DNA from: Arcobacter roscoffensis
Lineage (GTDB): Bacteria; Campylobacterota; Campylobacteria; Campylobacterales; Arcobacteraceae
Length of the DNA: 64,000 nucleotides
Assembly (NCBI RefSeq): GCF_024267655.1
Contig: NZ_CP100595.1
Location: 2,976,001 to 3,040,000 of the forward strand
Direction: 5' to 3'
Shown piece by piece: positions 1 to 64,000 of the stretch (positions are counted from its first letter, which is position 1; every line of letters starts with the position of its first letter). Under the pieces are notes generated by a model. It saw only the letters and a program-made list of their open reading frames with translations, ran no database searches and was not told where the DNA came from. The translations under genes and the position numbers were made by a program.

Positions 1-564
1 TACCCAATACTCATCTTTTAGAAGTTCTCTTGCTGTTGCATAAAATATAGCTTGAGGATCAGCCATCGCCCCATCACCAACATCTTTGCAAACAAGCTCT
101 TTTGTTTGAGTTTGAATAATTTCAAAATTACAAAGTTTAAGCATTTTCATACTTGCTTGTGTTATTGGATTTTTAAGCATATTTGTATTAGCAGCTGGTG
201 CTAAAAGCTTCATTCTTGGATATGCAAGTGCAACTTGTGTTAGTAAATTATCTGCAAGTCCATTTGAAAGTTTATTAATTGTATTTGCACTACATGGTGC
301 TATTACAAAAATATCAGACCATTTTCCTATATCAATGTGATTATAATCTTGATTTTTATCCCAACTCTCATTTGATTCTTCTAAAACTTTGCTTTGCGAA
401 ATAGCCTCAAAAGTTATGGGTGAAATAAACTTTTTTGCACCCTCAGTCATTATAACTCTAACTTTTGCACCTGCTTTTATATAAAGTCTTATTAAATCAA
501 GTGTTTTGTAAATTGCAATAGAACCTGTTACTGCAACTAAAATTTTTTTATCTTTTAATAACAT
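1..564 (-). CDS. coaBC: CoaBC, phosphopantothenoylcysteine decarboxylase/phosphopantothenate-cysteine ligase (partial, N-terminal 188 codons)
   Basis: Coenzyme A biosynthesis enzyme that ligates cysteine to phosphopantothenate and decarboxylates the product. Only the N-terminal flavoprotein (CoaC) domain lies in the window; the rest runs off the left edge. The protein starts MLLKDKKILVAVTGSIAIYK, the usual FMN-binding start, and carries the HIDIGKWSD segment with the family's catalytic histidine, a PCSANT motif and the LVCKDVGDGAMAD segment with the substrate-lid cysteine. The usual PAMN-x-x-MW motif reads PAANTNML here. The ATG at 564 is preceded by a weak purine-rich site and lies 10 nt after the glmU stop, so it is probably the last visible gene of that operon. 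Confidence 0.9.
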   Translation of the reverse strand, partial: MLLKDKKILVAVTGSIAIYKTLDLIRLYIKAGAKVRVIMTEGAKKFISPITFEAISQSKVLEESNESWDKNQDYNHIDIGKWSDIFVIAPCSANTINKLSNGLADNLLTQVALAYPRMKLLAPAANTNMLKNPITQASMKMLKLCNFEIIQTQTKELVCKDVGDGAMADPQAIFYATARELLKDEYWV

Positions 565-574
565 CTATCTTCTT

Positions 575-1870
575 TTATTTTTTGTTTTCAAAATGTTTAT
601 AAAAGTAGCCTTCTACTGCTCTTTTTTTAGCTCTTGTTGTATAAAGCTGACCACTTTTTACATCTTGTGTTACAGTTGAACCTGCACCAATCATCGTATT
701 ATCTTCAAGTGTTACAGGTGCTATTAATTGTGTATCTGAACCTACAAATACATTTTTACCTATAATTGTTTTGTATTTAGAAACACCATCATAATTACAA
801 GTAATTGTACCACAACCAATATTTGTACCCTCATCAATTTCACAATCTCCAAGGTATGATAAATGTCCTGCTTTAACACCATTTAATTTTGCTTTTTTAG
901 TCTCTACAAAATTTCCTATATGTGTAGAATTTAGTTCACTTCCTGGTCTAATTCTAGCCATTGGTCCAGCATCACTATCAATTAAAACAGAATCTTCAAT
1001 TACTGTATTTGTTTTAATATGTGAATTTACAATTTTTGTATTTCCTAAAAGTGTAACTCCATTTTCTAATATAGATTCACCCTCAATCTCTACACCCTCT
1101 TGGATATAAATAGTATCTGGTAACCTCATAATAACACCAGCTTTTAAAAACTCTTTTTTTATTCTATTTTGATGAATAACTTCAGCATCTGCTAATTCAA
1201 CTTTTGAATTAACACCTTTGAAATTCTCTTCATTTACAGCTAATGGTTTTAAAGTTTTACCTTCATTTATTGCCATTTCAATTAAATCAGTTATATAGTA
1301 CTCTTTTTGAGCATTAGCATTTGAAAGTTTTGGAAGATTTTCTAATAAAAATTTTGTTTCAAATTGATAAATCCCTGCATTTGCTGTTGTTACAGCTAAT
1401 TCAGCTTCAGAAGCATCTTTTTGCTCAACAATTTTTTTAACATTTCCATTTTCAACAATAACTCTACCATATCCATCTGCACTATCAAGCTCTAATACAG
1501 ACATTACAATAGTTGCATCTATATCAAACTTCTTTAACTCTTCTGATTGAATTAATGGCATATCTCCATTTAAAACTAGTGTTTGCTCATACTTAGGAGT
1601 AATCCCCATAACAGCCCCACCAGTTCCTGGATAATTTGCATGATCTTGTATTACATAGTTAATATTTTCAAAGTATTTTTCCATCTCATTTTGAACTCTT
1701 TGGGCTTGATGATATAGAACAACTGTAATATCATCACTTAATTTTAATGCCTCTTTGATTGAGTAATATAACATTGCTTTACCTGAAATCTCATGTAAAA
1801 CCTTTGGTTTCTCTGATTTCATTCTTGTACCAGCACCTGCAGCTAAAATAATGATTGACTTATTGTTCAT
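575..1870 (-). CDS. glmU: GlmU, bifunctional UDP-GlcNAc pyrophosphorylase/glucosamine-1-phosphate N-acetyltransferase
   Basis: Cytoplasmic enzyme that acetylates glucosamine-1-phosphate and then uridylylates it to UDP-GlcNAc, the precursor of peptidoglycan and, in this window, of the PseB pathway. The N-terminal nucleotidyltransferase domain opens with LAAGAGTRMKSEKPKVLHE (about residues 9-27). The C-terminal left-handed beta-helix has hexapeptide-type repeats and the acetyl-acceptor segment RIRPGSEL...NFVETKKA followed by GHLSYLGDCEIDEGTNIG. At 431 residues it is close to the normal length (about 430-456). It sits 5 nt downstream of the ankyrin gene, so co-transcription is likely. Confidence is high because both domains are complete. 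Confidence 0.97.
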   Translation of the reverse strand: MNNKSIIILAAGAGTRMKSEKPKVLHEISGKAMLYYSIKEALKLSDDITVVLYHQAQRVQNEMEKYFENINYVIQDHANYPGTGGAVMGITPKYEQTLVLNGDMPLIQSEELKKFDIDATIVMSVLELDSADGYGRVIVENGNVKKIVEQKDASEAELAVTTANAGIYQFETKFLLENLPKLSNANAQKEYYITDLIEMAINEGKTLKPLAVNEENFKGVNSKVELADAEVIHQNRIKKEFLKAGVIMRLPDTIYIQEGVEIEGESILENGVTLLGNTKIVNSHIKTNTVIEDSVLIDSDAGPMARIRPGSELNSTHIGNFVETKKAKLNGVKAGHLSYLGDCEIDEGTNIGCGTITCNYDGVSKYKTIIGKNVFVGSDTQLIAPVTLEDNTMIGAGSTVTQDVKSGQLYTTRAKKRAVEGYFYKHFENKK

Positions 1871-1875
1871 ATTTA

Positions 1876-3801
1876 TTATCCTTCTAAAACTTCGTTTACT
1901 TCTTTGATTAAATTCTCAGCAACTTCTCTTAATGAATGTCGCATTTTATCATCACTAATATTACTTTTTAATAATTTGAGAAGATTTTTTTCCTTATCTT
2001 TGAAAAATTGTGCAACTTTTTTACTTTTTGGGTTTCGATTATACATTAAAACACCAGAGGCAACTAGTGCAATTACAAGTTTTGCATGTCCAAAAATAGC
2101 AGCATAATTTAAAAGAGTAAAACCTGCATTATCAGGTTCGTTCATATTTGCACCTGCTGCTATTAGCCATCTTGCAATTTTATAGTTACCCGTCCATTGA
2201 GTATGATGCAGGGCTGTTCTTCCTTGTTTATCTTTTATATCTAAATTTACTTTTTTAGTTAGAAGCTTTTCTATAAGTTCTAAATCATCAGCAATTACAG
2301 CTTTATGATAAACAGTTCTTCCATCTTTATCTTGAGCTTCAAGATTTACTCTAAACTTTAAAAAGAAGACAAGTCTTTCTAAAAATCTCTCTCTTGCTTC
2401 TTTGATTTTTAGTTTCACTCCTGTATCTATCATCACAGATAAAGGAGTATTGCCCTCTTTATCTTTTATATTTGGGTTCATTCCATAATTTAAAAGAGTT
2501 TTTATTAATTCAAAATGATTATATTTAACCACATCAAAGAGTACATTCCTTCCATCACTTCTAACTTCATCAAGCTTTGGCTTTAAAGGTAATAGTTTTT
2601 TAAATAAAATCAAATACCCCTTAGGTTCTGATTCTTCGTTTTGAATAAGATTTTCAGTTTTATAAATTTTCTCTATTAAGTAGTCAAATGCCGTTTTTTC
2701 TTCATGGTCTCTAATATTTACATCTACACCATGTTTAACTAAGTAGGAAATCATCTTAAAGTTAGGATAACCTTTTATTACTTCTTTAAAGAAAATAGTT
2801 TGACCTTTTTCATCTTTGGTATTAATATTTGCACCACTTTTTAATAAGAATTCTATATTTTCATAATTTTGTTTTTGTATTGCTTTCCATAAAGTAGTAT
2901 TTCCCTCATCATCAAATCTATCAACTAATAAACCATTTTTGATTAGCAATGAGGCTAAACTTAAATAGTTTTTATCCCCTTTAATAGTTACATATTTTCC
3001 ATCTAATTCAGATGGTTTTAGTTTTTGAAGCTCTAAAACATACAAAATTTCATCAAGTATAGTTCTATGACTTTTATCAACCGTATTTAAATTTACTCCT
3101 TTTTTCACTAGAAGCATAATCAAATCTAAACTATTTTCACCTTGTAAAATAGCATTAAATAAAACAGTTTGACCACTTATATCTTTTTTATTAATATCTA
3201 TACCATTTAAGATAAGTGTTTTAGCAATCTCAGTATCTTCTTTTAATACAGCAGGGAAGAGTACTGTTTGTTCATTTTCATCTAAAAGATTAATATCATC
3301 TATATTATTTATAACCTCTTTAACTATATTTACATTTCCACCCTCAACAGCATCATATAAAACTGTTTTGTTATAGTTGTCTTTTAAATTGTATTCAGGA
3401 TTGTAATTCATTAGAACTCTAAAAGTTTTATAATCACCTTCAAGAGCCACATCTTGTAAAATTGTTCTATTTGAGGAGTTTTTATCATTTACATTACAGC
3501 CATTATCAAGAAGAAATCGAATCATCATTCCATCACCTCTAAAAACAGCTTCAGCTAAAGCATTTCTTCCATACTCATCTTCAATAGTTAAATCTATTTT
3601 GTTTTCTAGAAGGATTTTTATTGCATCAATTTTTCTTTTTGCAATTAGAGAAAAAAGAATAGTTCTTCCTTTTTCATCTACTTGATTTATATCTATGCCA
3701 TCATCTATTATTTTTTGGATTTTACTTTTATCAACATTGTTTTTAAGTAGCTCTTTTTGAAAAATATCTGAATCACTACCTTTAAACAATTTATTAATCA
3801 T
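1876..3801 (-). CDS. Large ankyrin-repeat protein
   Basis: A 641-residue protein built almost entirely of ankyrin repeats of about 33 residues: recurring segments of the type DEKGRTILFSLI, DEYGRNALAEAV, DKDGRTVYHKAV and DKQGRTALHHTQ separated by helix pairs such as AIKILLENKIDLTIE. I count roughly 13-15 repeats, some degenerate. A short lysine-rich C-terminal helix follows (about residues 585-641). There is no signal peptide or membrane segment, so it is probably cytosolic and works by binding another protein; the partner cannot be told from the sequence. It lies between a Suv3-like helicase (69 nt upstream) and glmU (5 nt downstream) on the same strand. Function unknown. Confidence 0.9.
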   Translation of the reverse strand: MINKLFKGSDSDIFQKELLKNNVDKSKIQKIIDDGIDINQVDEKGRTILFSLIAKRKIDAIKILLENKIDLTIEDEYGRNALAEAVFRGDGMMIRFLLDNGCNVNDKNSSNRTILQDVALEGDYKTFRVLMNYNPEYNLKDNYNKTVLYDAVEGGNVNIVKEVINNIDDINLLDENEQTVLFPAVLKEDTEIAKTLILNGIDINKKDISGQTVLFNAILQGENSLDLIMLLVKKGVNLNTVDKSHRTILDEILYVLELQKLKPSELDGKYVTIKGDKNYLSLASLLIKNGLLVDRFDDEGNTTLWKAIQKQNYENIEFLLKSGANINTKDEKGQTIFFKEVIKGYPNFKMISYLVKHGVDVNIRDHEEKTAFDYLIEKIYKTENLIQNEESEPKGYLILFKKLLPLKPKLDEVRSDGRNVLFDVVKYNHFELIKTLLNYGMNPNIKDKEGNTPLSVMIDTGVKLKIKEARERFLERLVFFLKFRVNLEAQDKDGRTVYHKAVIADDLELIEKLLTKKVNLDIKDKQGRTALHHTQWTGNYKIARWLIAAGANMNEPDNAGFTLLNYAAIFGHAKLVIALVASGVLMYNRNPKSKKVAQFFKDKEKNLLKLLKSNISDDKMRHSLREVAENLIKEVNEVLEG

Positions 3802-3870
3802 GGCATATTTTCCTTATAATTTAAATACTTTTTATTTTTAGTATTTATTTTATCTAAATTTGTATTTTTT

Positions 3871-5448
3871 CTACTTAAAACTATCTTTGTTTCTTCTTCT
3901 ACCATATACTCTTTTTTTATTATTATTTTTATCTCCATAGTCTTTATGTCTAGGCTTAGAAAAATTATTTGACCTGTCTTGTACAAGATTTGATTTTAAA
4001 GTTTGCTCTATAAATGAGTTAAAAGAGTTCCTTAAAATAAAAGCTTTATCATGGTCTGGGAAAATGTCTGGCATTTTATACGAAAGCCATAAATATAAAG
4101 ATATTTTTTTAACTTCGTCCTCTACTAAAAGTAAATCTCTTTGTGTTATTTCAGTCTTTTTAGGAAGGGTAATAGATGGTCTATATCTACAAACTTTTTT
4201 TCTAATAACTGCTGCAATATATGCTTGATATGCTTGCAATATAATAGGTGACTTAGTTGTAATTGGAGCTTGAGCTAATAAATACTTATCTTCAAGTTTT
4301 AGATTATGTCTTGTGTCTACAATTTTTGAAGCTTCAAGCATTGAAGAGATATTTGAAGCAATAAAAGGTCCACTAAAATACATATTTTTTGCAAAATATA
4401 TTAAAGTCTTTGTTAAAGATTTTGTTTTTATATGACTTGCTAAACCTTCTAATTGTGCTGCATTAATTTTTACTTTAAAAGGTGGCTTTATAGTTTTTAT
4501 AGGCTTTTTATACTCACTTTGAATATGCTTTAAAACATCCCTTCTTGTTGCGCCAAAAAGTCCTGCCTCAAAATGCCCATATCTTCCTGCACGTCCTACA
4601 ATTTGTGTTATTTCATTAACAGTTAGTTTTCTTCTACTAATGCCATCAAACTTTGTATCAGTTGTAAAAAGGATTGTATGAATAGGAAGATTTAGACCCA
4701 TTGCTATTGCATCAGTTGCTATTAAAATATCACTTTGCCCTTCTCTAAATCTTTTTGCTTCATCACGTCTAACCTCAGGAGATAAATTTCCATAAATTAC
4801 AGAAACTCTATATTTCTTTTGAAGTTTTTGCTTTAGTTTTAAAACATCTGCTCTTGAAAAAGCAATAAGTGCTGTTCCGCTACTTAAATTATCTAAAGAA
4901 GTGTGTCTTTCCATAACTTCTAAAGGTGTTTTTCTTTTATGTTTTACAACTTCTAATTCTTCCCCTAAATAAGAAGCTACTTTTTTTACAGCTTCTAGGG
5001 CATTTACACTTCCCGTCATAATTACTTTTTTTGCAGGAGCACCAATAATAGCATTTACCCATGCCCAACCTCTATCATTGTCATCTAGCATTTGAACTTC
5101 ATCAATTACTGCAACATCAACATCCAAATCAAAATCCAGCATCTCTATGGTTGAACAAACATGTGCAGCATCTTCATCAAAGATTTGCTCTTCACCTGTT
5201 ACTAAACTTGCATCAATATCTGATGCTTTTAAATCCTCATATCCTTCTAAAGCCAAAAGCCTTAAAGGAGCTAAATATAAACCTGAATTTGCTTGCTTTA
5301 ACTGTTTCATAGCATTATAAGTTTTTCCTGAGTTTGTAGGTCCTACGTAAAACTCTAATTTTCTGTTTAAACTTCGTGCTAGAGGGTAAAGCTCTTTTAA
5401 ATCACAATTTAATAGTGTGTGTAGTTGTTCTTGCCAATTTTCTTTCAT
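3871..5448 (-). CDS. Suv3-type ATP-dependent RNA helicase
   Basis: Superfamily 2 helicase resembling the mitochondrial RNA helicase Suv3. Walker A is GPTNSGKT at residues 36-43, the Walker B box reads DEVQ (as in the Suv3 group rather than DEAD), and motif VI is QIVGRAGRYG. RecA-like domain 1 covers about residues 30-190 and domain 2 about 195-345; the remaining part fits the Suv3 C-terminal region. The tail (about residues 490-525) is rich in Lys, Arg and Asn, probably for RNA contact. By analogy it may unwind RNA during decay, but no exonuclease partner lies nearby. It is probably the first gene of the run helicase, ankyrin protein, glmU, coaBC; the start is 55 nt from the divergent trmA. 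Confidence 0.88.
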   Translation of the reverse strand: MKENWQEQLHTLLNCDLKELYPLARSLNRKLEFYVGPTNSGKTYNAMKQLKQANSGLYLAPLRLLALEGYEDLKASDIDASLVTGEEQIFDEDAAHVCSTIEMLDFDLDVDVAVIDEVQMLDDNDRGWAWVNAIIGAPAKKVIMTGSVNALEAVKKVASYLGEELEVVKHKRKTPLEVMERHTSLDNLSSGTALIAFSRADVLKLKQKLQKKYRVSVIYGNLSPEVRRDEAKRFREGQSDILIATDAIAMGLNLPIHTILFTTDTKFDGISRRKLTVNEITQIVGRAGRYGHFEAGLFGATRRDVLKHIQSEYKKPIKTIKPPFKVKINAAQLEGLASHIKTKSLTKTLIYFAKNMYFSGPFIASNISSMLEASKIVDTRHNLKLEDKYLLAQAPITTKSPIILQAYQAYIAAVIRKKVCRYRPSITLPKKTEITQRDLLLVEDEVKKISLYLWLSYKMPDIFPDHDKAFILRNSFNSFIEQTLKSNLVQDRSNNFSKPRHKDYGDKNNNKKRVYGRRRNKDSFK

Positions 5449-5503
5449 GGACGTATTATAGTTAATACTATATAATATCGTATTAAATGAAACAGGATTA
5501 TAA

Positions 5504-6625
5504 ATGAATTGTGAATATTTTGGGCAATGTGGCTCATGTACTTTATATGATAAAAGCTACGAAGAACAACTTGAAGTAAAAATACAAAGAGAAAAAGAAA
5601 GATTCTTAAACTTTACAAGTGAAGAGTTTGATATTATCAAAAGCGATGAAGAAAACTTCAGATATAGAGCAGAGTTTAGAATTTGGAAGAATTTCGATGA
5701 AAATGATAATCCAACTCTATCTTATGCAATGACAAGTTTTGATAAAACTACACTAGAAATAGATTCATGTCAAATTGTAAGTTTACAAATAAAAGAGTTA
5801 ATGCCTAAACTTTTAGAAGAAATTCAAAGTTCACATACAATGTCTTTTAAGGTTTATGCCATAGAGTTTTTAGGTTCTACAACGAAAGATATGCTTGTAA
5901 CAATAATTTATCATAGAAAACTTGATGAACAATGGAGTGAAGAAGCAAAAAAACTTGAAGAAAAATATGGAATAAAAATAATTGGAAGAAGTAGAAAACA
6001 AAAAGTAATTTTAAGTAATGATTATATAGATGAGACTTTAAATATTAATAATCAAGACTTTTACTTCCAATATAAAGAAGGTGGTTTTACACAACCTAAT
6101 ACAAAAGTAAATGTAAAAATGATTGAATGGGTATTAAATAACATCAATCGAAGTGAAAGTGACTTATGTGAATTATATTGTGGTGGTGGGAATTTTACAA
6201 TCCCTTTATCTACAAAGTTTAGAAAAGTTTTAGCAACTGAAATTTCAAAAACATCAATTAATTCAGCTTTAAAAAACTGTGAACTAAATAGTACTTCAAA
6301 TATCGATTTTGTAAGGATGAGTGCTGAAGAATTTGTAGAAGCACTAGAAGAAAAAAGAGAGTTCACTAGACTTAAAAATATTGATTTAAAAAGCTATGAT
6401 TTTTCAACTATTTTTGTTGATCCACCAAGAGCAGGACTTGATGACTTAACAAGACAATTAGTTACAAACTATAATCAAATAATTTATATTTCATGTAATC
6501 CAGAAACTCTTCACAGAGATTTAGAAGTGCTAACAAAGACTCATAGCATAGAAAAATTTGCATTATTTGACCAGTTTGCATATACAAAACATATCGAAAC
6601 TGGCGTTATTTTAAACAAAATTTAA
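5504..6625 (+). CDS. trmA: TrmA, tRNA (uracil-54-C5)-methyltransferase
   Basis: Makes ribothymidine at position 54 of the tRNA T-loop using S-adenosylmethionine. The 373-residue protein follows TrmA closely: RYRAEFRIW near the N-terminus, the SAM-binding LYCGGGNFTIPL segment, FVDPPRAGLD and the catalytic YISCNPETL in which Cys331 is the nucleophile. The C-terminus LFDQFAYTKHIETGVIL is also typical. An extra N-terminal stretch with three cysteines (CEYFGQCGSC, residues 3-12) resembles the cysteine motif of the RumA branch; whether it binds iron-sulfur is not clear because I see no fourth cysteine close by. It is divergent from the helicase gene and ends about 60 nt before the first flagellin. 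Confidence 0.95.
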   Translation: MNCEYFGQCGSCTLYDKSYEEQLEVKIQREKERFLNFTSEEFDIIKSDEENFRYRAEFRIWKNFDENDNPTLSYAMTSFDKTTLEIDSCQIVSLQIKELMPKLLEEIQSSHTMSFKVYAIEFLGSTTKDMLVTIIYHRKLDEQWSEEAKKLEEKYGIKIIGRSRKQKVILSNDYIDETLNINNQDFYFQYKEGGFTQPNTKVNVKMIEWVLNNINRSESDLCELYCGGGNFTIPLSTKFRKVLATEISKTSINSALKNCELNSTSNIDFVRMSAEEFVEALEEKREFTRLKNIDLKSYDFSTIFVDPPRAGLDDLTRQLVTNYNQIIYISCNPETLHRDLEVLTKTHSIEKFALFDQFAYTKHIETGVILNKI

Positions 6626-6652
6626 ACTTAGCTTAGCTAATATATATTTATA

Positions 6653-6658
6653 TATAAT
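6653..6658 (+). promoter_or_regulatory. Probable -10 box of flagellin gene 1
   Basis: A consensus TATAAT lies 31 nt upstream of the ATG at 6689 in a run of alternating T and A, as in vegetative promoters of this phylum, which often lack a clear -35 box. I see no sigma-28 or sigma-54 style promoter near it. Confidence 0.6.
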
Positions 6659-6688
6659 GTAATGGAATCCTAAAAAGGGAATAATAAA

Positions 6689-7567
6689 ATGAGAATCAAT
6701 ACAAACGTAGCTTCTTTACAAGCAAGAGAAGCGAATGCAAATACAAATAAAACTTTAAACTCTTCATTAGAGAAATTAAGTTCAGGTCTTAGAATCAACA
6801 AAGCAAGTGATGATGCTTCAGGACTTGCAATTGCTGATAAATTAAGAACACAAGCAAGTGGTACAGGTCAAGCTATCTCAAATGGTAACTCTGCTATTGC
6901 TTTAACTCAAATTGCTGATAAAGCTATGGCTGAACAATCTAATATTTTAGATATTGTTAAAACGAAACTAATTCAAGCAGCTACTGCTACTACTTCTACT
7001 GCTGGTAGACAAGCTATTGGTAAAGATGTAGATAAACTATTAGATCAGTTAGACAATATTGCACAACAAACTAATTACAATGGTATTCAACTTTTACAAG
7101 GTGATACTACTTTTAGAACTGGGGCTACTGCTGCTTCACATACATTCCAAATGGGTGATAAAGCTGCTAATACTATTTCTACTAGTGATACTGTGCAATC
7201 AAATACAACTGGTTTAAGTTTAGGTGGTTTACTTGGTCAAGTTAGTGCTGGTGTTACTAGTGCTGGTGGAACTGGTCTTACTGCTGCTAATGCTAGAACT
7301 CAGATGTTAGAAATTGATCAAGCTTTAGATAAACTAAATGGATGGAGAGCGGACTTCGGTTCTACTCAAAACCAATTAGAATCAGCTGTTAGAAACCTAG
7401 CAACACAACAAACTAATATCAAAGCAGCTGAGTCTGTTATTAGAGATGTTGATTATGCTGCTGAAAGTGCTAACTTCAATAAACAAAACATTATCTCACA
7501 AGCTGGAACTTATGCTATGAGTCAGGCTAATAATGTATCTCAAAATGTTATGAGACTACTTCAATAG
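6689..7567 (+). CDS. Flagellin 1 (type A)
   Basis: Structural subunit of the flagellar filament, exported through the flagellar secretion channel. The 292-residue protein has the conserved N-terminal D0/D1 helices (MRINTNVASLQAREANANTN, then SLEKLSSGLRINKASDDASG) and the C-terminal D1/D0 helices ending NNVSQNVMRLLQ, joined by a short Ser/Thr/Gly-rich centre (about residues 130-210) with no large D2/D3 domains. The centre is the likely place for O-linked sugars. It is identical in protein sequence to flagellin 4. Unlike the six other flagellin genes it has a short unstructured leader with an exposed site (AAAGGGA) and its own TATAAT promoter, and a terminator follows it. Confidence 0.97.
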   Translation: MRINTNVASLQAREANANTNKTLNSSLEKLSSGLRINKASDDASGLAIADKLRTQASGTGQAISNGNSAIALTQIADKAMAEQSNILDIVKTKLIQAATATTSTAGRQAIGKDVDKLLDQLDNIAQQTNYNGIQLLQGDTTFRTGATAASHTFQMGDKAANTISTSDTVQSNTTGLSLGGLLGQVSAGVTSAGGTGLTAANARTQMLEIDQALDKLNGWRADFGSTQNQLESAVRNLATQQTNIKAAESVIRDVDYAAESANFNKQNIISQAGTYAMSQANNVSQNVMRLLQ

Positions 7568-7592
7568 AGATAAATAGTTAAAAAAGATAGAT

Positions 7593-7621
7593 AAGGTCTA
7601 GTTTTTTCTAGGCCTTTTTTT
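7593..7621 (+). terminator. Rho-independent terminator after flagellin 1
   Basis: A 9-bp stem (AAGGTCTAG with CTAGGCCTT, one G-T pair) with a six-T loop is followed by a run of Ts. It separates flagellin 1 from flagellin 2, so flagellin 2 needs its own promoter. Confidence 0.88.
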
Positions 7622-7678
7622 ATATCTTTGTTTTATTTAATCTAATTTTAAGAATTGGTGTGTAATAATTCTATTATA

Positions 7679-7842
7679 CCTTTAGGAAAAGGAATGACAC
7701 TTCTGGGTGTTAATCCCTTTCCTAAAGGGAAAATGTATAGGAATCAATTGATTCCGAAGAGTTAAACTCTATGCTTGGTGAAACAAGAATGTTATTAGGC
7801 TCCCGTATCAGGGTAAATCTTTTTAATCTCGAAAAGGATTTA
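7679..7842 (+). ncRNA. Structured leader of flagellin 2 (type B) with ribosome-site hairpin
   Basis: Probable 5' UTR element. In order: a long hairpin seen only in type B leaders (7679-7728, CCTTTAGG pairing with CCTAAAGG and extended inward); stem P2 GGAATCA/TGATTCC (7740-7755); the constant CGAAG; stem P3 AGAGT/ACTCT (7758-7770); constant ATG; stem P4 CTTG/CAAG (7774-7787); a constant block holding the CCC/GGG hairpin with loop GTATCA (7802-7813); and directly after it an 11-bp stem TAAATCTTTTT/AAAAGGATTTA (7814-7842) that contains the Shine-Dalgarno AAAGGA of the gene at 7845. The three stems P2-P4 differ in sequence from those of the other leader types but still pair. Confidence 0.7.
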
Positions 7843-7844
7843 TT

Positions 7845-8723
7845 ATGAGAATCAATACAAATGTAGCTGCTATGCAAGCTATGGAATCAAACTCAAATAC
7901 AAACAAAACTTTAGGTACTTCTTTAGAGAAATTATCTTCAGGTCTTAGAATCAACAAAGCTAGTGATGATGCTTCTGGTTTATCTATTGCTGATAAATTA
8001 AGAACACAAGCAAGTGGTACTGGTCAGGCTATTTCAAATGGTAGTTCTGCAATTGCTTTAACTCAAATTGCTGATAAAGCTATGGCTGAACAATCTAATA
8101 TTTTAGATATTGTTAAAACGAAACTAATTCAAGCAGCTACTGCTACTACTTCTACTGCTGGTAGAGTTTCTATTTCAAAAGACGTAGATAAACTGTTAAC
8201 ACAATTAGATAATATTGCTGCTCAAACTAACTACAATGGTATTCAACTTTTACAAGGTGATACTACATTAGCAAGTACAAATACAGCTTCTTCACATACA
8301 TTCCAAATGGGTGATAAAGCTGCTAATACTATTTCTACTAGTGATAGTGTACATTCTAATACAGTAGGGTTAAGCTTAAATGGTTTATCAGGAATGGTTA
8401 GTGCTGGTGTTACTAGTGCTGGTGGAACTGGTATTACAGCAGGAAATGCTAGAACTCAGATGTTAGAAATTGATCAAGCCTTAGATAGACTAAATGGATG
8501 GAGAGCAGACTTCGGTTCTACTCAAAACCAATTAGAATCAGCTGTTAGAAACTTAAGTACTCAACAAACTAATATTAAAAATGCAGAATCTGTTATTAGA
8601 GATGTTGATTATGCTCAAGAGAGTGCGAACTTTAATAAACAAAACATAATTGCACAAGCGGGGACTTATGCATTAAGTCAAGCAAATGCAATGCAACAAA
8701 ATGTTACTAGATTATTACAATAA
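7845..8723 (+). CDS. Flagellin 2 (type B)
   Basis: Flagellar filament subunit of 292 residues with complete N- and C-terminal flagellin helices (MRINTNVAAMQAMESNSNTN at the start, NAMQQNVTRLLQ at the end). It shares the 5' third and the 3' third almost exactly with flagellin 5, but its middle (about residues 107-215) differs: RVSISKDVDKLLTQ and TTLASTNTASS here against RQAIGKDVDKLLDQ and TTFRTGATASS in flagellin 5. The ATG is set by AAAGGA seven bases upstream, which is buried in the leader hairpin at 7814-7842. No terminator is seen before flagellin 3, so the two are probably on one transcript. Confidence 0.97.
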   Translation: MRINTNVAAMQAMESNSNTNKTLGTSLEKLSSGLRINKASDDASGLSIADKLRTQASGTGQAISNGSSAIALTQIADKAMAEQSNILDIVKTKLIQAATATTSTAGRVSISKDVDKLLTQLDNIAAQTNYNGIQLLQGDTTLASTNTASSHTFQMGDKAANTISTSDSVHSNTVGLSLNGLSGMVSAGVTSAGGTGITAGNARTQMLEIDQALDRLNGWRADFGSTQNQLESAVRNLSTQQTNIKNAESVIRDVDYAQESANFNKQNIIAQAGTYALSQANAMQQNVTRLLQ

Positions 8724-8755
8724 TTTGTATTGATTTATTTGTGGAGTTTATGGGG

Positions 8756-8878
8756 TTGAAACATTTATTATAGGGATCAAGTGATTCCGAAGAAGGCTCT
8801 CCTTCTATGCTTGGGTAAAATCAAGAACGTTTCAGGCTCCCGTATCAGGGTAAATCTTTTTATCATATAAAGGATTTA
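8756..8878 (+). ncRNA. Structured leader of flagellin 3 (type C) with ribosome-site hairpin
   Basis: Same architecture as the type B leader but with different stem sequences. An enclosing stem P1 is clearest here: TTGAAACATT (8756-8765) with AACGTTTCAG (8826-8835). P2 is GGGATCA/TGATTCC (8773-8788, with a G-U pair), P3 is AGAAGG/CCTTCT (8791-8806) in place of AGAGT/ACTCT, and P4 is CTTG/CAAG (8810-8825). The constant block with CCC/GGG and loop GTATCA is unchanged. The ribosome-site stem pairs TAAATCTTTT (8851-8860) with AAAGGATTTA (8869-8878), and its loop sequence differs from that of type B while the stem is kept. Confidence 0.7.
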
Positions 8879-8880
8879 TT

Positions 8881-9753
8881 ATGAGAATTAACACAAATGT
8901 AGCTGCAATGACAGCTCAAGAATCGGCATCAAGAACTAATTCTAATTTAAGTAATTCATTAGAAAAATTAAGTTCAGGTCTTAGAATTAATAAAGCAAGT
9001 GATGATTCATCTGGATTAGCAATTGCTGATAAACTAAGAACACAAGCAAGTGGTACAGGTCAAGCTATATCAAATGGTAATTCAGCTATTGCTTTAACAC
9101 AAATTGCTGATAAAGCTATGGCTGAACAATCTAATATTTTAGATATTGTTAAAACGAAATTAATTCAAGCATCAACTGCTACAACTTCTACTGCTGGTAG
9201 AGTTGCTATTTCAAAAGACGTTTCTAAATTATTAGACCAGTTAGATAATATTGCATCGCAAACAAACTATAATGGTATTCAACTATTACAAGCAAGTGCG
9301 ACAGGTACTGGAACAGCATCGTCACAAACATTCCAAATGGGTGATAAAGCTGCTAATACTATTTCTACTGGGGATAGTGTTCAGTCAAATACAACTGGAT
9401 TAAGTTTAGCGCCATTAGATGGTTTAGTTAGTGCTGGTGTTACTAGTGCTGGTGGAGCAGGTATTACTGCTGCTAATGCTAGAACACAAATGTTAGAAGT
9501 TGACCAAGCAATTGATAGACTAAATGGATGGAGAGCGGACTTCGGTTCTACTCAAAACCAATTAGAATCAGCTGTTAGAAACTTAGGTACACAACAAACT
9601 AACATCAAAAATGCAGAGTCTGTTATTAGAGATGTTGACTATGCTCAAGAGAGTGCGAACTTTAGTAAACAAAATATTGTTGCTCAAGCTGGTACTTATG
9701 CTATGAGTCAAGCCAATGCAATGCAACAAAATGTACTAAGATTATTACAATAG
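8881..9753 (+). CDS. Flagellin 3 (type C)
   Basis: Filament subunit of 290 residues. The N-terminus (MTAQESASRTNSNLSNSLEK, residues 10-29) and C-terminus (NFSKQNIVAQAGTYAMSQAN) mark a third sequence type. It differs from flagellin 6 only in a few residues of the central loop (LLQASATGTGTASS against LLQNSATNTGTASS). The missing two residues relative to the other types lie in this loop. The start is fixed by AAAGGA in the leader hairpin. A hairpin about 50 nt after the stop (9805-9836) probably ends the transcript. Confidence 0.97.
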   Translation: MRINTNVAAMTAQESASRTNSNLSNSLEKLSSGLRINKASDDSSGLAIADKLRTQASGTGQAISNGNSAIALTQIADKAMAEQSNILDIVKTKLIQASTATTSTAGRVAISKDVSKLLDQLDNIASQTNYNGIQLLQASATGTGTASSQTFQMGDKAANTISTGDSVQSNTTGLSLAPLDGLVSAGVTSAGGAGITAANARTQMLEVDQAIDRLNGWRADFGSTQNQLESAVRNLGTQQTNIKNAESVIRDVDYAQESANFSKQNIVAQAGTYAMSQANAMQQNVLRLLQ

Positions 9754-9772
9754 TTAATAATTTAAGGCTTGT

Positions 9773-9836
9773 GTTTAAATTAATATATTTAAACATTTAT
9801 AAATTAACTTTCAAGGATTTACTCCTTGTAAAGTTA
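9773..9836 (+). terminator. Hairpins after flagellin 3, probable terminator
   Basis: Two consecutive inverted repeats: GTTTAAAT/ATTTAAAC (9773-9794), then TAACTTT-CAAGGA pairing with TCCTTG-AAAGTTA (9805-9836, one bulged T). The second is followed by an AT-rich but not uniform T stretch, so termination efficiency is uncertain. The same pair recurs 3327 bp later. Confidence 0.5.
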
Positions 9837-9909
9837 TTTATATAAATCTTTAAATTATTGTTGTGAAATATCCGAGTAATATTTGATAAGAGTAATATGT
9901 AATTGTATA

Positions 9910-10013
9910 GGTATAAATTTATGCCGAAGAGTTAAAACTCTATGCTCAGTAATATGAGAAGGTTTTCAGGCTCCCGTATCAGGGTAAATCTTTTTAATCT
10001 CGAAAAGGATTTA
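9910..10013 (+). ncRNA. Structured leader of flagellin 4 (type D) with ribosome-site hairpin
   Basis: Third leader type. P2 is GGTATA/TATGCC (9910-9925, a U-G pair at the third position), P3 is AGAGT/ACTCT with a one-base longer loop, and P4 is CTCA/TGAG in place of CTTG/CAAG. The CGAAG, CTATGCT and CCC-GTATCA-GGG blocks are unchanged. The ribosome-site stem is TAAATCTTTTT (9985-9995) with AAAAGGATTTA (10003-10013). This leader is identical to that of flagellin 7 although the two genes encode different flagellin types, which marks the duplication junction. Confidence 0.7.
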
Positions 10014-10015
10014 TT

Positions 10016-10894
10016 ATGAGAATCAATACAAACGTAGCTTCTTTACAAGCAAGAGAAGCGAATGCAAATACAAATAAAACTTTAAACTCTTCATTAGAGA
10101 AATTAAGTTCAGGTCTTAGAATCAACAAAGCAAGTGATGATGCTTCAGGACTTGCAATTGCTGATAAATTAAGAACACAAGCAAGTGGTACAGGTCAAGC
10201 TATCTCAAATGGTAACTCTGCTATTGCTTTAACTCAAATTGCTGATAAAGCTATGGCTGAACAATCTAATATTTTAGATATTGTTAAAACGAAACTAATT
10301 CAAGCAGCTACTGCTACTACTTCTACTGCTGGTAGACAAGCTATTGGTAAAGATGTAGATAAACTATTAGATCAGTTAGACAATATTGCACAACAAACTA
10401 ATTACAATGGTATTCAACTTTTACAAGGTGATACTACTTTTAGAACTGGGGCTACTGCTGCTTCACATACATTCCAAATGGGTGATAAAGCTGCTAATAC
10501 TATTTCTACTAGTGATACTGTGCAATCAAATACAACTGGTTTAAGTTTAGGTGGTTTACTTGGTCAAGTTAGTGCTGGTGTTACTAGTGCTGGTGGAACT
10601 GGTCTTACTGCTGCTAATGCTAGAACTCAGATGTTAGAAATTGATCAAGCTTTAGATAAACTAAATGGATGGAGAGCGGACTTCGGTTCTACTCAAAACC
10701 AATTAGAATCAGCTGTTAGAAACCTAGCAACACAACAAACTAATATCAAAGCAGCTGAGTCTGTTATTAGAGATGTTGATTATGCTGCTGAAAGTGCTAA
10801 CTTCAATAAACAAAACATTATCTCACAAGCTGGAACTTATGCTATGAGTCAGGCTAATAATGTATCTCAAAATGTTATGAGACTACTTCAATAG
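10016..10894 (+). CDS. Flagellin 4 (type A, duplicate of flagellin 1)
   Basis: Filament subunit of 292 residues, identical in protein sequence to flagellin 1 and without any nucleotide difference that I noticed. Its upstream region, however, is not that of flagellin 1 but that of flagellin 7, so a type A coding region now sits behind a structured type D leader. This gene is therefore under different control from its twin. The same terminator follows as after flagellin 1. Confidence 0.97.
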   Translation: MRINTNVASLQAREANANTNKTLNSSLEKLSSGLRINKASDDASGLAIADKLRTQASGTGQAISNGNSAIALTQIADKAMAEQSNILDIVKTKLIQAATATTSTAGRQAIGKDVDKLLDQLDNIAQQTNYNGIQLLQGDTTFRTGATAASHTFQMGDKAANTISTSDTVQSNTTGLSLGGLLGQVSAGVTSAGGTGLTAANARTQMLEIDQALDKLNGWRADFGSTQNQLESAVRNLATQQTNIKAAESVIRDVDYAAESANFNKQNIISQAGTYAMSQANNVSQNVMRLLQ

Positions 10895-10919
10895 AGATAA
10901 ATAGTTAAAAAAGATAGAT

Positions 10920-10948
10920 AAGGTCTAGTTTTTTCTAGGCCTTTTTTT
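10920..10948 (+). terminator. Rho-independent terminator after flagellin 4
   Basis: Copy of the terminator at 7593-7621, exactly 3327 bp downstream: 9-bp stem, six-T loop, T run. Confidence 0.88.
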
Positions 10949-11005
10949 ATATCTTTGTTTTATTTAATCTAATTTTAAGAATTGGTGTGTAATAATTCTA
11001 TTATA

Positions 11006-11169
11006 CCTTTAGGAAAAGGAATGACACTTCTGGGTGTTAATCCCTTTCCTAAAGGGAAAATGTATAGGAATCAATTGATTCCGAAGAGTTAAACTCTATG
11101 CTTGGTGAAACAAGAATGTTATTAGGCTCCCGTATCAGGGTAAATCTTTTTAATCTCGAAAAGGATTTA
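11006..11169 (+). ncRNA. Structured leader of flagellin 5 (type B copy)
   Basis: Copy of the leader at 7679-7842, 3327 bp downstream, with no visible base change. It includes the long type B hairpin, stems P2-P4, the CCC/GGG hairpin and the stem that buries the AAAGGA site of the gene at 11172. Confidence 0.7.
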
Positions 11170-11171
11170 TT

Positions 11172-12050
11172 ATGAGAATCAATACAAATGTAGCTGCTAT
11201 GCAAGCTATGGAATCAAACTCAAATACAAACAAAACTTTAGGTACTTCTTTAGAGAAATTATCTTCAGGTCTTAGAATCAACAAAGCTAGTGATGATGCT
11301 TCTGGTTTATCTATTGCTGATAAATTAAGAACACAAGCAAGTGGTACTGGTCAGGCTATTTCAAATGGTAGTTCTGCAATTGCTTTAACTCAAATTGCTG
11401 ATAAAGCTATGGCTGAACAATCTAATATTTTAGATATTGTTAAAACGAAACTAATTCAAGCAGCTACTGCTACTACTTCTACTGCTGGTAGACAAGCTAT
11501 TGGTAAAGACGTAGATAAACTATTAGACCAGTTAGACAATATTGCACAACAAACTAACTACAATGGTATTCAACTTTTACAAGGTGATACTACATTTAGA
11601 ACTGGTGCTACTGCCTCTTCACATACATTCCAAATGGGTGATAAAGCTGCTAATACTATTTCTACTAGTGATACTGTAAGATCAAATACTACTGGATTAA
11701 GTTTAAATGGTTTAGTTGGAATGGTTAGTGCTGGTGTTACTAGTGCTGGTGGAACTGGTATTACAGCAGGAAATGCTAGAACTCAGATGTTAGAAATTGA
11801 CCAAGCAATTGATAGACTAAATGGATGGAGAGCAGACTTCGGTTCTACTCAAAACCAATTAGAATCAGCTGTTAGAAACTTAAGTACTCAACAAACTAAT
11901 ATTAAAAATGCAGAATCTGTTATTAGAGATGTTGATTATGCTCAAGAGAGTGCGAACTTTAATAAACAAAACATAATTGCACAAGCGGGGACTTATGCAT
12001 TAAGTCAAGCAAATGCAATGCAACAAAATGTTACTAGATTATTACAATAA
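11172..12050 (+). CDS. Flagellin 5 (type B ends, type A-like centre)
   Basis: Filament subunit of 292 residues. The first 106 residues and about the last 80 match flagellin 2, whereas the middle carries type A features (RQAIGKDVDKLLDQLDNIAQQ, TTFRTGATASS). This mosaic pattern suggests gene conversion from a type A neighbour after the duplication. The start is fixed by AAAGGA within the leader hairpin; no terminator is seen before flagellin 6. Confidence 0.97.
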   Translation: MRINTNVAAMQAMESNSNTNKTLGTSLEKLSSGLRINKASDDASGLSIADKLRTQASGTGQAISNGSSAIALTQIADKAMAEQSNILDIVKTKLIQAATATTSTAGRQAIGKDVDKLLDQLDNIAQQTNYNGIQLLQGDTTFRTGATASSHTFQMGDKAANTISTSDTVRSNTTGLSLNGLVGMVSAGVTSAGGTGITAGNARTQMLEIDQAIDRLNGWRADFGSTQNQLESAVRNLSTQQTNIKNAESVIRDVDYAQESANFNKQNIIAQAGTYALSQANAMQQNVTRLLQ

Positions 12051-12082
12051 TTTGTATTGATTTATTTGTGGAGTTTATGGGG

Positions 12083-12205
12083 TTGAAACATTTATTATAG
12101 GGATCAAGTGATTCCGAAGAAGGCTCTCCTTCTATGCTTGGGTAAAATCAAGAACGTTTCAGGCTCCCGTATCAGGGTAAATCTTTTTATCATATAAAGG
12201 ATTTA
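12083..12205 (+). ncRNA. Structured leader of flagellin 6 (type C copy)
   Basis: Copy of the leader at 8756-8878, 3327 bp downstream, without visible change, including P1, the AGAAGG/CCTTCT version of P3 and the 10-bp ribosome-site stem ahead of the ATG at 12208. Confidence 0.7.
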
Positions 12206-12207
12206 TT

Positions 12208-13080
12208 ATGAGAATTAACACAAATGTAGCTGCAATGACAGCTCAAGAATCGGCATCAAGAACTAATTCTAATTTAAGTAATTCATTAGAAAAATTAAGT
12301 TCAGGTCTTAGAATTAATAAAGCAAGTGATGATTCATCTGGATTAGCAATTGCTGATAAACTAAGAACACAAGCAAGTGGTACAGGTCAAGCTATATCAA
12401 ATGGTAATTCAGCTATTGCTTTAACACAAATTGCTGATAAAGCTATGGCTGAACAATCTAATATTTTAGATATTGTTAAAACGAAATTAATTCAAGCATC
12501 AACTGCTACAACTTCTACTGCTGGTAGAGTTGCTATTTCAAAAGACGTTTCTAAATTATTAGACCAGTTAGATAATATTGCATCGCAAACAAACTATAAT
12601 GGTATTCAATTATTACAGAATAGTGCAACTAATACAGGTACAGCAAGTTCACAAACATTCCAAATGGGTGATAAAGCTGCTAATACTATTTCTACTGGTG
12701 ACAGTGTTCAGTCAAATACAACTGGATTAAGTTTAGCGCCATTAGATGGTTTAGTTAGTGCTGGTGTTACTAGTGCTGGTGGAGCAGGTATTACTGCTGC
12801 TAATGCTAGAACACAAATGTTAGAAGTTGACCAAGCAATTGATAGACTAAATGGATGGAGAGCGGACTTCGGTTCTACTCAAAACCAATTAGAATCAGCT
12901 GTTAGAAACTTAGGTACACAACAAACTAACATCAAAAATGCAGAGTCTGTTATTAGAGATGTTGACTATGCTCAAGAGAGTGCGAACTTTAGTAAACAAA
13001 ATATTGTTGCTCAAGCTGGTACTTATGCTATGAGTCAAGCCAATGCAATGCAACAAAATGTACTAAGATTATTACAATAG
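12208..13080 (+). CDS. Flagellin 6 (type C, duplicate of flagellin 3)
   Basis: Filament subunit of 290 residues, the same as flagellin 3 except in the central loop near residues 138-146 (NSATNTGTASS) and a few silent changes close by (for example GGTGAC for GGGGAT). The rest of the gene and both flanks appear identical to the first copy. Confidence 0.97.
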   Translation: MRINTNVAAMTAQESASRTNSNLSNSLEKLSSGLRINKASDDSSGLAIADKLRTQASGTGQAISNGNSAIALTQIADKAMAEQSNILDIVKTKLIQASTATTSTAGRVAISKDVSKLLDQLDNIASQTNYNGIQLLQNSATNTGTASSQTFQMGDKAANTISTGDSVQSNTTGLSLAPLDGLVSAGVTSAGGAGITAANARTQMLEVDQAIDRLNGWRADFGSTQNQLESAVRNLGTQQTNIKNAESVIRDVDYAQESANFSKQNIVAQAGTYAMSQANAMQQNVLRLLQ

Positions 13081-13099
13081 TTAATAATTTAAGGCTTGT

Positions 13100-13163
13100 G
13101 TTTAAATTAATATATTTAAACATTTATAAATTAACTTTCAAGGATTTACTCCTTGTAAAGTTA
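13100..13163 (+). terminator. Hairpins after flagellin 6, probable terminator
   Basis: Copy of the inverted-repeat pair at 9773-9836, 3327 bp downstream. The second hairpin (13132-13163) is the stronger one; the T stretch after it is imperfect. Confidence 0.5.
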
Positions 13164-13236
13164 TTTATATAAATCTTTAAATTATTGTTGTGAAATATCC
13201 GAGTAATATTTGATAAGAGTAATATGTAATTGTATA

Positions 13237-13340
13237 GGTATAAATTTATGCCGAAGAGTTAAAACTCTATGCTCAGTAATATGAGAAGGTTTTCAGGCTC
13301 CCGTATCAGGGTAAATCTTTTTAATCTCGAAAAGGATTTA
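13237..13340 (+). ncRNA. Structured leader of flagellin 7 (type D)
   Basis: Identical to the leader of flagellin 4: P2 GGTATA/TATGCC, P3 AGAGT/ACTCT, P4 CTCA/TGAG, the CCC/GGG hairpin and the 11-bp stem (13312-13340) that buries AAAGGA ahead of the ATG at 13343. It is probably the original type D leader. Confidence 0.7.
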
Positions 13341-13342
13341 TT

Positions 13343-14224
13343 ATGAGAATTAATACAAATGTAGCTGCTATGCAAGCTATGGAATCAAACTCAAACACAA
13401 ACAAAACTTTAGGTACTTCTTTAGAGAAATTATCTTCAGGTCTTAGAATCAACAAAGCTAGTGATGATGCTTCTGGTTTATCTATTGCTGATAAACTAAG
13501 AACACAAGCAAGTGGTACAGGTCAAGCTATCTCAAATGGTAACTCTGCTATTGCTTTAACTCAAATTGCTGATAAAGCTATGGCTGAACAATCTAATATT
13601 TTAGATATTGTTAAAACGAAACTAATTCAAGCAGCTACTGCTACTACTTCTACTGCTGGTAGACAAGCTATTGCAAAAGACTTATCAAAATTACTTGATC
13701 AATTAGATAATATTGCACAACAAACTAATTACAATGGTATTCAACTTTTACAAGGTGATACTACTTTTAGAACTGGGGCTACTGCTGCTTCACATACATT
13801 CCAAATGGGTGATAAAGCTGCTAATACTATTTCTACTGGGGATAGTGTACAATCAAATACTACTGGTTTAAGTTTAGGTGGATTAGTTGGAGTTGTAAGT
13901 GCTGGAGTAATTAGTATTGGTTCGACTTCAGTTATCGCACAAGCAGGTGCTAGAACAGCTATGTTACAAGTTGATAATGCCTTAGATAGACTAAATGGAT
14001 GGAGAGCGGACTTTGGTTCTACTCAAAACCAATTAGAATCAGCTGTTAGAAACTTAGGTACTCAACAAACTAATATTAAAAATGCAGAATCTGTTATTAG
14101 AGATGTTGATTATGCTCAAGAGAGTGCGAACTTTAATAAACAAAACATAATTGCACAAGCGGGGACTTATGCATTAAGTCAAGCAAATGCAATGCAACAA
14201 AATGTTACTAGATTATTACAGTAA
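13343..14224 (+). CDS. Flagellin 7 (type D, mosaic)
   Basis: Filament subunit of 293 residues. The N-terminus is type B-like (AAMQAMESNSNTNKTLGTS), the middle has the type A TTFRTGATAAS segment, then a unique stretch (VVSAGVISIGSTSVIAQAGARTAMLQVDNALD, about residues 184-215 in all), and the C-terminus is type B. It lies exactly 3327 bp after flagellin 4 and closes the array. A strong terminator shared with the convergent maf gene follows. Confidence 0.97.
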   Translation: MRINTNVAAMQAMESNSNTNKTLGTSLEKLSSGLRINKASDDASGLSIADKLRTQASGTGQAISNGNSAIALTQIADKAMAEQSNILDIVKTKLIQAATATTSTAGRQAIAKDLSKLLDQLDNIAQQTNYNGIQLLQGDTTFRTGATAASHTFQMGDKAANTISTGDSVQSNTTGLSLGGLVGVVSAGVISIGSTSVIAQAGARTAMLQVDNALDRLNGWRADFGSTQNQLESAVRNLGTQQTNIKNAESVIRDVDYAQESANFNKQNIIAQAGTYALSQANAMQQNVTRLLQ

Positions 14225-14230
14225 AGCTTA

Positions 14231-14268
14231 AAAATGATAAAAGGTTTAATTTACCCTTTTATCATTTT
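14231..14268. terminator. Bidirectional terminator between the flagellins and maf1
   Basis: A 14-bp perfect stem, AAAATGATAAAAGG with CCTTTTATCATTTT, with A and T runs on its outer sides, so it can act on both strands. It overlaps the last codons and stop of the convergent Maf gene. Confidence 0.85.
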
Positions 14269-16309
14269 CTTCAATAATATCCTCTAAATAGTCTTTATAT
14301 TTTGTTAATAATTTACTAAGAATATTTGACCAAGCCTTTATAACTTTTTTGATATTTACCTTATCTTTTTTATCTTTTATTAGAATACAATATGATATAT
14401 AAGGATTAAAAGCTAATGTATATGTAACATAAATCTCTTTTAAGTAATTAATCTTATTTTCTGGATTCATCAAATATTGAAATATTTCATTAGCAAAAAT
14501 ATTAAATTCATCATATGTTTTTATCTTTTCTGTTAAGTTAAGTTGTTCTAAAATTTCATTTACCATATTGAGATGACTATTTAAACTTTTTAAATCTCTT
14601 TTAGATAAGTTTTCAACTACAATAGACTCTAAGTCCTCAGTTAAAGACTCTTTTAAATTCTCTTTATCTATTTTTGTAAAGTCATCAACTTTTAGATCTA
14701 TACTTTTTAAAGGAATAGTATTTTCAATAAATGCTCCATGATTGCTTAAATTATATGTGCTAACACTATTTAATTTTGTTTGACCTATATAAAATCTTAA
14801 TGAACCATAAAATTGTCTACTTGTTAAAACTTCTTTTTGAAAGTTACCTCTTATTTTAATTACATCATCTTTAAAAGAGTAGTTTTCATTAACTTCAAGT
14901 TTATTAAGGTCTTCAATATCTAATTTCTTATTATATTCGTAGTCAGATGAATGAGTTGAACCCGTATTTTGATTTAATGCCAAGTCTAAACCTAATAAAT
15001 AAATCTCTTTAATATTAACAAATCTAGAAATTATAGAGTAAGTCAACTCTCCAACAGAGTTACCAGTTAAAGCTTTATGTCCAACTTGAATAGAACCTAA
15101 TACTTCATATAAATAAACTCTACTTATTTTTGAAAGTTTTTCTAAAACGTTTTCAGCTGTATTAATAGAAGCAAGCACAATAGTATCTGCTAAAAGTTCT
15201 TTTAAATCAGGATTACTAAAAAGCTGAATATCAACATAATGCTGTGGATCTAATGTAGTTATAATATCTGGTTTAATTTTATTCTCAAATAATATATTAA
15301 GTGTCGCTGCCATAGTTACAATAATAAATCTATCTTGATTTTCATAAACCCATTCTATATTATCATTTAAAGATGGTCCTGCTCCAATATATAAAATAGG
15401 CTTATTTTCAAAGGATTTTAATTCAAGATTATCTCTTAATGATAAAGTTTTATATTTAAAGAAATTTTTCGACAAGTTATAAACAACATTATCTAAATTC
15501 ATATAATAATTGAAAGACATAGGACTTACAGATAATACTCTATCAATTATTCTATCAAAATAATTTTTAACATCATGATTTGTAGTATAGAATTTTAAAA
15601 TAGAGTTATTATAAACATCCATATTATAAAAATCCAGCACTTTTTCTAATAAAATATTATCATCATCCATTATCGAAAAAATTACCTTTCTTCCTTCTAC
15701 TGCCAAGGCACTGTAATCACAAACAAATAAAGATAATCTAAATATTTCTAAATTGTTCTCACAAACAAAAAAAGTTTTGGCATTGATCTTTTTCATAATT
15801 TTAGGGATATGTCTACCAAGTAATGTCCCAATAAACATAAACTTATCAATTTTATTTATTCTTCTATTTTCTCTATCTATTTTATAATCTAACTCTTCTT
15901 TTATTTTAAATAAATCATTCATAAGCTTTTTACCAGCAATTGAATAAATTCCCTCATCTTCATCTAAGCTAAAATCACCATCATTTTCATGATTATAAAA
16001 CCCTTGATTTAAAGTATTAATACTATTTTTTAAATCAAAATTAGTTTGTACAACTGCTTTATTATTAAACTTTTTTGGTTTTTTGTCATATAAATATTTA
16101 TCTTTTTCATTATCATAAATATCAAAGTCTCCTGACTCTTTTATAAACTCCAAAAAATATCTTTCTTTATATAAACCTTTACCCATTAAATCACCCAAGT
16201 GTGTAACTCTAATAAATAATTCATTATCAAACTCAGATAAAAATAATAGATTTAAATGGTATGTATCCATCATAGCTTTATGTAGTTGTTCTTCAGCAGA
16301 CAAGTCCAT
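14246..16309 (-). CDS. Motility accessory factor (Maf, DUF115) protein 1
   Basis: A 687-residue protein of the Maf family, which in Campylobacter, Helicobacter and Aeromonas transfers nonulosonic acids such as pseudaminic acid to flagellin before export. The core DUF115 domain (MptE-like Rossmann fold) covers about residues 290-470, with the typical KPILYIGAGPSLNDNIEWV start, VTMAATLNILFENKIKPDIITTLDP, and LTGNSVGELTYSI...EIYLLGLDLAL. An N-terminal family domain includes FIGTLLGRHIPKIMKK. The C-terminal part is helical and variable. Its place between flagellins and a pseudaminic-acid operon supports the role. ATG 16309 has AAGGA upstream and a TATAAT (16335-16340) on its strand. Confidence 0.93.
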   Translation of the reverse strand: MDLSAEEQLHKAMMDTYHLNLLFLSEFDNELFIRVTHLGDLMGKGLYKERYFLEFIKESGDFDIYDNEKDKYLYDKKPKKFNNKAVVQTNFDLKNSINTLNQGFYNHENDGDFSLDEDEGIYSIAGKKLMNDLFKIKEELDYKIDRENRRINKIDKFMFIGTLLGRHIPKIMKKINAKTFFVCENNLEIFRLSLFVCDYSALAVEGRKVIFSIMDDDNILLEKVLDFYNMDVYNNSILKFYTTNHDVKNYFDRIIDRVLSVSPMSFNYYMNLDNVVYNLSKNFFKYKTLSLRDNLELKSFENKPILYIGAGPSLNDNIEWVYENQDRFIIVTMAATLNILFENKIKPDIITTLDPQHYVDIQLFSNPDLKELLADTIVLASINTAENVLEKLSKISRVYLYEVLGSIQVGHKALTGNSVGELTYSIISRFVNIKEIYLLGLDLALNQNTGSTHSSDYEYNKKLDIEDLNKLEVNENYSFKDDVIKIRGNFQKEVLTSRQFYGSLRFYIGQTKLNSVSTYNLSNHGAFIENTIPLKSIDLKVDDFTKIDKENLKESLTEDLESIVVENLSKRDLKSLNSHLNMVNEILEQLNLTEKIKTYDEFNIFANEIFQYLMNPENKINYLKEIYVTYTLAFNPYISYCILIKDKKDKVNIKKVIKAWSNILSKLLTKYKDYLEDIIEENDKRVN

Positions 16310-16375
16310 GTTAGTCCTTTTTTAAATATTAATTATTATACTAAGATTTTATTAAATAAGGGTATAATAATAACC
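16310..16375. promoter_or_regulatory. Divergent promoters of the two maf genes
   Basis: A TATAAT on the minus strand (16335-16340) faces maf1 and a TATAAT on the plus strand (16363-16368) faces maf2. The plus box ends only 7 nt before the ATG at 16376, so if it is used the maf2 transcript would begin at or next to its start codon. Confidence 0.5.
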
Positions 16376-18193
16376 ATGCAAGAACTACAAGAAACAATAA
16401 TTCAGATTTATCAAAAAAATATAATTTTTCTAAAAAAGAACTACTTTGAGATTTATAAAAAAATAGAAGATTTAGAAAAAAATCTTCTAGAAACTTATCA
16501 TCTTGATTACATAGATAATCATTTTGAATTGATTCATCAAGATAAAAAAATATATAATTGTGACCCTTTTTATGATGGCCAATACAGAGCTAAAAATATC
16601 TACAACAATGAAAATATAATTTCATTAATTGATCCAAATAAAACTCTTGTATCCTATGGGGATATAGATGAAGAAGTAGAAACATCTGAATTTATAAATG
16701 AATATGTAGAGCAGTTAAAAAATATTGAAATACCAAAAGAACAAAGTAATAAATTCATATTCTTAGGTACTTTACTTGGTGTTCATTTAAATGATATCCA
16801 TAGAGTTTTAAACTCAAAAGTTTATTTAATTATAGAGCCAAATATAGAAATTTTTAGATTATCTTTATTCCTTACTGATTATGAAGAGATTGCTCAAAAT
16901 AGTCAAATATTTTTTAGTATTTCACAAAATGAAGAAGAACTTAAAAACTGCATTATTAATTTCCTAAAATATAAATCTAGTTACAACAACTTTATTAGAT
17001 TTGAGCTTGCAAGTTCTAATGAACTTGATTTGGTTTCAAAAGTAAGTGAAATATTAACTTTAGAAAATAAAATAAGATACCCTTTTGCAGAATATATTTA
17101 TAGTTTAAAAAGAGGTTTTTATTACCTAAAAAACAATCAAAATGGCATTTTAAAAACTATTATAAAAAAAGATTTTTTACAAGAAAAACCTATCTTATTT
17201 TTAGCTGCAGGACCTTCTTTAGATAAAAATGTTGACTTTATAAAAGAGTGTAAAGATAGATTTATAATAGTTACAGCAGCTGCCATTTTAAAGTTTTTGG
17301 AAAGTCATCAAATACACCCTGATATTATAATCTCAATTGATGCAGGGGAAACAACAGTTAGAAATCAATTTGATGTAAATAAAGAGTTTTTTAAAGACTC
17401 TTTAATTATTAGTTCAATTAAAACTGACCCAAAAATCTATGAAGAGATAAATAATAGTAATATATTTTTTATTCAGACATCTATTGAATTTTTGATAAAT
17501 ACAGGCTTGATCCCAGGAGTTACTGTAGGAGATATTGGTTTAAAAATTTTACTTACTCTTGGGGCAAAAGAGATCTATTTATTAGGATTAGATGCAGCTA
17601 TTGATGAAAAAACAGGAGAAACACACTTCTCTTCATACTATTACAATAAAGAGATTCAAAAAGAAGAAGAGAATAACTATAAAAACTATCTTGTAGATGT
17701 AAAAGGAAACTTCAATAATAATGTTAAAACCACATTACTTTATAAAGATATGATTGAAAGTATAAATGAAATAAAAGAAGATTTAATTAAAGGCTCTTCT
17801 ATATACAATCTATCTAAAGGGGCTTACTTTAATAATACAAAACCTTTAAAACTTTTAGATATAAATACTAGTAATTTCAAAAAGTTTGATAAAAACTCTT
17901 ATATTAAATCTTTAATAAATCAATTAAAAACTATCACAAGAAAAGAACTTGAAAAAATTGATATAAACGAAATGAAAAAAGAGAGTAAAGTAATTAAAAA
18001 ACTAAAAACATCTAAAAATATAGAAAAAGATTTTGAAAAATTAAAAAACAATTTCCCAACATCTTTTGTTATTCAAATATTAGATGAATTTTTTCTTCTT
18101 ACAAATCCTTATAGTTCTTATCTTGAAGATAAGTGTATTCAACTTTCACAGATAAATAGAATTTTAAATACCTTTGAGGAGATTTATAACTAA
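16376..18193 (+). CDS. Motility accessory factor (Maf, DUF115) protein 2
   Basis: A second Maf-type protein, 605 residues from the ATG at 16376. An in-frame ATG exists at 16286 but it lies inside the divergent maf1 gene and upstream of both promoters, and homology to maf1 starts only after residue 31 of that longer reading (QELQETIIQIYQKNIIFL). The DUF115 core is clear: KPILFLAAGPSLDKNVDFI, ILKFLESHQIHPDIIISID and GVTVGDIGLKILLTLGAKEIYLLGLDAAID. It also shares FLGTLLGVHLNDI with maf1. It is likely to glycosylate flagellin, perhaps with another sugar or at other sites. AAGGG lies 13 nt upstream, rather far, so initiation may be leaderless. Confidence 0.92.
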   Translation: MQELQETIIQIYQKNIIFLKKNYFEIYKKIEDLEKNLLETYHLDYIDNHFELIHQDKKIYNCDPFYDGQYRAKNIYNNENIISLIDPNKTLVSYGDIDEEVETSEFINEYVEQLKNIEIPKEQSNKFIFLGTLLGVHLNDIHRVLNSKVYLIIEPNIEIFRLSLFLTDYEEIAQNSQIFFSISQNEEELKNCIINFLKYKSSYNNFIRFELASSNELDLVSKVSEILTLENKIRYPFAEYIYSLKRGFYYLKNNQNGILKTIIKKDFLQEKPILFLAAGPSLDKNVDFIKECKDRFIIVTAAAILKFLESHQIHPDIIISIDAGETTVRNQFDVNKEFFKDSLIISSIKTDPKIYEEINNSNIFFIQTSIEFLINTGLIPGVTVGDIGLKILLTLGAKEIYLLGLDAAIDEKTGETHFSSYYYNKEIQKEEENNYKNYLVDVKGNFNNNVKTTLLYKDMIESINEIKEDLIKGSSIYNLSKGAYFNNTKPLKLLDINTSNFKKFDKNSYIKSLINQLKTITRKELEKIDINEMKKESKVIKKLKTSKNIEKDFEKLKNNFPTSFVIQILDEFFLLTNPYSSYLEDKCIQLSQINRILNTFEEIYN

Positions 18194-18221
18194 GACTATT
18201 TTCTTACATATAGTCTTAGTT
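18188..18221. terminator. Hairpin across the convergent ends of maf2 and the methyltransferase
   Basis: A perfect 12-bp inverted repeat, AACTAAGACTAT/ATAGTCTTAGTT, spans both stop codons, which lie 2 nt apart. There is no long T run on either side, so it may block RNA decay or act as a weak two-way terminator. Confidence 0.55.
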
Positions 18222-19257
18222 GAGAATGGAAATTATCTTCTGTTTTAAATCCGAAGATTTCACTATCATTTGCTTTTAATTCATATTCAGGTAAAAAACT
18301 ATCATAGTCATCGCCTAAAATTGGTGTTTCTACACCATAAATTGTATCTTCATCTCTTTTTTTCTTACCCTCTTGAATATTTCTAAGTAATATAAATTGT
18401 GGGGCTAAGTCTCTAATATATTTACAATAGTTATTTACAACATCTGGCTCCATTTCTTGAAAAGAAATAAAGTTTACAAATAAATCAATTTTACCTTTTA
18501 GTTTCTCAATCTGCCAAGAACATAGATTTACAGCTTTGTAACTCTGTTTTAATTTATCAATCTCTAAAACCTCTTCTTTATGCAAATCACCATAATCAGC
18601 AATATTTTCTTTACCAAATACTTCTTTTAAATAGTACGAAGAAACAAAAGAAACAGGAGGAATATCTGCATTTATATAGAAAATATCATTTCTTTCATCA
18701 CCAAGTAAGATTTCTCCTAAAGTACCAAATCCACCACCTATTTCCATCACATTTTTAATAGTTGATGAATCAACATGTTTCTTTAGAAAATTTAGTCCCA
18801 ATAAATAATTTAGAAATGACCTAGAGAAATTTCTATTATCGAAGTTAAATTGCTCTAAAGGCTGTCCAACATTACTTTCAGATACTTTACTTGTATAAGG
18901 AGAAGATTCTATATTACTTCCTTTAAGAACTCTATAATCACTAAAAGCTTGAAGTTTACCAGACAGTAAAAAATCAAATCTTGTATTTGATTTTGCATCA
19001 CTTGTAGCTTTTTTTAGTTCTACTTTTGTTTCATTATATAAATTTTCATTTTCATAGTATTCAGAGTAAGAATAATTAGGAACAAAAAAACCTCTTGTAG
19101 TTTTTAGAGACCGAAAGTTTTCAACACCTTGCTCTTTAATTTCTTTCACAATTACCTTTGAACCCTCTTCCCAGAATGTAGTTGGCCTATATACTTCTTT
19201 TTGTTTAGACATATCCTCGAACATTAAATCCATTAAACTTAAATCAAAACTCTTCAC
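18196..19257 (-). CDS. Putative sugar O-methyltransferase (NanM-like)
   Basis: SAM-dependent methyltransferase of 353 residues. The centre holds the class I motif VMEIGGGFGTLGEILL followed by the DIFYINADIPPVSFVSSYYLKEVFG segment found in the putative sugar O-methyltransferase family that neighbours sialic-acid-type gene clusters. It is the last gene of the pseudaminic-acid operon, 13 nt after pseI, so it most likely methylates a hydroxyl of pseudaminic acid or of a related glycan. Substrate is inferred from context only. No membrane segment. Confidence 0.8.
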   Translation of the reverse strand: MKSFDLSLMDLMFEDMSKQKEVYRPTTFWEEGSKVIVKEIKEQGVENFRSLKTTRGFFVPNYSYSEYYENENLYNETKVELKKATSDAKSNTRFDFLLSGKLQAFSDYRVLKGSNIESSPYTSKVSESNVGQPLEQFNFDNRNFSRSFLNYLLGLNFLKKHVDSSTIKNVMEIGGGFGTLGEILLGDERNDIFYINADIPPVSFVSSYYLKEVFGKENIADYGDLHKEEVLEIDKLKQSYKAVNLCSWQIEKLKGKIDLFVNFISFQEMEPDVVNNYCKYIRDLAPQFILLRNIQEGKKKRDEDTIYGVETPILGDDYDSFLPEYELKANDSEIFGFKTEDNFHSQLRLYVRK

Positions 19258-19270
19258 TTATTATCCTCTT

Positions 19271-20308
19271 TTATAAATCACTAAATGTTAAAGCATCACC
19301 AAAATAGTAATCTTTCTTTGCTTTTTTACCTAATATTTCATTTAAATACTTTGGGTGAAGTCCTAATCCAGGTCTTACACTTTTTATATTCTCTTTGCTA
19401 AAAAATTCGCCCTCTTTTATATCTTTACTCACATAAAGACTTCGACTAAATGTTCTACTTTTTTTTCTTTTTTCGGTAAGTTTATAATCCACTTTCCCTA
19501 ATAGCTTTTCAGTATTTCTTATCTCTTTTATCATTTTTGAAAAGTCTTCTTTTTCCATTGAAAACTCACTATCAGGACCACCTATAGATTTATCTAAAAT
19601 AAAATGTTTTTCTATTACTTTTGCACCTAATGTAGTTGCTACAATTGGAGCTGTTGAACCTATAGTATGATCAGAAAATCCTACTTCAACAGAAAATGTA
19701 CTTTTCATATTAGGAATTGTTAATAAGTTTGCATCGTCTAAAGGTGCGGGGTATGCACTTGTACATTTTAATAAAACAATTTTATCATTTCCCACACTCT
19801 TACAAATATCTACAGCATCTTGAATTTCATCAATTGTTGCAATTCCTGTTGATATAATGATTGGCTTCATTTTTGAGGCTGCATATCTAATTAATTCATA
19901 ATCTGTAATCTCAAATGAAGCTATTTTATAAGCTGGCGTGTCAAGATCTTCTAATAAATCAATTGCTGTTTTATCAAAAGGTGAAGAAAAAATTATTATA
20001 TCAATCTCTTTTGCATAATCAAATAGTTGTTTATGCCATTCCCATGGAGTATGAGCTTCTTCATATAAATCGTATAAATACTTTCCATCCCATAAGGTAT
20101 CTTGAGAGATTTTAAACTCATCTTTTTTACAATTTAAAGTTATAGTATCTGCTCTATAAGTTTGCAACTTAATGGCATTTGCACCTATTTCTTTTGCTGC
20201 TTTGATTGTGTCTAATGCATTTTGTAAATTACCATTGTGATTTGCACTTAATTCAGCAATAATAAAAACTCCATCCTTTTTTAAGTCAAAACTTCCTATT
20301 TTAAACAT
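19271..20308 (-). CDS. pseI: PseI, pseudaminic acid synthase
   Basis: Condenses 6-deoxy-AltdiNAc with phosphoenolpyruvate to pseudaminic acid. The 345-residue protein has the NeuB TIM barrel (about residues 1-250), beginning with FIIAELSANHNGNLQNALDTIKAAKEIGANAIKLQTY, and containing STGIATIDEI, LLKCTSAYP and GFSDHTIG, then a C-terminal antifreeze-like SAF domain (about residues 285-345). The AELSANHNG form points to PseI rather than NeuB or LegI. It is 12 nt downstream of the YtoQ-like gene in the operon headed by pseB. Confidence 0.94.
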   Translation of the reverse strand: MFKIGSFDLKKDGVFIIAELSANHNGNLQNALDTIKAAKEIGANAIKLQTYRADTITLNCKKDEFKISQDTLWDGKYLYDLYEEAHTPWEWHKQLFDYAKEIDIIIFSSPFDKTAIDLLEDLDTPAYKIASFEITDYELIRYAASKMKPIIISTGIATIDEIQDAVDICKSVGNDKIVLLKCTSAYPAPLDDANLLTIPNMKSTFSVEVGFSDHTIGSTAPIVATTLGAKVIEKHFILDKSIGGPDSEFSMEKEDFSKMIKEIRNTEKLLGKVDYKLTEKRKKSRTFSRSLYVSKDIKEGEFFSKENIKSVRPGLGLHPKYLNEILGKKAKKDYYFGDALTFSDL

Positions 20309-20320
20309 AATAATCTTTCT

Positions 20321-20755
20321 TTATTTTTTTAAATATTCTAATATCTCTACAACTTCTGCTTCTGTTTCTACAGAAGCACTTGAAACACTATCTATTTCTT
20401 TTAATGGATGATTAAAAGACTGAGGATGGATAATAATAAGCTTTTTACCTAAAGCACTAGCATAACCTGCATCAAATGCTGCATTCCATTGCTTATATTG
20501 TTCCCCAAACTTTACAATTACAATATCACTCTTTTGTATTGAAATATGAGTTTTAATGCTATTTATTTTTGCACTAGCATTATCATTATAAAAAGAACTG
20601 CCTTGATCTCCCATAATTACTTTCCCAACATTATCACTTGTACCATGGTCTAATTGAGGAGAGGAAAATGTATAATCTAATTCTTTTTGTTTACAAAGAT
20701 TTATAAGTTCATCTCTCCAATTTGAATGTATCTCACCTGCTAAATAAATATTCAT
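20321..20755 (-). CDS. YtoQ-family protein
   Basis: A 144-residue protein that begins MNIYLAGEIHSNWRDELINL and contains FGEQYKQWNAAFDAGYASALGKKLIIIHP, matching the YtoQ family, which resembles the nucleoside 2-deoxyribosyltransferase fold. No function has been established for YtoQ that I know of. Here it overlaps the WbqC-like gene by 4 nt within the pseudaminic-acid operon, which suggests a part in nucleotide-sugar metabolism or housekeeping of CMP by-products; that is a guess. The protein is full length for the family. Confidence 0.78.
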   Translation of the reverse strand: MNIYLAGEIHSNWRDELINLCKQKELDYTFSSPQLDHGTSDNVGKVIMGDQGSSFYNDNASAKINSIKTHISIQKSDIVIVKFGEQYKQWNAAFDAGYASALGKKLIIIHPQSFNHPLKEIDSVSSASVETEAEVVEILEYLKK

Positions 20756-21477
20756 TTGTACTCCTTAATAAAATTTCTACCACCAATTATTATTTCTTTT
20801 GTTTTATTTATTCCCTCATTAAATAATACATCAAGGATTCCTAAATATGGAATAAATTCATCTCCAATTTGACTATAAGTTTTATGACTATAATCTTGAT
20901 AAAAAACATCTATATCTTCACATGCAAAACTTTCTATATTTTCATCTAAATATACTTTTGAACCTATTGGTGAAATATATTCTAAACAAGATAATTTTTT
21001 ACAAATACTCAAAATCAAGTCCGACTTTAAACCTTGTATGTCTTTTAAAGAAGAACTGCAAATAAACTTATCTTCATATCCAAGTAAAGAGGAAATCTCT
21101 CTTATAAAGTTTATATTATACAAAGATAAACTATTTGTTTGAAAAGATATAATATCAAAAACTCTATTTTCTAACTCTTCGAAATATTTAGCTTTTTTAT
21201 AATTTCTTAAAAGTAAATTTTTAAGTTTATTTCTAAAATCAAAGTTTTCATAAGAAATTTCTGCATCTTTAAGAATTGTTTTATCTCTTGAATTAGTTTT
21301 TTTTATTGGAATACTAAACATGTACTCTTTATTATCTATTTTCAATTTATTTCTTACTTGCCAACTTCTTTTTACCAACTGAACATTATCTAAAAATACA
21401 AATTTATCCACATAGTTTATTAAATCAAAATAACCTATCCAGGGATTAAAAGTTGGTTGCATAATTGCTATTTTCAA
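20752..21477 (-). CDS. WbqC-like protein
   Basis: A 241-residue protein of the WbqC-like family, found in O-antigen, capsule and flagellar glycan clusters and of unproven biochemistry. The signature start is MKIAIMQPTFNPWIGYFDLINYVDKFVFLDNVQLVKRSWQ, a nucleotide-binding-like opening with PWIGYFDLI. It overlaps its neighbours on both sides by 4 nt (ATGA type), showing tight translational coupling. A role in transferring an acyl or amino-acyl group to a sugar has been proposed for the family, but nothing here shows the substrate. Confidence 0.82.
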   Translation of the reverse strand: MKIAIMQPTFNPWIGYFDLINYVDKFVFLDNVQLVKRSWQVRNKLKIDNKEYMFSIPIKKTNSRDKTILKDAEISYENFDFRNKLKNLLLRNYKKAKYFEELENRVFDIISFQTNSLSLYNINFIREISSLLGYEDKFICSSSLKDIQGLKSDLILSICKKLSCLEYISPIGSKVYLDENIESFACEDIDVFYQDYSHKTYSQIGDEFIPYLGILDVLFNEGINKTKEIIIGGRNFIKEYK

Positions 21478-22148
21478 TTAATTTTACCCCAAAGTACCAT
21501 ATCAGAATTCAAAACAATGGTATTTTCACTTTGTGGATTCTGACATTCACAAGAGAGTGTAATAAAATCCTTTAAATCAAGAGTTTTTTTAAGTAAATCT
21601 ACTAATTCAAATTCACTGTAAAACCTGTTTATACACGAGGCTTCACCAGTAATATCAAATTCTTCTGATAATTTATAAGTATTACATTCTAGTTTTTCAC
21701 CAATCCCAAATCTAAAATCTTTAGGAGTTCTACATCTTACAAAAATAGAAGCATCTTTTTTTATATTATTGTTTTGAATCATAGTTTTAAGAAAAACTAC
21801 TAAATCCTCTTTTTTTATATAATTAATAATATTCGGTAATAAAAATACATCTACTTCCAAGTTCTTATTATTATTTGCAAATGCTAACATATCATCACAG
21901 TAAAAAGTAAAATTTCCAGTATTTTCATAAATATTTTGAAAATTATAATTTGCATCTGATACAGCTTGATTTGAAATATCTATACCTATTACATCATAGT
22001 TATACTGACTAAATAAAGCTAAATTATTTCCATTTGAACATCCAAATTCTATAACTTTACCTTTAGAATTAAAAAGTTTTTCTTTAAAAAAGTATTTGAT
22101 TATATATTCATCTGGATATTTTAATCCTTTTATATTTTTAACATTCAT
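21474..22148 (-). CDS. Class I SAM-dependent methyltransferase
   Basis: A 224-residue methyltransferase. Motif I is KVIEFGCSNGNNLALFSQYNYDVIGIDIS (about residues 32-60), followed by an acidic segment FYCDDMLAFANN and the post-motif VDVFLLPNIINYI. It overlaps the oxidoreductase gene by 11 nt and the WbqC-like gene by 4 nt. The target is probably a pseudaminic-acid derivative or glycan precursor, inferred from operon position only. Confidence 0.8.
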   Translation of the reverse strand: MNVKNIKGLKYPDEYIIKYFFKEKLFNSKGKVIEFGCSNGNNLALFSQYNYDVIGIDISNQAVSDANYNFQNIYENTGNFTFYCDDMLAFANNNKNLEVDVFLLPNIINYIKKEDLVVFLKTMIQNNNIKKDASIFVRCRTPKDFRFGIGEKLECNTYKLSEEFDITGEASCINRFYSEFELVDLLKKTLDLKDFITLSCECQNPQSENTIVLNSDMVLWGKIN

Positions 22149-23538
22149 CTAAAAACCTTTTCACTTTTAAATATAAATCTTTTTTAATATCACTTTCAAA
22201 GAATAAATCTTTCTGAGATAAGATACCTAGTAAAGTAAGATTTTTTATATTTCTATTTAAAATACTCTCCCTTACCCTATCCATTGTTTCAATATTATCT
22301 TTAGTTAACAAAGGAAAACCGTAATCAAGTACTTCAGTTTTTGCAAACTTTACTTTACAAGCTTTTCCAAAAACATTAAACGCCTTTAATTCATCAATTG
22401 CCGTTTGTGTTATTTTATCAATATTTTCTAAATCATTATCTGATGCTAAGGTTTCTATACTTATTGGATATAAACCATTTCTTTTTGCTCCACTACAATA
22501 GTTTATATAGTTATCAACCCTGAATGTTTTATATTCACTATCATAATTATAGAAATAGCAAATATCTCCTATTTTAAGTTTTTTATCAATTAATAGATTT
22601 GTAATTACAGTTTTTGGAGGTTTTTGAAATTTTAAATTATCTAATTTAATTTTTAAAAGATTTTTTAAAATCAAATGTCCTGCAGACCAAAATAAATGAT
22701 TAATATTTTTTATTTTTGTATTAGATAAAATAATTTCTTCTATTCTATTATTCTTTTCTACTATATCCTTTACCTCATCTTCTAGATGAATATTCACTCC
22801 TTGTTTTTCAAGCTGTTCTTTTAAGGCTTCAATAACTCTATAAATTCCATATTTTTTAGGATAATAAGCTTTCTTTACACCTAAAATATCTGAACCTAAA
22901 TTCTTTTGCTCAGGATAAGATAAAATTGAACTTAAAAGTTGTGTAGGAAGAAGGTCTTTCATTATTTTTTCATCAAAAAGCCCAACTCTAACAAGTGGAG
23001 TTAGAAACATTGCCATATAATCCATGTGCTTTGGATGGATACCATATAAAGATTTAAACACAGGGACTACTGCTTCTTTAGTAATTTTTTTACCAAATAA
23101 AGATTTAGAGTATTCATATGCAGTTGTCTTTTTATGTTCTTTTGTTTTTTCAAAGTTTTTAAGAAAATCTATTCTTAATTCATCAATATTCTTTCTTTTT
23201 CTTAAATCAATAAAAGGAGAGTTTTGTTGAAGTTTCCCATCAAAATAGATACCTGTCAAAGCCCTTTTTTGACCATTAATTGCAGAAGAGACTTGCCATT
23301 CATTAGAAGGAAGTAAATCTCTTAAGATATTATCAAGTTCATTAATTCCTGTTTCTAAAATATTATGAGCACCATAGTCAAACTTCCCATTCTTTCCATA
23401 ATCAAAACATTTTAATAAACCACCCAAACTGTTAGTTTTTTCAATTAAGTGAATATTATATTTTTTATCTTCTGCTAACAATGATGCAGATAAAAGACCT
23501 GCAATACCCCCACCAACAATAACGATATTTTCTTTCAT
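22138..23538 (-). CDS. FAD-dependent oxidoreductase (amine oxidase/protoporphyrinogen oxidase type)
   Basis: A 466-residue flavoprotein. The dinucleotide-binding motif IVIVGGGIAGLLSASLLAE opens the protein (residues 5-23), followed by LIEKTNSLGGLLKCFDYG, typical of the amine oxidase and UDP-galactopyranose mutase-like superfamily. It lies 11 nt after pseG. In similar surface-sugar clusters such proteins oxidise or rearrange sugar nucleotides, but the substrate is not visible here. Possible alternatives are a desaturase-like or a mutase-like activity. Confidence 0.78.
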   Translation of the reverse strand: MKENIVIVGGGIAGLLSASLLAEDKKYNIHLIEKTNSLGGLLKCFDYGKNGKFDYGAHNILETGINELDNILRDLLPSNEWQVSSAINGQKRALTGIYFDGKLQQNSPFIDLRKRKNIDELRIDFLKNFEKTKEHKKTTAYEYSKSLFGKKITKEAVVPVFKSLYGIHPKHMDYMAMFLTPLVRVGLFDEKIMKDLLPTQLLSSILSYPEQKNLGSDILGVKKAYYPKKYGIYRVIEALKEQLEKQGVNIHLEDEVKDIVEKNNRIEEIILSNTKIKNINHLFWSAGHLILKNLLKIKLDNLKFQKPPKTVITNLLIDKKLKIGDICYFYNYDSEYKTFRVDNYINYCSGAKRNGLYPISIETLASDNDLENIDKITQTAIDELKAFNVFGKACKVKFAKTEVLDYGFPLLTKDNIETMDRVRESILNRNIKNLTLLGILSQKDLFFESDIKKDLYLKVKRFLDEC

Positions 23539-23549
23539 AGCATCTCCTC

Positions 23550-24488
23550 TTATCTAAATATTGTATTTCTCTTATAAAACTTTTCATAATTTCTAATTAG
23601 CTTTTCTATTTCTTTTTCTAATTTTTTATTATGAAACTTCTTTAAAGTACAAAATCTCTTTTCTTTTGAAAAGTTAAACATATCATTTTGATTTGATGCA
23701 GTTTTTATAGCTATAAAAGGTAGTTTCATATAAATAACTTCATTTAGAGCTACGCTTGGCGAAATAATTGCAAAATCACTTTTTGACATCAAAGTTGCAA
23801 CTCTTGCTGTATTAATATGCAAGGTAACTTTTTTTCTATCTTTAACAGTTCTACTTAGTTTGTCTAAATTCTTATTTGATGAACTTGTAACTACATCTAT
23901 TTTAAAATTATATTTTAACAAAATATCTAAAATCTTAATATTTAAAAAAGAGTGATCAGTCCCACCCATCATCAATAAAACCTTATGCACTTTTTTTGAT
24001 TTTTTTAGTTTTACTCTTTTAGTCTTTTTAAATTCTTCTCTTAAAAGAGTATATTTACTTCCACATTTAACTTTACAAAAAGAAGGAACAAGATTTTTAT
24101 ACTTCTTTTTTTTAGCACTAATGTTATGATTTAAAACTTCATCACAGTAATGTTTCTCATAAGTATCATCAAAACATAATAGTTTAATATTTAGTTTCTG
24201 TTTTATAGATTTTTCATACTTATAGTCAAAATCATAACTATCAATAACTAATAAATCAATTTTATTTGCCTTACAAGTATTTACCAATACATCAATACTT
24301 TGATCTTTTAATATTAATAATTCAAAACCCTCTTCAATAATTAAACTATTTGCATTTCCTTTTAACTCTTCACAAGCAAATATTACTCGATTATTTTTCT
24401 TTTTATATTTATTTGCAAGAACTAAGCATCTGCTTAGATGTCCTAATCCTATAGAACTTGAAGAGTTCACTCTAATTAGAATATTCAT
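23550..24488 (-). CDS. pseG: PseG, UDP-6-deoxy-AltdiNAc hydrolase
   Basis: Removes UDP from UDP-2,4-diacetamido-2,4,6-trideoxy-altropyranose to release the sugar for PseI. The 312-residue protein starts MNILIRVNSSSSIGLGHLSRCLVLA, with His17 in the GHLSRC motif at the place of the family's catalytic histidine. The GT-B-like C-terminal half has MMGGTDHSFLN and SPSVALNEVIYMKLPFIAIKTASNQNDM, the UDP-binding region. It is about 40 residues longer than the Campylobacter jejuni protein but is not fused to an acetyltransferase, which matters because no pseH is visible. It overlaps the cytidylyltransferase gene by 4 nt. Confidence 0.9.
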   Translation of the reverse strand: MNILIRVNSSSSIGLGHLSRCLVLANKYKKKNNRVIFACEELKGNANSLIIEEGFELLILKDQSIDVLVNTCKANKIDLLVIDSYDFDYKYEKSIKQKLNIKLLCFDDTYEKHYCDEVLNHNISAKKKKYKNLVPSFCKVKCGSKYTLLREEFKKTKRVKLKKSKKVHKVLLMMGGTDHSFLNIKILDILLKYNFKIDVVTSSSNKNLDKLSRTVKDRKKVTLHINTARVATLMSKSDFAIISPSVALNEVIYMKLPFIAIKTASNQNDMFNFSKEKRFCTLKKFHNKKLEKEIEKLIRNYEKFYKRNTIFR

Positions 24489-25219
24489 ACTTCTTTCTGC
24501 TTTACATTAGAATTCATTTCAACTAAAGTAGGATTACTTTTTAATAAATCGATTAACTGTTCATATGAAAAATCTGTTTTATTATCAAACTTTTCATATA
24601 TCTGTTTTATTAACTCATAATCATCTTCTTCATCTAAAGTTATTCTAAATCTTGAGTCATCATTACTGTTTTTAAACTCTAAAATATTTAGTTTATCTTT
24701 GATTGTTGTATGCATATATACTGTTACATGTTCTTTTTCAGTTTTTGTAGTAGCATTTGTATTAGCTTCTTTAAGTAATGAAAATTTAAATATTTCAACA
24801 TCCATTCCTCTAGGAAAACCAGTTTCATCTCCACAACTTAAATAATCCACAGATGATTTTTTAAAAGTATCTATGCAAGATTTTAATATATCTTTATCCA
24901 ATAAAGGACAATCAGATGTTAATCTAACCACAATATCATTTTCTTTTGCTTCATACTTTAAAGCTGCCTCATAATATCTACTTAAAACATTATTTGTATC
25001 ACCTTTATAATATTTTAAATCTAATTTTTCACAAATGTCAACTATTGGTTTTTGTGTTCCATCATTAGTTGTAGCAATAACTATATTATCTTTGAACTCT
25101 TTTATTCTATCTATCATTACTTCTAATACTGTTTTATTACATAAAGGAAGCATTACCTTTGCAGCTAATCTTGTACTTGTCATTCTAGCTTGAATAATTA
25201 TAAATACTCTATCTTCCAT
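24485..25219 (-). CDS. SpsF-type cytidylyltransferase, probable PseF replacement
   Basis: A 244-residue nucleotidyltransferase with FIIIQARMTSTRLAAKVMLPL at the N-terminus, the SpsF (COG1861) form of the nucleotide-binding loop, then RLTSDCPLLDKDI and GFPRGMDVEIF. These differ from the classical PseF/NeuA opening. Placed between pseC and pseG, it most likely activates pseudaminic acid to CMP-Pse. It overlaps the end of pseC by 11 nt. A different activated sugar is possible, but no other CMP-sugar synthetase is present in the operon. Confidence 0.83.
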   Translation of the reverse strand: MEDRVFIIIQARMTSTRLAAKVMLPLCNKTVLEVMIDRIKEFKDNIVIATTNDGTQKPIVDICEKLDLKYYKGDTNNVLSRYYEAALKYEAKENDIVVRLTSDCPLLDKDILKSCIDTFKKSSVDYLSCGDETGFPRGMDVEIFKFSLLKEANTNATTKTEKEHVTVYMHTTIKDKLNILEFKNSNDDSRFRITLDEEDDYELIKQIYEKFDNKTDFSYEQLIDLLKSNPTLVEMNSNVKQKEV

Positions 25220-26342
25220 TTAAAATCTCAATTATAGTTTTAAGAACATAATCTTGTTCTTCAAATTGAAGTTTAGGATAAATAGGTAAAGAAATAGCCT
25301 TTTCATAGTAATCATCCATAATAGGAGTACTTTCATTGCCATAACCTAAAGCTTTATAATAGGGCTGTTTATTAATAGGAATATAATGAAACTGTAAGAA
25401 AATAGATTTTTCTCTTAATTTTAAGAATAGTTCCTTTTTAGTAACTGCAAACTTTGAGAAATCAATTTTAACTACATATAAATGATATGCACTTCCATTT
25501 GCAAAAGAGTATAAAGGTTCTATATTAACTATAGATTCAAAAAACTCATCATATCTTTTTGCAATATCTTTTCTTTTTTGTAAAAAGAAATCTAATTTAT
25601 TTAATTGAGAAATACCTAAAGCACATGAAATATCAGTTAGTCTATAATTAAATCCCAATTCTTTCATATCATAATGCCAAGTTCCAATTTCAGGATTAGG
25701 TATTGTTCCATGATTTCTTAGTTTTAAAAGCTTTTCATAATATTCTTTATTATTAGTAGTTATCGCCCCACCCTCTCCTGTTGTTAATGTCTTAACAGGA
25801 TGAAAAGAGAATATTGAAATATCTGAATTTGTGCAAGAACCTGCTTTTATATTTTTATATACTGCCCCAATTGAGTGAGCACAATCTTCTAATATTAAAA
25901 CATTATATGTATCTTTTAAGTATTTTAGTTTCTCTTGATTTATAGATTTTCCTGAAAAATGTACTGCATATATTGCTTTTATTGAAGAATCTTTTTTTAA
26001 TTCTTTTTCACATAAATCTAAGTCAATATTTCCATCACTACAAATATCTACAAATATAGGCTTTGCATTTACATATAAAATAGAATTTGATGTTGCTAAA
26101 AAAGAGTTTGGAGTAGTTAGTACTTTATCTTCTTTTTCTAATAAAACCATTGATGATAAATGCAATGCGGCTGTTCCATTTGATACACAAACACAATACT
26201 TTGCACCACAATACTCTGCAATTTTTTCTTCAAACTCTTTTGCTTTTGGACCTGTAGTTAAAAAGTCACTTTTTAGTACTTCTACTACACTATTGATATC
26301 ATCATCATCTATAGTTTGTTTTCCATATGGAATAATATTCAT
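25209..26342 (-). CDS. pseC: PseC, UDP-4-amino-4,6-dideoxy-N-acetyl-altrosamine transaminase
   Basis: PLP-dependent aminotransferase of the DegT/DnrJ/EryC1 group that aminates the PseB product at C4 with glutamate. The 377-residue protein opens IPYGKQTIDDDDINSVVEVL, typical of PseC, has NGTAALHLS for phosphate binding, EDCAHSIGA with the ring-stacking aspartate, and FSFHPVKTLTTGEGG with Lys184 as the Schiff-base lysine. It follows pseB after 1 nt. Start and length fit the family. Confidence 0.94.
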   Translation of the reverse strand: MNIIPYGKQTIDDDDINSVVEVLKSDFLTTGPKAKEFEEKIAEYCGAKYCVCVSNGTAALHLSSMVLLEKEDKVLTTPNSFLATSNSILYVNAKPIFVDICSDGNIDLDLCEKELKKDSSIKAIYAVHFSGKSINQEKLKYLKDTYNVLILEDCAHSIGAVYKNIKAGSCTNSDISIFSFHPVKTLTTGEGGAITTNNKEYYEKLLKLRNHGTIPNPEIGTWHYDMKELGFNYRLTDISCALGISQLNKLDFFLQKRKDIAKRYDEFFESIVNIEPLYSFANGSAYHLYVVKIDFSKFAVTKKELFLKLREKSIFLQFHYIPINKQPYYKALGYGNESTPIMDDYYEKAISLPIYPKLQFEEQDYVLKTIIEILNGR

Positions 26343-26343
26343 T

Positions 26344-27500
<1,157 letters not shown>

Positions 27501-28061
27501 ATGGACTTCAAAAACTTTACTAAAAACTATATAAAAGAATTAAATAATCTTCTTTTGAATCTAGACTTGGATGAATTTGATAAATTTTATGGATTAATTA
27601 AGAATTGTAAAAATAAGATTTATATTATTGGTAATGGAGGAAGTGCGGCAACTGCCTCACATATGGCAAATGATTTATCAATTGGCCTTAAAAGAAAAGA
27701 TAAACTAACACTACATGCAATCTCTCTAGCTGATAATATCGCTATTAATAGTGCCATTTCAAACGATATAGGTTATGAGAATATTTTTTATATGCAATTA
27801 AAAGATATTTTACAAGCAGAAGATATAGTAATTGCTATTTCATGTAGTGGTAATTCTCCTAACATTATCAAAGCTGTAAAGTATGCTAAAGAAGTAAACT
27901 CTACAATAGTTGGTTTATCAGGTTTTGATGGTGGAAAGCTAAGAGAACTCTCTGATATTAAACTTCATGTGAAATCAAATAAAGGTGATTATGGTTTAGT
28001 AGAAGACATTCACTTAATACTGAATCATATATTATTTTCATATTTACAAAAAGAGAAATAA
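27501..28061 (+). CDS. gmhA: GmhA-like phosphoheptose isomerase (SIS domain)
   Basis: A 186-residue SIS-domain protein like sedoheptulose-7-phosphate isomerase, which makes D-glycero-D-manno-heptose 7-phosphate. It has IIGNGGSAATASHMANDLS (about residues 42-60), AISCSGNSPNIIKAV and the C-terminal GLVEDIHLILNHILF with the family's histidines. A TTG directly before the ATG also gives an open frame, but AGGA at 27491 is best spaced for ATG 27501. It heads the 14-gene plus-strand operon. A different sugar phosphate substrate cannot be excluded. Confidence 0.87.
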   Translation: MDFKNFTKNYIKELNNLLLNLDLDEFDKFYGLIKNCKNKIYIIGNGGSAATASHMANDLSIGLKRKDKLTLHAISLADNIAINSAISNDIGYENIFYMQLKDILQAEDIVIAISCSGNSPNIIKAVKYAKEVNSTIVGLSGFDGGKLRELSDIKLHVKSNKGDYGLVEDIHLILNHILFSYLQKEK

Positions 28062-29506
28062 TGACAAAAGAAAACAAACCTTTAGATACGTATTTTTTTA
28101 GTGCAGAAAAAGCACTTGAAATTGCTAAAAAGCAAAATAGAGTAGAAACATCAGTAAAAATGATAGATGCTTTACAAATTTGTTATTATGCTAGTGAAAA
28201 AGCTATTGAAGATGCACCTTTTAACTGCATTCATGTTCCTCTAGAAAGTGTTTTTGATTACTTTTCTTCTACAACAAATAGATTCCCACAAGCTATCTCA
28301 TTTGAGGATACTGAATTTTCTATGGTTGAGCAAGCTGAATTAAATGCAGCATTTGGAGAAATACTTGGTGCAGCACAAGAAGAAAGAAGAAAACTATCTC
28401 AAGTATATGTAAAAGAAATAAAAGAGAAACACCTTGATTTTAAAGATGAAAAATTAAGAGTTTTCATTCCTGCATGTAGAGAAACTACAGTAATGCAATA
28501 TGTTTCAAAAAATATTGCCGAAGCATTTGAGAAACTTGGATATAAAGTTTATTATCATATCCAAAATGAATTAGAAGATTGTAATATCCTTTCTCTATTC
28601 CATAATATTTGGAAATTTAATCCTCATATTGTTGTTAATATTAACCATCTAGACAATGAACATTTAAATGAAAACACATTTAACTTCTCATGGTTTCAAG
28701 ATCCTATGCCTATTATGTATGATAAGAAAAAAGAAATAACTATGAGACCTAGAGATTATTTTTTTACATTATTTGAAGAATACAAAGATCTACTAATTAA
28801 AAAAGGTATAGATGCAAATCGTATAAAACATCAACCCTTTGCTACAAATCCTAAAATATTTTTTAAAAATAATTCAATAAAAAAAGAGAATAAAATTGTA
28901 TTTTTAGGCTCTGACTACAATTTTGAAGAAGGTATTGATTTTGATGATTCTTGTATTAATGATATAAATAATCATATTGAAAACAATACTCTTTCAGAAG
29001 AACTTATTACTAAGTATGCAAGGGAATATGGATTTGAGCAGTCATATTTTAAAACTTTTTTAATCTCTTCTTTTGTAAGAAGAAAAGTGATACTTTGGCT
29101 TTGTTCTTTAAAAGATATTAATATCGAAGTTTATGGAACAGATAAATGGCTTAATACACCAGAAGTTGCGCCATTTTATAAAGGTTTACTTCCTTATGGA
29201 CCTAAAATGGCAGAAGTTTACAATAGTGCAAAATATTCAATTGCTGCTCACCCTTTATATAGATATCAACAAAGAGTAATTGAAATGTCTGCTTGTGATT
29301 GTATCCCAGTTATTTATAACTGTCCTTTAGTTAGTGACATATTCTCACATGAAGAGAATATTCTTTCATTTTCTACTTTTGATGAACTAAAAGAGTGCAT
29401 AGGAAAAGAGCCTCAAAAAAACTGTACACAAATTGCAGAAGATATCTCTTATGAAAAAATGGCATTATCAATCATTGATACTGTTGAACAACAAATTAAA
29501 GGATAA
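28061..29506 (+). CDS. Glycosyltransferase-like protein (CgeB/GT-B type)
   Basis: A 481-residue protein. The C-terminal part (about residues 270-480) ends like a GT-B glycosyltransferase of the CgeB/Glyco_trans_1 type: EVYGTDKWLN, LPYGPKMAEVYNSAKYSIAAHPLYRYQQRVIEMSACDCIPV and FDELKECI. The middle has FNPHIVVNINHLDNE and FSWFQDPMPIMYD, which fit the first Rossmann domain. The N-terminal 150 residues are helical and not recognised. It starts within the stop of the preceding gene (TAATG), so it is translationally coupled. It may transfer the sugar made by this operon. Confidence 0.75.
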   Translation: MTKENKPLDTYFFSAEKALEIAKKQNRVETSVKMIDALQICYYASEKAIEDAPFNCIHVPLESVFDYFSSTTNRFPQAISFEDTEFSMVEQAELNAAFGEILGAAQEERRKLSQVYVKEIKEKHLDFKDEKLRVFIPACRETTVMQYVSKNIAEAFEKLGYKVYYHIQNELEDCNILSLFHNIWKFNPHIVVNINHLDNEHLNENTFNFSWFQDPMPIMYDKKKEITMRPRDYFFTLFEEYKDLLIKKGIDANRIKHQPFATNPKIFFKNNSIKKENKIVFLGSDYNFEEGIDFDDSCINDINNHIENNTLSEELITKYAREYGFEQSYFKTFLISSFVRRKVILWLCSLKDINIEVYGTDKWLNTPEVAPFYKGLLPYGPKMAEVYNSAKYSIAAHPLYRYQQRVIEMSACDCIPVIYNCPLVSDIFSHEENILSFSTFDELKECIGKEPQKNCTQIAEDISYEKMALSIIDTVEQQIKG

Positions 29507-29508
29507 AC

Positions 29509-30603
29509 ATGTCAGATCAGTACAATATAGACAGTCACAAGATGATGTATCATCCAATAAGAGTAGCAAAATGGCTTGAAGCAAAAGATGATTGGAGTCT
29601 TCAGAAATCTGTTTATCCTATTTATGTAGAGATTACTCCTGTTGGTTCTTGTAATCATAGGTGTACTTTTTGTTCAGTGGATTATATTGGATACAAAAGT
29701 ATTAAACAAAATGAAATGATTCTAAAAGAGCGAATCAAAGAAATGGGTAAACTTGGCGTTAAAAGTATCATGTTTGCAGGAGAAGGTGAACCAACTTTAT
29801 ATAAACCACTTCCTGAAATTCTAGATATATGTACACAAGCTGGCATTGATACATCCCTTACTACAAATGCTGTTCCTTTTAATGAAAAAAATACTGAAAG
29901 CTTTGTTAAAAACTGTTCTTGGATTAAAGTTAGTATTAATGCAGGAGATAGAGAAACTTACTCAAAAATTCATACAACTAAAGAATCTGATTTTGATAAA
30001 GTAGTTGAGAATTTAAGTCGAGCAGTTAAGATTAAAAAAGAAAAAAATTACTCTTGTACTATTGGTTCACAGATGCTTCTTCTTCCTGAAAATAAACACA
30101 CCGCAGTACCCCTGGCTAAAAAGATGAAAGAAATTGGTGTTGATTATCTAGTAATTAAACCTTATACTCAAAGTCTGTATGGAAAATCTAGAATTTATGA
30201 GGGTTTAACATATGAAAATATGATGGATTTAGAAAAAGAACTAGATGCTCTTGAAACGAGTGATTTTAAAGTGGTGTTTAGAGCAAATACTATGAAAAAA
30301 CTTGAAGAAGAAAAACAACCTTATTCTAAATGTTATTCAACACCATATTTCTGGTCATATATTATGGCTGATGGTTCTGTATATGGATGTAGTGCTTATT
30401 TACAAAATGAAAAATTCAACTATGGAAATATAAATACTCAAACATTCAAAGAGATTTGGGAAGGTCAGAAAAGAAAAGAAGGAGTATCTTTTATCAAAGA
30501 TGAATTAGATATTACTATGTGTAGAAGAAACTGTAGAATGGATGAAGTAAATAGATATTTATGGAATCTAAAACATCCAAATTCACATGTAAACTTTATT
30601 TAG
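29509..30603 (+). CDS. Radical SAM protein with SPASM-like C-terminus
   Basis: A 364-residue radical SAM enzyme. The cluster-binding motif CNHRCTFC places Cys48, Cys52 and Cys55; GEGEPTLY is the glycine-rich SAM contact. Further cysteines near the C-terminus (CYSTPYFWSYIMADGSVYGCSAY and MCRRNCRMDE) fit a SPASM or twitch domain with an auxiliary cluster. Relatives act on peptides and on sugars (for example dehydrogenation or epimerisation). In this operon a sugar-phosphate or nucleotide-sugar substrate is more likely than a peptide, as no short peptide gene is seen. Confidence 0.82.
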   Translation: MSDQYNIDSHKMMYHPIRVAKWLEAKDDWSLQKSVYPIYVEITPVGSCNHRCTFCSVDYIGYKSIKQNEMILKERIKEMGKLGVKSIMFAGEGEPTLYKPLPEILDICTQAGIDTSLTTNAVPFNEKNTESFVKNCSWIKVSINAGDRETYSKIHTTKESDFDKVVENLSRAVKIKKEKNYSCTIGSQMLLLPENKHTAVPLAKKMKEIGVDYLVIKPYTQSLYGKSRIYEGLTYENMMDLEKELDALETSDFKVVFRANTMKKLEEEKQPYSKCYSTPYFWSYIMADGSVYGCSAYLQNEKFNYGNINTQTFKEIWEGQKRKEGVSFIKDELDITMCRRNCRMDEVNRYLWNLKHPNSHVNFI

Positions 30604-30610
30604 GACACCT

Positions 30611-31408
30611 ATGCTAAATTCACAAGATATTAGACAAAAAACTATTGAACTTTCATGTAAAACAGGTGCTGGTCACCTTGCACCTTCTTTATCAACAGTT
30701 GAGATACTTACTGTTTTATTTGAAAAGTATTTAAATTTCAACAAAAATAATGCTAAAGATGAAACAAGAGATAGATTCGTGTTAAGTAAAGGTCATGGAG
30801 CTTATGCTTACTATATTATTTTAAATGAGCTTGAATTCTTACCAGATTGGGAACTTGAAAAATTTAATACGGATGAAGCAACTATTATGGGGTGTCTTAC
30901 TGAAAACCCTGAATATATGATTGAAGCATCTACAGGTTCATTAGGTCATGGTTTACCACTTGCAATAGGAATGGCACAATCTTTTAAAATCCAAAATAAA
31001 CCAAATAAAGTTATTTGTATGATTGGGGATGGTGAGATGCAAGAAGGAAGTAATTTTGAGGCTTTAATGCTTGCATATAGATTTAAACTTGATAATCTCC
31101 TAGTAATTATAGATGCAAATGACTTACAAGCAATGGGAAGAGTTGAAGATGTAGCACTTCCAAATGATAGATTATCAAAAGTTTTAAGCTCTTTTATAGA
31201 TGAAAACTATTTTGATATAGATGGGCATGATGAAGAAGAAATAGCAAAATGTTTTGATAGTTTTTACAACAAACAAAATGAAAATTTTTCAATAATGTTT
31301 GCAAGAACTATAAAAGGTAAAGGTATTGATTTTATAGAACATTCAGAAAAACACCATTATAGATGTCCTACATTAGATGGTTATGTTTTAAAGGCAGAAG
31401 ATGAGTAA
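30611..31408 (+). CDS. Transketolase-like protein, N-terminal (PP-domain) subunit
   Basis: A 265-residue thiamine-diphosphate-binding subunit equal to the first domain of transketolase. It carries His22 (GHLAPS), His62 (KGHGAYA), His113 (GSLGHGL) and the GDGEMQEGSNFEA motif starting at residue 139, with IIDAND completing the cofactor site. It pairs with the next gene, which supplies the pyrimidine-binding domain and overlaps by 8 nt. Together they could move a two-carbon ketol unit between sugars; a role in lengthening or trimming a sugar made by the operon is inferred. Confidence 0.88.
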   Translation: MLNSQDIRQKTIELSCKTGAGHLAPSLSTVEILTVLFEKYLNFNKNNAKDETRDRFVLSKGHGAYAYYIILNELEFLPDWELEKFNTDEATIMGCLTENPEYMIEASTGSLGHGLPLAIGMAQSFKIQNKPNKVICMIGDGEMQEGSNFEALMLAYRFKLDNLLVIIDANDLQAMGRVEDVALPNDRLSKVLSSFIDENYFDIDGHDEEEIAKCFDSFYNKQNENFSIMFARTIKGKGIDFIEHSEKHHYRCPTLDGYVLKAEDE

Positions 31409-31889
31409 TTTAGTTTCAAAACAAGATGTAATGAAAGAACTATACAACTACTTTACAAGTGATGAAAAAATGGTTTTACTTGCTGGAGACATGGGTTTTG
31501 CAGTACTTGACTCATACTTTAATAATCATATAAATAGAGCTTTTAATACAGGTATTAATGAACAAGCAACAGTAGGAATGGCTTCAGGTATGGCTATGAC
31601 TGGACTTAAACCAATTATTTATTCACAAGTTCCTTTTATTACAATGAGAGCTTTTGAGCAACTAAGATATGATGTAAATGAACATAATTTAAATATCAAA
31701 GTTGTAGGAGTTGGAGCAAATAACTATTTTGCTCCACTTGGAAGAAGCCACTGTATGGATGAAGATGATATAAAATTAATTTCTATTTTAAAAAATATTC
31801 TTATTATCTCTCCAACAAAAGAGAGTTTACAAGAAGATGTAAAAAAGATGTTTGAATATAATGGTCCTGTTTACATGAGGTCTTTATAA
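31401..31889 (+). CDS. Transketolase-like protein, pyrimidine-domain subunit (short)
   Basis: A 162-residue partner of the preceding subunit. It has the pyrimidine-binding domain with NTGINEQATVGMASGMA, where Glu54 would activate thiamine diphosphate, and PIIYSQVPFITMRAFEQLR. The usual C-terminal transketolase domain is absent: split partners are commonly about 300 residues, this one stops after VYMRSL. The next gene begins inside its stop (TAATG), and the ending is clean, so it looks like a genuine short form rather than a broken gene. Confidence 0.85.
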   Translation: MSNLVSKQDVMKELYNYFTSDEKMVLLAGDMGFAVLDSYFNNHINRAFNTGINEQATVGMASGMAMTGLKPIIYSQVPFITMRAFEQLRYDVNEHNLNIKVVGVGANNYFAPLGRSHCMDEDDIKLISILKNILIISPTKESLQEDVKKMFEYNGPVYMRSL

Positions 31890-32878
31890 TGAAATACCTC
31901 GTTTTAGGAAGCAACTCTTTTTCTGCTGGAAGTTTTATAAACTACATTTTAAATGAAGAAAAAGACTCAAAAGTTTTTGCTATAAGCAGATCAGAAGAGT
32001 ATCATAAAACACAACTAGCATATAAAAACAATGAGAGCTATTCAAATGTAAATTTTTATCAATATGATTTAAATGAAAATATAGATGATATTGTAAAATT
32101 AATTCAAGAAGAAAATATAGAATATATCTTTAACTTTGCAGCACAAGGAATGGTAGCTCAAAGTTGGAAAAACCCTGAACAATGGTTTAATACAAATACA
32201 CTTAGCCTAGTAAAACTTCTTGACAAAATATATAAGTTTAAATTTATCAAAAAATTTGTTCAAATATCAACACCTGAAGCTTATGGGCCTTGTAATAATA
32301 TAAAAGAGTCTATGAATTTTCATCCCTCATCACCATATGCAGCTTCAAAAGCAAGTGCAGATTTGATTTTATATAGTTATTTTATAACTCATGGTTTTCC
32401 TATTAACTATACAAGAGCTTCAAATGTTTATGGTGCATACCAACAACTATATAGAATTATTCCTAAAACAATTTTGATGATAAAAAAAGGTGAAAAGCTA
32501 GAGCTTCATGGTGCGGGGAAAGCCATAAGAAGTTTTATTCACATAGATGATGTAAGTACAGCTACACTTAAAATTGCAAAAGAAGCAAAAGCTGGTGAAA
32601 TTTATCACCTAAGCGATGATAAAACTATTAGTATCTATGATTTAGTTGAACTTATTTGTAATCAAATGAATGTGGATATAAATAATCACATTGAAATAGT
32701 AGAAGATAGAGTTGGACAAGATAGTTTATATCTAATGAATAATGAAAAGTTAAAAGATGATTTAGATTTAACAATTCAAAAAAGTCTAAAAGATGGAATA
32801 AGAGAAGTTATTTCATGGATAGAATCAAACTATAACACTCTAAAAGATTCTCCAGATTACTATATCCATAAAAAGTGA
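31889..32878 (+). CDS. NAD-dependent epimerase/dehydratase (extended SDR)
   Basis: A 329-residue nucleotide-sugar epimerase or dehydratase, closest in feel to the GDP-mannose 4,6-dehydratase group. It has FNFAAQGMVAQSW, STPEAYGPC, SPYAASKASAD with the YxxxK pair, YTRASNVYGAYQQ and FIHIDDVSTATL. The N-terminal glycine motif is altered: GSNSFSAGSF instead of GxxGxxG. It is translationally coupled to the gene before it. Substrate unknown. Confidence 0.82.
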   Translation: MKYLVLGSNSFSAGSFINYILNEEKDSKVFAISRSEEYHKTQLAYKNNESYSNVNFYQYDLNENIDDIVKLIQEENIEYIFNFAAQGMVAQSWKNPEQWFNTNTLSLVKLLDKIYKFKFIKKFVQISTPEAYGPCNNIKESMNFHPSSPYAASKASADLILYSYFITHGFPINYTRASNVYGAYQQLYRIIPKTILMIKKGEKLELHGAGKAIRSFIHIDDVSTATLKIAKEAKAGEIYHLSDDKTISIYDLVELICNQMNVDINNHIEIVEDRVGQDSLYLMNNEKLKDDLDLTIQKSLKDGIREVISWIESNYNTLKDSPDYYIHKK

Positions 32879-32885
32879 GAAGTTA

Positions 32886-33689
32886 ATGCAAATAAATACA
32901 GAGTTAAATGAATTTATAAATGAAGGCTATGTTGTTCAAAGTTTAGAAAATACTAATTTTTTAAATAGCTTTAAAGAAATCATCCTAGAAACTCTAAAAG
33001 ATATCACAAATAACAAAGATATAACTCTTGAGACTTTTCACAAATTTATAAAAGAAGATAAAGAAAAACTAGAAATTCAGTACTTAATTAGTAAAAAAAT
33101 TTGGGATGAAAAACTTCATTTTAATCTTATAAAAGAAAATATTGATTTGTACTATAATATTTTTGGAAAAGATTTAGATATTCAAGCAAAACCTCATCTA
33201 AGAATTGCAAGACCAAATTGTCCTCAAGATAATATAGGTTTTCATAGAGATAGTCAATATGGAAATAAAGCTTTTGAATTATCTAACTTTTTTACATTTG
33301 TAGATCTTGATGAAAACTCTGCATTACAAGTTGAAGCAAAGTCACACAAAAGAGGCACTTTACCATATATTAAAATTGAAAGTACTTCTGTAAAAAAAGG
33401 AAGCATGGAGAATCAATTAGGTTATTTGTACGCACCAAAACTAATTGATGAGACTTTTAAAATAAATGCAAATCCAATACCTCTAAACTTTGGACAAGTT
33501 TTGATTTTAGGACTAGGTACTATTCATGGTCAAGAAACAAATAGCTCAAATACAACTAGATGGAGTATTGATATTCGAGTAAAAAATAGTTTTTCAACAA
33601 GCAATGTAAAAGAAGGCTATTATACAAACTTAACTTCAAGTATTGTAAGTAAATATGCACAAGAATACTATAAGGCTTGCAATGACTAA
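32886..33689 (+). CDS. Phytanoyl-CoA dioxygenase-like 2-oxoglutarate/Fe(II) oxygenase
   Basis: A 267-residue protein with the metal triad of the PhyH-type non-haem iron oxygenases: His120 and Asp122 in GFHRDSQYG, His214 in GTIHGQETN, and Arg225 in NTTRWSIDIR for 2-oxoglutarate. Overall similarity is modest, so the call rests on these motifs and their spacing. It could hydroxylate or oxidise a sugar intermediate. Its last codons overlap the start of the next gene (ATGACTAA). Confidence 0.72.
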   Translation: MQINTELNEFINEGYVVQSLENTNFLNSFKEIILETLKDITNNKDITLETFHKFIKEDKEKLEIQYLISKKIWDEKLHFNLIKENIDLYYNIFGKDLDIQAKPHLRIARPNCPQDNIGFHRDSQYGNKAFELSNFFTFVDLDENSALQVEAKSHKRGTLPYIKIESTSVKKGSMENQLGYLYAPKLIDETFKINANPIPLNFGQVLILGLGTIHGQETNSSNTTRWSIDIRVKNSFSTSNVKEGYYTNLTSSIVSKYAQEYYKACND

Positions 33690-34755
33690 ATGCAATATAT
33701 GCCAAGGAGAATTAAATCAAATAATCTCTACACAAAATAGTGTTTCGGTTAGTTCTGATAATAAAATCATCAAAGCTACTTTATTTATATATAAATGCAA
33801 AGAGTGTTCACATATTCAAAAGATTAAAGATAATCAAATTCAAAAAGTATATGAAGAGTATAAAAAAGATGATTTAGTAGAAGGACAAGACCAAACAAAG
33901 TTTATTGATGGAAAGCCATTTTTCAGAACAGATATTTTAGTATCAACTATTATCTCTTCAATGAAAAACAAAAAAACATTACTTGATATAGGTACAGGAA
34001 CTGGTGTTTTTTTACTATCTTGTAATAAATATCTAAATTTAGATTTATATGCTTTTGATTTAAATACAAGATATAAATCAAAGATAGAAGCTATGGAAAA
34101 TGTAAAAAAATTTTATACAAATGACCTTAAAAAAATAGATAAAAGCTTTGATATAATAAGTTTGATTCATGTTTTTGAACATATTGAAAAACCATTAGAA
34201 GCATTAAAAGTTTTAAAAAGTAAATTAAATAAAAATGGAATAATTATCATTCAAGTTCCCTCAATAACTGAGAATCCAAATGATATACTTATTTATGACC
34301 ACTACTCTCACTTTTCTAAAAACTCTTTATTCAATCTTCTAAAAAAAGTTTTTACAAATATAGAGTTTATTAAAACTAATATAAAAAATGAAATTACTGT
34401 AATTATAAAAAATGATAATAAAAAAAGCAGTTTTACACAACAAGAAGAACAAGTAGATTTCTCTTTTTTAAATAAAGCTATAACATATTTAAATAATATA
34501 GAAAAAGAGATTTATGTTTTTGGAACAGCTCCAACAAGTACATATTACGCTTCAATTCTAAATGAACACAACAAGCTCAAAGGCTTTTTAGATGAAGACC
34601 CTCTAAAACAAAACAAAACGCATTTAGATAAAGAGATATTTCATCCAAAAGATTTAAAAGAGATTGTATGCTTCTTCCCTTTAAGTCAAAACATTTATAA
34701 TGATATTAAAAAGAAGTATCCAAATATTACTTTTATCTCAATACAGGACATATAA
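33682..34755 (+). CDS. SAM-dependent methyltransferase with zinc-ribbon-like N-terminus (C-methyltransferase type)
   Basis: A 357-residue protein. The N-terminus CNICQGEL...YKCKECSHIQ carries two CxxC pairs like the putative zinc-binding domain that precedes sugar C-methyltransferases. The methyltransferase core has LLDIGTGTGVFLLSC and ISLIHVFEHIEKPLEALK. The C-terminal third (KEIYVFGTAPTSTYYASIL) looks like a Rossmann-type domain of the same family. I chose ATG 33682, where the zinc-ribbon begins and which overlaps the previous stop, over an in-frame ATG at 33655. Confidence 0.8.
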   Translation: MTKCNICQGELNQIISTQNSVSVSSDNKIIKATLFIYKCKECSHIQKIKDNQIQKVYEEYKKDDLVEGQDQTKFIDGKPFFRTDILVSTIISSMKNKKTLLDIGTGTGVFLLSCNKYLNLDLYAFDLNTRYKSKIEAMENVKKFYTNDLKKIDKSFDIISLIHVFEHIEKPLEALKVLKSKLNKNGIIIIQVPSITENPNDILIYDHYSHFSKNSLFNLLKKVFTNIEFIKTNIKNEITVIIKNDNKKSSFTQQEEQVDFSFLNKAITYLNNIEKEIYVFGTAPTSTYYASILNEHNKLKGFLDEDPLKQNKTHLDKEIFHPKDLKEIVCFFPLSQNIYNDIKKKYPNITFISIQDI

Positions 34756-34767
34756 AAAGGATTTAAA

Positions 34768-35427
34768 ATGGGAAAAGAAATTGATTTAATGGAAAACTAC
34801 CCTAAATCAAAAAGGGATTTAACAAAAAGATTAGAAGAAAAAACACCTCAAGATAGACAGCTAGCTAGAAAATTTGGTAAAGAGTTCTTTGATGGTGATA
34901 GAAGCCATGGATATGGTGGTTTTTCATACAATTCAAGATTTTGGGAACCAGTAGTTCCAACTTTTAAAGAGTATTACAATCTAGATGAAAATAGTAAGAT
35001 TTTGGATATTGGTTGTGCGAAAGGTTTTATGCTTTACGACTTTAAAAGATTAATTCCAGGAATAGAAGTTCAAGGTATTGATATATCTTCTTATGCTATT
35101 GAAAACGCTAAAGAAGAAGTAAAAGAGTTTTTACAAGTAGGAGATGCAAGAAAACTACCTTTTCCTGATAATCACTTTGATTTAGTAATTTCAATTACTA
35201 CTTTACATAATCTAACAAAAGAAGATATGAAAATCGCTTTAAAAGAGATTATGAGAGTTACAAAAAAAGATGTTTTTATTACTCTTGATGCATATAGAGA
35301 TGATGAAGAGAAGAAAAGAATGGATGCATGGAATTTAACAGCACTTACAATGATGCACACAAAAGAATGGGAAGAGTTCTTTAAAGAGTGTGGATATAAA
35401 GGTGACTACTACTGGTTTATTCCATAA
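34768..35427 (+). CDS. Class I SAM-dependent methyltransferase
   Basis: A 219-residue methyltransferase with motif I ILDIGCAKGFMLYDF (about residues 75-89), IDISSYAIENAKEEV, VGDARKLPFPDNHFDLVISITTLHNL and KEIMRVTKKDVFITLDAYRDDEE. The N-terminal part with ARKFGKEFFDGDRSHGYGGFSY is unlike housekeeping methyltransferases. AAAAGGATTT precedes the ATG. It is one of two methyltransferases in the plus-strand sugar operon; substrate unknown. Confidence 0.82.
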   Translation: MGKEIDLMENYPKSKRDLTKRLEEKTPQDRQLARKFGKEFFDGDRSHGYGGFSYNSRFWEPVVPTFKEYYNLDENSKILDIGCAKGFMLYDFKRLIPGIEVQGIDISSYAIENAKEEVKEFLQVGDARKLPFPDNHFDLVISITTLHNLTKEDMKIALKEIMRVTKKDVFITLDAYRDDEEKKRMDAWNLTALTMMHTKEWEEFFKECGYKGDYYWFIP

Positions 35428-35428
35428 A

Positions 35429-36217
35429 ATGATAGATAAAAACTCTAAAATTGTTATTTCAGGTGCAAATGGCTCTGTTGGTAAACTTCTTTTTAATAAA
35501 CTAGAAAAAGAAGATTTTTTAGTAGAGAAATTGGATTTAAATGACTTAAATAATAAAGATATTTTTATTCACCTAGCAGCAAAAACATCAAATACACAAG
35601 AGATATTAGACTCTAATATCTCTTATTTAAAAGAGTGTATAGAGTATTGTAAAAAGACTAATATCAAAAACTTTATTTTCTTCTCGACAATGTCAGTTTA
35701 TGGAAATATAAATCAAAAAAATATAAATGAACAAACTAGCTTTTCTAATACACCAAGTATTTATGGACTTTCAAAACTACTTGGAGAAGAATTATTAAAA
35801 GAGTCAGGTTTAAATGTTTTAATTCTAAGACTTCCAGCGATACTAACAAAAAATACAACTAACACCTTTATTTATAAGTTATACGAAAAACTATCAAACA
35901 ATGAAGATATAACAATTACTAACTACAATAAAACTTTTACTAACATAATAGATATAAACTCTATCTATGATTTTATTTTAACTTATGATTTTAAAAGTAA
36001 AAATGAAACTTTTGTTTTAGGAATAAAAAAAGAAAAAGCTTTAAAAGAAGTAGTAGAGTTTTTAAAAAAAGAGTTAAACTCAAAATCCAATATTGTATTA
36101 AATGATAATATTTCAAACTTTTACAATATTGATAACTCAAAAGCTATAAAATATGGTTTTAAACAAAGAAATATAAAAGAAGTTTTAAAAGAATGGATAA
36201 ATTTATTAAGGGCATAA
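35429..36217 (+). CDS. NAD-dependent epimerase/reductase (extended SDR)
   Basis: A 262-residue SDR protein with GANGSVGKLLFNKL at the N-terminus, HLAAKTSN, FFSTMSVYGN and SIYGLSKLLGEEL with the catalytic Tyr and Lys. It is short for the group, in the range of dTDP-4-dehydrorhamnose reductase-like enzymes. The start at 35429 lies 1 nt after the previous stop; an upstream in-frame ATG at 35390 is inside the previous gene and before the Rossmann fold. It may reduce or epimerise a keto-sugar made by its neighbours. Confidence 0.8.
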   Translation: MIDKNSKIVISGANGSVGKLLFNKLEKEDFLVEKLDLNDLNNKDIFIHLAAKTSNTQEILDSNISYLKECIEYCKKTNIKNFIFFSTMSVYGNINQKNINEQTSFSNTPSIYGLSKLLGEELLKESGLNVLILRLPAILTKNTTNTFIYKLYEKLSNNEDITITNYNKTFTNIIDINSIYDFILTYDFKSKNETFVLGIKKEKALKEVVEFLKKELNSKSNIVLNDNISNFYNIDNSKAIKYGFKQRNIKEVLKEWINLLRA

Positions 36218-36218
36218 A

Positions 36219-37265
36219 ATGAAAGCAGCAGTTTTAAATAATACAAATCAACCTTTAGCTATTGAAAATATTACATTTAATGAATTACAAGAAGGTCAAG
36301 TTCTTGTAGAAATAGCCTATAGTGGTATTTGTCACTCCCAACTTATGGAAGTTAGAGGTAAAAGAGGTGAAGACAAGTGGTTACCTCATTTACTAGGACA
36401 TGAAGCAACTGGATTTGTTCGAAAAGTTGGGAATGGCGTAACTAAAGTGAAAGAAGGTGACAAGGTTGTATTAGGCTGGATAAAAGGTGAAGGATTAAAT
36501 GCTCCTTGTGCTTCATATGATAATAATGGTAAAACAATTAACTCTGGACAAGTAACCACTTTTAATGAATTTTCCATTGTATCTGAAAATAGAGTAACAA
36601 AACTAGAAGAAGGAATACCTTTAGATGTGGCTGTTTTATTTGGTTGTGCAATTCCAACAGGAAGTGGAATAGTAATAAATGAAATCCAAGCAAAAGAAAA
36701 CACTACGATTGCAATTTTTGGACTGGGAGGCATAGGATTAAGTGCTTTAATGGCAACAAAACTTTACAACTTCAATAAAGTTATTGCTATTGATATTGAA
36801 GAAAATAAACTTCAATTAGCAAAAGAGTTTGGAGCAACACATACTATTAATTCTTCAAAAGAAGATGTAAATGAAAGACTAAAAGAACTAACTTTAAATG
36901 AAGGTGTTGACTATAGTGTTGAAGCTACAGGTTTAGCAAAAATAATTGAAATAGCTTTTAAAAATGTAAAAAACAATGGTGGATTATGTGTTTTTGCATC
37001 ACATCCTCAAAATGGAGACCTAATCAAAATTGACCCATTTGATTTAATTTGCGGAAAACAAATAAAAGGAAGTTGGGGAGGAGCTTGTATCCCAGATAGA
37101 GACTTGCCAAAGTTTTATAAGCTTTATAAAGAAGGTAAACTTCCACTAGAAAAGTTACTTGAAAAAAGATATACTTTAGATGAAATTAATGAAGCCCTTG
37201 ATGATTTAGAGAATCGAAAAGTTACAAGACCATTAATTCAAATAAATCCCGCCTTGGAAAAATAA
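36219..37265 (+). CDS. Zinc-type alcohol dehydrogenase (MDR family)
   Basis: A 348-residue medium-chain dehydrogenase. Catalytic zinc ligands are visible as Cys38 (YSGICHSQ) and His61-Glu62 (LLGHEATGF), and the NAD-binding motif is FGLGGIGLSAL (about residues 168-178). The lobe with four structural-zinc cysteines is missing; only one Cys remains (GLNAPCASYD). It may oxidise or reduce a sugar or polyol intermediate in this pathway. It lies 1 nt after one gene and overlaps the next (TAATG). Confidence 0.85.
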   Translation: MKAAVLNNTNQPLAIENITFNELQEGQVLVEIAYSGICHSQLMEVRGKRGEDKWLPHLLGHEATGFVRKVGNGVTKVKEGDKVVLGWIKGEGLNAPCASYDNNGKTINSGQVTTFNEFSIVSENRVTKLEEGIPLDVAVLFGCAIPTGSGIVINEIQAKENTTIAIFGLGGIGLSALMATKLYNFNKVIAIDIEENKLQLAKEFGATHTINSSKEDVNERLKELTLNEGVDYSVEATGLAKIIEIAFKNVKNNGGLCVFASHPQNGDLIKIDPFDLICGKQIKGSWGGACIPDRDLPKFYKLYKEGKLPLEKLLEKRYTLDEINEALDDLENRKVTRPLIQINPALEK

Positions 37266-38695
37266 TGAAAAAAACAGCTTTAGTTTATGGTAATTTTAAT
37301 ATCCTACACCCAGGACATTTAAGACTATTAAAATTTGCAAAAGAGAGTTCAGATTATTTAATTGTAGCTGTAAACTCTGATAATCTAACAAAAAATTTAG
37401 AGTTATTAGATGAAAAGACTAGATTAGACTCAATAAAAGCTACAAGTTATGTGGATGAAGCTTTTATTCTAGATGAAGATATTATAAATTATATAAAAAG
37501 AGTAAAGCCTTCTATCATTGTAAAAGGTAAAGAGCATGAGCAAAAGAAAAATAAAGAAGAAGATATTCTAAAAGAGTATGGAGGAAAACTTCTATTTACA
37601 TCTGGAGAAATTGGTTTTTCTTCTTTAGATTTATTAAATAAAGATTTTCAAGTTAACAACTCATTTATTCAACACTCATCAAGTTACTTATCAAGACACA
37701 AAATAAATAAAGTAAAATTAGAAAATTTTATTGAGAGTTTTTCAAAACTAAATGTATTAGTTATTGGCGATACAATAATTGATGAGTATATCACTTGTAA
37801 TCCAGTAGGAATGAGCCAAGAAGACCCAACTATAGTTGTTACTCCTTTATCTAATAATAAATTTATAGGTGGTGCAGCAATCGTAGCTTCCCATGCAAAA
37901 ACTTTAGGTGCAGAAGTTTCATATATTTCAGTTGTGGGAGATGATTTAAACTATACATATACAAAAAAGTATTTACAAAATCTAAATATCAGCACAAAAC
38001 TATATAAAGACGCTACTAGACCCACTACATTAAAACAAAGATTTAGAGCACACAATAAAACTCTACTAAGAGTAAATCATTTAAAACAACACTATATAAA
38101 TAAAGATTTTGAGAAATCTATCCTAAAAAAAATAAAAAAAATAAAAGATTTAGACCTTATAATTTTTTCTGACTTTTCATATGGTGTATTAACCAAGAAA
38201 CTTATAGAAAAAATCTCAGATTTTGCACTAAAAAATAATATCTCTATGGCAGCAGATTCTCAAAGTTCCTCACAAGTTGGAGATATATCAAAATTTAAAA
38301 ATATGGATATAGTAACTCCAACAGAGAGAGAAATTAGACTATCAATAAATGATTTTGAATCAGGACTTGTTGTATTATCAAAAAAACTATTTAAAAAATC
38401 AAAACCTAAATATATTTTCACAACACTTGGAAGTGAAGGGGTTATGATATATAACTCAAAACAAGATGCACTTTTAACAGATAATATTCCTGCTTTAAAC
38501 AATAATGCAAAAGATGTAAGTGGTGCAGGAGACTCTTTACTTACATGTTCATCAATGGCTAAAGCAATAGGAGCAAATATCTGGCAAGCTGGATATTTAG
38601 GTTCACTAGCAGCAGCAATTCAAGTAAGTAGAGTTGGTAATATACCTATTAAAAAAGATGAATTATTAAATGAACTAAGGAAGATAAATGACTAA
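37265..38695 (+). CDS. Bifunctional sugar nucleotidyltransferase/PfkB kinase, HldE-like with swapped domains
   Basis: A 476-residue fusion. The N-terminal domain (residues 1-130) is a cytidylyltransferase-like domain with YGNFNILHPGHLRLLKFA (HxGH at 15-18) and KPSIIVKGKEH. The C-terminal domain (about 155-476) is a PfkB kinase with GGAAIVASHAKTLGAEVSYISVVGDD and DVSGAGDS at 417-424, Asp423 being the likely base. Classical HldE/RfaE has the kinase first and the nucleotidyltransferase last, so the order here is reversed. Both activities fit phosphorylation and activation of a heptose-type sugar. Confidence 0.85.
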   Translation: MKKTALVYGNFNILHPGHLRLLKFAKESSDYLIVAVNSDNLTKNLELLDEKTRLDSIKATSYVDEAFILDEDIINYIKRVKPSIIVKGKEHEQKKNKEEDILKEYGGKLLFTSGEIGFSSLDLLNKDFQVNNSFIQHSSSYLSRHKINKVKLENFIESFSKLNVLVIGDTIIDEYITCNPVGMSQEDPTIVVTPLSNNKFIGGAAIVASHAKTLGAEVSYISVVGDDLNYTYTKKYLQNLNISTKLYKDATRPTTLKQRFRAHNKTLLRVNHLKQHYINKDFEKSILKKIKKIKDLDLIIFSDFSYGVLTKKLIEKISDFALKNNISMAADSQSSSQVGDISKFKNMDIVTPTEREIRLSINDFESGLVVLSKKLFKKSKPKYIFTTLGSEGVMIYNSKQDALLTDNIPALNNNAKDVSGAGDSLLTCSSMAKAIGANIWQAGYLGSLAAAIQVSRVGNIPIKKDELLNELRKIND

Positions 38696-40199
38696 AATTA
38701 ATTTTGATGAAAAAGAAGTATATTTAAAAGAGAAGAAAAAAATAAATAACATTAAAAAAGTTGTACTCGTTTATCCTAATCAAAGATGGTTCAAAGAAGA
38801 TATGCACACAACTTGGAACCTAAATCCTTCAACTTTATGTATTCTTGCAAGTATGATAAAAAATCATGTTGAAGAAATAAAAATCATTGATGCTCAATTT
38901 GATAATTTAACACAAGAAGAGTTTAAAAAACAAATAGAAGAAGAGAAACCTGATTTAGTAGGAATCTCTATTTTAACTACAGAATACAGTATTATTGCTG
39001 ATATTACACTTGACATAGTAAAAGGTTTTGACTCGTCTATTATTACTGTTTTAGGTGGTGTTCATTGTACTTTACACTTTGATGATGTTATGAAAAATGA
39101 TAAAGTTGACTTTTGTATTAGAGGAGAAGGTGAGTATGTATTCCAAGGTTTAGTAAAATACTTAAACTCTCAAGGAGAGCTTCCAGAAGAAGGCTTAGTA
39201 TATAGAAATAATTTAAATGAAGTTATAGCTCAAGAAGCAACACTTGTAAAAGATGTTAATAAGATTGCTATTCCTGATTATTCATTTATTGATTTTGAAA
39301 AATATACTATGAAATCTCCAAGAGAAGGAATAGAAGCTCCACCTGCCTTACCTTATGCAAGAATACAAACATCAAGAGGTTGTCCTATTGGTTGTACTTT
39401 TTGTTTAGTTGAATCAATTTCAGGTAAAAAACTTAGAAAAAGGTCAGCAGAAAGTATTATTGAAGAGTTAGAATATTTAGTTAAAAACTATAAAATCAAG
39501 TCTGTTGTCTTTGAAGATGATAATCCATTTGGAGATAAAGTCAGAACAAAAAGAATTTTAAAAGCAATGATCGATAAAAAGCTTAATCTTAAATGGAAAG
39601 CAACTGCAGTATTTTTACCAGCTATTGATGAAGAGATATTAGATTTAATGGCTCAGTCTGGTTGTATAATGCTAAATATAGCTATTGAGTCTGGAAATCA
39701 AAGAGTTTTAAATGAAGTAATTCACAAACCATTAAAATTAACTAGTGTAGCTCCAAAAGTAGCATTAGCTCATAAATATGGATTATTTGTCGTTGCAAAT
39801 TTCATTGTTGGACTTCCTAGTGAAACATGGGAGGAAATGAGAGAAACTTTTAGGTTTGCAGAAGAAACAAAAATAGATTATGTGAAGTTTTTTATTGCCA
39901 ATGTTTTTAGTGGTACAAAACTATATGACTACGCTATGCAACACAATGCAATTGATAAAGAGACATATAGTGAGTTAAATATTAACTGGAGATTTTCTAG
40001 AATAAAAAGTGATGAATGGGAGCCGGAAGAAGTATCAATTTTAAGAGCTTATGAATGGGATAGAATTAATTTTACAGATCCAAAAAAAAGAGAAAAAACA
40101 GCAAAAATGATGGGTATAAGTCAAGAAGAATTAAATAAAATAAGAAGAGAAACTAGAAAAGCTCTTCATAAAGACTTATATCCAGTGATGAATCTGTAA
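38688..40199 (+). CDS. B12-binding-domain radical SAM protein
   Basis: A 503-residue class B-type radical SAM protein. The N-terminal half (about residues 20-150) looks like a cobalamin-binding fold: PSTLCILASMIKNHVEEIKIIDAQFDNL, KPDLVGISILTTEY, VLGGVHCTL and FCIRGEGEY. The radical SAM motif is CPIGCTFC (Cys232, Cys236, Cys239), followed by VFEDDNPFGD and NFIVGLPSETWEEM. Such enzymes methylate unreactive carbons or rearrange substrates. The cobalamin-ligating histidine is not obvious. It overlaps the gene before it by 8 nt. Confidence 0.85.
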   Translation: MTKINFDEKEVYLKEKKKINNIKKVVLVYPNQRWFKEDMHTTWNLNPSTLCILASMIKNHVEEIKIIDAQFDNLTQEEFKKQIEEEKPDLVGISILTTEYSIIADITLDIVKGFDSSIITVLGGVHCTLHFDDVMKNDKVDFCIRGEGEYVFQGLVKYLNSQGELPEEGLVYRNNLNEVIAQEATLVKDVNKIAIPDYSFIDFEKYTMKSPREGIEAPPALPYARIQTSRGCPIGCTFCLVESISGKKLRKRSAESIIEELEYLVKNYKIKSVVFEDDNPFGDKVRTKRILKAMIDKKLNLKWKATAVFLPAIDEEILDLMAQSGCIMLNIAIESGNQRVLNEVIHKPLKLTSVAPKVALAHKYGLFVVANFIVGLPSETWEEMRETFRFAEETKIDYVKFFIANVFSGTKLYDYAMQHNAIDKETYSELNINWRFSRIKSDEWEPEEVSILRAYEWDRINFTDPKKREKTAKMMGISQEELNKIRRETRKALHKDLYPVMNL

Positions 40200-40924
40200 T
40201 GAAAGCCTTACTTTTAGCCGCTGGTTTAGGCACAAGACTTAGACCTATTACTAATACTATTCCTAAATGTCTGGTTGAAATAAATAAGAAACCTTTATTG
40301 GAGTATTGGCTTCAAAATTTATCAGAAATTGGTGTTAATGAGTTTCTGATAAATACTCATTATTTAAGTGATAAAGTTCAAGAGTTTGTAGAAAATAGTA
40401 ATTTTAAAAACAACATAACTCTTGTGCATGAAAAAGAGCTTTTAAATACAGGAGGCACACTTCTTGCAAATAAAGAGTTTTTTATTAAAGAAGAAGAGTT
40501 TTTTTTGATACATGCTGATAATCTTTGTTTTTGTGATTTTGAAGTTTTTGTAGACACACATAAAAAAAATAAAGATATTTGTGAAATTACTATGATGTTA
40601 TTTGAAACAGGAACTCCAAAATCCTGTGGAATAGTTGAACTTGATTCAAAAAATATTGTTCAAAAATTTCATGAAAAAGTTGAAAACCCTCCATCAAACT
40701 TGGCTAATGGTGCTGTATATATTTGCAATAATACAATACTTGATTACCTAGAAAGCCTAAATAAAAAAGAGATTGATTTTTCACTAGATGTTATTCCTAA
40801 TTATTTAGGGAAAATAAATACTTTTTTAAATGATGTTTATCACAGAGACATTGGTACAGTTGAAAGCTATAAGCAAGCAGTTAAAGATATAAAGAATTTT
40901 GATTTATTTAAAAATAATATTTAA
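40199..40924 (+). CDS. Sugar-phosphate nucleotidyltransferase (HddC/mannose-1-P guanylyltransferase type)
   Basis: A 241-residue nucleotidyltransferase with the signature LLAAGLGTRLRPITNTIPKCLVEI (residues 5-28), HEKELLNTGGTLLAN and IHADNLCF. It resembles HddC, which makes GDP-D-glycero-alpha-D-manno-heptose, and related guanylyltransferases; the sequence alone does not fix the nucleotide. It is the last gene of the plus-strand sugar operon and starts in the stop of the preceding one (TAATG). A second activating enzyme next to the HldE-like fusion suggests two activated sugars or two steps. Confidence 0.85.
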   Translation: MKALLLAAGLGTRLRPITNTIPKCLVEINKKPLLEYWLQNLSEIGVNEFLINTHYLSDKVQEFVENSNFKNNITLVHEKELLNTGGTLLANKEFFIKEEEFFLIHADNLCFCDFEVFVDTHKKNKDICEITMMLFETGTPKSCGIVELDSKNIVQKFHEKVENPPSNLANGAVYICNNTILDYLESLNKKEIDFSLDVIPNYLGKINTFLNDVYHRDIGTVESYKQAVKDIKNFDLFKNNI

Positions 40925-40982
40925 AATAAATCAAACTTTTAGTATAATAAAATAAATTTAAGATAATTACATAGGTGAAGAA

Positions 40983-41195
40983 ATGTCAGAAAACTCTATT
41001 CCAGATAATATTATTAAAATTCAAAAAAAACTTGCTTCTTTTGAAAAGGGTTCTAGAAACTATAAAAAGTACACAAAAATACTTGCAAAACATATTAAAA
41101 AACACTCTATGAAAAAAAGAGTTACTTCACATATTAAGACAATTGAAACTGTTGAAAAATTTACAGAAAAAAAGAATAAAAATACAGAAGAATAA
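40983..41195 (+). CDS. Small basic protein of unknown function
   Basis: A 70-residue lysine-rich, helical protein (for example FEKGSRNYKKYTKILAKHIKKHSMKKRVTSH). It has a start ATG with a GGTGAAGAA-like site 1-9 nt upstream and lies 58 nt after the sugar operon and 99 nt before recA. No membrane segment or known domain is seen. The charge suggests nucleic-acid or membrane contact, but nothing shows it. Confidence 0.65.
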   Translation: MSENSIPDNIIKIQKKLASFEKGSRNYKKYTKILAKHIKKHSMKKRVTSHIKTIETVEKFTEKKNKNTEE

Positions 41196-41294
41196 AAAAC
41201 ATTACAATTTGCAATAAAAATATATACTTTATATTTTTTCTGCTAAAATTCCAACATATTAAAAATAAATGAAATCTACACAGGATAAAAAACA
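41196..41294 (+). promoter_or_regulatory. recA promoter region
   Basis: An extended -10, TGCTAAAAT (41241-41249), follows a T-rich stretch, the usual promoter form in this phylum. AGGATA lies 8-13 nt before the recA ATG. I see no LexA-like palindrome. Confidence 0.6.
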
Positions 41295-42329
41295 ATGGAT
41301 GATAATCAAAAAAAATCTTTAGACTTAGCAATAAAACAAATTGATAAAGCATTTGGTAAAGGTACTTTAATTAGACTTGGGGATAAAGAGGTTATCCCAA
41401 CTGAAGCCATTTCAACAGGTTCACTAGGACTTGATTTAGCACTTGGTGTTGGTGGAATCCCAAAAGGTAGAGTTGTAGAAATCTATGGACCTGAGTCATC
41501 AGGTAAAACTACACTTACACTTCATGCTATAGCAGAATGTCAAAAAGCAGGAGGAGTATGTGCATTTATTGATGCGGAGCATGCTTTAGATACTGTATAT
41601 GCGAGAAACTTAGGTGTTGATATTGATAATTTACTTGTATCTCAACCTGACTTTGGGGAACAAGCTTTAGAGATTTTAGAAACTGTTATTAGATCAGGAG
41701 CTGTTGATTTAGTTGTAGTTGACTCAGTTGCTGCACTTACTCCAAAAGTAGAAATTGATGGAGATATGGACGACCAACAAGTTGGTGTTCAAGCAAGACT
41801 TATGTCAAAAGCTCTTAGAAAAATTACTGGTTTATTAAACAAAATGAATACAACAGTAATTTTCATTAACCAAATTAGAATGAAGATTGGTATGACAGGT
41901 TACGGAAGTCCTGAAACTACTACAGGTGGAAATGCTCTTAAATTTTACTCATCTGTAAGATTAGATATTAGAAGAATTGCTACACTTAAACAAGCTGAAA
42001 ACTCAATTGGTAATAGAGTAAAAGTAAAAGTTGTTAAAAATAAAGTAGCAGCTCCATTTAAACAAGCAGAATTTGATATTATGTTTGGAGAGGGAATTTC
42101 AAAAACTGGTGAGCTAGTGGATTACGGTGTAAAACTTGATATTGTAGATAAAGCAGGAGCTTGGTTCTCTTATGGTGATTCTAAAATTGGTCAAGGTAAA
42201 GAAAACTCTAAAGTCTTCTTAAAAGACAATCCAGAAATTGCAAATGAAATTGAAAAGAAAATTCTTGATGCAATGGGTGTAAATGATGAAATTATCCAGG
42301 GTGAAGCAGAAGAAGATACAGAAGAGTAG
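41295..42329 (+). CDS. recA: RecA recombinase
   Basis: DNA-dependent ATPase for strand exchange. The 344-residue protein has Walker A GPESSGKT at 65-72, [16 protein letters not shown] as Walker B, loop L1/L2 regions ([30 protein letters not shown]) and an acidic C-terminal tail (GEAEEDTEE). Length and all core motifs are normal. It has its own promoter and terminator. Confidence 0.98.
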
Positions 42330-42347
42330 AAAACTACTTAAGTATCT

Positions 42348-42382
42348 AAAAGGGGAGGAATTAATATTCTTCCCCTTTTTTT
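42348..42382 (+). terminator. Terminator after recA
   Basis: A 14-bp stem, AAAAGGGGAGGAAT with ATTCTTCCCCTTTT (one G-T pair), loop TTAATAT-like, followed by a T run. Confidence 0.9.
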
Positions 42383-42425
42383 ATGCCTAAAAATCTGTAA
42401 AAGCAAAGAGAAATTTAATTTTAGT

Positions 42426-42431
42426 TATAAT
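42426..42431 (+). promoter_or_regulatory. Probable -10 box of eno
   Basis: TATAAT 32 nt before the GTG start of eno, after the recA terminator. A strong ribosome site AGGAGA (42452-42457) lies between. Confidence 0.6.
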
Positions 42432-42462
42432 ATAGCAAATTATATGAATATAGGAGACCTAA

Positions 42463-43737
<1,275 letters not shown>

Positions 43738-43755
43738 TTAGATATTTAGTAGTTT

Positions 43756-43998
43756 ATGAAAAAAAAGCAACGTGGACTAAAAAAGTTTTTTGTAATTGTA
43801 ATTATCTCAGTAATAGTTACAATCTTTTTAAGCTACCATGTTGCAAATATTCTGTTTGGGGATAACTCTTTAAAGGTTTATAACTCTTTAAAACATAAAA
43901 GAGATTATCTTCAAAATGAAATCAAAAGATTGCAAAAAGAGAATGCATATTTACAAAAAGAGTATTTTGAATTAAAAAACTTGGAGCCCGAACAATGA
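43756..43998 (+). CDS. FtsB/DivIC-like septum formation protein
   Basis: An 80-residue single-pass membrane protein: basic N-terminus (MKKKQRGLKKF), one transmembrane helix (about residues 11-33), then a leucine-zipper-like coiled coil (LKHKRDYLQNEIKRLQKENAYLQKEYFELKNL). This is the layout of FtsB/DivIC, which links divisome proteins at the septum. It overlaps the next gene by 4 nt and follows eno closely, an order also typical for ftsB-type genes in other bacteria. Confidence 0.85.
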   Translation: MKKKQRGLKKFFVIVIISVIVTIFLSYHVANILFGDNSLKVYNSLKHKRDYLQNEIKRLQKENAYLQKEYFELKNLEPEQ

Positions 43999-44747
43999 AA
44001 ACTTTATCTTTATTTACATCAGCACTTATTTTAACAGTAAGCTTAGAAGCAAGAGAAAATCCATTTAATACTACAGCTGCATACGAAGAAGAAGCAGCAA
44101 GAATTATAGAGCTAAATGAAGAGAGCTTCTATAACCCTAGTGAAGAAGATTATGCTCAAAGAATGCAAGAAAAACTTGCAGTAGAAGGTGAAAATAAAAA
44201 TGAAGTTGAAAAACAAATAGAAAAAATTGTTCCTATGATGCAAGAGAAACCAAAACAAGAGCCTAAATACTCAAAAGATGAAGTAGAAAAACTTATCAAG
44301 AAAGCTCAAAAACAAGCTGAATACAAAACAAAAAAATTAATAGAAAAGAAACTAGAAGAAACAAAAAAAGCTGAGCCAAAACAAGTTGTATTTGTAAAAC
44401 CTAGACCTGATGTTATAGTTGAGGATATGACAAAAGAGGTTCAAATTCTTCCTTTTGTTAAACTTGAATACTCTGATAATGATCTTATGATTCATACAGA
44501 TTATAAAGTATCTAAGAAGTTTAGTATAAGTAAAGAAAACAAACTAATTATTGACTATAAAGCGAATCTGAACTTTTATACAAAAAGAGAAAATTTAGAT
44601 TCAAAGAACTTCAAAAAGGTTGCAATCGGAAACCATAAAAAGAATGGTTTTTTTAGAGTTGTAGTAGAACTAGATAAAAATCCATCTTCTTATAAAGTTG
44701 ATTATAAAAACAACTTAATTACGATCTTTAATAGTGATGAAATGTGA
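43995..44747 (+). CDS. AMIN-domain periplasmic protein
   Basis: A 250-residue exported protein: a signal peptide (MKTLSLFTSALILTVSLEA, likely cleaved about residue 19-20), a long charged coiled-coil-like middle (about residues 40-135, rich in Glu and Lys), and a C-terminal beta-rich AMIN domain (about residues 160-250, IDYKANLNFYTKRENL...FRVVVELDKNPSSYKVDYKNNLITI). AMIN domains direct proteins to peptidoglycan or the septum, which fits its FtsB-like neighbour. Its 3' end overlaps the convergent antiporter gene by 33 nt. Confidence 0.82.
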   Translation: MKTLSLFTSALILTVSLEARENPFNTTAAYEEEAARIIELNEESFYNPSEEDYAQRMQEKLAVEGENKNEVEKQIEKIVPMMQEKPKQEPKYSKDEVEKLIKKAQKQAEYKTKKLIEKKLEETKKAEPKQVVFVKPRPDVIVEDMTKEVQILPFVKLEYSDNDLMIHTDYKVSKKFSISKENKLIIDYKANLNFYTKRENLDSKNFKKVAIGNHKKNGFFRVVVELDKNPSSYKVDYKNNLITIFNSDEM

Positions 44748-45875
44748 TAGTATTCTAATTAATACCATCACTATTAATACTTCTAGAATAGCTGCTAAAA
44801 TAAACGCATAATAATACTCTTGATCAATTGAATGGTTATTATACGCCAATGTTGTTACTGCAATAAGTAAAGTAATTGGCATTGAGTGAGAAAGTCCAAT
44901 CATAAAAAACTTATTCCAACCCATCTCTTTTATAAATAACATAGAAGCTACAAATCTTATTCCAACCATAGCAGCAACTATCAATAAAGCTTTTATTAGT
45001 AAACCATCTTGAAGCAGAGCTGTTAGCTCAAATGAAGCCCCAACTGAAATAAAGAAAATAGGAACTAACCAACCAAAGCCAAAATGCTCTAACTTGTGCG
45101 AAAGCTGTTTATTATGCTTCTCAAAAAATGTAGTAATAAAAGTTCCAGCAATAAATGCTCCAAATGCAACTTTTAAATGTAATACCATCATTACAGCAAT
45201 CATTAAAAAGAAAATCGCCATTGAAATTCTAATATCTTGTTCTTGATGGTCTTGCTCTGGCATTAAATAAGCTTTAATCTCAGGGAACCACCAGATAAGA
45301 TTGTGGAAAACTTTATATATCAATAACATTGATAATAAGAACATTACGAATAAAAACATGGTTCGATAGAACTCAAAGTTAATTCCAAACTCTAAAGCAG
45401 CAGATACTGTTGTAAGGGCAAAGATTGATACTATCTCACCTATAAGACCAACTATAATAGATAGCCTAATCCACTCTACATCCCCATATTCTTTTTTTAA
45501 AGCAGCTAACAATCCAATTGATATTAAAGGTAAAATTACAATAAATATATTTCCAAGCCCTAAATATACGGATATTATCGTAGATAAGGAAAAGAGTATT
45601 ACATTGTAAATAAGGGACTTTTTGAGTATTGTAGGCGAGATATTAGCAAGCTTTTTTAAATCTACTTCAAGTCCTGCTAAAAACATCAAATATAAAAATC
45701 CAAGCTTAGAGGCTAACTCTAAAATGGCATGATCAGAGATAAATGCAAAATACGAAGCAATAGCTCCTAAGATAATCTCTACAGTTACAGTAGGAAGTTT
45801 TAATAACTTTCCTATTAATGGTGAAGAAAATATAATTAAGGAAATTGTTACAATTATTAAAATCTCTTCACTCAT
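44715..45875 (-). CDS. Cation:proton antiporter (CPA2/KefB-like, membrane part only)
   Basis: A 386-residue inner-membrane protein with about 11-12 hydrophobic helices in the Na+/H+ exchanger fold. Typical stretches are LYLMFLAGLEVDLKKL and AFGAFIAGTFITT. There is no C-terminal RCK/TrkA-N regulatory domain. It may exchange Na+ or K+ for H+. Its last codons overlap the AMIN gene, and the overlap holds nested inverted repeats. Confidence 0.85.
   Translation of the reverse strand: MSEEILIIVTISLIIFSSPLIGKLLKLPTVTVEIILGAIASYFAFISDHAILELASKLGFLYLMFLAGLEVDLKKLANISPTILKKSLIYNVILFSLSTIISVYLGLGNIFIVILPLISIGLLAALKKEYGDVEWIRLSIIVGLIGEIVSIFALTTVSAALEFGINFEFYRTMFLFVMFLLSMLLIYKVFHNLIWWFPEIKAYLMPEQDHQEQDIRISMAIFFLMIAVMMVLHLKVAFGAFIAGTFITTFFEKHNKQLSHKLEHFGFGWLVPIFFISVGASFELTALLQDGLLIKALLIVAAMVGIRFVASMLFIKEMGWNKFFMIGLSHSMPITLLIAVTTLAYNNHSIDQEYYYAFILAAILEVLIVMVLIRILSHFITIKDRN
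44728..44777. terminator. Nested inverted repeats at the overlapping convergent gene ends
   Basis: TTAATAGTGATG (44728-44739) pairs with CATCACTATTAA (44766-44777), 12 bp perfect; a second pairing, GTGATAGTATT (44744-44754) with AATACCATCAC (44761-44771), has one mismatch. The two structures compete. Probable two-way terminator lying within the coding overlap. Confidence 0.55.
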
Positions 45876-45905
45876 TAATTTAAACCTTTTATATTATTTA
45901 TAAAT

Positions 45906-46787
45906 CTATTTTTCGTTTGGCATTTTAACTACATGTTTTGCAATCTTATACCCTAATGCTTCTAAAGCTGCAACATCATCTTTTGGAGTTTTACCCTCTG
46001 TTGTTAAATAATCACCAATTACAAAAGCATTAGCACCTCTTTCAAAGATTTCATACTGTTGCTCACCAAACATAAGTTCTCTTCCACCTGCTACCATTAT
46101 TTTATGTGCATTTGGAATCATTTCTCTTGCTAATTCAATTAATTCGAAAGCTTGTTCTCTTGAAATTGAGTTTTCTACAAGAGGTAATGCTTCATTTGGA
46201 TGGAAGAAGTTTAAAGGAACATTCATAGGATCTAAAGAAGCAATAGATTTTATCATAGAAATTCTATCTTCTTGTGTTTCACCCATTCCAAAAATTCCAC
46301 CACATACAAGTTGTAAACCTGCTTCTTTTACATTTAAACAAGTTTGGTATCTTTCATCCCAAGAGTGTGTAGTACAAATTTCTGGATAATACTCTTTTGA
46401 AGCTTCTAGGTTATGGTTGTAGTTGTCAACACCTGCTGCTTTTAGTTTTTTTAATTGCTCAACTGTTGCTGTACCATTACAAGCAATTAGTCTTAAACCT
46501 AAGTTTTCAGCCTTAACAGCTTTTGCAACCTCGGCAATATATTCAGTTTTTTTATCTGTAAGGCCAAGTCCTGCTGTTACTAAACAGAAACCAACAGCTC
46601 CATTATCTCTGGCTTTTTTAGCCTCTTCAATAATCTGCTCAACAGTTTTCATTTTATATCTTTGAATATCTGCTTTATATCTTACACTTTGTGTACAGAA
46701 TTTACAGTCTTCATTACAAGTACCACTTTCTACATTACAAATAGCACATAAAAATATTTCATCAGTTACTTTAAATTTTTCGCTCAT
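45906..46787 (-). CDS. bioB: Biotin synthase BioB
   Basis: Radical SAM enzyme that inserts sulfur into dethiobiotin. The 293-residue protein has the cluster motif CNEDCKFC (Cys24, Cys28, Cys31), FCLVTAGLGLT, RLIACNGTATVEQL, DNYNHNLEASKEYYPEICTTHSWDER and PLNFFHPNEALPLV. It is slightly shorter than the E. coli enzyme at the C-terminus. It overlaps the start region of the phosphoesterase gene by 17 nt and is probably part of the topA-phosphoesterase-bioB transcript. Confidence 0.93.
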   Translation of the reverse strand: MSEKFKVTDEIFLCAICNVESGTCNEDCKFCTQSVRYKADIQRYKMKTVEQIIEEAKKARDNGAVGFCLVTAGLGLTDKKTEYIAEVAKAVKAENLGLRLIACNGTATVEQLKKLKAAGVDNYNHNLEASKEYYPEICTTHSWDERYQTCLNVKEAGLQLVCGGIFGMGETQEDRISMIKSIASLDPMNVPLNFFHPNEALPLVENSISREQAFELIELAREMIPNAHKIMVAGGRELMFGEQQYEIFERGANAFVIGDYLTTEGKTPKDDVAALEALGYKIAKHVVKMPNEK

Positions 46788-47289
46788 ATTTATACTCTTC
46801 TTTCTTAAAAAATTGTTCGTTTGTATTTTTAAAATAGTATGAGATTATATACTCATTTTCATTAATTTCTAAAAAGACACACTCAATTAATGGCTTTTCC
46901 CTTGCACAAACCTCCCCAGGGTTTACAAAAAGTGTCTTATTTTTATAATCATGCTCAAACATATGAGTATGTCCAAAAATAACCACATCTGTATCAGGAG
47001 TTAAATGATAAGGCAAATGCATTAGTTTAAATTTTATATCTTTAATTTTAAAGTAATAAGGTTCTTGTTTGATTCTATATTTATTTGAAAAAGGAATCAA
47101 TCCCATATCATTATTACCAAAAACTGAAACATAAACTAGACCTGATTGCTCAAGAAGTTTTAGATTTTCTTCCACACATAAATCTCCTGCATGGATTAAA
47201 TATTGACTTCCTTTTTCTTTTAAGAAGTCAATTACTTCTTTTGTATAGCCTACCTGATGGTGGCTATCTGATAAGATTCCTATTTTCAT
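46771..47289 (-). CDS. YfcE-family metallophosphoesterase
   Basis: A 172-residue calcineurin-like phosphoesterase with the metal-binding motifs GILSDSHHQ, HAGDLCVEE, FGNNDMG and IFGHTHMFEHDY plus VNPGEVCA. It matches the small YfcE/MJ0936 group, which hydrolyses phosphodiesters such as nucleotide analogues in vitro; the natural substrate is unknown. It begins within the topA stop codon (TAATG), which shows translational coupling to topA. Confidence 0.9.
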   Translation of the reverse strand: MKIGILSDSHHQVGYTKEVIDFLKEKGSQYLIHAGDLCVEENLKLLEQSGLVYVSVFGNNDMGLIPFSNKYRIKQEPYYFKIKDIKFKLMHLPYHLTPDTDVVIFGHTHMFEHDYKNKTLFVNPGEVCAREKPLIECVFLEINENEYIISYYFKNTNEQFFKKEEYKYERKI

Positions 47290-49658
47290 TAGCTTTTAGA
47301 AGGGCTCTTTTTTGCTGTTGTTTTTTTAGTAGTAGTCTTTTTCGTTGTAGTTTTCTTAGCTGCTGTCTTTTTTGCAGGAGCTTTTTTTGCTGTTGTTTTA
47401 GACTTTGGATCTTTAGCTATTATTTCCTGACACTCTTCTAATGTTAAATCTTCAGCAACTTTACCCTTTGGTATTTTAAAGTTCTTTCTACCTTGCTTGA
47501 TATATGCTCCATATCTACCATTTAAGATTTGAATTTTCTCTTCTTCAAACTCTTTAATTGTAGCTTTTGCTTTTGCTTCGTCAAGCTCTTTGATTACTTC
47601 TTTTGCTCTTGCTTCTTCAATCGTATATGGATCATCAGTTTTTAATGAATAATATTTAGTTTTTACTTGTAAATATGGTCCAAATCTTCCAATATTTGCT
47701 TTAATATCTTCACCCTCAGTAGTTTGTCCTACAACTCTTGGTAAAGTAAATAAGAATAATGCTTCATCTAAAGTAATTGTATCCATATTTAAGTGATCTG
47801 GAATTGCAACAAACTTTGGCTTTTCTTCATCATCTTTTGTTCCAATTTGAACAAAAGGTCCATATCTTCCCACTCTAGCACTAATTGGCTTTCCAGATTC
47901 AGGGTCTGTTCCAATCTCTCTTATTTGAAGATAATCTTCTTTATTAACACTCTCTTCTTTTTCAACAATAGTCTTTTTGAAATCTCCATAGAAATCAGTC
48001 ATTACTTGTTCCCAAGCAATTTTACCCTCAGCAATTTCATCAAACTCTTCTTCAATTTTTGCTGTAAATCCTAAATCTACAATATGAGAGAAGTGGTCAT
48101 TTAAAAATGAGTTTACAATCTCTCCTGTTGGAGTTGGTGCAAGTTTTTTATCTTCTGTTTTTACAACATATTCTCTTTGTTGTATTGTTGAAATAGTTGG
48201 AGCATATGTTGATGGTCTTCCTATTCCTTCACTCTCTAGTTTTTTAACTAGTGAAGCTTCTGTATATCTTGCAGGTGGCTTTGTAAATAACTGCTCTAAC
48301 TCTAATTTTGAAAGATTTAAAACTGTTCCTTTTTTAATAGTTGGAAGAATTTTTTCACTACTATCAAGTGCAGATTCAGGATTATCACTTCCTTCTGTAT
48401 AAGCTTTCATAAAACCTGGGAATACTATTCTTTGTCCCTTTGTTTGAAACTCATACTCTCCATCTTTTCCTGCTTGGATTTTATATGTAGTGTTTGCAAT
48501 TTGAGCTGGTGCCATTTGTGTGGCAAGTGTTCTTTTCCATATTAAACTATAAAGTTTGTATTGCGAAGCATCCACATAAGCTTTTATATCACTTGGTTTT
48601 AATGCAAGATTTACAGGTCTAATAGCTTCGTGAGCCTCTTGTGCTCCTTTTGCTTTAGATTTATAAGTTCTTGGTTTATTTAGTGAATACTCTTTTCCAT
48701 ATTCAGCTTCAATTACTTCTTTAGCTGCACTTGTTGCTACTGTTGATAAGTTTAATGAGTCAGTTCTCATATAAGTGATTAATCCACCTGTATGATCTGG
48801 GATATTTCCTACATTACCTTCATATAATTGCTGTGCAATAATCATAGTTTGTTTTACAGAATATCCAAGTTTTCTACTAGCTTCTTGTTGTAAAGTAGAT
48901 GTTGTAAATGGAGCTGCTGGGTTTCTTTTTGAATCTTTTTCTTCAATCTCAACTAAAGTAAAATTCCCTAGTTTTAAAGAAGCTTCAATAGTTTTAGCTT
49001 GAGCTTCATTTGTAACTTTTACATTTTTACCATTTTCTTTAGCTAATTCTGATTTAAGTGATGGGTCAATAAACTCAGATTTAATTTTCCAATACTCTTC
49101 TGGTTTAAACTCTCTAATTTCATTTTCTCTATCAACTATGATTTTAACTGCAACAGATTGAACTCTTCCTGCACTTAAACCATATCTTACTTTTTTCCAT
49201 AATAATGGTGAAAGTTCATAACCAACGGCTCTATCTAAAATTCTTCTAGCTTGTTGGGCATCAACTAAATTTTGATCAACATCTCTTGGGTTTTCTAATG
49301 CTTTTATAATTGCATCTTTAGTAATTTCGTGAAATACAATTCTTTTAATAGGGTTTTTTTCAATTTTTAGTGCGGGGATTAAATGCCATGCAATAGCCTC
49401 TCCCTCTCTATCTTCATCGGCCGCTAGATAGATTGTTGTATCTTTAGTAATTTCTTTTTTCAAATCACTTATTACTTTTTTCTTATCTGTTGATACTAAA
49501 TACTTTGGCTTAAAATTATCTTCTGGGTCAAACCCTAATTTTGATTTTGGTAAGTCTCTTACATGCCCCATTGAAGCCATTACCTTAAAATCTTTACCTA
49601 GAAATTTCGATATTGTCTTTGCTTTGGCGGGAGACTCCACTATTACTAAATTCTTCAC
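47289..49658 (-). CDS. topA: DNA topoisomerase I TopA
   Basis: Type IA topoisomerase that relaxes negative supercoils. The 789-residue protein starts with the Toprim domain (NLVIVESPAKAKTISKFLG, DEDREGEAIAWHL), then the cleavage domain with Tyr296 in GGLITYMRTDSLNLS, RRILDRAVGYELSPLLWKKV and GIGRPSTYAPTI. The C-terminus carries repeat domains lacking cysteine zinc fingers (RIGRYGPFVQIG-like units) and ends in a lysine/threonine-rich tail (about residues 748-789, TAKKAPAKKTAAKKTTTKK). The start is GTG; AGG lies about 9 nt upstream, and an extended -10 (TGTTAGAAT, 49692-49700 on the minus strand) precedes it. Confidence 0.97.
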   Translation of the reverse strand: MKNLVIVESPAKAKTISKFLGKDFKVMASMGHVRDLPKSKLGFDPEDNFKPKYLVSTDKKKVISDLKKEITKDTTIYLAADEDREGEAIAWHLIPALKIEKNPIKRIVFHEITKDAIIKALENPRDVDQNLVDAQQARRILDRAVGYELSPLLWKKVRYGLSAGRVQSVAVKIIVDRENEIREFKPEEYWKIKSEFIDPSLKSELAKENGKNVKVTNEAQAKTIEASLKLGNFTLVEIEEKDSKRNPAAPFTTSTLQQEASRKLGYSVKQTMIIAQQLYEGNVGNIPDHTGGLITYMRTDSLNLSTVATSAAKEVIEAEYGKEYSLNKPRTYKSKAKGAQEAHEAIRPVNLALKPSDIKAYVDASQYKLYSLIWKRTLATQMAPAQIANTTYKIQAGKDGEYEFQTKGQRIVFPGFMKAYTEGSDNPESALDSSEKILPTIKKGTVLNLSKLELEQLFTKPPARYTEASLVKKLESEGIGRPSTYAPTISTIQQREYVVKTEDKKLAPTPTGEIVNSFLNDHFSHIVDLGFTAKIEEEFDEIAEGKIAWEQVMTDFYGDFKKTIVEKEESVNKEDYLQIREIGTDPESGKPISARVGRYGPFVQIGTKDDEEKPKFVAIPDHLNMDTITLDEALFLFTLPRVVGQTTEGEDIKANIGRFGPYLQVKTKYYSLKTDDPYTIEEARAKEVIKELDEAKAKATIKEFEEEKIQILNGRYGAYIKQGRKNFKIPKGKVAEDLTLEECQEIIAKDPKSKTTAKKAPAKKTAAKKTTTKKTTTKKTTAKKSPSKS

Positions 49659-49691
49659 TAAAAAACCTCATTTCACTTTTTAAATTCGTGC

Positions 49692-49700
49692 ATTCTAACA
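49692..49700 (-). promoter_or_regulatory. Probable extended -10 of topA
   Basis: On the minus strand TGTTAGAAT has the TGn extension and a 5/6 match to TATAAT, about 34 nt before the GTG start of topA. Confidence 0.45.
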
Positions 49701-49717
49701 TAAATTAATTAATATTT

Positions 49718-50497
49718 TTAATAAACTATAATCTCTTTTTTAATATCTATATTAAACTGCTTTTTTATCTTCTTCTGGGCTAAATCAATCATATAAATAG
49801 CCTCTTCATATGTTCCACCACCATAGTTTACTAAAAAGTTAGCATGTTCTTGGGAAAATCCCATTCCACCTTTTTTAAAACCTTTTAGTCCAACTGCTTC
49901 TATCAATCTTCCTGCATAATCATCTTTTGGATTTTTAAAGCAAGATCCAGCACTTGGTAATTGTGGCTGATTATCTCTCATTTTTTTAAATTTCTCGGCC
50001 ATTTGCTTAGAATAGCCATATTCAATATTAAATACTACCTCATAAACAATAGTATCTATTTTTGTGTTTCTATAAGAGTATTCTATATTCTCTTTTTTAA
50101 TATAACCTTTATTTGTCTTAATAGAGTGAATATAATTGAAAATTTCCCATTCTTTTAATCCAGCATTCATTTTAACAAGACCTCCAAGACAACCTGGAAG
50201 TTTTCCTAAAAACTCTAAATTAGCTAAATCATTTCTTTTTGCATAAGATAAAAGCTTTCCTGATTTTGTTGCACAGCCTACATATAAAAGTCCATCTTTT
50301 TGCTCAATATACTCAAAAGCTTCACCTAAAACAGCAAACTTTGGTGGATTATTTGATATTAGTGTATTATTAGCTCGTCCTAATATTTGGTAATCTTCAT
50401 ACTCACCTATTTCATTAATTACTAAAACCTCACAAGTAGGTCCTATATGTAGTGATGAGTATTTACTAAAATCTATTTGTTTAAAATAATTTTCCAC
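49718..50497 (-). CDS. murB: UDP-N-acetylenolpyruvoylglucosamine reductase MurB
   Basis: Flavoenzyme that makes UDP-MurNAc for peptidoglycan. The 259-residue protein is the short form usual in this phylum. FAD-binding and catalytic features are GCATKSGKLLSYAKRNDLANLEFLGKLPGCLGGLVKMNAG and LPSAGSCFKNPKDDYAGRLIEAVGLKGFKKGGMGFSQEHANFLVNYGGG. The serine in SAGSCF is the expected proton donor. It follows mqnD by 11 nt on the same strand. Confidence 0.94.
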   Translation of the reverse strand: MENYFKQIDFSKYSSLHIGPTCEVLVINEIGEYEDYQILGRANNTLISNNPPKFAVLGEAFEYIEQKDGLLYVGCATKSGKLLSYAKRNDLANLEFLGKLPGCLGGLVKMNAGLKEWEIFNYIHSIKTNKGYIKKENIEYSYRNTKIDTIVYEVVFNIEYGYSKQMAEKFKKMRDNQPQLPSAGSCFKNPKDDYAGRLIEAVGLKGFKKGGMGFSQEHANFLVNYGGGTYEEAIYMIDLAQKKIKKQFNIDIKKEIIVY

Positions 50498-50508
50498 TTT
50501 TACCTTTA

Positions 50509-51372
50509 CTATCTTGCTCTTAACTCTTCATAATCATCAGGAATTAAATAATCCTTTGATTTTATCAAGCTATCATAAAATCCATGTTTATAACCTAATT
50601 CATATAGTTTATCTAAGGCTTTGTATTGAATATCACTTAATTTAACAGAATTATCATTTGCATATAAATCTAAGTAATTATCTAAAGTATCAGCATCAAC
50701 TCTAATAAGTCCTTTTTCAAGAAGCATTGGAGCTAAAACTTTTCTATTTTTATTGGCTACATCAACTGCTTTGATTAAAGTTTTTTCATAATCAATTGCA
50801 TTGTGTAAAGGAAGAGATCTTCTTAAACACATTCCACCAAGTGGTAGAGGTAAATCTCCACCGCTTAATTCAACCCAAACATCCCACATCTCTTTTTCAA
50901 CTTCTAGGGCATCATCATAAGTTAAAATTGATTCATGAATCAATACACCTGCATCAACTTCACCATCAATTACTGCTTTTTCAATATCTAAGAAGTTCAT
51001 ATATGTAATTCTTGCATCAGGATAAGCTATTTTAAATAAAAGTGCATTAGTTGTAAACTCTCCACTAAGAGCTACTTTGAAATTTCTTTTAAGCTTAGCA
51101 CCTTTTCTTTTCATAAGTTTAGGACCATAACCTTCACCAAAAGATACTGCTGTTTTTAATAAAGCATAATCATTTTTTACAAAAGGATATAAGGCAAATG
51201 AAATTGCGCAAATATCATATTGTCCTTTTAATGTAGCTTGGTTTAATGTCTCAATATCCTCTGCAATATTTTCAAACTCTGCATCTTTTGGCGTAACCCA
51301 ACCAAATTTAATTGCATAGTACATAAAAATATCATCAGCGTCCGGTGAATGTGCAACAGTAATTTTTTTCAA
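50509..51372 (-). CDS. mqnD: MqnD-type menaquinone biosynthesis protein (1,4-dihydroxy-6-naphthoate synthase family)
   Basis: A 287-residue periplasmic-binding-protein fold enzyme of the MqnA/MqnD family in the futalosine route to menaquinone. The start TVAHSPDADDIFMYYAIKFGWV matches the MqnD type (PxPDDxFxFYA) better than MqnA. Further features are LSGEFTTNALLFKI, AGVLIHESILTYDD and GGDLPLPLGGMCLRR. Menaquinone is the quinone of the complex I chain encoded next door. The start lies 66 nt from the lytic transglycosylase gene. Confidence 0.87.
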   Translation of the reverse strand: MKKITVAHSPDADDIFMYYAIKFGWVTPKDAEFENIAEDIETLNQATLKGQYDICAISFALYPFVKNDYALLKTAVSFGEGYGPKLMKRKGAKLKRNFKVALSGEFTTNALLFKIAYPDARITYMNFLDIEKAVIDGEVDAGVLIHESILTYDDALEVEKEMWDVWVELSGGDLPLPLGGMCLRRSLPLHNAIDYEKTLIKAVDVANKNRKVLAPMLLEKGLIRVDADTLDNYLDLYANDNSVKLSDIQYKALDKLYELGYKHGFYDSLIKSKDYLIPDDYEELRAR

Positions 51373-51438
51373 AATCTTTCCTTATGATTAATTAATTGGA
51401 TTTTAGCAAGATATGGTTTATCTTTTGATTATATTGAA

Positions 51439-51924
51439 TTAAAGTCTGTATTCTAGCTTAAGTTTTTTAATGATTTCAAAAATACTATTTGCATATTTAA
51501 AACCTGTTTTACCATCATATCTCCAACCTGTATTATAAGATGCCCATGTTTTAGCCCAATTATCTTTATGAACCTTTCTCCAATACTCAAGCTCTATTAT
51601 TGCATTTGCAGTGGAAAAAGAAACATCATTTATAAGTTTGTTAGCAAAAAACTCTCTGTTTTCTTTTGTGTCTTTTACTTTTTGTCTTGATATTACAGTT
51701 TTGATATTTGCTTGAAAAAGTCCATAATCTTTTGTTTTATGATTTACTACATATTTACCTAATTTTGATTCTTTTATAGCTATTGCCATAAGTGAATAAG
51801 ATAACATTTCATCATCACTTAGTGATTTTATTTTTTTTAGAATCACTAAATCCTTCTTATTTAGGTTTAAACTATTTGAAAAAAGAAATGTTGAAAAAAG
51901 TAGTAAATAAAAAAAAGCTTTCAT
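51439..51924 (-). CDS. Exported lytic transglycosylase-like protein (SLT domain)
   Basis: A 161-residue protein with a signal peptide (MKAFFYLLLFSTFLFSNS) and a small SLT fold: catalytic Glu52 in AIAIKESKLGKYV, then DYGLFQANIKTV and WAKTWASYNTGW. It probably cuts peptidoglycan in the periplasm. Small transglycosylases of this sort often serve secretion or motility machines, but no such gene is adjacent. It is short for the family, though all core motifs are present. Confidence 0.84.
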   Translation of the reverse strand: MKAFFYLLLFSTFLFSNSLNLNKKDLVILKKIKSLSDDEMLSYSLMAIAIKESKLGKYVVNHKTKDYGLFQANIKTVISRQKVKDTKENREFFANKLINDVSFSTANAIIELEYWRKVHKDNWAKTWASYNTGWRYDGKTGFKYANSIFEIIKKLKLEYRL

Positions 51925-51945
51925 AAATTGATTTTACTATATTCC

Positions 51946-51970
51946 TAGCCATTTAAATATTAAATGGCTA
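51946..51970. terminator. Inverted repeat after nuoN
   Basis: A 10-bp perfect stem, TAGCCATTTA/TAAATGGCTA with loop AATAT, between the nuoN stop and the transglycosylase start. The flank on the minus strand has no T run, so it may stabilise the nuo transcript or be a weak terminator. Confidence 0.45.
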
Positions 51971-51979
51971 GATTATATA

Positions 51980-53482
51980 CTAAAATCCTGCACTAGCTAC
52001 ATAGTGAGAAATAATGTCTAATAGTGGTTGAATATAGAATATAGAAGTAATAGTTAAAAATACTGCAAAACCAACAACTGATTTCATTGGAGTTGTTGCA
52101 TTTTGCATAAATTTAGTATTAGCTCCTTGTTCTGGGTCTCTTAAGAACATATAAGAAACTGGTCTTAAGTAGTAGTATGCTGCAATTGCAGAGTTTAATA
52201 CGATAACAACTGCTAAAGCAATTTCTCCTGCATTTACTGCACTTGAAACTAAATACATTTTTCCCCAGAATAATGCAAATGGAGGAAGACCTGTAAGTGC
52301 AAATAAGAACAATCCTAAGATTGCAGCTGTAAATGGTGAAATTTGAGCAAGTCCTGAGAACTTTTTAAATGAATATGGTGAATCATAATCTTTATACTCT
52401 TTACCTCTATTAAGCCACAACATACCAAAGGCACCAAAGTTAGTAACTGTAAATAAAATCCAGTATAAAAATAGTGCATTAGTTGACTGATGTGTTCCTA
52501 TTAAAATTGCTGCCATTGCCATACCTGCATTTGAAATTGAAGAGTATGCAAGCATTCTTTTAATATCTGTTTGCTGTAATGCTATTAAGTTTGGAATAGT
52601 CATAGTTAAAATTACAGTGATATATAACATAAAGTAAATAATAGTATCACCACTATGTACAAATACATCAAAGAATCTAAGTGCTACAACAAATCCTGCC
52701 ATTTTTGGAATAACAGACATAAATCCAGCTAAAGCTGATGTTGAACCTTGGTAAACATCTGGTACCCATGTATGAAATGGGAATAATGATAATTTGAACC
52801 CAAGTGCGGCAAACATAAATACAAATCCAACTAAGACCATAATATAGTTAGAGAAGTTATCACTTGATAAGTAATTTTGATCACTTAATACTTGTGAAAT
52901 CTGTGCTAATTCTAAAGATCCAGTTAAAGCATAGAAAATCATAGAACCAAATACAAAGAAAGCAGCTGCTAATGCACCCATAGTGAAGTACTTAACAGCA
53001 GCTTCAATTGATACCATTCTATTGTGCATAGCAATCATTGTATATAAAGCTAATGATGCCGTTTCAAGTCCTACAAAAATCATAATTAAAGAATCAGAAC
53101 TTACCATAAACTGGAACCCTGCAACCATAAATAAATATAGTGCGAAGTACTCAGCATGTCTAAAGTCTTGGAATCTTAACTTTGAAAGTCCTAAGAAAAT
53201 AAATAGAATTGATCCACCAATAATAATACATTGAGATAGTATTGCAATACCATCAAGTAGCATTATGTCAAATAAACCTCTCTCATTTCCTGAGAAGGCT
53301 AATAGTGTAAATAAGTCAAATACTAAGAAAAGAGTAACAATCATTACATATAATGATTTATGCTTATTCTTATTAAATAGGTCTGTTAATATAATACTAA
53401 TTGCACCAATAATTGCAATAACCATAGGTGCTAAAGTACCTAGGTTTAAACTCTCTAAACTAATTGAAATAGGCTCTAGCAT
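51980..53482 (-). CDS. nuoN: NADH-quinone oxidoreductase subunit N
   Basis: Antiporter-like membrane subunit of complex I, 500 residues with about 14 hydrophobic helices. Typical segments are SDSLIMIFVGLETASLALYTMIA with the conserved Glu, KLSLFPFHTWVPDVYQGSTSALAGFMSVIPKMAGF and DIKRMLAYSSISNAGM. It is the last nuo gene and directly abuts nuoM. Length is normal. Confidence 0.96.
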   Translation of the reverse strand: MLEPISISLESLNLGTLAPMVIAIIGAISIILTDLFNKNKHKSLYVMIVTLFLVFDLFTLLAFSGNERGLFDIMLLDGIAILSQCIIIGGSILFIFLGLSKLRFQDFRHAEYFALYLFMVAGFQFMVSSDSLIMIFVGLETASLALYTMIAMHNRMVSIEAAVKYFTMGALAAAFFVFGSMIFYALTGSLELAQISQVLSDQNYLSSDNFSNYIMVLVGFVFMFAALGFKLSLFPFHTWVPDVYQGSTSALAGFMSVIPKMAGFVVALRFFDVFVHSGDTIIYFMLYITVILTMTIPNLIALQQTDIKRMLAYSSISNAGMAMAAILIGTHQSTNALFLYWILFTVTNFGAFGMLWLNRGKEYKDYDSPYSFKKFSGLAQISPFTAAILGLFLFALTGLPPFALFWGKMYLVSSAVNAGEIALAVVIVLNSAIAAYYYLRPVSYMFLRDPEQGANTKFMQNATTPMKSVVGFAVFLTITSIFYIQPLLDIISHYVASAGF

Positions 53483-55009
53483 CTATTTAACCTCCCCTAT
53501 TGTATTTAAAGCTTTTAGCTTCTCTTTTGTATCTTCATTTACTGCTTTTACTTGCATAACATGAGTTAAATGATTTACAGAAGTGTTAAGCGGATCTAGT
53601 ACAACTTTTGGATAAACACCTAGTGCAATAATTAAAGCAACTAAAGATCCAAGTGCAACTAATTCTCTTCCAAAAATATCTTTTAATGGTTTGTTCTTTG
53701 GATTAGTTAACTCTCCAAAGAATGTTCTTTTGTACATTGATAACATATAAATTGCACTTAATACAATAGTTAAAGAAGCAATAAATGTTAAAATTGGAGA
53801 TGCTTTAAAGAATCCAAGTAAAGCTAAGAATTCACCAACAAATCCAGCTGTTAAAGGAAGTCCAACAGACCCCATTAAAACAACTGCATAAACTAGTGCA
53901 AACATTGGCATATTATGAGCTAATCCACCAAACTCTTTAATCATCTTAGTTTTTCTTCTATCATATAAAACACCTACACACATAAATAGTGCTCCTGAAA
54001 CAATTGCATGTCCAAGCATCAGATATACAGCCCCTGCTATACCTTCAGTGTTTAAAGCAAACACACCTAAAGTAATAACACCCATATGTGATACTGATGA
54101 GTAAGCTATCATTTGCTTCATATCTTCTTGTGCGTATGCAAGCATAGCTGTGTAGATAATTGCTAAAATAGCAAGTCCTGCCATAAACCACATAAAGAAC
54201 ACAGCTGCATCAGGGAATAATGGAAGCGAGAATCTAATAAATCCGTATGTTTCCATTTTTAATAATACAGCAGCAAGAATAATAGAACCAATAGTTGGTG
54301 CTTCACCATGAGCTAATGGAAGCCATGTATGGAATGGAATCATTGGAACTTTTACAGCAAATCCAAAGAAGAAGGCAATAAATAACCATAATTGAACATC
54401 AAATGGTAAAATAGCCCCATACCAATCAAGTAAGTTAAAGCTCCAAACTCCTGTTGTTTCGTGATATACATATCCAAAGTATAACATACCTACAAGCATG
54501 ATTAATGAACCAATAAATGTATATAAGAAGAACTTCATTGCAGCATAGAATCTTCTCTCTGCTCCCCAGAAACCAATGATATAGAACATTGGAATAAGTG
54601 TTAATTCCCAGAAAACATAGAACATGATTACATCTAAAGAAACGAAAACACCAACCATTGTCATTTCTAAAAAAAGCATAGTAATGATTAGGTTTTTAAT
54701 ATTTCTTTTTTCAGTTAATCCAATAACAGCAATCATAGTCATAAATGTAATCATAATAAGTAAGAATAATGATACACCATCAACACCAGCAACATAACCT
54801 ATACCCATAGAGGAGATTATTGGTAAATTTTGAACAAACTGCATTCCAGCCATACTTGGGTCAAAGTGATACCATAAAAGTAAAGCTAAAACAAACTCAA
54901 CAACAGTTACAACTACACCATATTGTCTCATTGAATCCTTATGAATTAAGAATCCAACAGTTGCAGCTGCTGCTGGGAAGAATATCAGCATCGATAAAAT
55001 ATTTTCCAT
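53483..55009 (-). CDS. nuoM: NADH-quinone oxidoreductase subunit M
   Basis: Proton-pumping membrane subunit of complex I, 508 residues, about 14 helices. Key parts are FYVFWELTLIPMFYIIGFWG with the functional Glu, KVPMIPFHTWLPLAHGEAPTIGSIILAAVLLKMETYG with the Lys, and DMKQMIAYSSVSHMG. It lies 12 nt after nuoL. Confidence 0.97.
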   Translation of the reverse strand: MENILSMLIFFPAAAATVGFLIHKDSMRQYGVVVTVVEFVLALLLWYHFDPSMAGMQFVQNLPIISSMGIGYVAGVDGVSLFLLIMITFMTMIAVIGLTEKRNIKNLIITMLFLEMTMVGVFVSLDVIMFYVFWELTLIPMFYIIGFWGAERRFYAAMKFFLYTFIGSLIMLVGMLYFGYVYHETTGVWSFNLLDWYGAILPFDVQLWLFIAFFFGFAVKVPMIPFHTWLPLAHGEAPTIGSIILAAVLLKMETYGFIRFSLPLFPDAAVFFMWFMAGLAILAIIYTAMLAYAQEDMKQMIAYSSVSHMGVITLGVFALNTEGIAGAVYLMLGHAIVSGALFMCVGVLYDRRKTKMIKEFGGLAHNMPMFALVYAVVLMGSVGLPLTAGFVGEFLALLGFFKASPILTFIASLTIVLSAIYMLSMYKRTFFGELTNPKNKPLKDIFGRELVALGSLVALIIALGVYPKVVLDPLNTSVNHLTHVMQVKAVNEDTKEKLKALNTIGEVK

Positions 55010-55021
55010 TTACATAACCCC

Positions 55022-56884
55022 TTATATTACCGCTAAAACTAAGGCGAAAACTAGACCCATAATAAGTCCAGTAACCATTAGTCTTAATGATGTTGATAAA
55101 TTACCTGATTGAATAACTCTAATATTAGTACCTAGTTTATAAATAAATCTAGCAATTGAATCAATCGTATTATCAATTATTTTAATTTCTACAACTTTAA
55201 AGAACCATACTGACATTGCATAATATGGTTTAGAAACAAACTTCTCATAGAACTGTGGAACATAGTATTGGTTAATTAAAAGCTTGTAGATTGCTTTATT
55301 CTCCCACTCTTTACTAAATCCATCGCCTTTGAAGTACTTCACATAAGCAACTGCAATACCACCAATTGCAATAGCACTTGTAACTAGTATTAAAATCCAA
55401 ACCGTTGAGCTTGCTGTATTTGAAGCTTCCCATGAAGGAAGAATTTTAGTTACAAAATCAATAAAGGCATGTTCAAACCAACCTGCAATTACTGCTAGAA
55501 CTGCTAATGGCAACATAGCAGCGATAACAAAACTTTTTGCTTCGTGAGGATGGAACTGCTCATCTGAATAGTTTTGTTTTCCAAAGAAGATTTTAAATAC
55601 AAGTCTAAATGAATAAAATGCAGTTAAACCAGCAGTTATCCATAATGTTGCCCATAAAATATAAGCATCAGCATTAAATGCAGCTTCTAAAATCTTATCT
55701 TTTGAGAAGAACCCAGCTAATGGGAAAATACCAGCAAGAGCAAGTGAAGCTACAAACATAATAATCGAAGTTGCTTTCATCTTTTGGTGTAATCCACCCA
55801 TCTTTCTAATATCTAATTCATCATCCATTGCATGCATAACATTACCTGCACCTAAGAATAATACTGATTTGAAGAAGGCGTGAGTTGCTAAGTGGAAAAG
55901 TGCTACCCAGTATGCACCAAGACCAGCTGCAACAAACATATATCCTAATTGTGATAATGTTGAGTAAGCAATAATTCTTTTCATATCATTGTTTACTAAA
56001 GCCATAGTAGCTGCAAAGATTGCAACAAATGCACCTAAACAAGCGATACCATATCCAACTTCTGGAATTAATGCATATAATTCATTTGATCTAATTACTA
56101 AATAAACACCAGCTGTTACCATAGTTGCTGCGTGAATAAGTGCTGATACAGGAGTTGGTCCTTCCATTGCATCTGCAAGCCATGTATGTAATGGGAATTG
56201 TGCTGATTTACCCATAGCACCTACAAATAATAAGATACCAATCCAAGTAAGTGTAGAAGTCTCTAAACTTGCAACATTAGCAAATACTACATCATATTGT
56301 AAACTTCCAATATTCCAGTAAATTAAGAACATACCAAGTAATAAACCTAAATCCCCTACTCTATTCATAATAAATGCTTCATTTGCAGCCCATGATGCTG
56401 ATTCTTTGTGATACCAGAATCCAATTAGTAACCATGAACAAACACCAACACCTTCCCATCCAATAAATAGTACAGCGAAGTTATCAGACATAACAAGTAC
56501 AAGCATTGAGAATACGAATGCTGAAAGGTAAGAGAAGTATCTATTAAAACCTTTGTCATGTTCCATATAACCAATTGAGTGAATATGAACCATTGTTGAA
56601 ACTACAGTTACAACTGTCATCATTACAACTGATACATGATCAACTACAAATCCCATAGGAATATTTAAACTTCCTGATACAATCCATTCAAATAAAACTA
56701 CATTTAAAGTCTCATCTGTTGTATAAACATGTTGTAAAAGGTTTAGTGAAGCTATCATAGAAACAGCTAACATAAATGATGTAAACCAACCTGTAAAAGC
56801 ATTTTTTGGCTGCATTGAGAATAGTGCAGCTACAAGTGAACCTACAAGTGGGGCAAAAAGTGCTATATATATAAATTTTTCCAT
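55022..56884 (-). CDS. nuoL: NADH-quinone oxidoreductase subunit L
   Basis: Distal proton-pumping subunit of complex I, 620 residues, with the antiporter core (LFIGWEGVGVCSWLLIGFWY, KSAQFPLHTWLADAMEGPTPVSALIHAATMVTAGVYL, DMKRIIAYSTLSQLGYM) and a C-terminal extension (about residues 480-620) that includes the lateral helix. It starts 2 nt after the nuoK stop. Confidence 0.97.
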   Translation of the reverse strand: MEKFIYIALFAPLVGSLVAALFSMQPKNAFTGWFTSFMLAVSMIASLNLLQHVYTTDETLNVVLFEWIVSGSLNIPMGFVVDHVSVVMMTVVTVVSTMVHIHSIGYMEHDKGFNRYFSYLSAFVFSMLVLVMSDNFAVLFIGWEGVGVCSWLLIGFWYHKESASWAANEAFIMNRVGDLGLLLGMFLIYWNIGSLQYDVVFANVASLETSTLTWIGILLFVGAMGKSAQFPLHTWLADAMEGPTPVSALIHAATMVTAGVYLVIRSNELYALIPEVGYGIACLGAFVAIFAATMALVNNDMKRIIAYSTLSQLGYMFVAAGLGAYWVALFHLATHAFFKSVLFLGAGNVMHAMDDELDIRKMGGLHQKMKATSIIMFVASLALAGIFPLAGFFSKDKILEAAFNADAYILWATLWITAGLTAFYSFRLVFKIFFGKQNYSDEQFHPHEAKSFVIAAMLPLAVLAVIAGWFEHAFIDFVTKILPSWEASNTASSTVWILILVTSAIAIGGIAVAYVKYFKGDGFSKEWENKAIYKLLINQYYVPQFYEKFVSKPYYAMSVWFFKVVEIKIIDNTIDSIARFIYKLGTNIRVIQSGNLSTSLRLMVTGLIMGLVFALVLAVI

Positions 56885-56886
56885 TA

Positions 56887-57186
56887 TTACCCCTTCATCC
56901 CTTGAATATCATCTAAGTTAATAGAACCCGTTCTTTTATACCAAAGAATTAATAATCCAAGACCAATAGCAACTTCAGCAGCAGCAACTGCAATAATAAA
57001 GAAGGCAAACATTTGTCCTGATAAATCCCCATGGAATTTAGAAATAGCTGCAAGTCCTACATTTACAGCATTTAACATAATTTCTGTTGAGAAGAAAAGC
57101 ATTAATACATTCTTTCTTCTAATTACTCCAATCAGTCCTATACAAAATAGAAGTGTTGAAAGTATCAAATAGGCATTAAGTGTCAT
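56887..57186 (-). CDS. nuoK: NADH-quinone oxidoreductase subunit K
   Basis: Small three-helix complex I subunit, 99 residues, with the conserved membrane glutamates in FFSTEIMLNAVNVGLAA and AAEVAIGLGLLI. It overlaps nuoJ by 4 nt (ATGA). Confidence 0.97.
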   Translation of the reverse strand: MTLNAYLILSTLLFCIGLIGVIRRKNVLMLFFSTEIMLNAVNVGLAAISKFHGDLSGQMFAFFIIAVAAAEVAIGLGLLILWYKRTGSINLDDIQGMKG

Positions 57187-57779
57187 TTTGCCTCCTTAGA
57201 TTCTTTTTGAGCTTCAGCTTTAGCTTCTGCTTCGATATGTGCATCAATCTCATCTTCTGGCATTTCAGAATAAGATTCATTCATTTTTTTACCAGCAAGT
57301 ACAATACCACCAATCATTGCAACAACTAACATAATACCTGCCACTTCAAATGGGACTAAATACTTAGTAAATAAAACTAAACCAACATCTGCTGAATTAC
57401 CAGCTCCAGGAGTCATTGGGTAGTTAGCTTGAACATTTTCTCCAATTACAGGTGCTATAAAAATAACCACAACAATTAAAGCCACCATTCCTGAAAGTAA
57501 AAATACTAATCTTGGGTTATTTACTTTCTCTTTTACAACAGAAAGTGAATCAAAGAACATCATACCAAAGGCATAAAGTGCCATTACTGCACCTGTATAA
57601 ACCACAATTTGTACTGCACCTAAGAAGTCTGCACCCAATAAAAAGAAAAACGCAGAAATAAAAATCATTCCTGCTGCCATAGCACTTAGTGCATATAAGG
57701 CATTATTTGTAAGTACTGTAATTAGGAACATTCCTATTGTAAGTACTGAAAAGACTATAAAAGCTACTATTTCAAACAT
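57183..57779 (-). CDS. nuoJ: NADH-quinone oxidoreductase subunit J
   Basis: Five-helix complex I membrane subunit, 198 residues, with LGADFLGAVQIVVYTGAVMALYAFGMMFF, the conserved pi-bulge helix region. The C-terminal tail is charged (EIDAHIEAEAKAEAQKESKEAK) and unusual in length. It is followed by nuoK with a 4-nt overlap. Confidence 0.95.
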   Translation of the reverse strand: MFEIVAFIVFSVLTIGMFLITVLTNNALYALSAMAAGMIFISAFFFLLGADFLGAVQIVVYTGAVMALYAFGMMFFDSLSVVKEKVNNPRLVFLLSGMVALIVVVIFIAPVIGENVQANYPMTPGAGNSADVGLVLFTKYLVPFEVAGIMLVVAMIGGIVLAGKKMNESYSEMPEDEIDAHIEAEAKAEAQKESKEAK

Positions 57780-57788
57780 TCAGACTCC

Positions 57789-58409
57789 TTAGTATGATAA
57801 TGGAGTTTTCTTGATTTTTTCATCAGCATCAGGAGATACTGAACCAAAACCTGCAAACTCTGTTTGTTGATTTAATTGATCAAATGGCGTTATAATATCC
57901 TCTTTTAATGAGAAGTGTGCTCTTTGTTCAGAAGAGTTTTCATATCTTCCTCCGTGAACAATTGCAAGCTCTGGACAAACTTCTGCACAATATCCACAGA
58001 AAATACATCTTCCCATGTTAATTGTATATTCAGTTACTGCCTTTCTTGAGCCTTCATCAATTTTAGTTTCCATTCTAATACAATTTGCAATACAAATCTT
58101 TTCACATAAACCACAACCAATACATCTTTCACTTCCAGATTCTAAAAGAACTAATAACTTATGTACTGCTCTATATCTTGGACCAATAGGTAACTTTTCA
58201 GCTGGATATTGAACTGTTGCCATTTCACCTTTGAAAAGTGCTCCTGTCATCATTTTCCATGTAATTTTAAGACCTGTTAAAAGTTCACCTTTTACAGATC
58301 TTTTCATTACTTGTTTAAAAGATTCCCATTCTGTTTTTGGATAATTATCTTCTTGAACTGTTACGTAATCTTCAGATATATTTCTATTTTTAAACTCTTT
58401 AAAACTCAT
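57789..58409 (-). CDS. nuoI: NADH-quinone oxidoreductase subunit I
   Basis: Complex I subunit with two [4Fe-4S] clusters, 206 residues. The ligand motifs are CIGCGLCEKICIANC and CIFCGYCAEVCPELA, with the last cysteine of each motif joining the other cluster. In the first motif the usual CP is replaced by CIA...C. It passes electrons from NuoG toward the quinone site. It lies 9 nt after nuoH. Confidence 0.96.
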   Translation of the reverse strand: MSFKEFKNRNISEDYVTVQEDNYPKTEWESFKQVMKRSVKGELLTGLKITWKMMTGALFKGEMATVQYPAEKLPIGPRYRAVHKLLVLLESGSERCIGCGLCEKICIANCIRMETKIDEGSRKAVTEYTINMGRCIFCGYCAEVCPELAIVHGGRYENSSEQRAHFSLKEDIITPFDQLNQQTEFAGFGSVSPDADEKIKKTPLSY

Positions 58410-58418
58410 AATTACCCC

Positions 58419-59411
58419 TTATATCATCATCACTAAACCAGTAACTAAAATATTTAGTACTGCTAGTGGCATTAATACTTTCCAACATAACCACATTAAC
58501 TGATCAGGTCTAACATGTGGCCATGCTGCTCTTGTCCATAAGAAAATGAAAATTAACAACATTACTTTTAATACAATCGCTAATCCACCAGGAATAAACC
58601 ATAATGGCTCAAATCCACCTAAGAAGATAAGTGCAATTAAGAATGAAATTGTAAATAATGCAGCATATTCACCAATAAAGAACATACCCCATCTCATACC
58701 TGAATACTCAGTTGCATAACCTGCAACTAATTCAGCTTCATGTTCAAGTAAGTCAAATGGTGTTCTATTTGTTTCAGCAAATCCAGCAATTACAAATAAA
58801 ATAAATGCTAAAGGCTGATACCAAATAATCCACTCAGATATCCCACCTGCTTGGTAGTTATTAATATCAATTAATGATAATGAACCAACCATCATAATAG
58901 GAGCAAGTAAAGCAAGTCCTGATACGATTTCATACGAAAGCATTTGAATGGCTGTTCTAGCCCCACCAATTAAAGCCCATTTATTTGCAGAACTCATACC
59001 ACCTAATAATGGTCCATAAAGTCCAATAGCTCCAACTGATAATACAAATAAAACCCCAACATTTACATCTGAGATAATAGGTCTTACTGTATATCCAAAG
59101 ATTTCAAACTCTGGGAAAAAAGGAACTGCTGACATTGCAATAAATGCAGTTGCAGCTGTAATAATTGGCGCTATCATAAAGATAGGTTTATTTGCATTTG
59201 CAGGGATAAAATCCTCTTTTGTAAATAGCTTAATACCATCCGCTGCAATTTGTAAAAGACCATAAGGACCAACATTTGTAGGTCCTAATCTTCTTTGCAT
59301 AAATGCTAACACTTTTCTTTCAATATACGTAGTAAATCCAGCTAATGCAGAAAATACTAAGATTACTGTGAAAACTTTTACAATTGTTTCTATAATAATT
59401 CCAGTTTCCAT
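58419..59411 (-). CDS. nuoH: NADH-quinone oxidoreductase subunit H
   Basis: Membrane subunit that forms much of the quinone channel, 330 residues, about eight helices. Conserved parts are ERKVLAFMQRRLGPTNVGPYGLLQIAADGIKLFTKED, and AGFAETNRTPFDLLEHEAELVAGYATEYSGM. It starts 1 nt after the nuoG stop. Confidence 0.97.
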   Translation of the reverse strand: METGIIIETIVKVFTVILVFSALAGFTTYIERKVLAFMQRRLGPTNVGPYGLLQIAADGIKLFTKEDFIPANANKPIFMIAPIITAATAFIAMSAVPFFPEFEIFGYTVRPIISDVNVGVLFVLSVGAIGLYGPLLGGMSSANKWALIGGARTAIQMLSYEIVSGLALLAPIMMVGSLSLIDINNYQAGGISEWIIWYQPLAFILFVIAGFAETNRTPFDLLEHEAELVAGYATEYSGMRWGMFFIGEYAALFTISFLIALIFLGGFEPLWFIPGGLAIVLKVMLLIFIFLWTRAAWPHVRPDQLMWLCWKVLMPLAVLNILVTGLVMMI

Positions 59412-59412
59412 A

Positions 59413-61887
59413 TTATGCCTTTGTCACTTTTGCTTTACTATATCTGTAAGTATCAAATAAAGCTTTTGAAGCTGAGTTTTTCTCAAAAGTAGATACATAT
59501 GCAACTTCACCAGTAATTTGAATATCAACATATGCGTTTAACTCTAAAGTTTGTCCATTAGCTTCAACTTTTACCTTATCGCCCTCTTGTAACTCTAATT
59601 TATCAAATGCACTTTGAGAGAAGAAAACACCTGATTTTAAATCATCTTTAAACTCATGAGCAATTGCTGTGAATTCATTGAATTGGTTAATAGGATTTGC
59701 TTTATAAATAACTGTTTCATCTTCTACTAACTCTATCTTAGATGACAAGTCTAATTCAACATCATCACTAGCTTCGCTTACTAATACAGATAAGTCATAT
59801 CCTCTATATTCAACTCTATCATTTCCAAATTCATTTGGTAATGAGTCAAAATCTACTGCTTTAAATCCACCAGTTAAAGGTAACTGCTCTGTATATTCAA
59901 TAGTATATTCAATCTCATCATTTAAAACTACATTTGCAATATCATTTAGGTTGTAACCTTTATGAGCAAGTGCTGCGTTTGTAGGAATAACTTTCTTATC
60001 TACATTTGTGAAAGTTCCCTCTTGTTGGTTAAGTGCAGGAATATCTAAATCTCCATCACCTAAAGCAGATAATTCAAAATCAGCTTTTTCATTGTAACCT
60101 ACAACAAAACCATTTTCTTCATCTGCTAAATCACAAATTAAAGATACTCCAAGAGTATTTGTTTGAGTTGGTAAAATTACAATATCAAAAGCAGTATATC
60201 TATCAATAATTCCACATAATTTTGCTAAATTTGCTGCATTTGGATGAGTGATTAAATCTTCACCAACAATTAGTGAGAAGTTATCTTTTTTAGCAAGCAT
60301 TGAATCAACTAACTCTAAGAAATTTTCATCTTTTCCAAACTCTTCAATAAATGAGTTGTATTCAAATTCAACTTCTTTTTCTACTTTCTTAGGAACCATT
60401 TTTGAAACTTCTTTTTCTTCACCTGTTTCTTCATCTTTTACGATTTCAACAACTTTTTCTTTTACAGTTTCAACTACAGTTTTAGTTCTTTTCTCAGTTT
60501 TTGAGTCTATAAACTCTTTGATTGATGCTGGTAAGTCTTTTCCAAATTTATATAAAATAAAGTATAAGATAGCTTCTTGAGCCATTGCATCATGATAAAT
60601 AAAGTCTGTTGTTTTACCTTTTTTACCAATTTTTTCCATAACAGGATCTGCAACTGGATGGAAGTATAATGCAGCACCTTTATTCATAATAACTGAGTTA
60701 TTAAAGGCATATCTTGCATTTGGTAAATCAGATTTTAAATATGAACCAACAGAAATTACAAAGTTAGATGAATGAACATCTGTTAATGTTGAAGAGTATA
60801 AAGATCTTCCAGATGTTGATGCATAGTTTTTTAAGAACTCTTGGTATCTTCTAGCATCTTCATTTACTAATCTTGCACCTCTTTGTTTTGCAAGTTTTTG
60901 TAAGATTAAAGCTTCTTCATTTGTGATATATGAGTTAAATTTAATAGTATCAGCTTTACTAAATGCTTCAATAGCTTTATTAAATGCTACTTCATCTTTA
61001 GCTTCAACTTTATTTTCAAAATCATACGCAAATCTTCCTGCACCATTTACAGTTGAGAAATGAGGTTCATTTGTAACTCTATAAATCTTCTTTTGAGCAT
61101 GATTGTCAATAGATTCTTGCTTGATTTCATAATACATAAATGCACAATCAGAAGAGTGTGGATTTGCTGCTGGAATTTTCTTTAATTCCCAAGCGTTTGA
61201 AGTATATTGGAAGTCATGAGATACTAAAGCTCCAACTGGACATGCTGAAATACACTCACCACAATCAGTACAGGCATCAGCATCATAACCAATTAATGAC
61301 TTGTTTAATTTATTCCACATTGCATAAGCATCTTTTGGCATTTCTGCTTTAAATGTCTTATCAATTGCATCTGCACCTCTTTTTACAGTAGATAGTGCAT
61401 TTGATCCAACCATATCTTTACATACAGTTACACATCTTTCACATACAATACAAAGTGCTGGGTCATAGTTCATAACACCCCAGTGCTGTGTTGGTCTATG
61501 AATATCTTTTATACTATAGCTTTGTGAGTCAACGTTCATGTATAAAGAGTAGTTTTGTAATTCACACTCTCCACTTTGGTCACAAACACCACACTGTAAT
61601 GGATGGTTTACATCGTAAACTTCCATAATTGCGCGTCTTTCTTTAGCAATATTAGGAGTAACAGTTGAGATTTCCATCCCCTCTTTAATCTTAGTATTAC
61701 AACCATAAACTTGTTTTCCATCTGCTTCAACAAGACATAGTCTACATGCTAAAGTTGGTGAACATCTAGTTAAATAACAAACCGCAGGAACAAATATATC
61801 ATTTGCTCTTGCTGTATTTAAGATAGTTTCACCATCTTTTGCCTCTACAGACTTACCATCTATTGTTAATGTAATCATATCACTCAT
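59413..61887 (-). CDS. nuoG: NADH-quinone oxidoreductase subunit G
   Basis: Large iron-sulfur subunit, 824 residues. The N-terminal ferredoxin domain has CRLCLVEADGKQVYGC-type ligands, then CGVCDQSGECELQ, ALCIVCERCVTVCKDM and CTDCGECISACPVGAL. The molybdopterin-oxidoreductase-like domain follows. An unusual charged insertion (about residues 455-500, KEKVVEIVKDEETGEEKEV...) is predicted to be helical and is not part of the usual fold. It overlaps the following upstream gene by 1 nt. Confidence 0.95.
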   Translation of the reverse strand: MSDMITLTIDGKSVEAKDGETILNTARANDIFVPAVCYLTRCSPTLACRLCLVEADGKQVYGCNTKIKEGMEISTVTPNIAKERRAIMEVYDVNHPLQCGVCDQSGECELQNYSLYMNVDSQSYSIKDIHRPTQHWGVMNYDPALCIVCERCVTVCKDMVGSNALSTVKRGADAIDKTFKAEMPKDAYAMWNKLNKSLIGYDADACTDCGECISACPVGALVSHDFQYTSNAWELKKIPAANPHSSDCAFMYYEIKQESIDNHAQKKIYRVTNEPHFSTVNGAGRFAYDFENKVEAKDEVAFNKAIEAFSKADTIKFNSYITNEEALILQKLAKQRGARLVNEDARRYQEFLKNYASTSGRSLYSSTLTDVHSSNFVISVGSYLKSDLPNARYAFNNSVIMNKGAALYFHPVADPVMEKIGKKGKTTDFIYHDAMAQEAILYFILYKFGKDLPASIKEFIDSKTEKRTKTVVETVKEKVVEIVKDEETGEEKEVSKMVPKKVEKEVEFEYNSFIEEFGKDENFLELVDSMLAKKDNFSLIVGEDLITHPNAANLAKLCGIIDRYTAFDIVILPTQTNTLGVSLICDLADEENGFVVGYNEKADFELSALGDGDLDIPALNQQEGTFTNVDKKVIPTNAALAHKGYNLNDIANVVLNDEIEYTIEYTEQLPLTGGFKAVDFDSLPNEFGNDRVEYRGYDLSVLVSEASDDVELDLSSKIELVEDETVIYKANPINQFNEFTAIAHEFKDDLKSGVFFSQSAFDKLELQEGDKVKVEANGQTLELNAYVDIQITGEVAYVSTFEKNSASKALFDTYRYSKAKVTKA

Positions 61888-62696
61888 TATGCATCAACCT
61901 TTTCTATTTTTACTTGCTTATATCTATAACCTTTAAAAAGTTCACTCTCGCAGTTTGAACCTTTTGCTATTGATACAGTACCGTTTAACTTATCATCAAC
62001 TTTTAAAACTCTTTTTACTTTTTCACTTGCAAAGTTAATAAAAATTTCATCACCATTTTGAACCTTAGCAATATTTGCAAAAGATTGACTACATGATAAA
62101 ATATCATTCTCTTCTTCATCAATCAATCTATAAACTAGTGTTCCGTTATATGATTTCAAATCCTCAATCTCTTCTAAATCAAAGTTTTCACAAGAGTTAA
62201 CTTTTTGTTCTAAATCATCATTTAAAACTACAATATTTAAATCTGAATACTTTTTAATTACAGCTAGAAGTCTTACAATATTTTCAACTCTATCATGCTC
62301 AATAATATCATCACCAATAATTAGTGTTTTGAAAGTAGACTCTTTTGATGCCTCGAAAGCCTCTTCAAACTCTTCTTCCCCTGCACTACTTTCTGCTGAA
62401 ATATACCCTAAGTCTAAATCATCAATGTAAGCTTTTATATTTTCATCACAATTTTTTACAAAAGCGTCAAGAAGTAAGGCGCAAATACCCTCTTCACTTC
62501 CCACTTCATATTTTATAAATTGTGTGTAATAAAGCTTGATATCGATGTTATCAATTGGGTGCATATAAACAAATTTTGCATTTGTTTTTGCTATTGATTC
62601 AATAATTGAGTCTACGTAAACCTCTTTATTATTAGAAAGCATTGTTCCTAAAGTAATTACAAAATCACTTTTAGCAATAAGCTCTTTTTTATTCAT
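61887..62696 (-). CDS. Complex I-associated protein at the nuoF position (NuoG-like domain)
   Basis: A 269-residue protein in the place of nuoF. It lacks the NADH, FMN and iron-sulfur motifs of NuoF: no GRGGAGFP-type sequence and only scattered cysteines. It resembles part of the NuoG molybdopterin-like domain (SDFVITLGTMLSNNKEVYVDSI, FVYMHPIDN). In Campylobacter and Helicobacter the corresponding gene pair replaces NuoE/NuoF and an electron donor other than NADH, such as flavodoxin, is used. That seems to apply here. Translationally coupled to both neighbours. Confidence 0.82.
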   Translation of the reverse strand: MNKKELIAKSDFVITLGTMLSNNKEVYVDSIIESIAKTNAKFVYMHPIDNIDIKLYYTQFIKYEVGSEEGICALLLDAFVKNCDENIKAYIDDLDLGYISAESSAGEEEFEEAFEASKESTFKTLIIGDDIIEHDRVENIVRLLAVIKKYSDLNIVVLNDDLEQKVNSCENFDLEEIEDLKSYNGTLVYRLIDEEENDILSCSQSFANIAKVQNGDEIFINFASEKVKRVLKVDDKLNGTVSIAKGSNCESELFKGYRYKQVKIEKVDA

Positions 62697-62971
62697 TATT
62701 TAGCATCCTGTGAAGCTTCTTCTTCAACTTCTTTTGCTTCTGGTTTAACTTTCTTTACAACTAAAGTCCAGTCAACTTCATTGAATTTAATAGAGTTCAT
62801 TAAAGTATAACCTGCTTCATAAACAACATCAGCAGATTTTTGGATATTTTCAAAGTCACCAATCTCAAACATAATAATAGCTGTTTCACCATCAGCAATT
62901 TGAGTATCCATAAGCTCTAACATTCTGTCATAGAAGTCGTTTTTTAAATGTCTTAAATCAAATCTTTTCAT
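62696..62971 (-). CDS. Complex I-associated small protein at the nuoE position
   Basis: A 91-residue protein that occupies the nuoE place but has no cysteine, so it cannot bind the [2Fe-2S] cluster of NuoE. It starts MKRFDLRHLKNDFYDRMLEL and ends in an acidic tail (EAKEVEEEASQDAK). It resembles the short NuoE-position protein of Campylobacter jejuni. It lies 12 nt after nuoD and overlaps the next gene by 1 nt. Confidence 0.8.
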   Translation of the reverse strand: MKRFDLRHLKNDFYDRMLELMDTQIADGETAIIMFEIGDFENIQKSADVVYEAGYTLMNSIKFNEVDWTLVVKKVKPEAKEVEEEASQDAK

Positions 62972-62983
62972 ACTTCTATTCCC

Positions 62984-64000
62984 CTATCTATCAATTTCAC
63001 CAAATACGATGTTTAGGTTACCAATAATAGTAACAACGTCAGCTAATTGTGTTCCAACTAAAATCTCTTCTAAAATAGCTGTATGTTGGAAACTTGGTGT
63101 TCTCATTTTAAGTCTATAAGCGTAAGGCGTTCCATCACTTACAACAAAATATCCTAACTCACCCTTTGGTGACTCAGTTGCAACATAAACTTCACCTTTT
63201 GGTGGTCTCATTCCTTGTGTTACAAGTACGAAGTGTTGCATTAAAGAGTAGTTTTGAGTCATAATTTGCTCTTTTGGAGCTGAAATATACTCAGGTGCAT
63301 GAGCCATAAGTTGAGACTCACTTTCCATGTACATTGGGAATAATTGTCTTAAAATCTTTGCAGACTCTCTAATCTCAGCAATACAAAGTTTGTATCTACC
63401 ATAAGAATCACAAGTTTTAGAAATAGGTACATCGAAATCTAATTCATCATAAATTCCATAAGGCATCTCTTTTCTTAAATCCCATTTAATACCAGCACCT
63501 CTTAAAGCAATACCTGAACATCCCCAGTCTTTTGCCATTTGAGGTGTAATAACACCTACATTTTCAAGTCTCATTTTCCAGATTCTATTTTCTGTTAATA
63601 AACCTTCATATTTTTCTAATTCTTCATGTAAGATTTTTAAGAATGACTCACAATCATCAATCCAGTTAGATGGTAAGTCTAAAGGAACTCCACCAATTCT
63701 AACAGCTGAGTGAGTAAGTCTTGCACCACAATAGTCTTCAATTAAGTCCATTGCGTATTCTCTTTCTCTAAAACAATATAAGAACATAGACATAGCACCA
63801 ACATCAAGTGCGTGAGTTGCTAGCCAGAAAAGATGCGAAGTAATTCTATTTAATTCTAAAAGCATAGTTCTAATAATCTCTGCTCTTCTTGGTGCTTCAA
63901 TACCAAGTAATTTTTCAATAGCTAAAGCATAACCATAGTTATTTGAAGTTGCAGCGATATAATCCATTCTATCTGTAGTTGGTAAGAACTCATTATAAAT
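62984..64000 (-). CDS. nuoD: NADH-quinone oxidoreductase subunit D (partial)
   Basis: Quinone-site subunit of complex I. The frame is open to the right edge (339 codons visible); the N-terminal part, about 70 residues, is outside the window. Typical segments are [69 protein letters not shown] and [13 protein letters not shown], and the C-terminal [13 protein letters not shown]. The run nuoD-x-x-G-H-I-J-K-L-M-N implies that nuoA-C lie just beyond the edge. Confidence 0.97.

Follow-up and report, generated by a model that had tools for sequence, protein, structure and literature searches.

Flagellin genes and their leaders in the window

The window, a stretch of 64,000 nucleotides from the forward strand of Arcobacter roscoffensis (GCF_024267655.1, NZ_CP100595.1, positions 2,976,001–3,040,000), contains seven flagellin ORFs, the first of which (6689–7567) has no leader. 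The other six, all on the + strand and each with a Flagellin_N domain (PF00669), lie at 7845–8723, 8881–9753, 10016–10894, 11172–12050, 12208–13080 and 13343–14224, and each is preceded by a structured leader. A preliminary description of the locus had reported six leaders in front of six flagellin genes: the count of leaders stands, whereas that of the genes was one too low.

The leaders, likewise on the + strand, comprise three types: B (leader 1, 7734–7847, for the flagellin at 7845; R1 105.8 bits, R3 77.1 bits), C (leader 2, 8767–8883, for the flagellin at 8881; 84.2 and 55.9 bits) and D (leader 3, 9904–10018, for the flagellin at 10016; 101.9 and 70.9 bits), R3 being the covariance model of the leader core. 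By identity, and by R1 and R3 matches, leaders 4 (11061–11174, flagellin at 11172), 5 (12094–12210, flagellin at 12208) and 6 (13231–13345, flagellin at 13343) repeat types B, C and D, respectively. The identity of leaders 4–6 with leaders 1–3 results from a 3327-bp tandem duplication; consequently, although the three types described previously are genuine, the six copies in the window alone amount to only three independent sequences. The element AGGCTCCCGTATCAGGGTAAATC occurs six times on the + strand, at 7797, 8834, 9968, 11124, 12161 and 13295, against a chance expectation of 0 (100 shuffles), and with up to three mismatches allowed the same six sites are the only ones in the whole 3.15-Mb genome. 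A promoter-like element of leader 1 (TTAAGA, 18 nt, TATTAT; 7648–7677, + strand) includes TTAAGAATTGGTGTGTAATAATT, which has a second copy at 10975 and is conserved across other genera.

Core, P5 and closing hairpin of the leader

Leader 1 consists of a core (7734–7791), a P5-like hairpin and a hairpin holding the Shine-Dalgarno (SD) sequence, and ends at the start codon. The core, ~55 nt long, forms three short hairpins on the + strand: P2, in which GGAATC (7740–7745) and GATTCC (7750–7755) enclose the loop AATT; P3, AGAGT (7758–7762) with ACTCT (7766–7770); and, after an invariant ATG, P4, CTTG/CAAG (7774–7777 with 7784–7787), followed by AATG (7771–7791 in all). The succession P2, CGAAG, P3, CTATGC, P4 previously attributed to types B, C and D is present in the sequence, and RNAalifold finds the stems unaided. 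Also confirmed were the reported exchanges within them, namely AGAGT/ACTCT (B and D) for AGAAGG/CCTTCT (C) in P3, CTTG/CAAG (B and C) for CTCA/TGAG (D) in P4, and A-U, G-U or U-G at the third pair of P2.

Across the Arcobacteraceae, both-sided changes affect four of the six P2 pairs and all four modelled P3 pairs. Over 101 distinct leaders, pairing held in 98.4% of helix cells, a value that dropped to 30–53% in slid registers, and 156 double-sided changes were observed against 25 ± 4 in shuffles. The top eight covarying column pairs were all predicted pairs; a tree-based null returned seven significant pairs (E ≤ 0.017), every one of them predicted, and no unpredicted column pair with E < 0.28. 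Significant covariation on this null substantiates the earlier reading of variable stems and fixed unpaired blocks as the mark of a selected RNA fold. The invariant unpaired bases of the core are UA 5' of P2, an A in the P2 loop, RA between P2 and P3, AUG between P3 and P4, and AA after P4: the leader has ~19 invariant bases, and the unpaired UA, RA, AUG and AA are kept while the helices vary freely.

The architecture first proposed was correct for the 5' stems but missed the 3' half, which contains a fourth covarying hairpin and then a hairpin closing the SD sequence or the start codon. The former, P5, lies 3' of the core and occurs as ~40 different stems with compensating arms, its loop length varying between leaders; its position in other genera corresponds in leader 1 to AGGCT and then a CCC-GTATCA-GGG hairpin (7797–7813, + strand). 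The closing hairpin of leader 1 pairs TAAATCTTTTT (7814–7824) with AAAAGGATTTA (7832–7842, + strand), a pairing which in the window types buries the SD sequence (AAGGA, 7834–7838). Two designs were apparent, the closed element being the SD sequence in the window type and the start codon in most genera. In 84 of the 101 leaders the pairing probability of SD or AUG exceeded 0.8, and the mean was 0.91 as against 0.69 in shuffled linkers (p = 2e-15), ~12% of which attained the average of the real leaders. The closing hairpin, AU-rich and weak in most genera, was calculated in silico at ~4.5 kcal/mol where it closes the start codon and ~8.7 kcal/mol where it closes the SD sequence, and the weaker examples may be opened by initiating ribosomes. 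Near-constancy of the ribosome-binding site and start codon leaves little scope for covariation within it. When conserved alternative pairings of the closing strand were sought, nothing consistent emerged, and a two-state switch is therefore not visible. No terminator lies between leader and ORF, which rules out terminator attenuation and argues for translational control. Taken as a whole, the structure of P2–P4 core, P5 and closing hairpin is well supported.

Distribution of the leader and of flagellar regulators

When R3 was deployed against 104 Arcobacteraceae genomes and sampled genomes outside the family, matches were recorded in 76 of the 104 (69 of the 88 of good quality) and in 15 of 20 genera, with a best E of 6e-16. 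Flagellin is present in all 76 leader-bearing genomes, and the leaders read lie, with two or three exceptions, directly 5' of a flagellin start. Leaders can occur in arrays (11 copies in genome G091, 6 in A. roscoffensis), and precede no other gene class. Flagellin can evidently be made without the leader, since it was undetected in 18 of 94 genomes with flagellin; in many genomes, some flagellin genes also have none. One weak match within the family (G041 C32, L134) fell inside a gene and was rejected.

Homologous leaders with pairs covarying on the tree-based null thus extend well beyond the source strain, to 76 genomes of 15 genera, an outcome on which the preliminary description had staked its proposal. 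The wider search that it envisaged succeeded within the Arcobacteraceae, but gave no convincing match in the sampled genomes outside the family. Ten weak matches were recorded there (E 0.0016–0.03); of seven representatives checked, none lay 5' of flagellin and most were intragenic, three of them in one conserved gene reading ...YGSMLDYLR..., and the matches were therefore attributed to chance. Neither the window nor 20 diverse loci matched any family of Rfam 15, c-di-GMP-I/II, THF, preQ1 and SAM included, in agreement with the initial impression that the motif falls outside known classes: the leader is a new family of RNA that Rfam does not contain.

Established regulators of flagellin proved scarce in the same genomes. 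CsrA was found in none of the 104, control genomes being positive, and no sigma-28 (FliA) exceeded the cut-off in any of them, the strong matches in that search lying in frames of 600+ aa, the size of RpoD; sigma-54 was present in only 33. This result extends to the family a finding made in 2007 with the A. butzleri genome (PMC2147049). Examined as a possible CsrA target, the leader showed no conserved GGA in the P2 loop, which reads RAUK. FliW was rejected as an obligatory partner: 21 of the 76 leader genomes are without it, and no association was found (Fisher p 0.26).

Proposed role and comparison with known systems

These results suggest that the leader is probably a new cis-acting mRNA family controlling flagellin translation in the Arcobacteraceae. 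Computation establishes the hairpins of the core, P5 and the closing hairpin, together with the leader's exclusive association with flagellin and its family-wide distribution. Switching by the leader we infer: in the default state the closing hairpin would hold down flagellin translation, while some factor reading flagellar or cell state would bind the invariant core and alter access to the ribosome-binding site, the leader thereby taking over work done in relatives by sigma-28/FlgM and CsrA-FliW. It is possible, if tentative, that a new riboswitch class or an RNA-protein checkpoint has replaced both of those systems family-wide, gating flagellin translation by sensing assembly or a second messenger. 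Strongly conserved and exclusive to flagellin, the leader is a strong and testable candidate for the missing flagellar control point, and more than 100 leader sequences are at hand for probing and ligand search.

The nature of the putative binding factor divides the main alternatives, a protein (exerting autogenous or assembly-linked control) being slightly likelier than a small molecule. In a small-molecule riboswitch the core would be an aptamer, for example for c-di-GMP, whose ligand might alter access to the flagellin ribosome-binding site: invariant unpaired bases on helices that vary, with a distinct expression hairpin after them, are the anatomy of a riboswitch, and c-di-GMP proteins number 25 in A. 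butzleri (Miller et al. 2007, PMC2147049). This reading is nonetheless rather unlikely, given that the leader occurs only 5' of flagellin and only in one family, and that no Rfam riboswitch model matches it. Second-messenger riboswitches usually control several gene families. Restriction to one gene family and one bacterial family, with copies in arrays (11 in G091, 6 here), is fitted at least as well by an autoregulatory leader, on the core of which a flagellar or RNA-binding protein might set flagellin translation by analogy with ribosomal-protein leaders, and in a relative, C. jejuni, flagellin translation is indeed regulated by a leader-bound protein (CsrA on flaA, PMC4894983); this is quite possible, although in the genomes surveyed CsrA itself is absent and FliW no obligatory partner. 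Distinctly improbable is a passive stabiliser or RNA thermometer, with hairpins that shield an abundant mRNA or melt, and no specific factor. Structured 5' ends do stabilise abundant mRNAs, and the weakness of the AU-rich closing hairpin in most genera would suit melting, but the ~19 invariant bases, the unpaired UA, RA, AUG and AA included, would be left unexplained.

Readings that dispense with a regulatory RNA fold fare far worse. A DNA-level promoter, operator or recombination repeat is very improbable: the P5 arms resemble a CRP site (TGTGA-N6-TCACA, with exact TGTGAN6TCACA in some genomes), and TGTGTCATAAT is similar to the upstream promoter element, with look-alikes upstream as well as in the 3' half, but G-U pairs, earlier cited against a DNA operator and upheld in that sense, stand alongside compensating double changes, variable P5 loop lengths and P3/P4 insertions as features of RNA. 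The variable loop length rules out a CRP-type operator, and in genus g20 the upstream element precedes flagellin genes that lack the leader, which shows the two to be separable. Even more remote is a leader peptide initiated at the invariant AUG of the core, for all that in types B and D the resulting frame ends at a stop overlapping the flagellin start: over 101 leaders the frames are scattered (37/36/28), their lengths range from 3 codons to open, which excludes such a peptide, and the AUG is preceded by pyrimidine-rich bases with no SD sequence.

Among known systems, c-di-GMP-I/II riboswitches, which can precede motility genes, are likewise structured leaders, but no Rfam model matches the flagellin leader at a useful score. 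Ribosomal-protein autoregulatory leaders are lineage-restricted, confined to one gene family, close to the ribosome-binding site and built on a strongly conserved core; the present leader shares these traits, but its gene encodes flagellin and its binder is only hypothetical. According to the main text of Stav et al. 2019 (PMC6429828), a scan of the Arcobacter sp. L genome examined 38 intergenic regions and gave no name to the majority of the novel ones that remained, on the grounds that they were restricted to Arcobacter; those motifs come from the same bacterial family, but flagella and flagellin go unmentioned in that main text, and the supplement may list the present region unnamed. A close counterpart is the flaA leader of C. 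jejuni (PMC4894983), where CsrA represses, FliW antagonises, and the GGA motifs bound by CsrA lie in two stem-loops: whereas the Arcobacteraceae are without CsrA (0/104), both are structured flagellin leaders with known or proposed translational control in the same phylum, and FliW is found in many genomes on either side.

Flagellin array and its leaders

The complete chromosome of A. roscoffensis (G000) comprises 3,154,193 bp, of which the window corresponds to positions 2976001-3040000, and carries within it seven flagellin ORFs starting at 6689, 7845, 8881, 10016, 11172, 12208 and 13343. Six of the seven have a leader, as the preliminary description had proposed, with none upstream of the first (6689-7567). 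A leaderless flagellin gene also comes first in several other genera, behind apparently the same upstream gene, an ORF that looks like a putative tRNA methyltransferase. Two similar large ORFs adjoining the array, one of 687 aa on the minus strand (14246-16309) and the other of 635 aa on the plus strand (16286-18193), look like motility accessory (Maf-type) proteins.

The window contains six copies of AGGCTCCCGTATCAGGGTAAATC, whereas 100 shuffles yielded none, and the rest of the G000 genome holds no further copy even with up to 3 mismatches allowed. Within the array, a unit of three flagellin genes plus leaders (6689-10015) recurs at 10016-13342 as a 3327 bp tandem duplication. The two units differ by 62 mismatches, every one between 8166 and 9375, and the leaders are consequently identical in pairs; with the independent leader sequences thereby reduced to a thin set of three (types B, C and D), the case needed relatives.

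Distribution and covariation of the core

Pattern searching across 104 Arcobacteraceae genomes located the block in two further genera, represented by G080 (one copy) and G091 (an array of 11). G050 has five leader copies. A covariance model (R1) spanning P2 to GGGTAAATC, built from the window copies plus those of G080 and G091, matched 70/104 family genomes and, when run on 399 sampled genomes from the order, gave matches only inside the family. As the R1 alignment indicated that the 3' half differs among genera, model R3 was built from the core alone, using 34 sequences. It matched 76/104 family genomes (69 of the 88 good ones; 15/20 genera), matches below E = 0.001 among 397 genomes of the phylum again being confined to the family. 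Seven representatives of ten weak R3 matches outside the family were checked, and none lay before a flagellin gene.

The earlier proposal of a selected RNA fold, with stems that vary but still pair, was borne out by covariation across these genomes. In the 34 core sequences, standard pairs occupied 98.3% of helix cells; double-sided changes were seen in 10 of the 14 pairs and amounted to 55 cells, compared with 8.7 for shuffles. Equivalent values for 101 distinct leaders were 98.4% and 156 against 25, and pairing fell to 30-53% when the partner was offset by 1-3 columns. Mutual information across all columns placed predicted pairs in positions one to eight. Against a tree-based null (own script, R-scape-like) that simulated each column separately along a FastTree tree, seven pairs had E <= 0.017; every one was a predicted pair, and unpredicted pairs reached E = 0.4 at best. 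Stem variants were GGAAUC/GAUUCC, GGGUUG/CAAUCC, GGUAUC/GAUACC and GGGAGC/GCUUCC for P2, AGAG/CUCU, GAAG/CUUC, AGGG/CCCU and AAGG/CCUU for P3, and CUUG/CAAG, CUCA/UGAG and CUAG/CUAG for P4. Some 19 bases were invariant or nearly so, including UA 5' of P2, the A within the P2 loop (RAUK) and that of the RA following P2, as well as AUGCU and AGAA.

Gene context and closing of the ribosome-binding site

Flagellin was present in 76/76 leader-bearing genomes, and 101 distinct leaders run directly into a flagellin start. The loci lacking such a start were L053, which reads MRIMTN, L083, cut by a contig end, the leader at L097:812-885, and the weak match at L127, where no intact start was found. A promoter-like element, TTTAATCTAATTTTAAGAATTGGTATGTCATAATT, lies just 5' of the leader in many genera; in genus g20 (genome G102; loci L149 and L150) flagellin genes carry a version of this element and no leader, and are a natural comparison for leader function. 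In type B leaders an additional strong hairpin, CCTTTAGGAAAAGG...CCCTTTCCTAAAGG, lies between the promoter and the core (7679-7728 and 11006-11055; folding z = -6.0 for 7672-7860); it was not seen in the G091 relatives. Since plus-strand terminators lie upstream of leaders in the window (7593 and 10920), with none between leader and gene, each leader probably lies close to the beginning of a transcript of its own, whose start site is inferred.

Downstream of the core, most genera have a GGCUG-like linker, hairpin P5, AAUGUGUCAUAA and then the Shine-Dalgarno (SD) sequence, P5 stems taking forms such as UGUGA...UCACA, UGUAAAC...GUUUACA, GUGAUAA...UUAUCAC and many others, with loops of 3 nt upward. 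Most genera (L033-L102) carry two copies of a TGTGTCATAAT-like sequence, one within the promoter-like element 5' of the core and the other immediately ahead of the SD. In the start-codon type, AUUAUGA around the start codon pairs with UCAUAAU; at L080 and L130 UCAUAA is missing, as is AUUAUG before the gene. In the window genus, and likewise in g15, G091 and G069, the hairpin takes the form CCC...GGG or a variant, after which UAAAUCUUUU pairs with AAAAGGAUUUA, so that the SD itself is closed.

Closure, taken as the higher of the pairing probabilities of SD and AUG, averaged 0.91 against 0.69 in shuffled linkers (p = 2e-15) and exceeded 0.8 in 84/101 leaders. Compared with shuffles, the start-codon type had a less paired SD (0.27 vs 0.46) but a more strongly paired AUG (0.86 vs 0.57); in the SD type the SD was closed (0.96 vs 0.56). 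Of the indications of an expression platform, the strongest is the combination of one conserved core with two different predicted solutions serving the same end.

Candidate mechanism and known systems

Alongside the fold, distribution, flagellin link and closing of the ribosome-binding site, each established by computation, a mechanism can be envisaged in which flagellin translation would be low by default, a factor would bind the leader core, and access to the ribosome-binding site would change. A search for a conserved alternative pairing found none, and core and ribosome-binding site may therefore be coupled by tertiary contacts or through a bound protein. That the leader is a riboswitch should be regarded as no more than a hypothesis; between a metabolite and a protein as the core-binding factor, the balance leans slightly to a protein, given that leader use is limited to a single gene family in a single lineage.

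CsrA was found in 0/104 family genomes by a search that detected it in control genomes, and FliA in 0/104 above cut-off, strong matches falling in RpoD-size frames; RpoN (sigma-54) was patchy (33/104 genomes, 8 genera) and absent from G000. FliW is retained in 66/104, including G000 (G000:C1:2796193-2796516), although CsrA, its known partner, is missing from all. Among flagellin-bearing genomes FliW showed no association with the leader (55/76 leader-bearing vs 10/18 with no leader detected; p 0.26). In A. butzleri, loss of RpoN and FliA has been noted and a completely novel regulatory system proposed (Miller et al. 2007), and ECF sigma mutants were unchanged in motility (PMC3445524).

The motif had not been recognised as a member of a familiar class, and no Rfam 15 family matched the window at gathering score. 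At relaxed score across 7650-10020, the sole leader-touching match was a chance-level GIR1 ribozyme (15 bits vs a gathering score of 100; E 1.8), and 20 diverse loci gave only two matches (E 0.15-0.22), both outside the leaders. Literature searches turned up no account of a flagellin leader RNA in Arcobacter. The genome scan of Arcobacter sp. L, in its main text, left most Arcobacter-only regions unnamed (Stav et al. 2019), and it is possible that the leader was sighted in that scan before, without a name.
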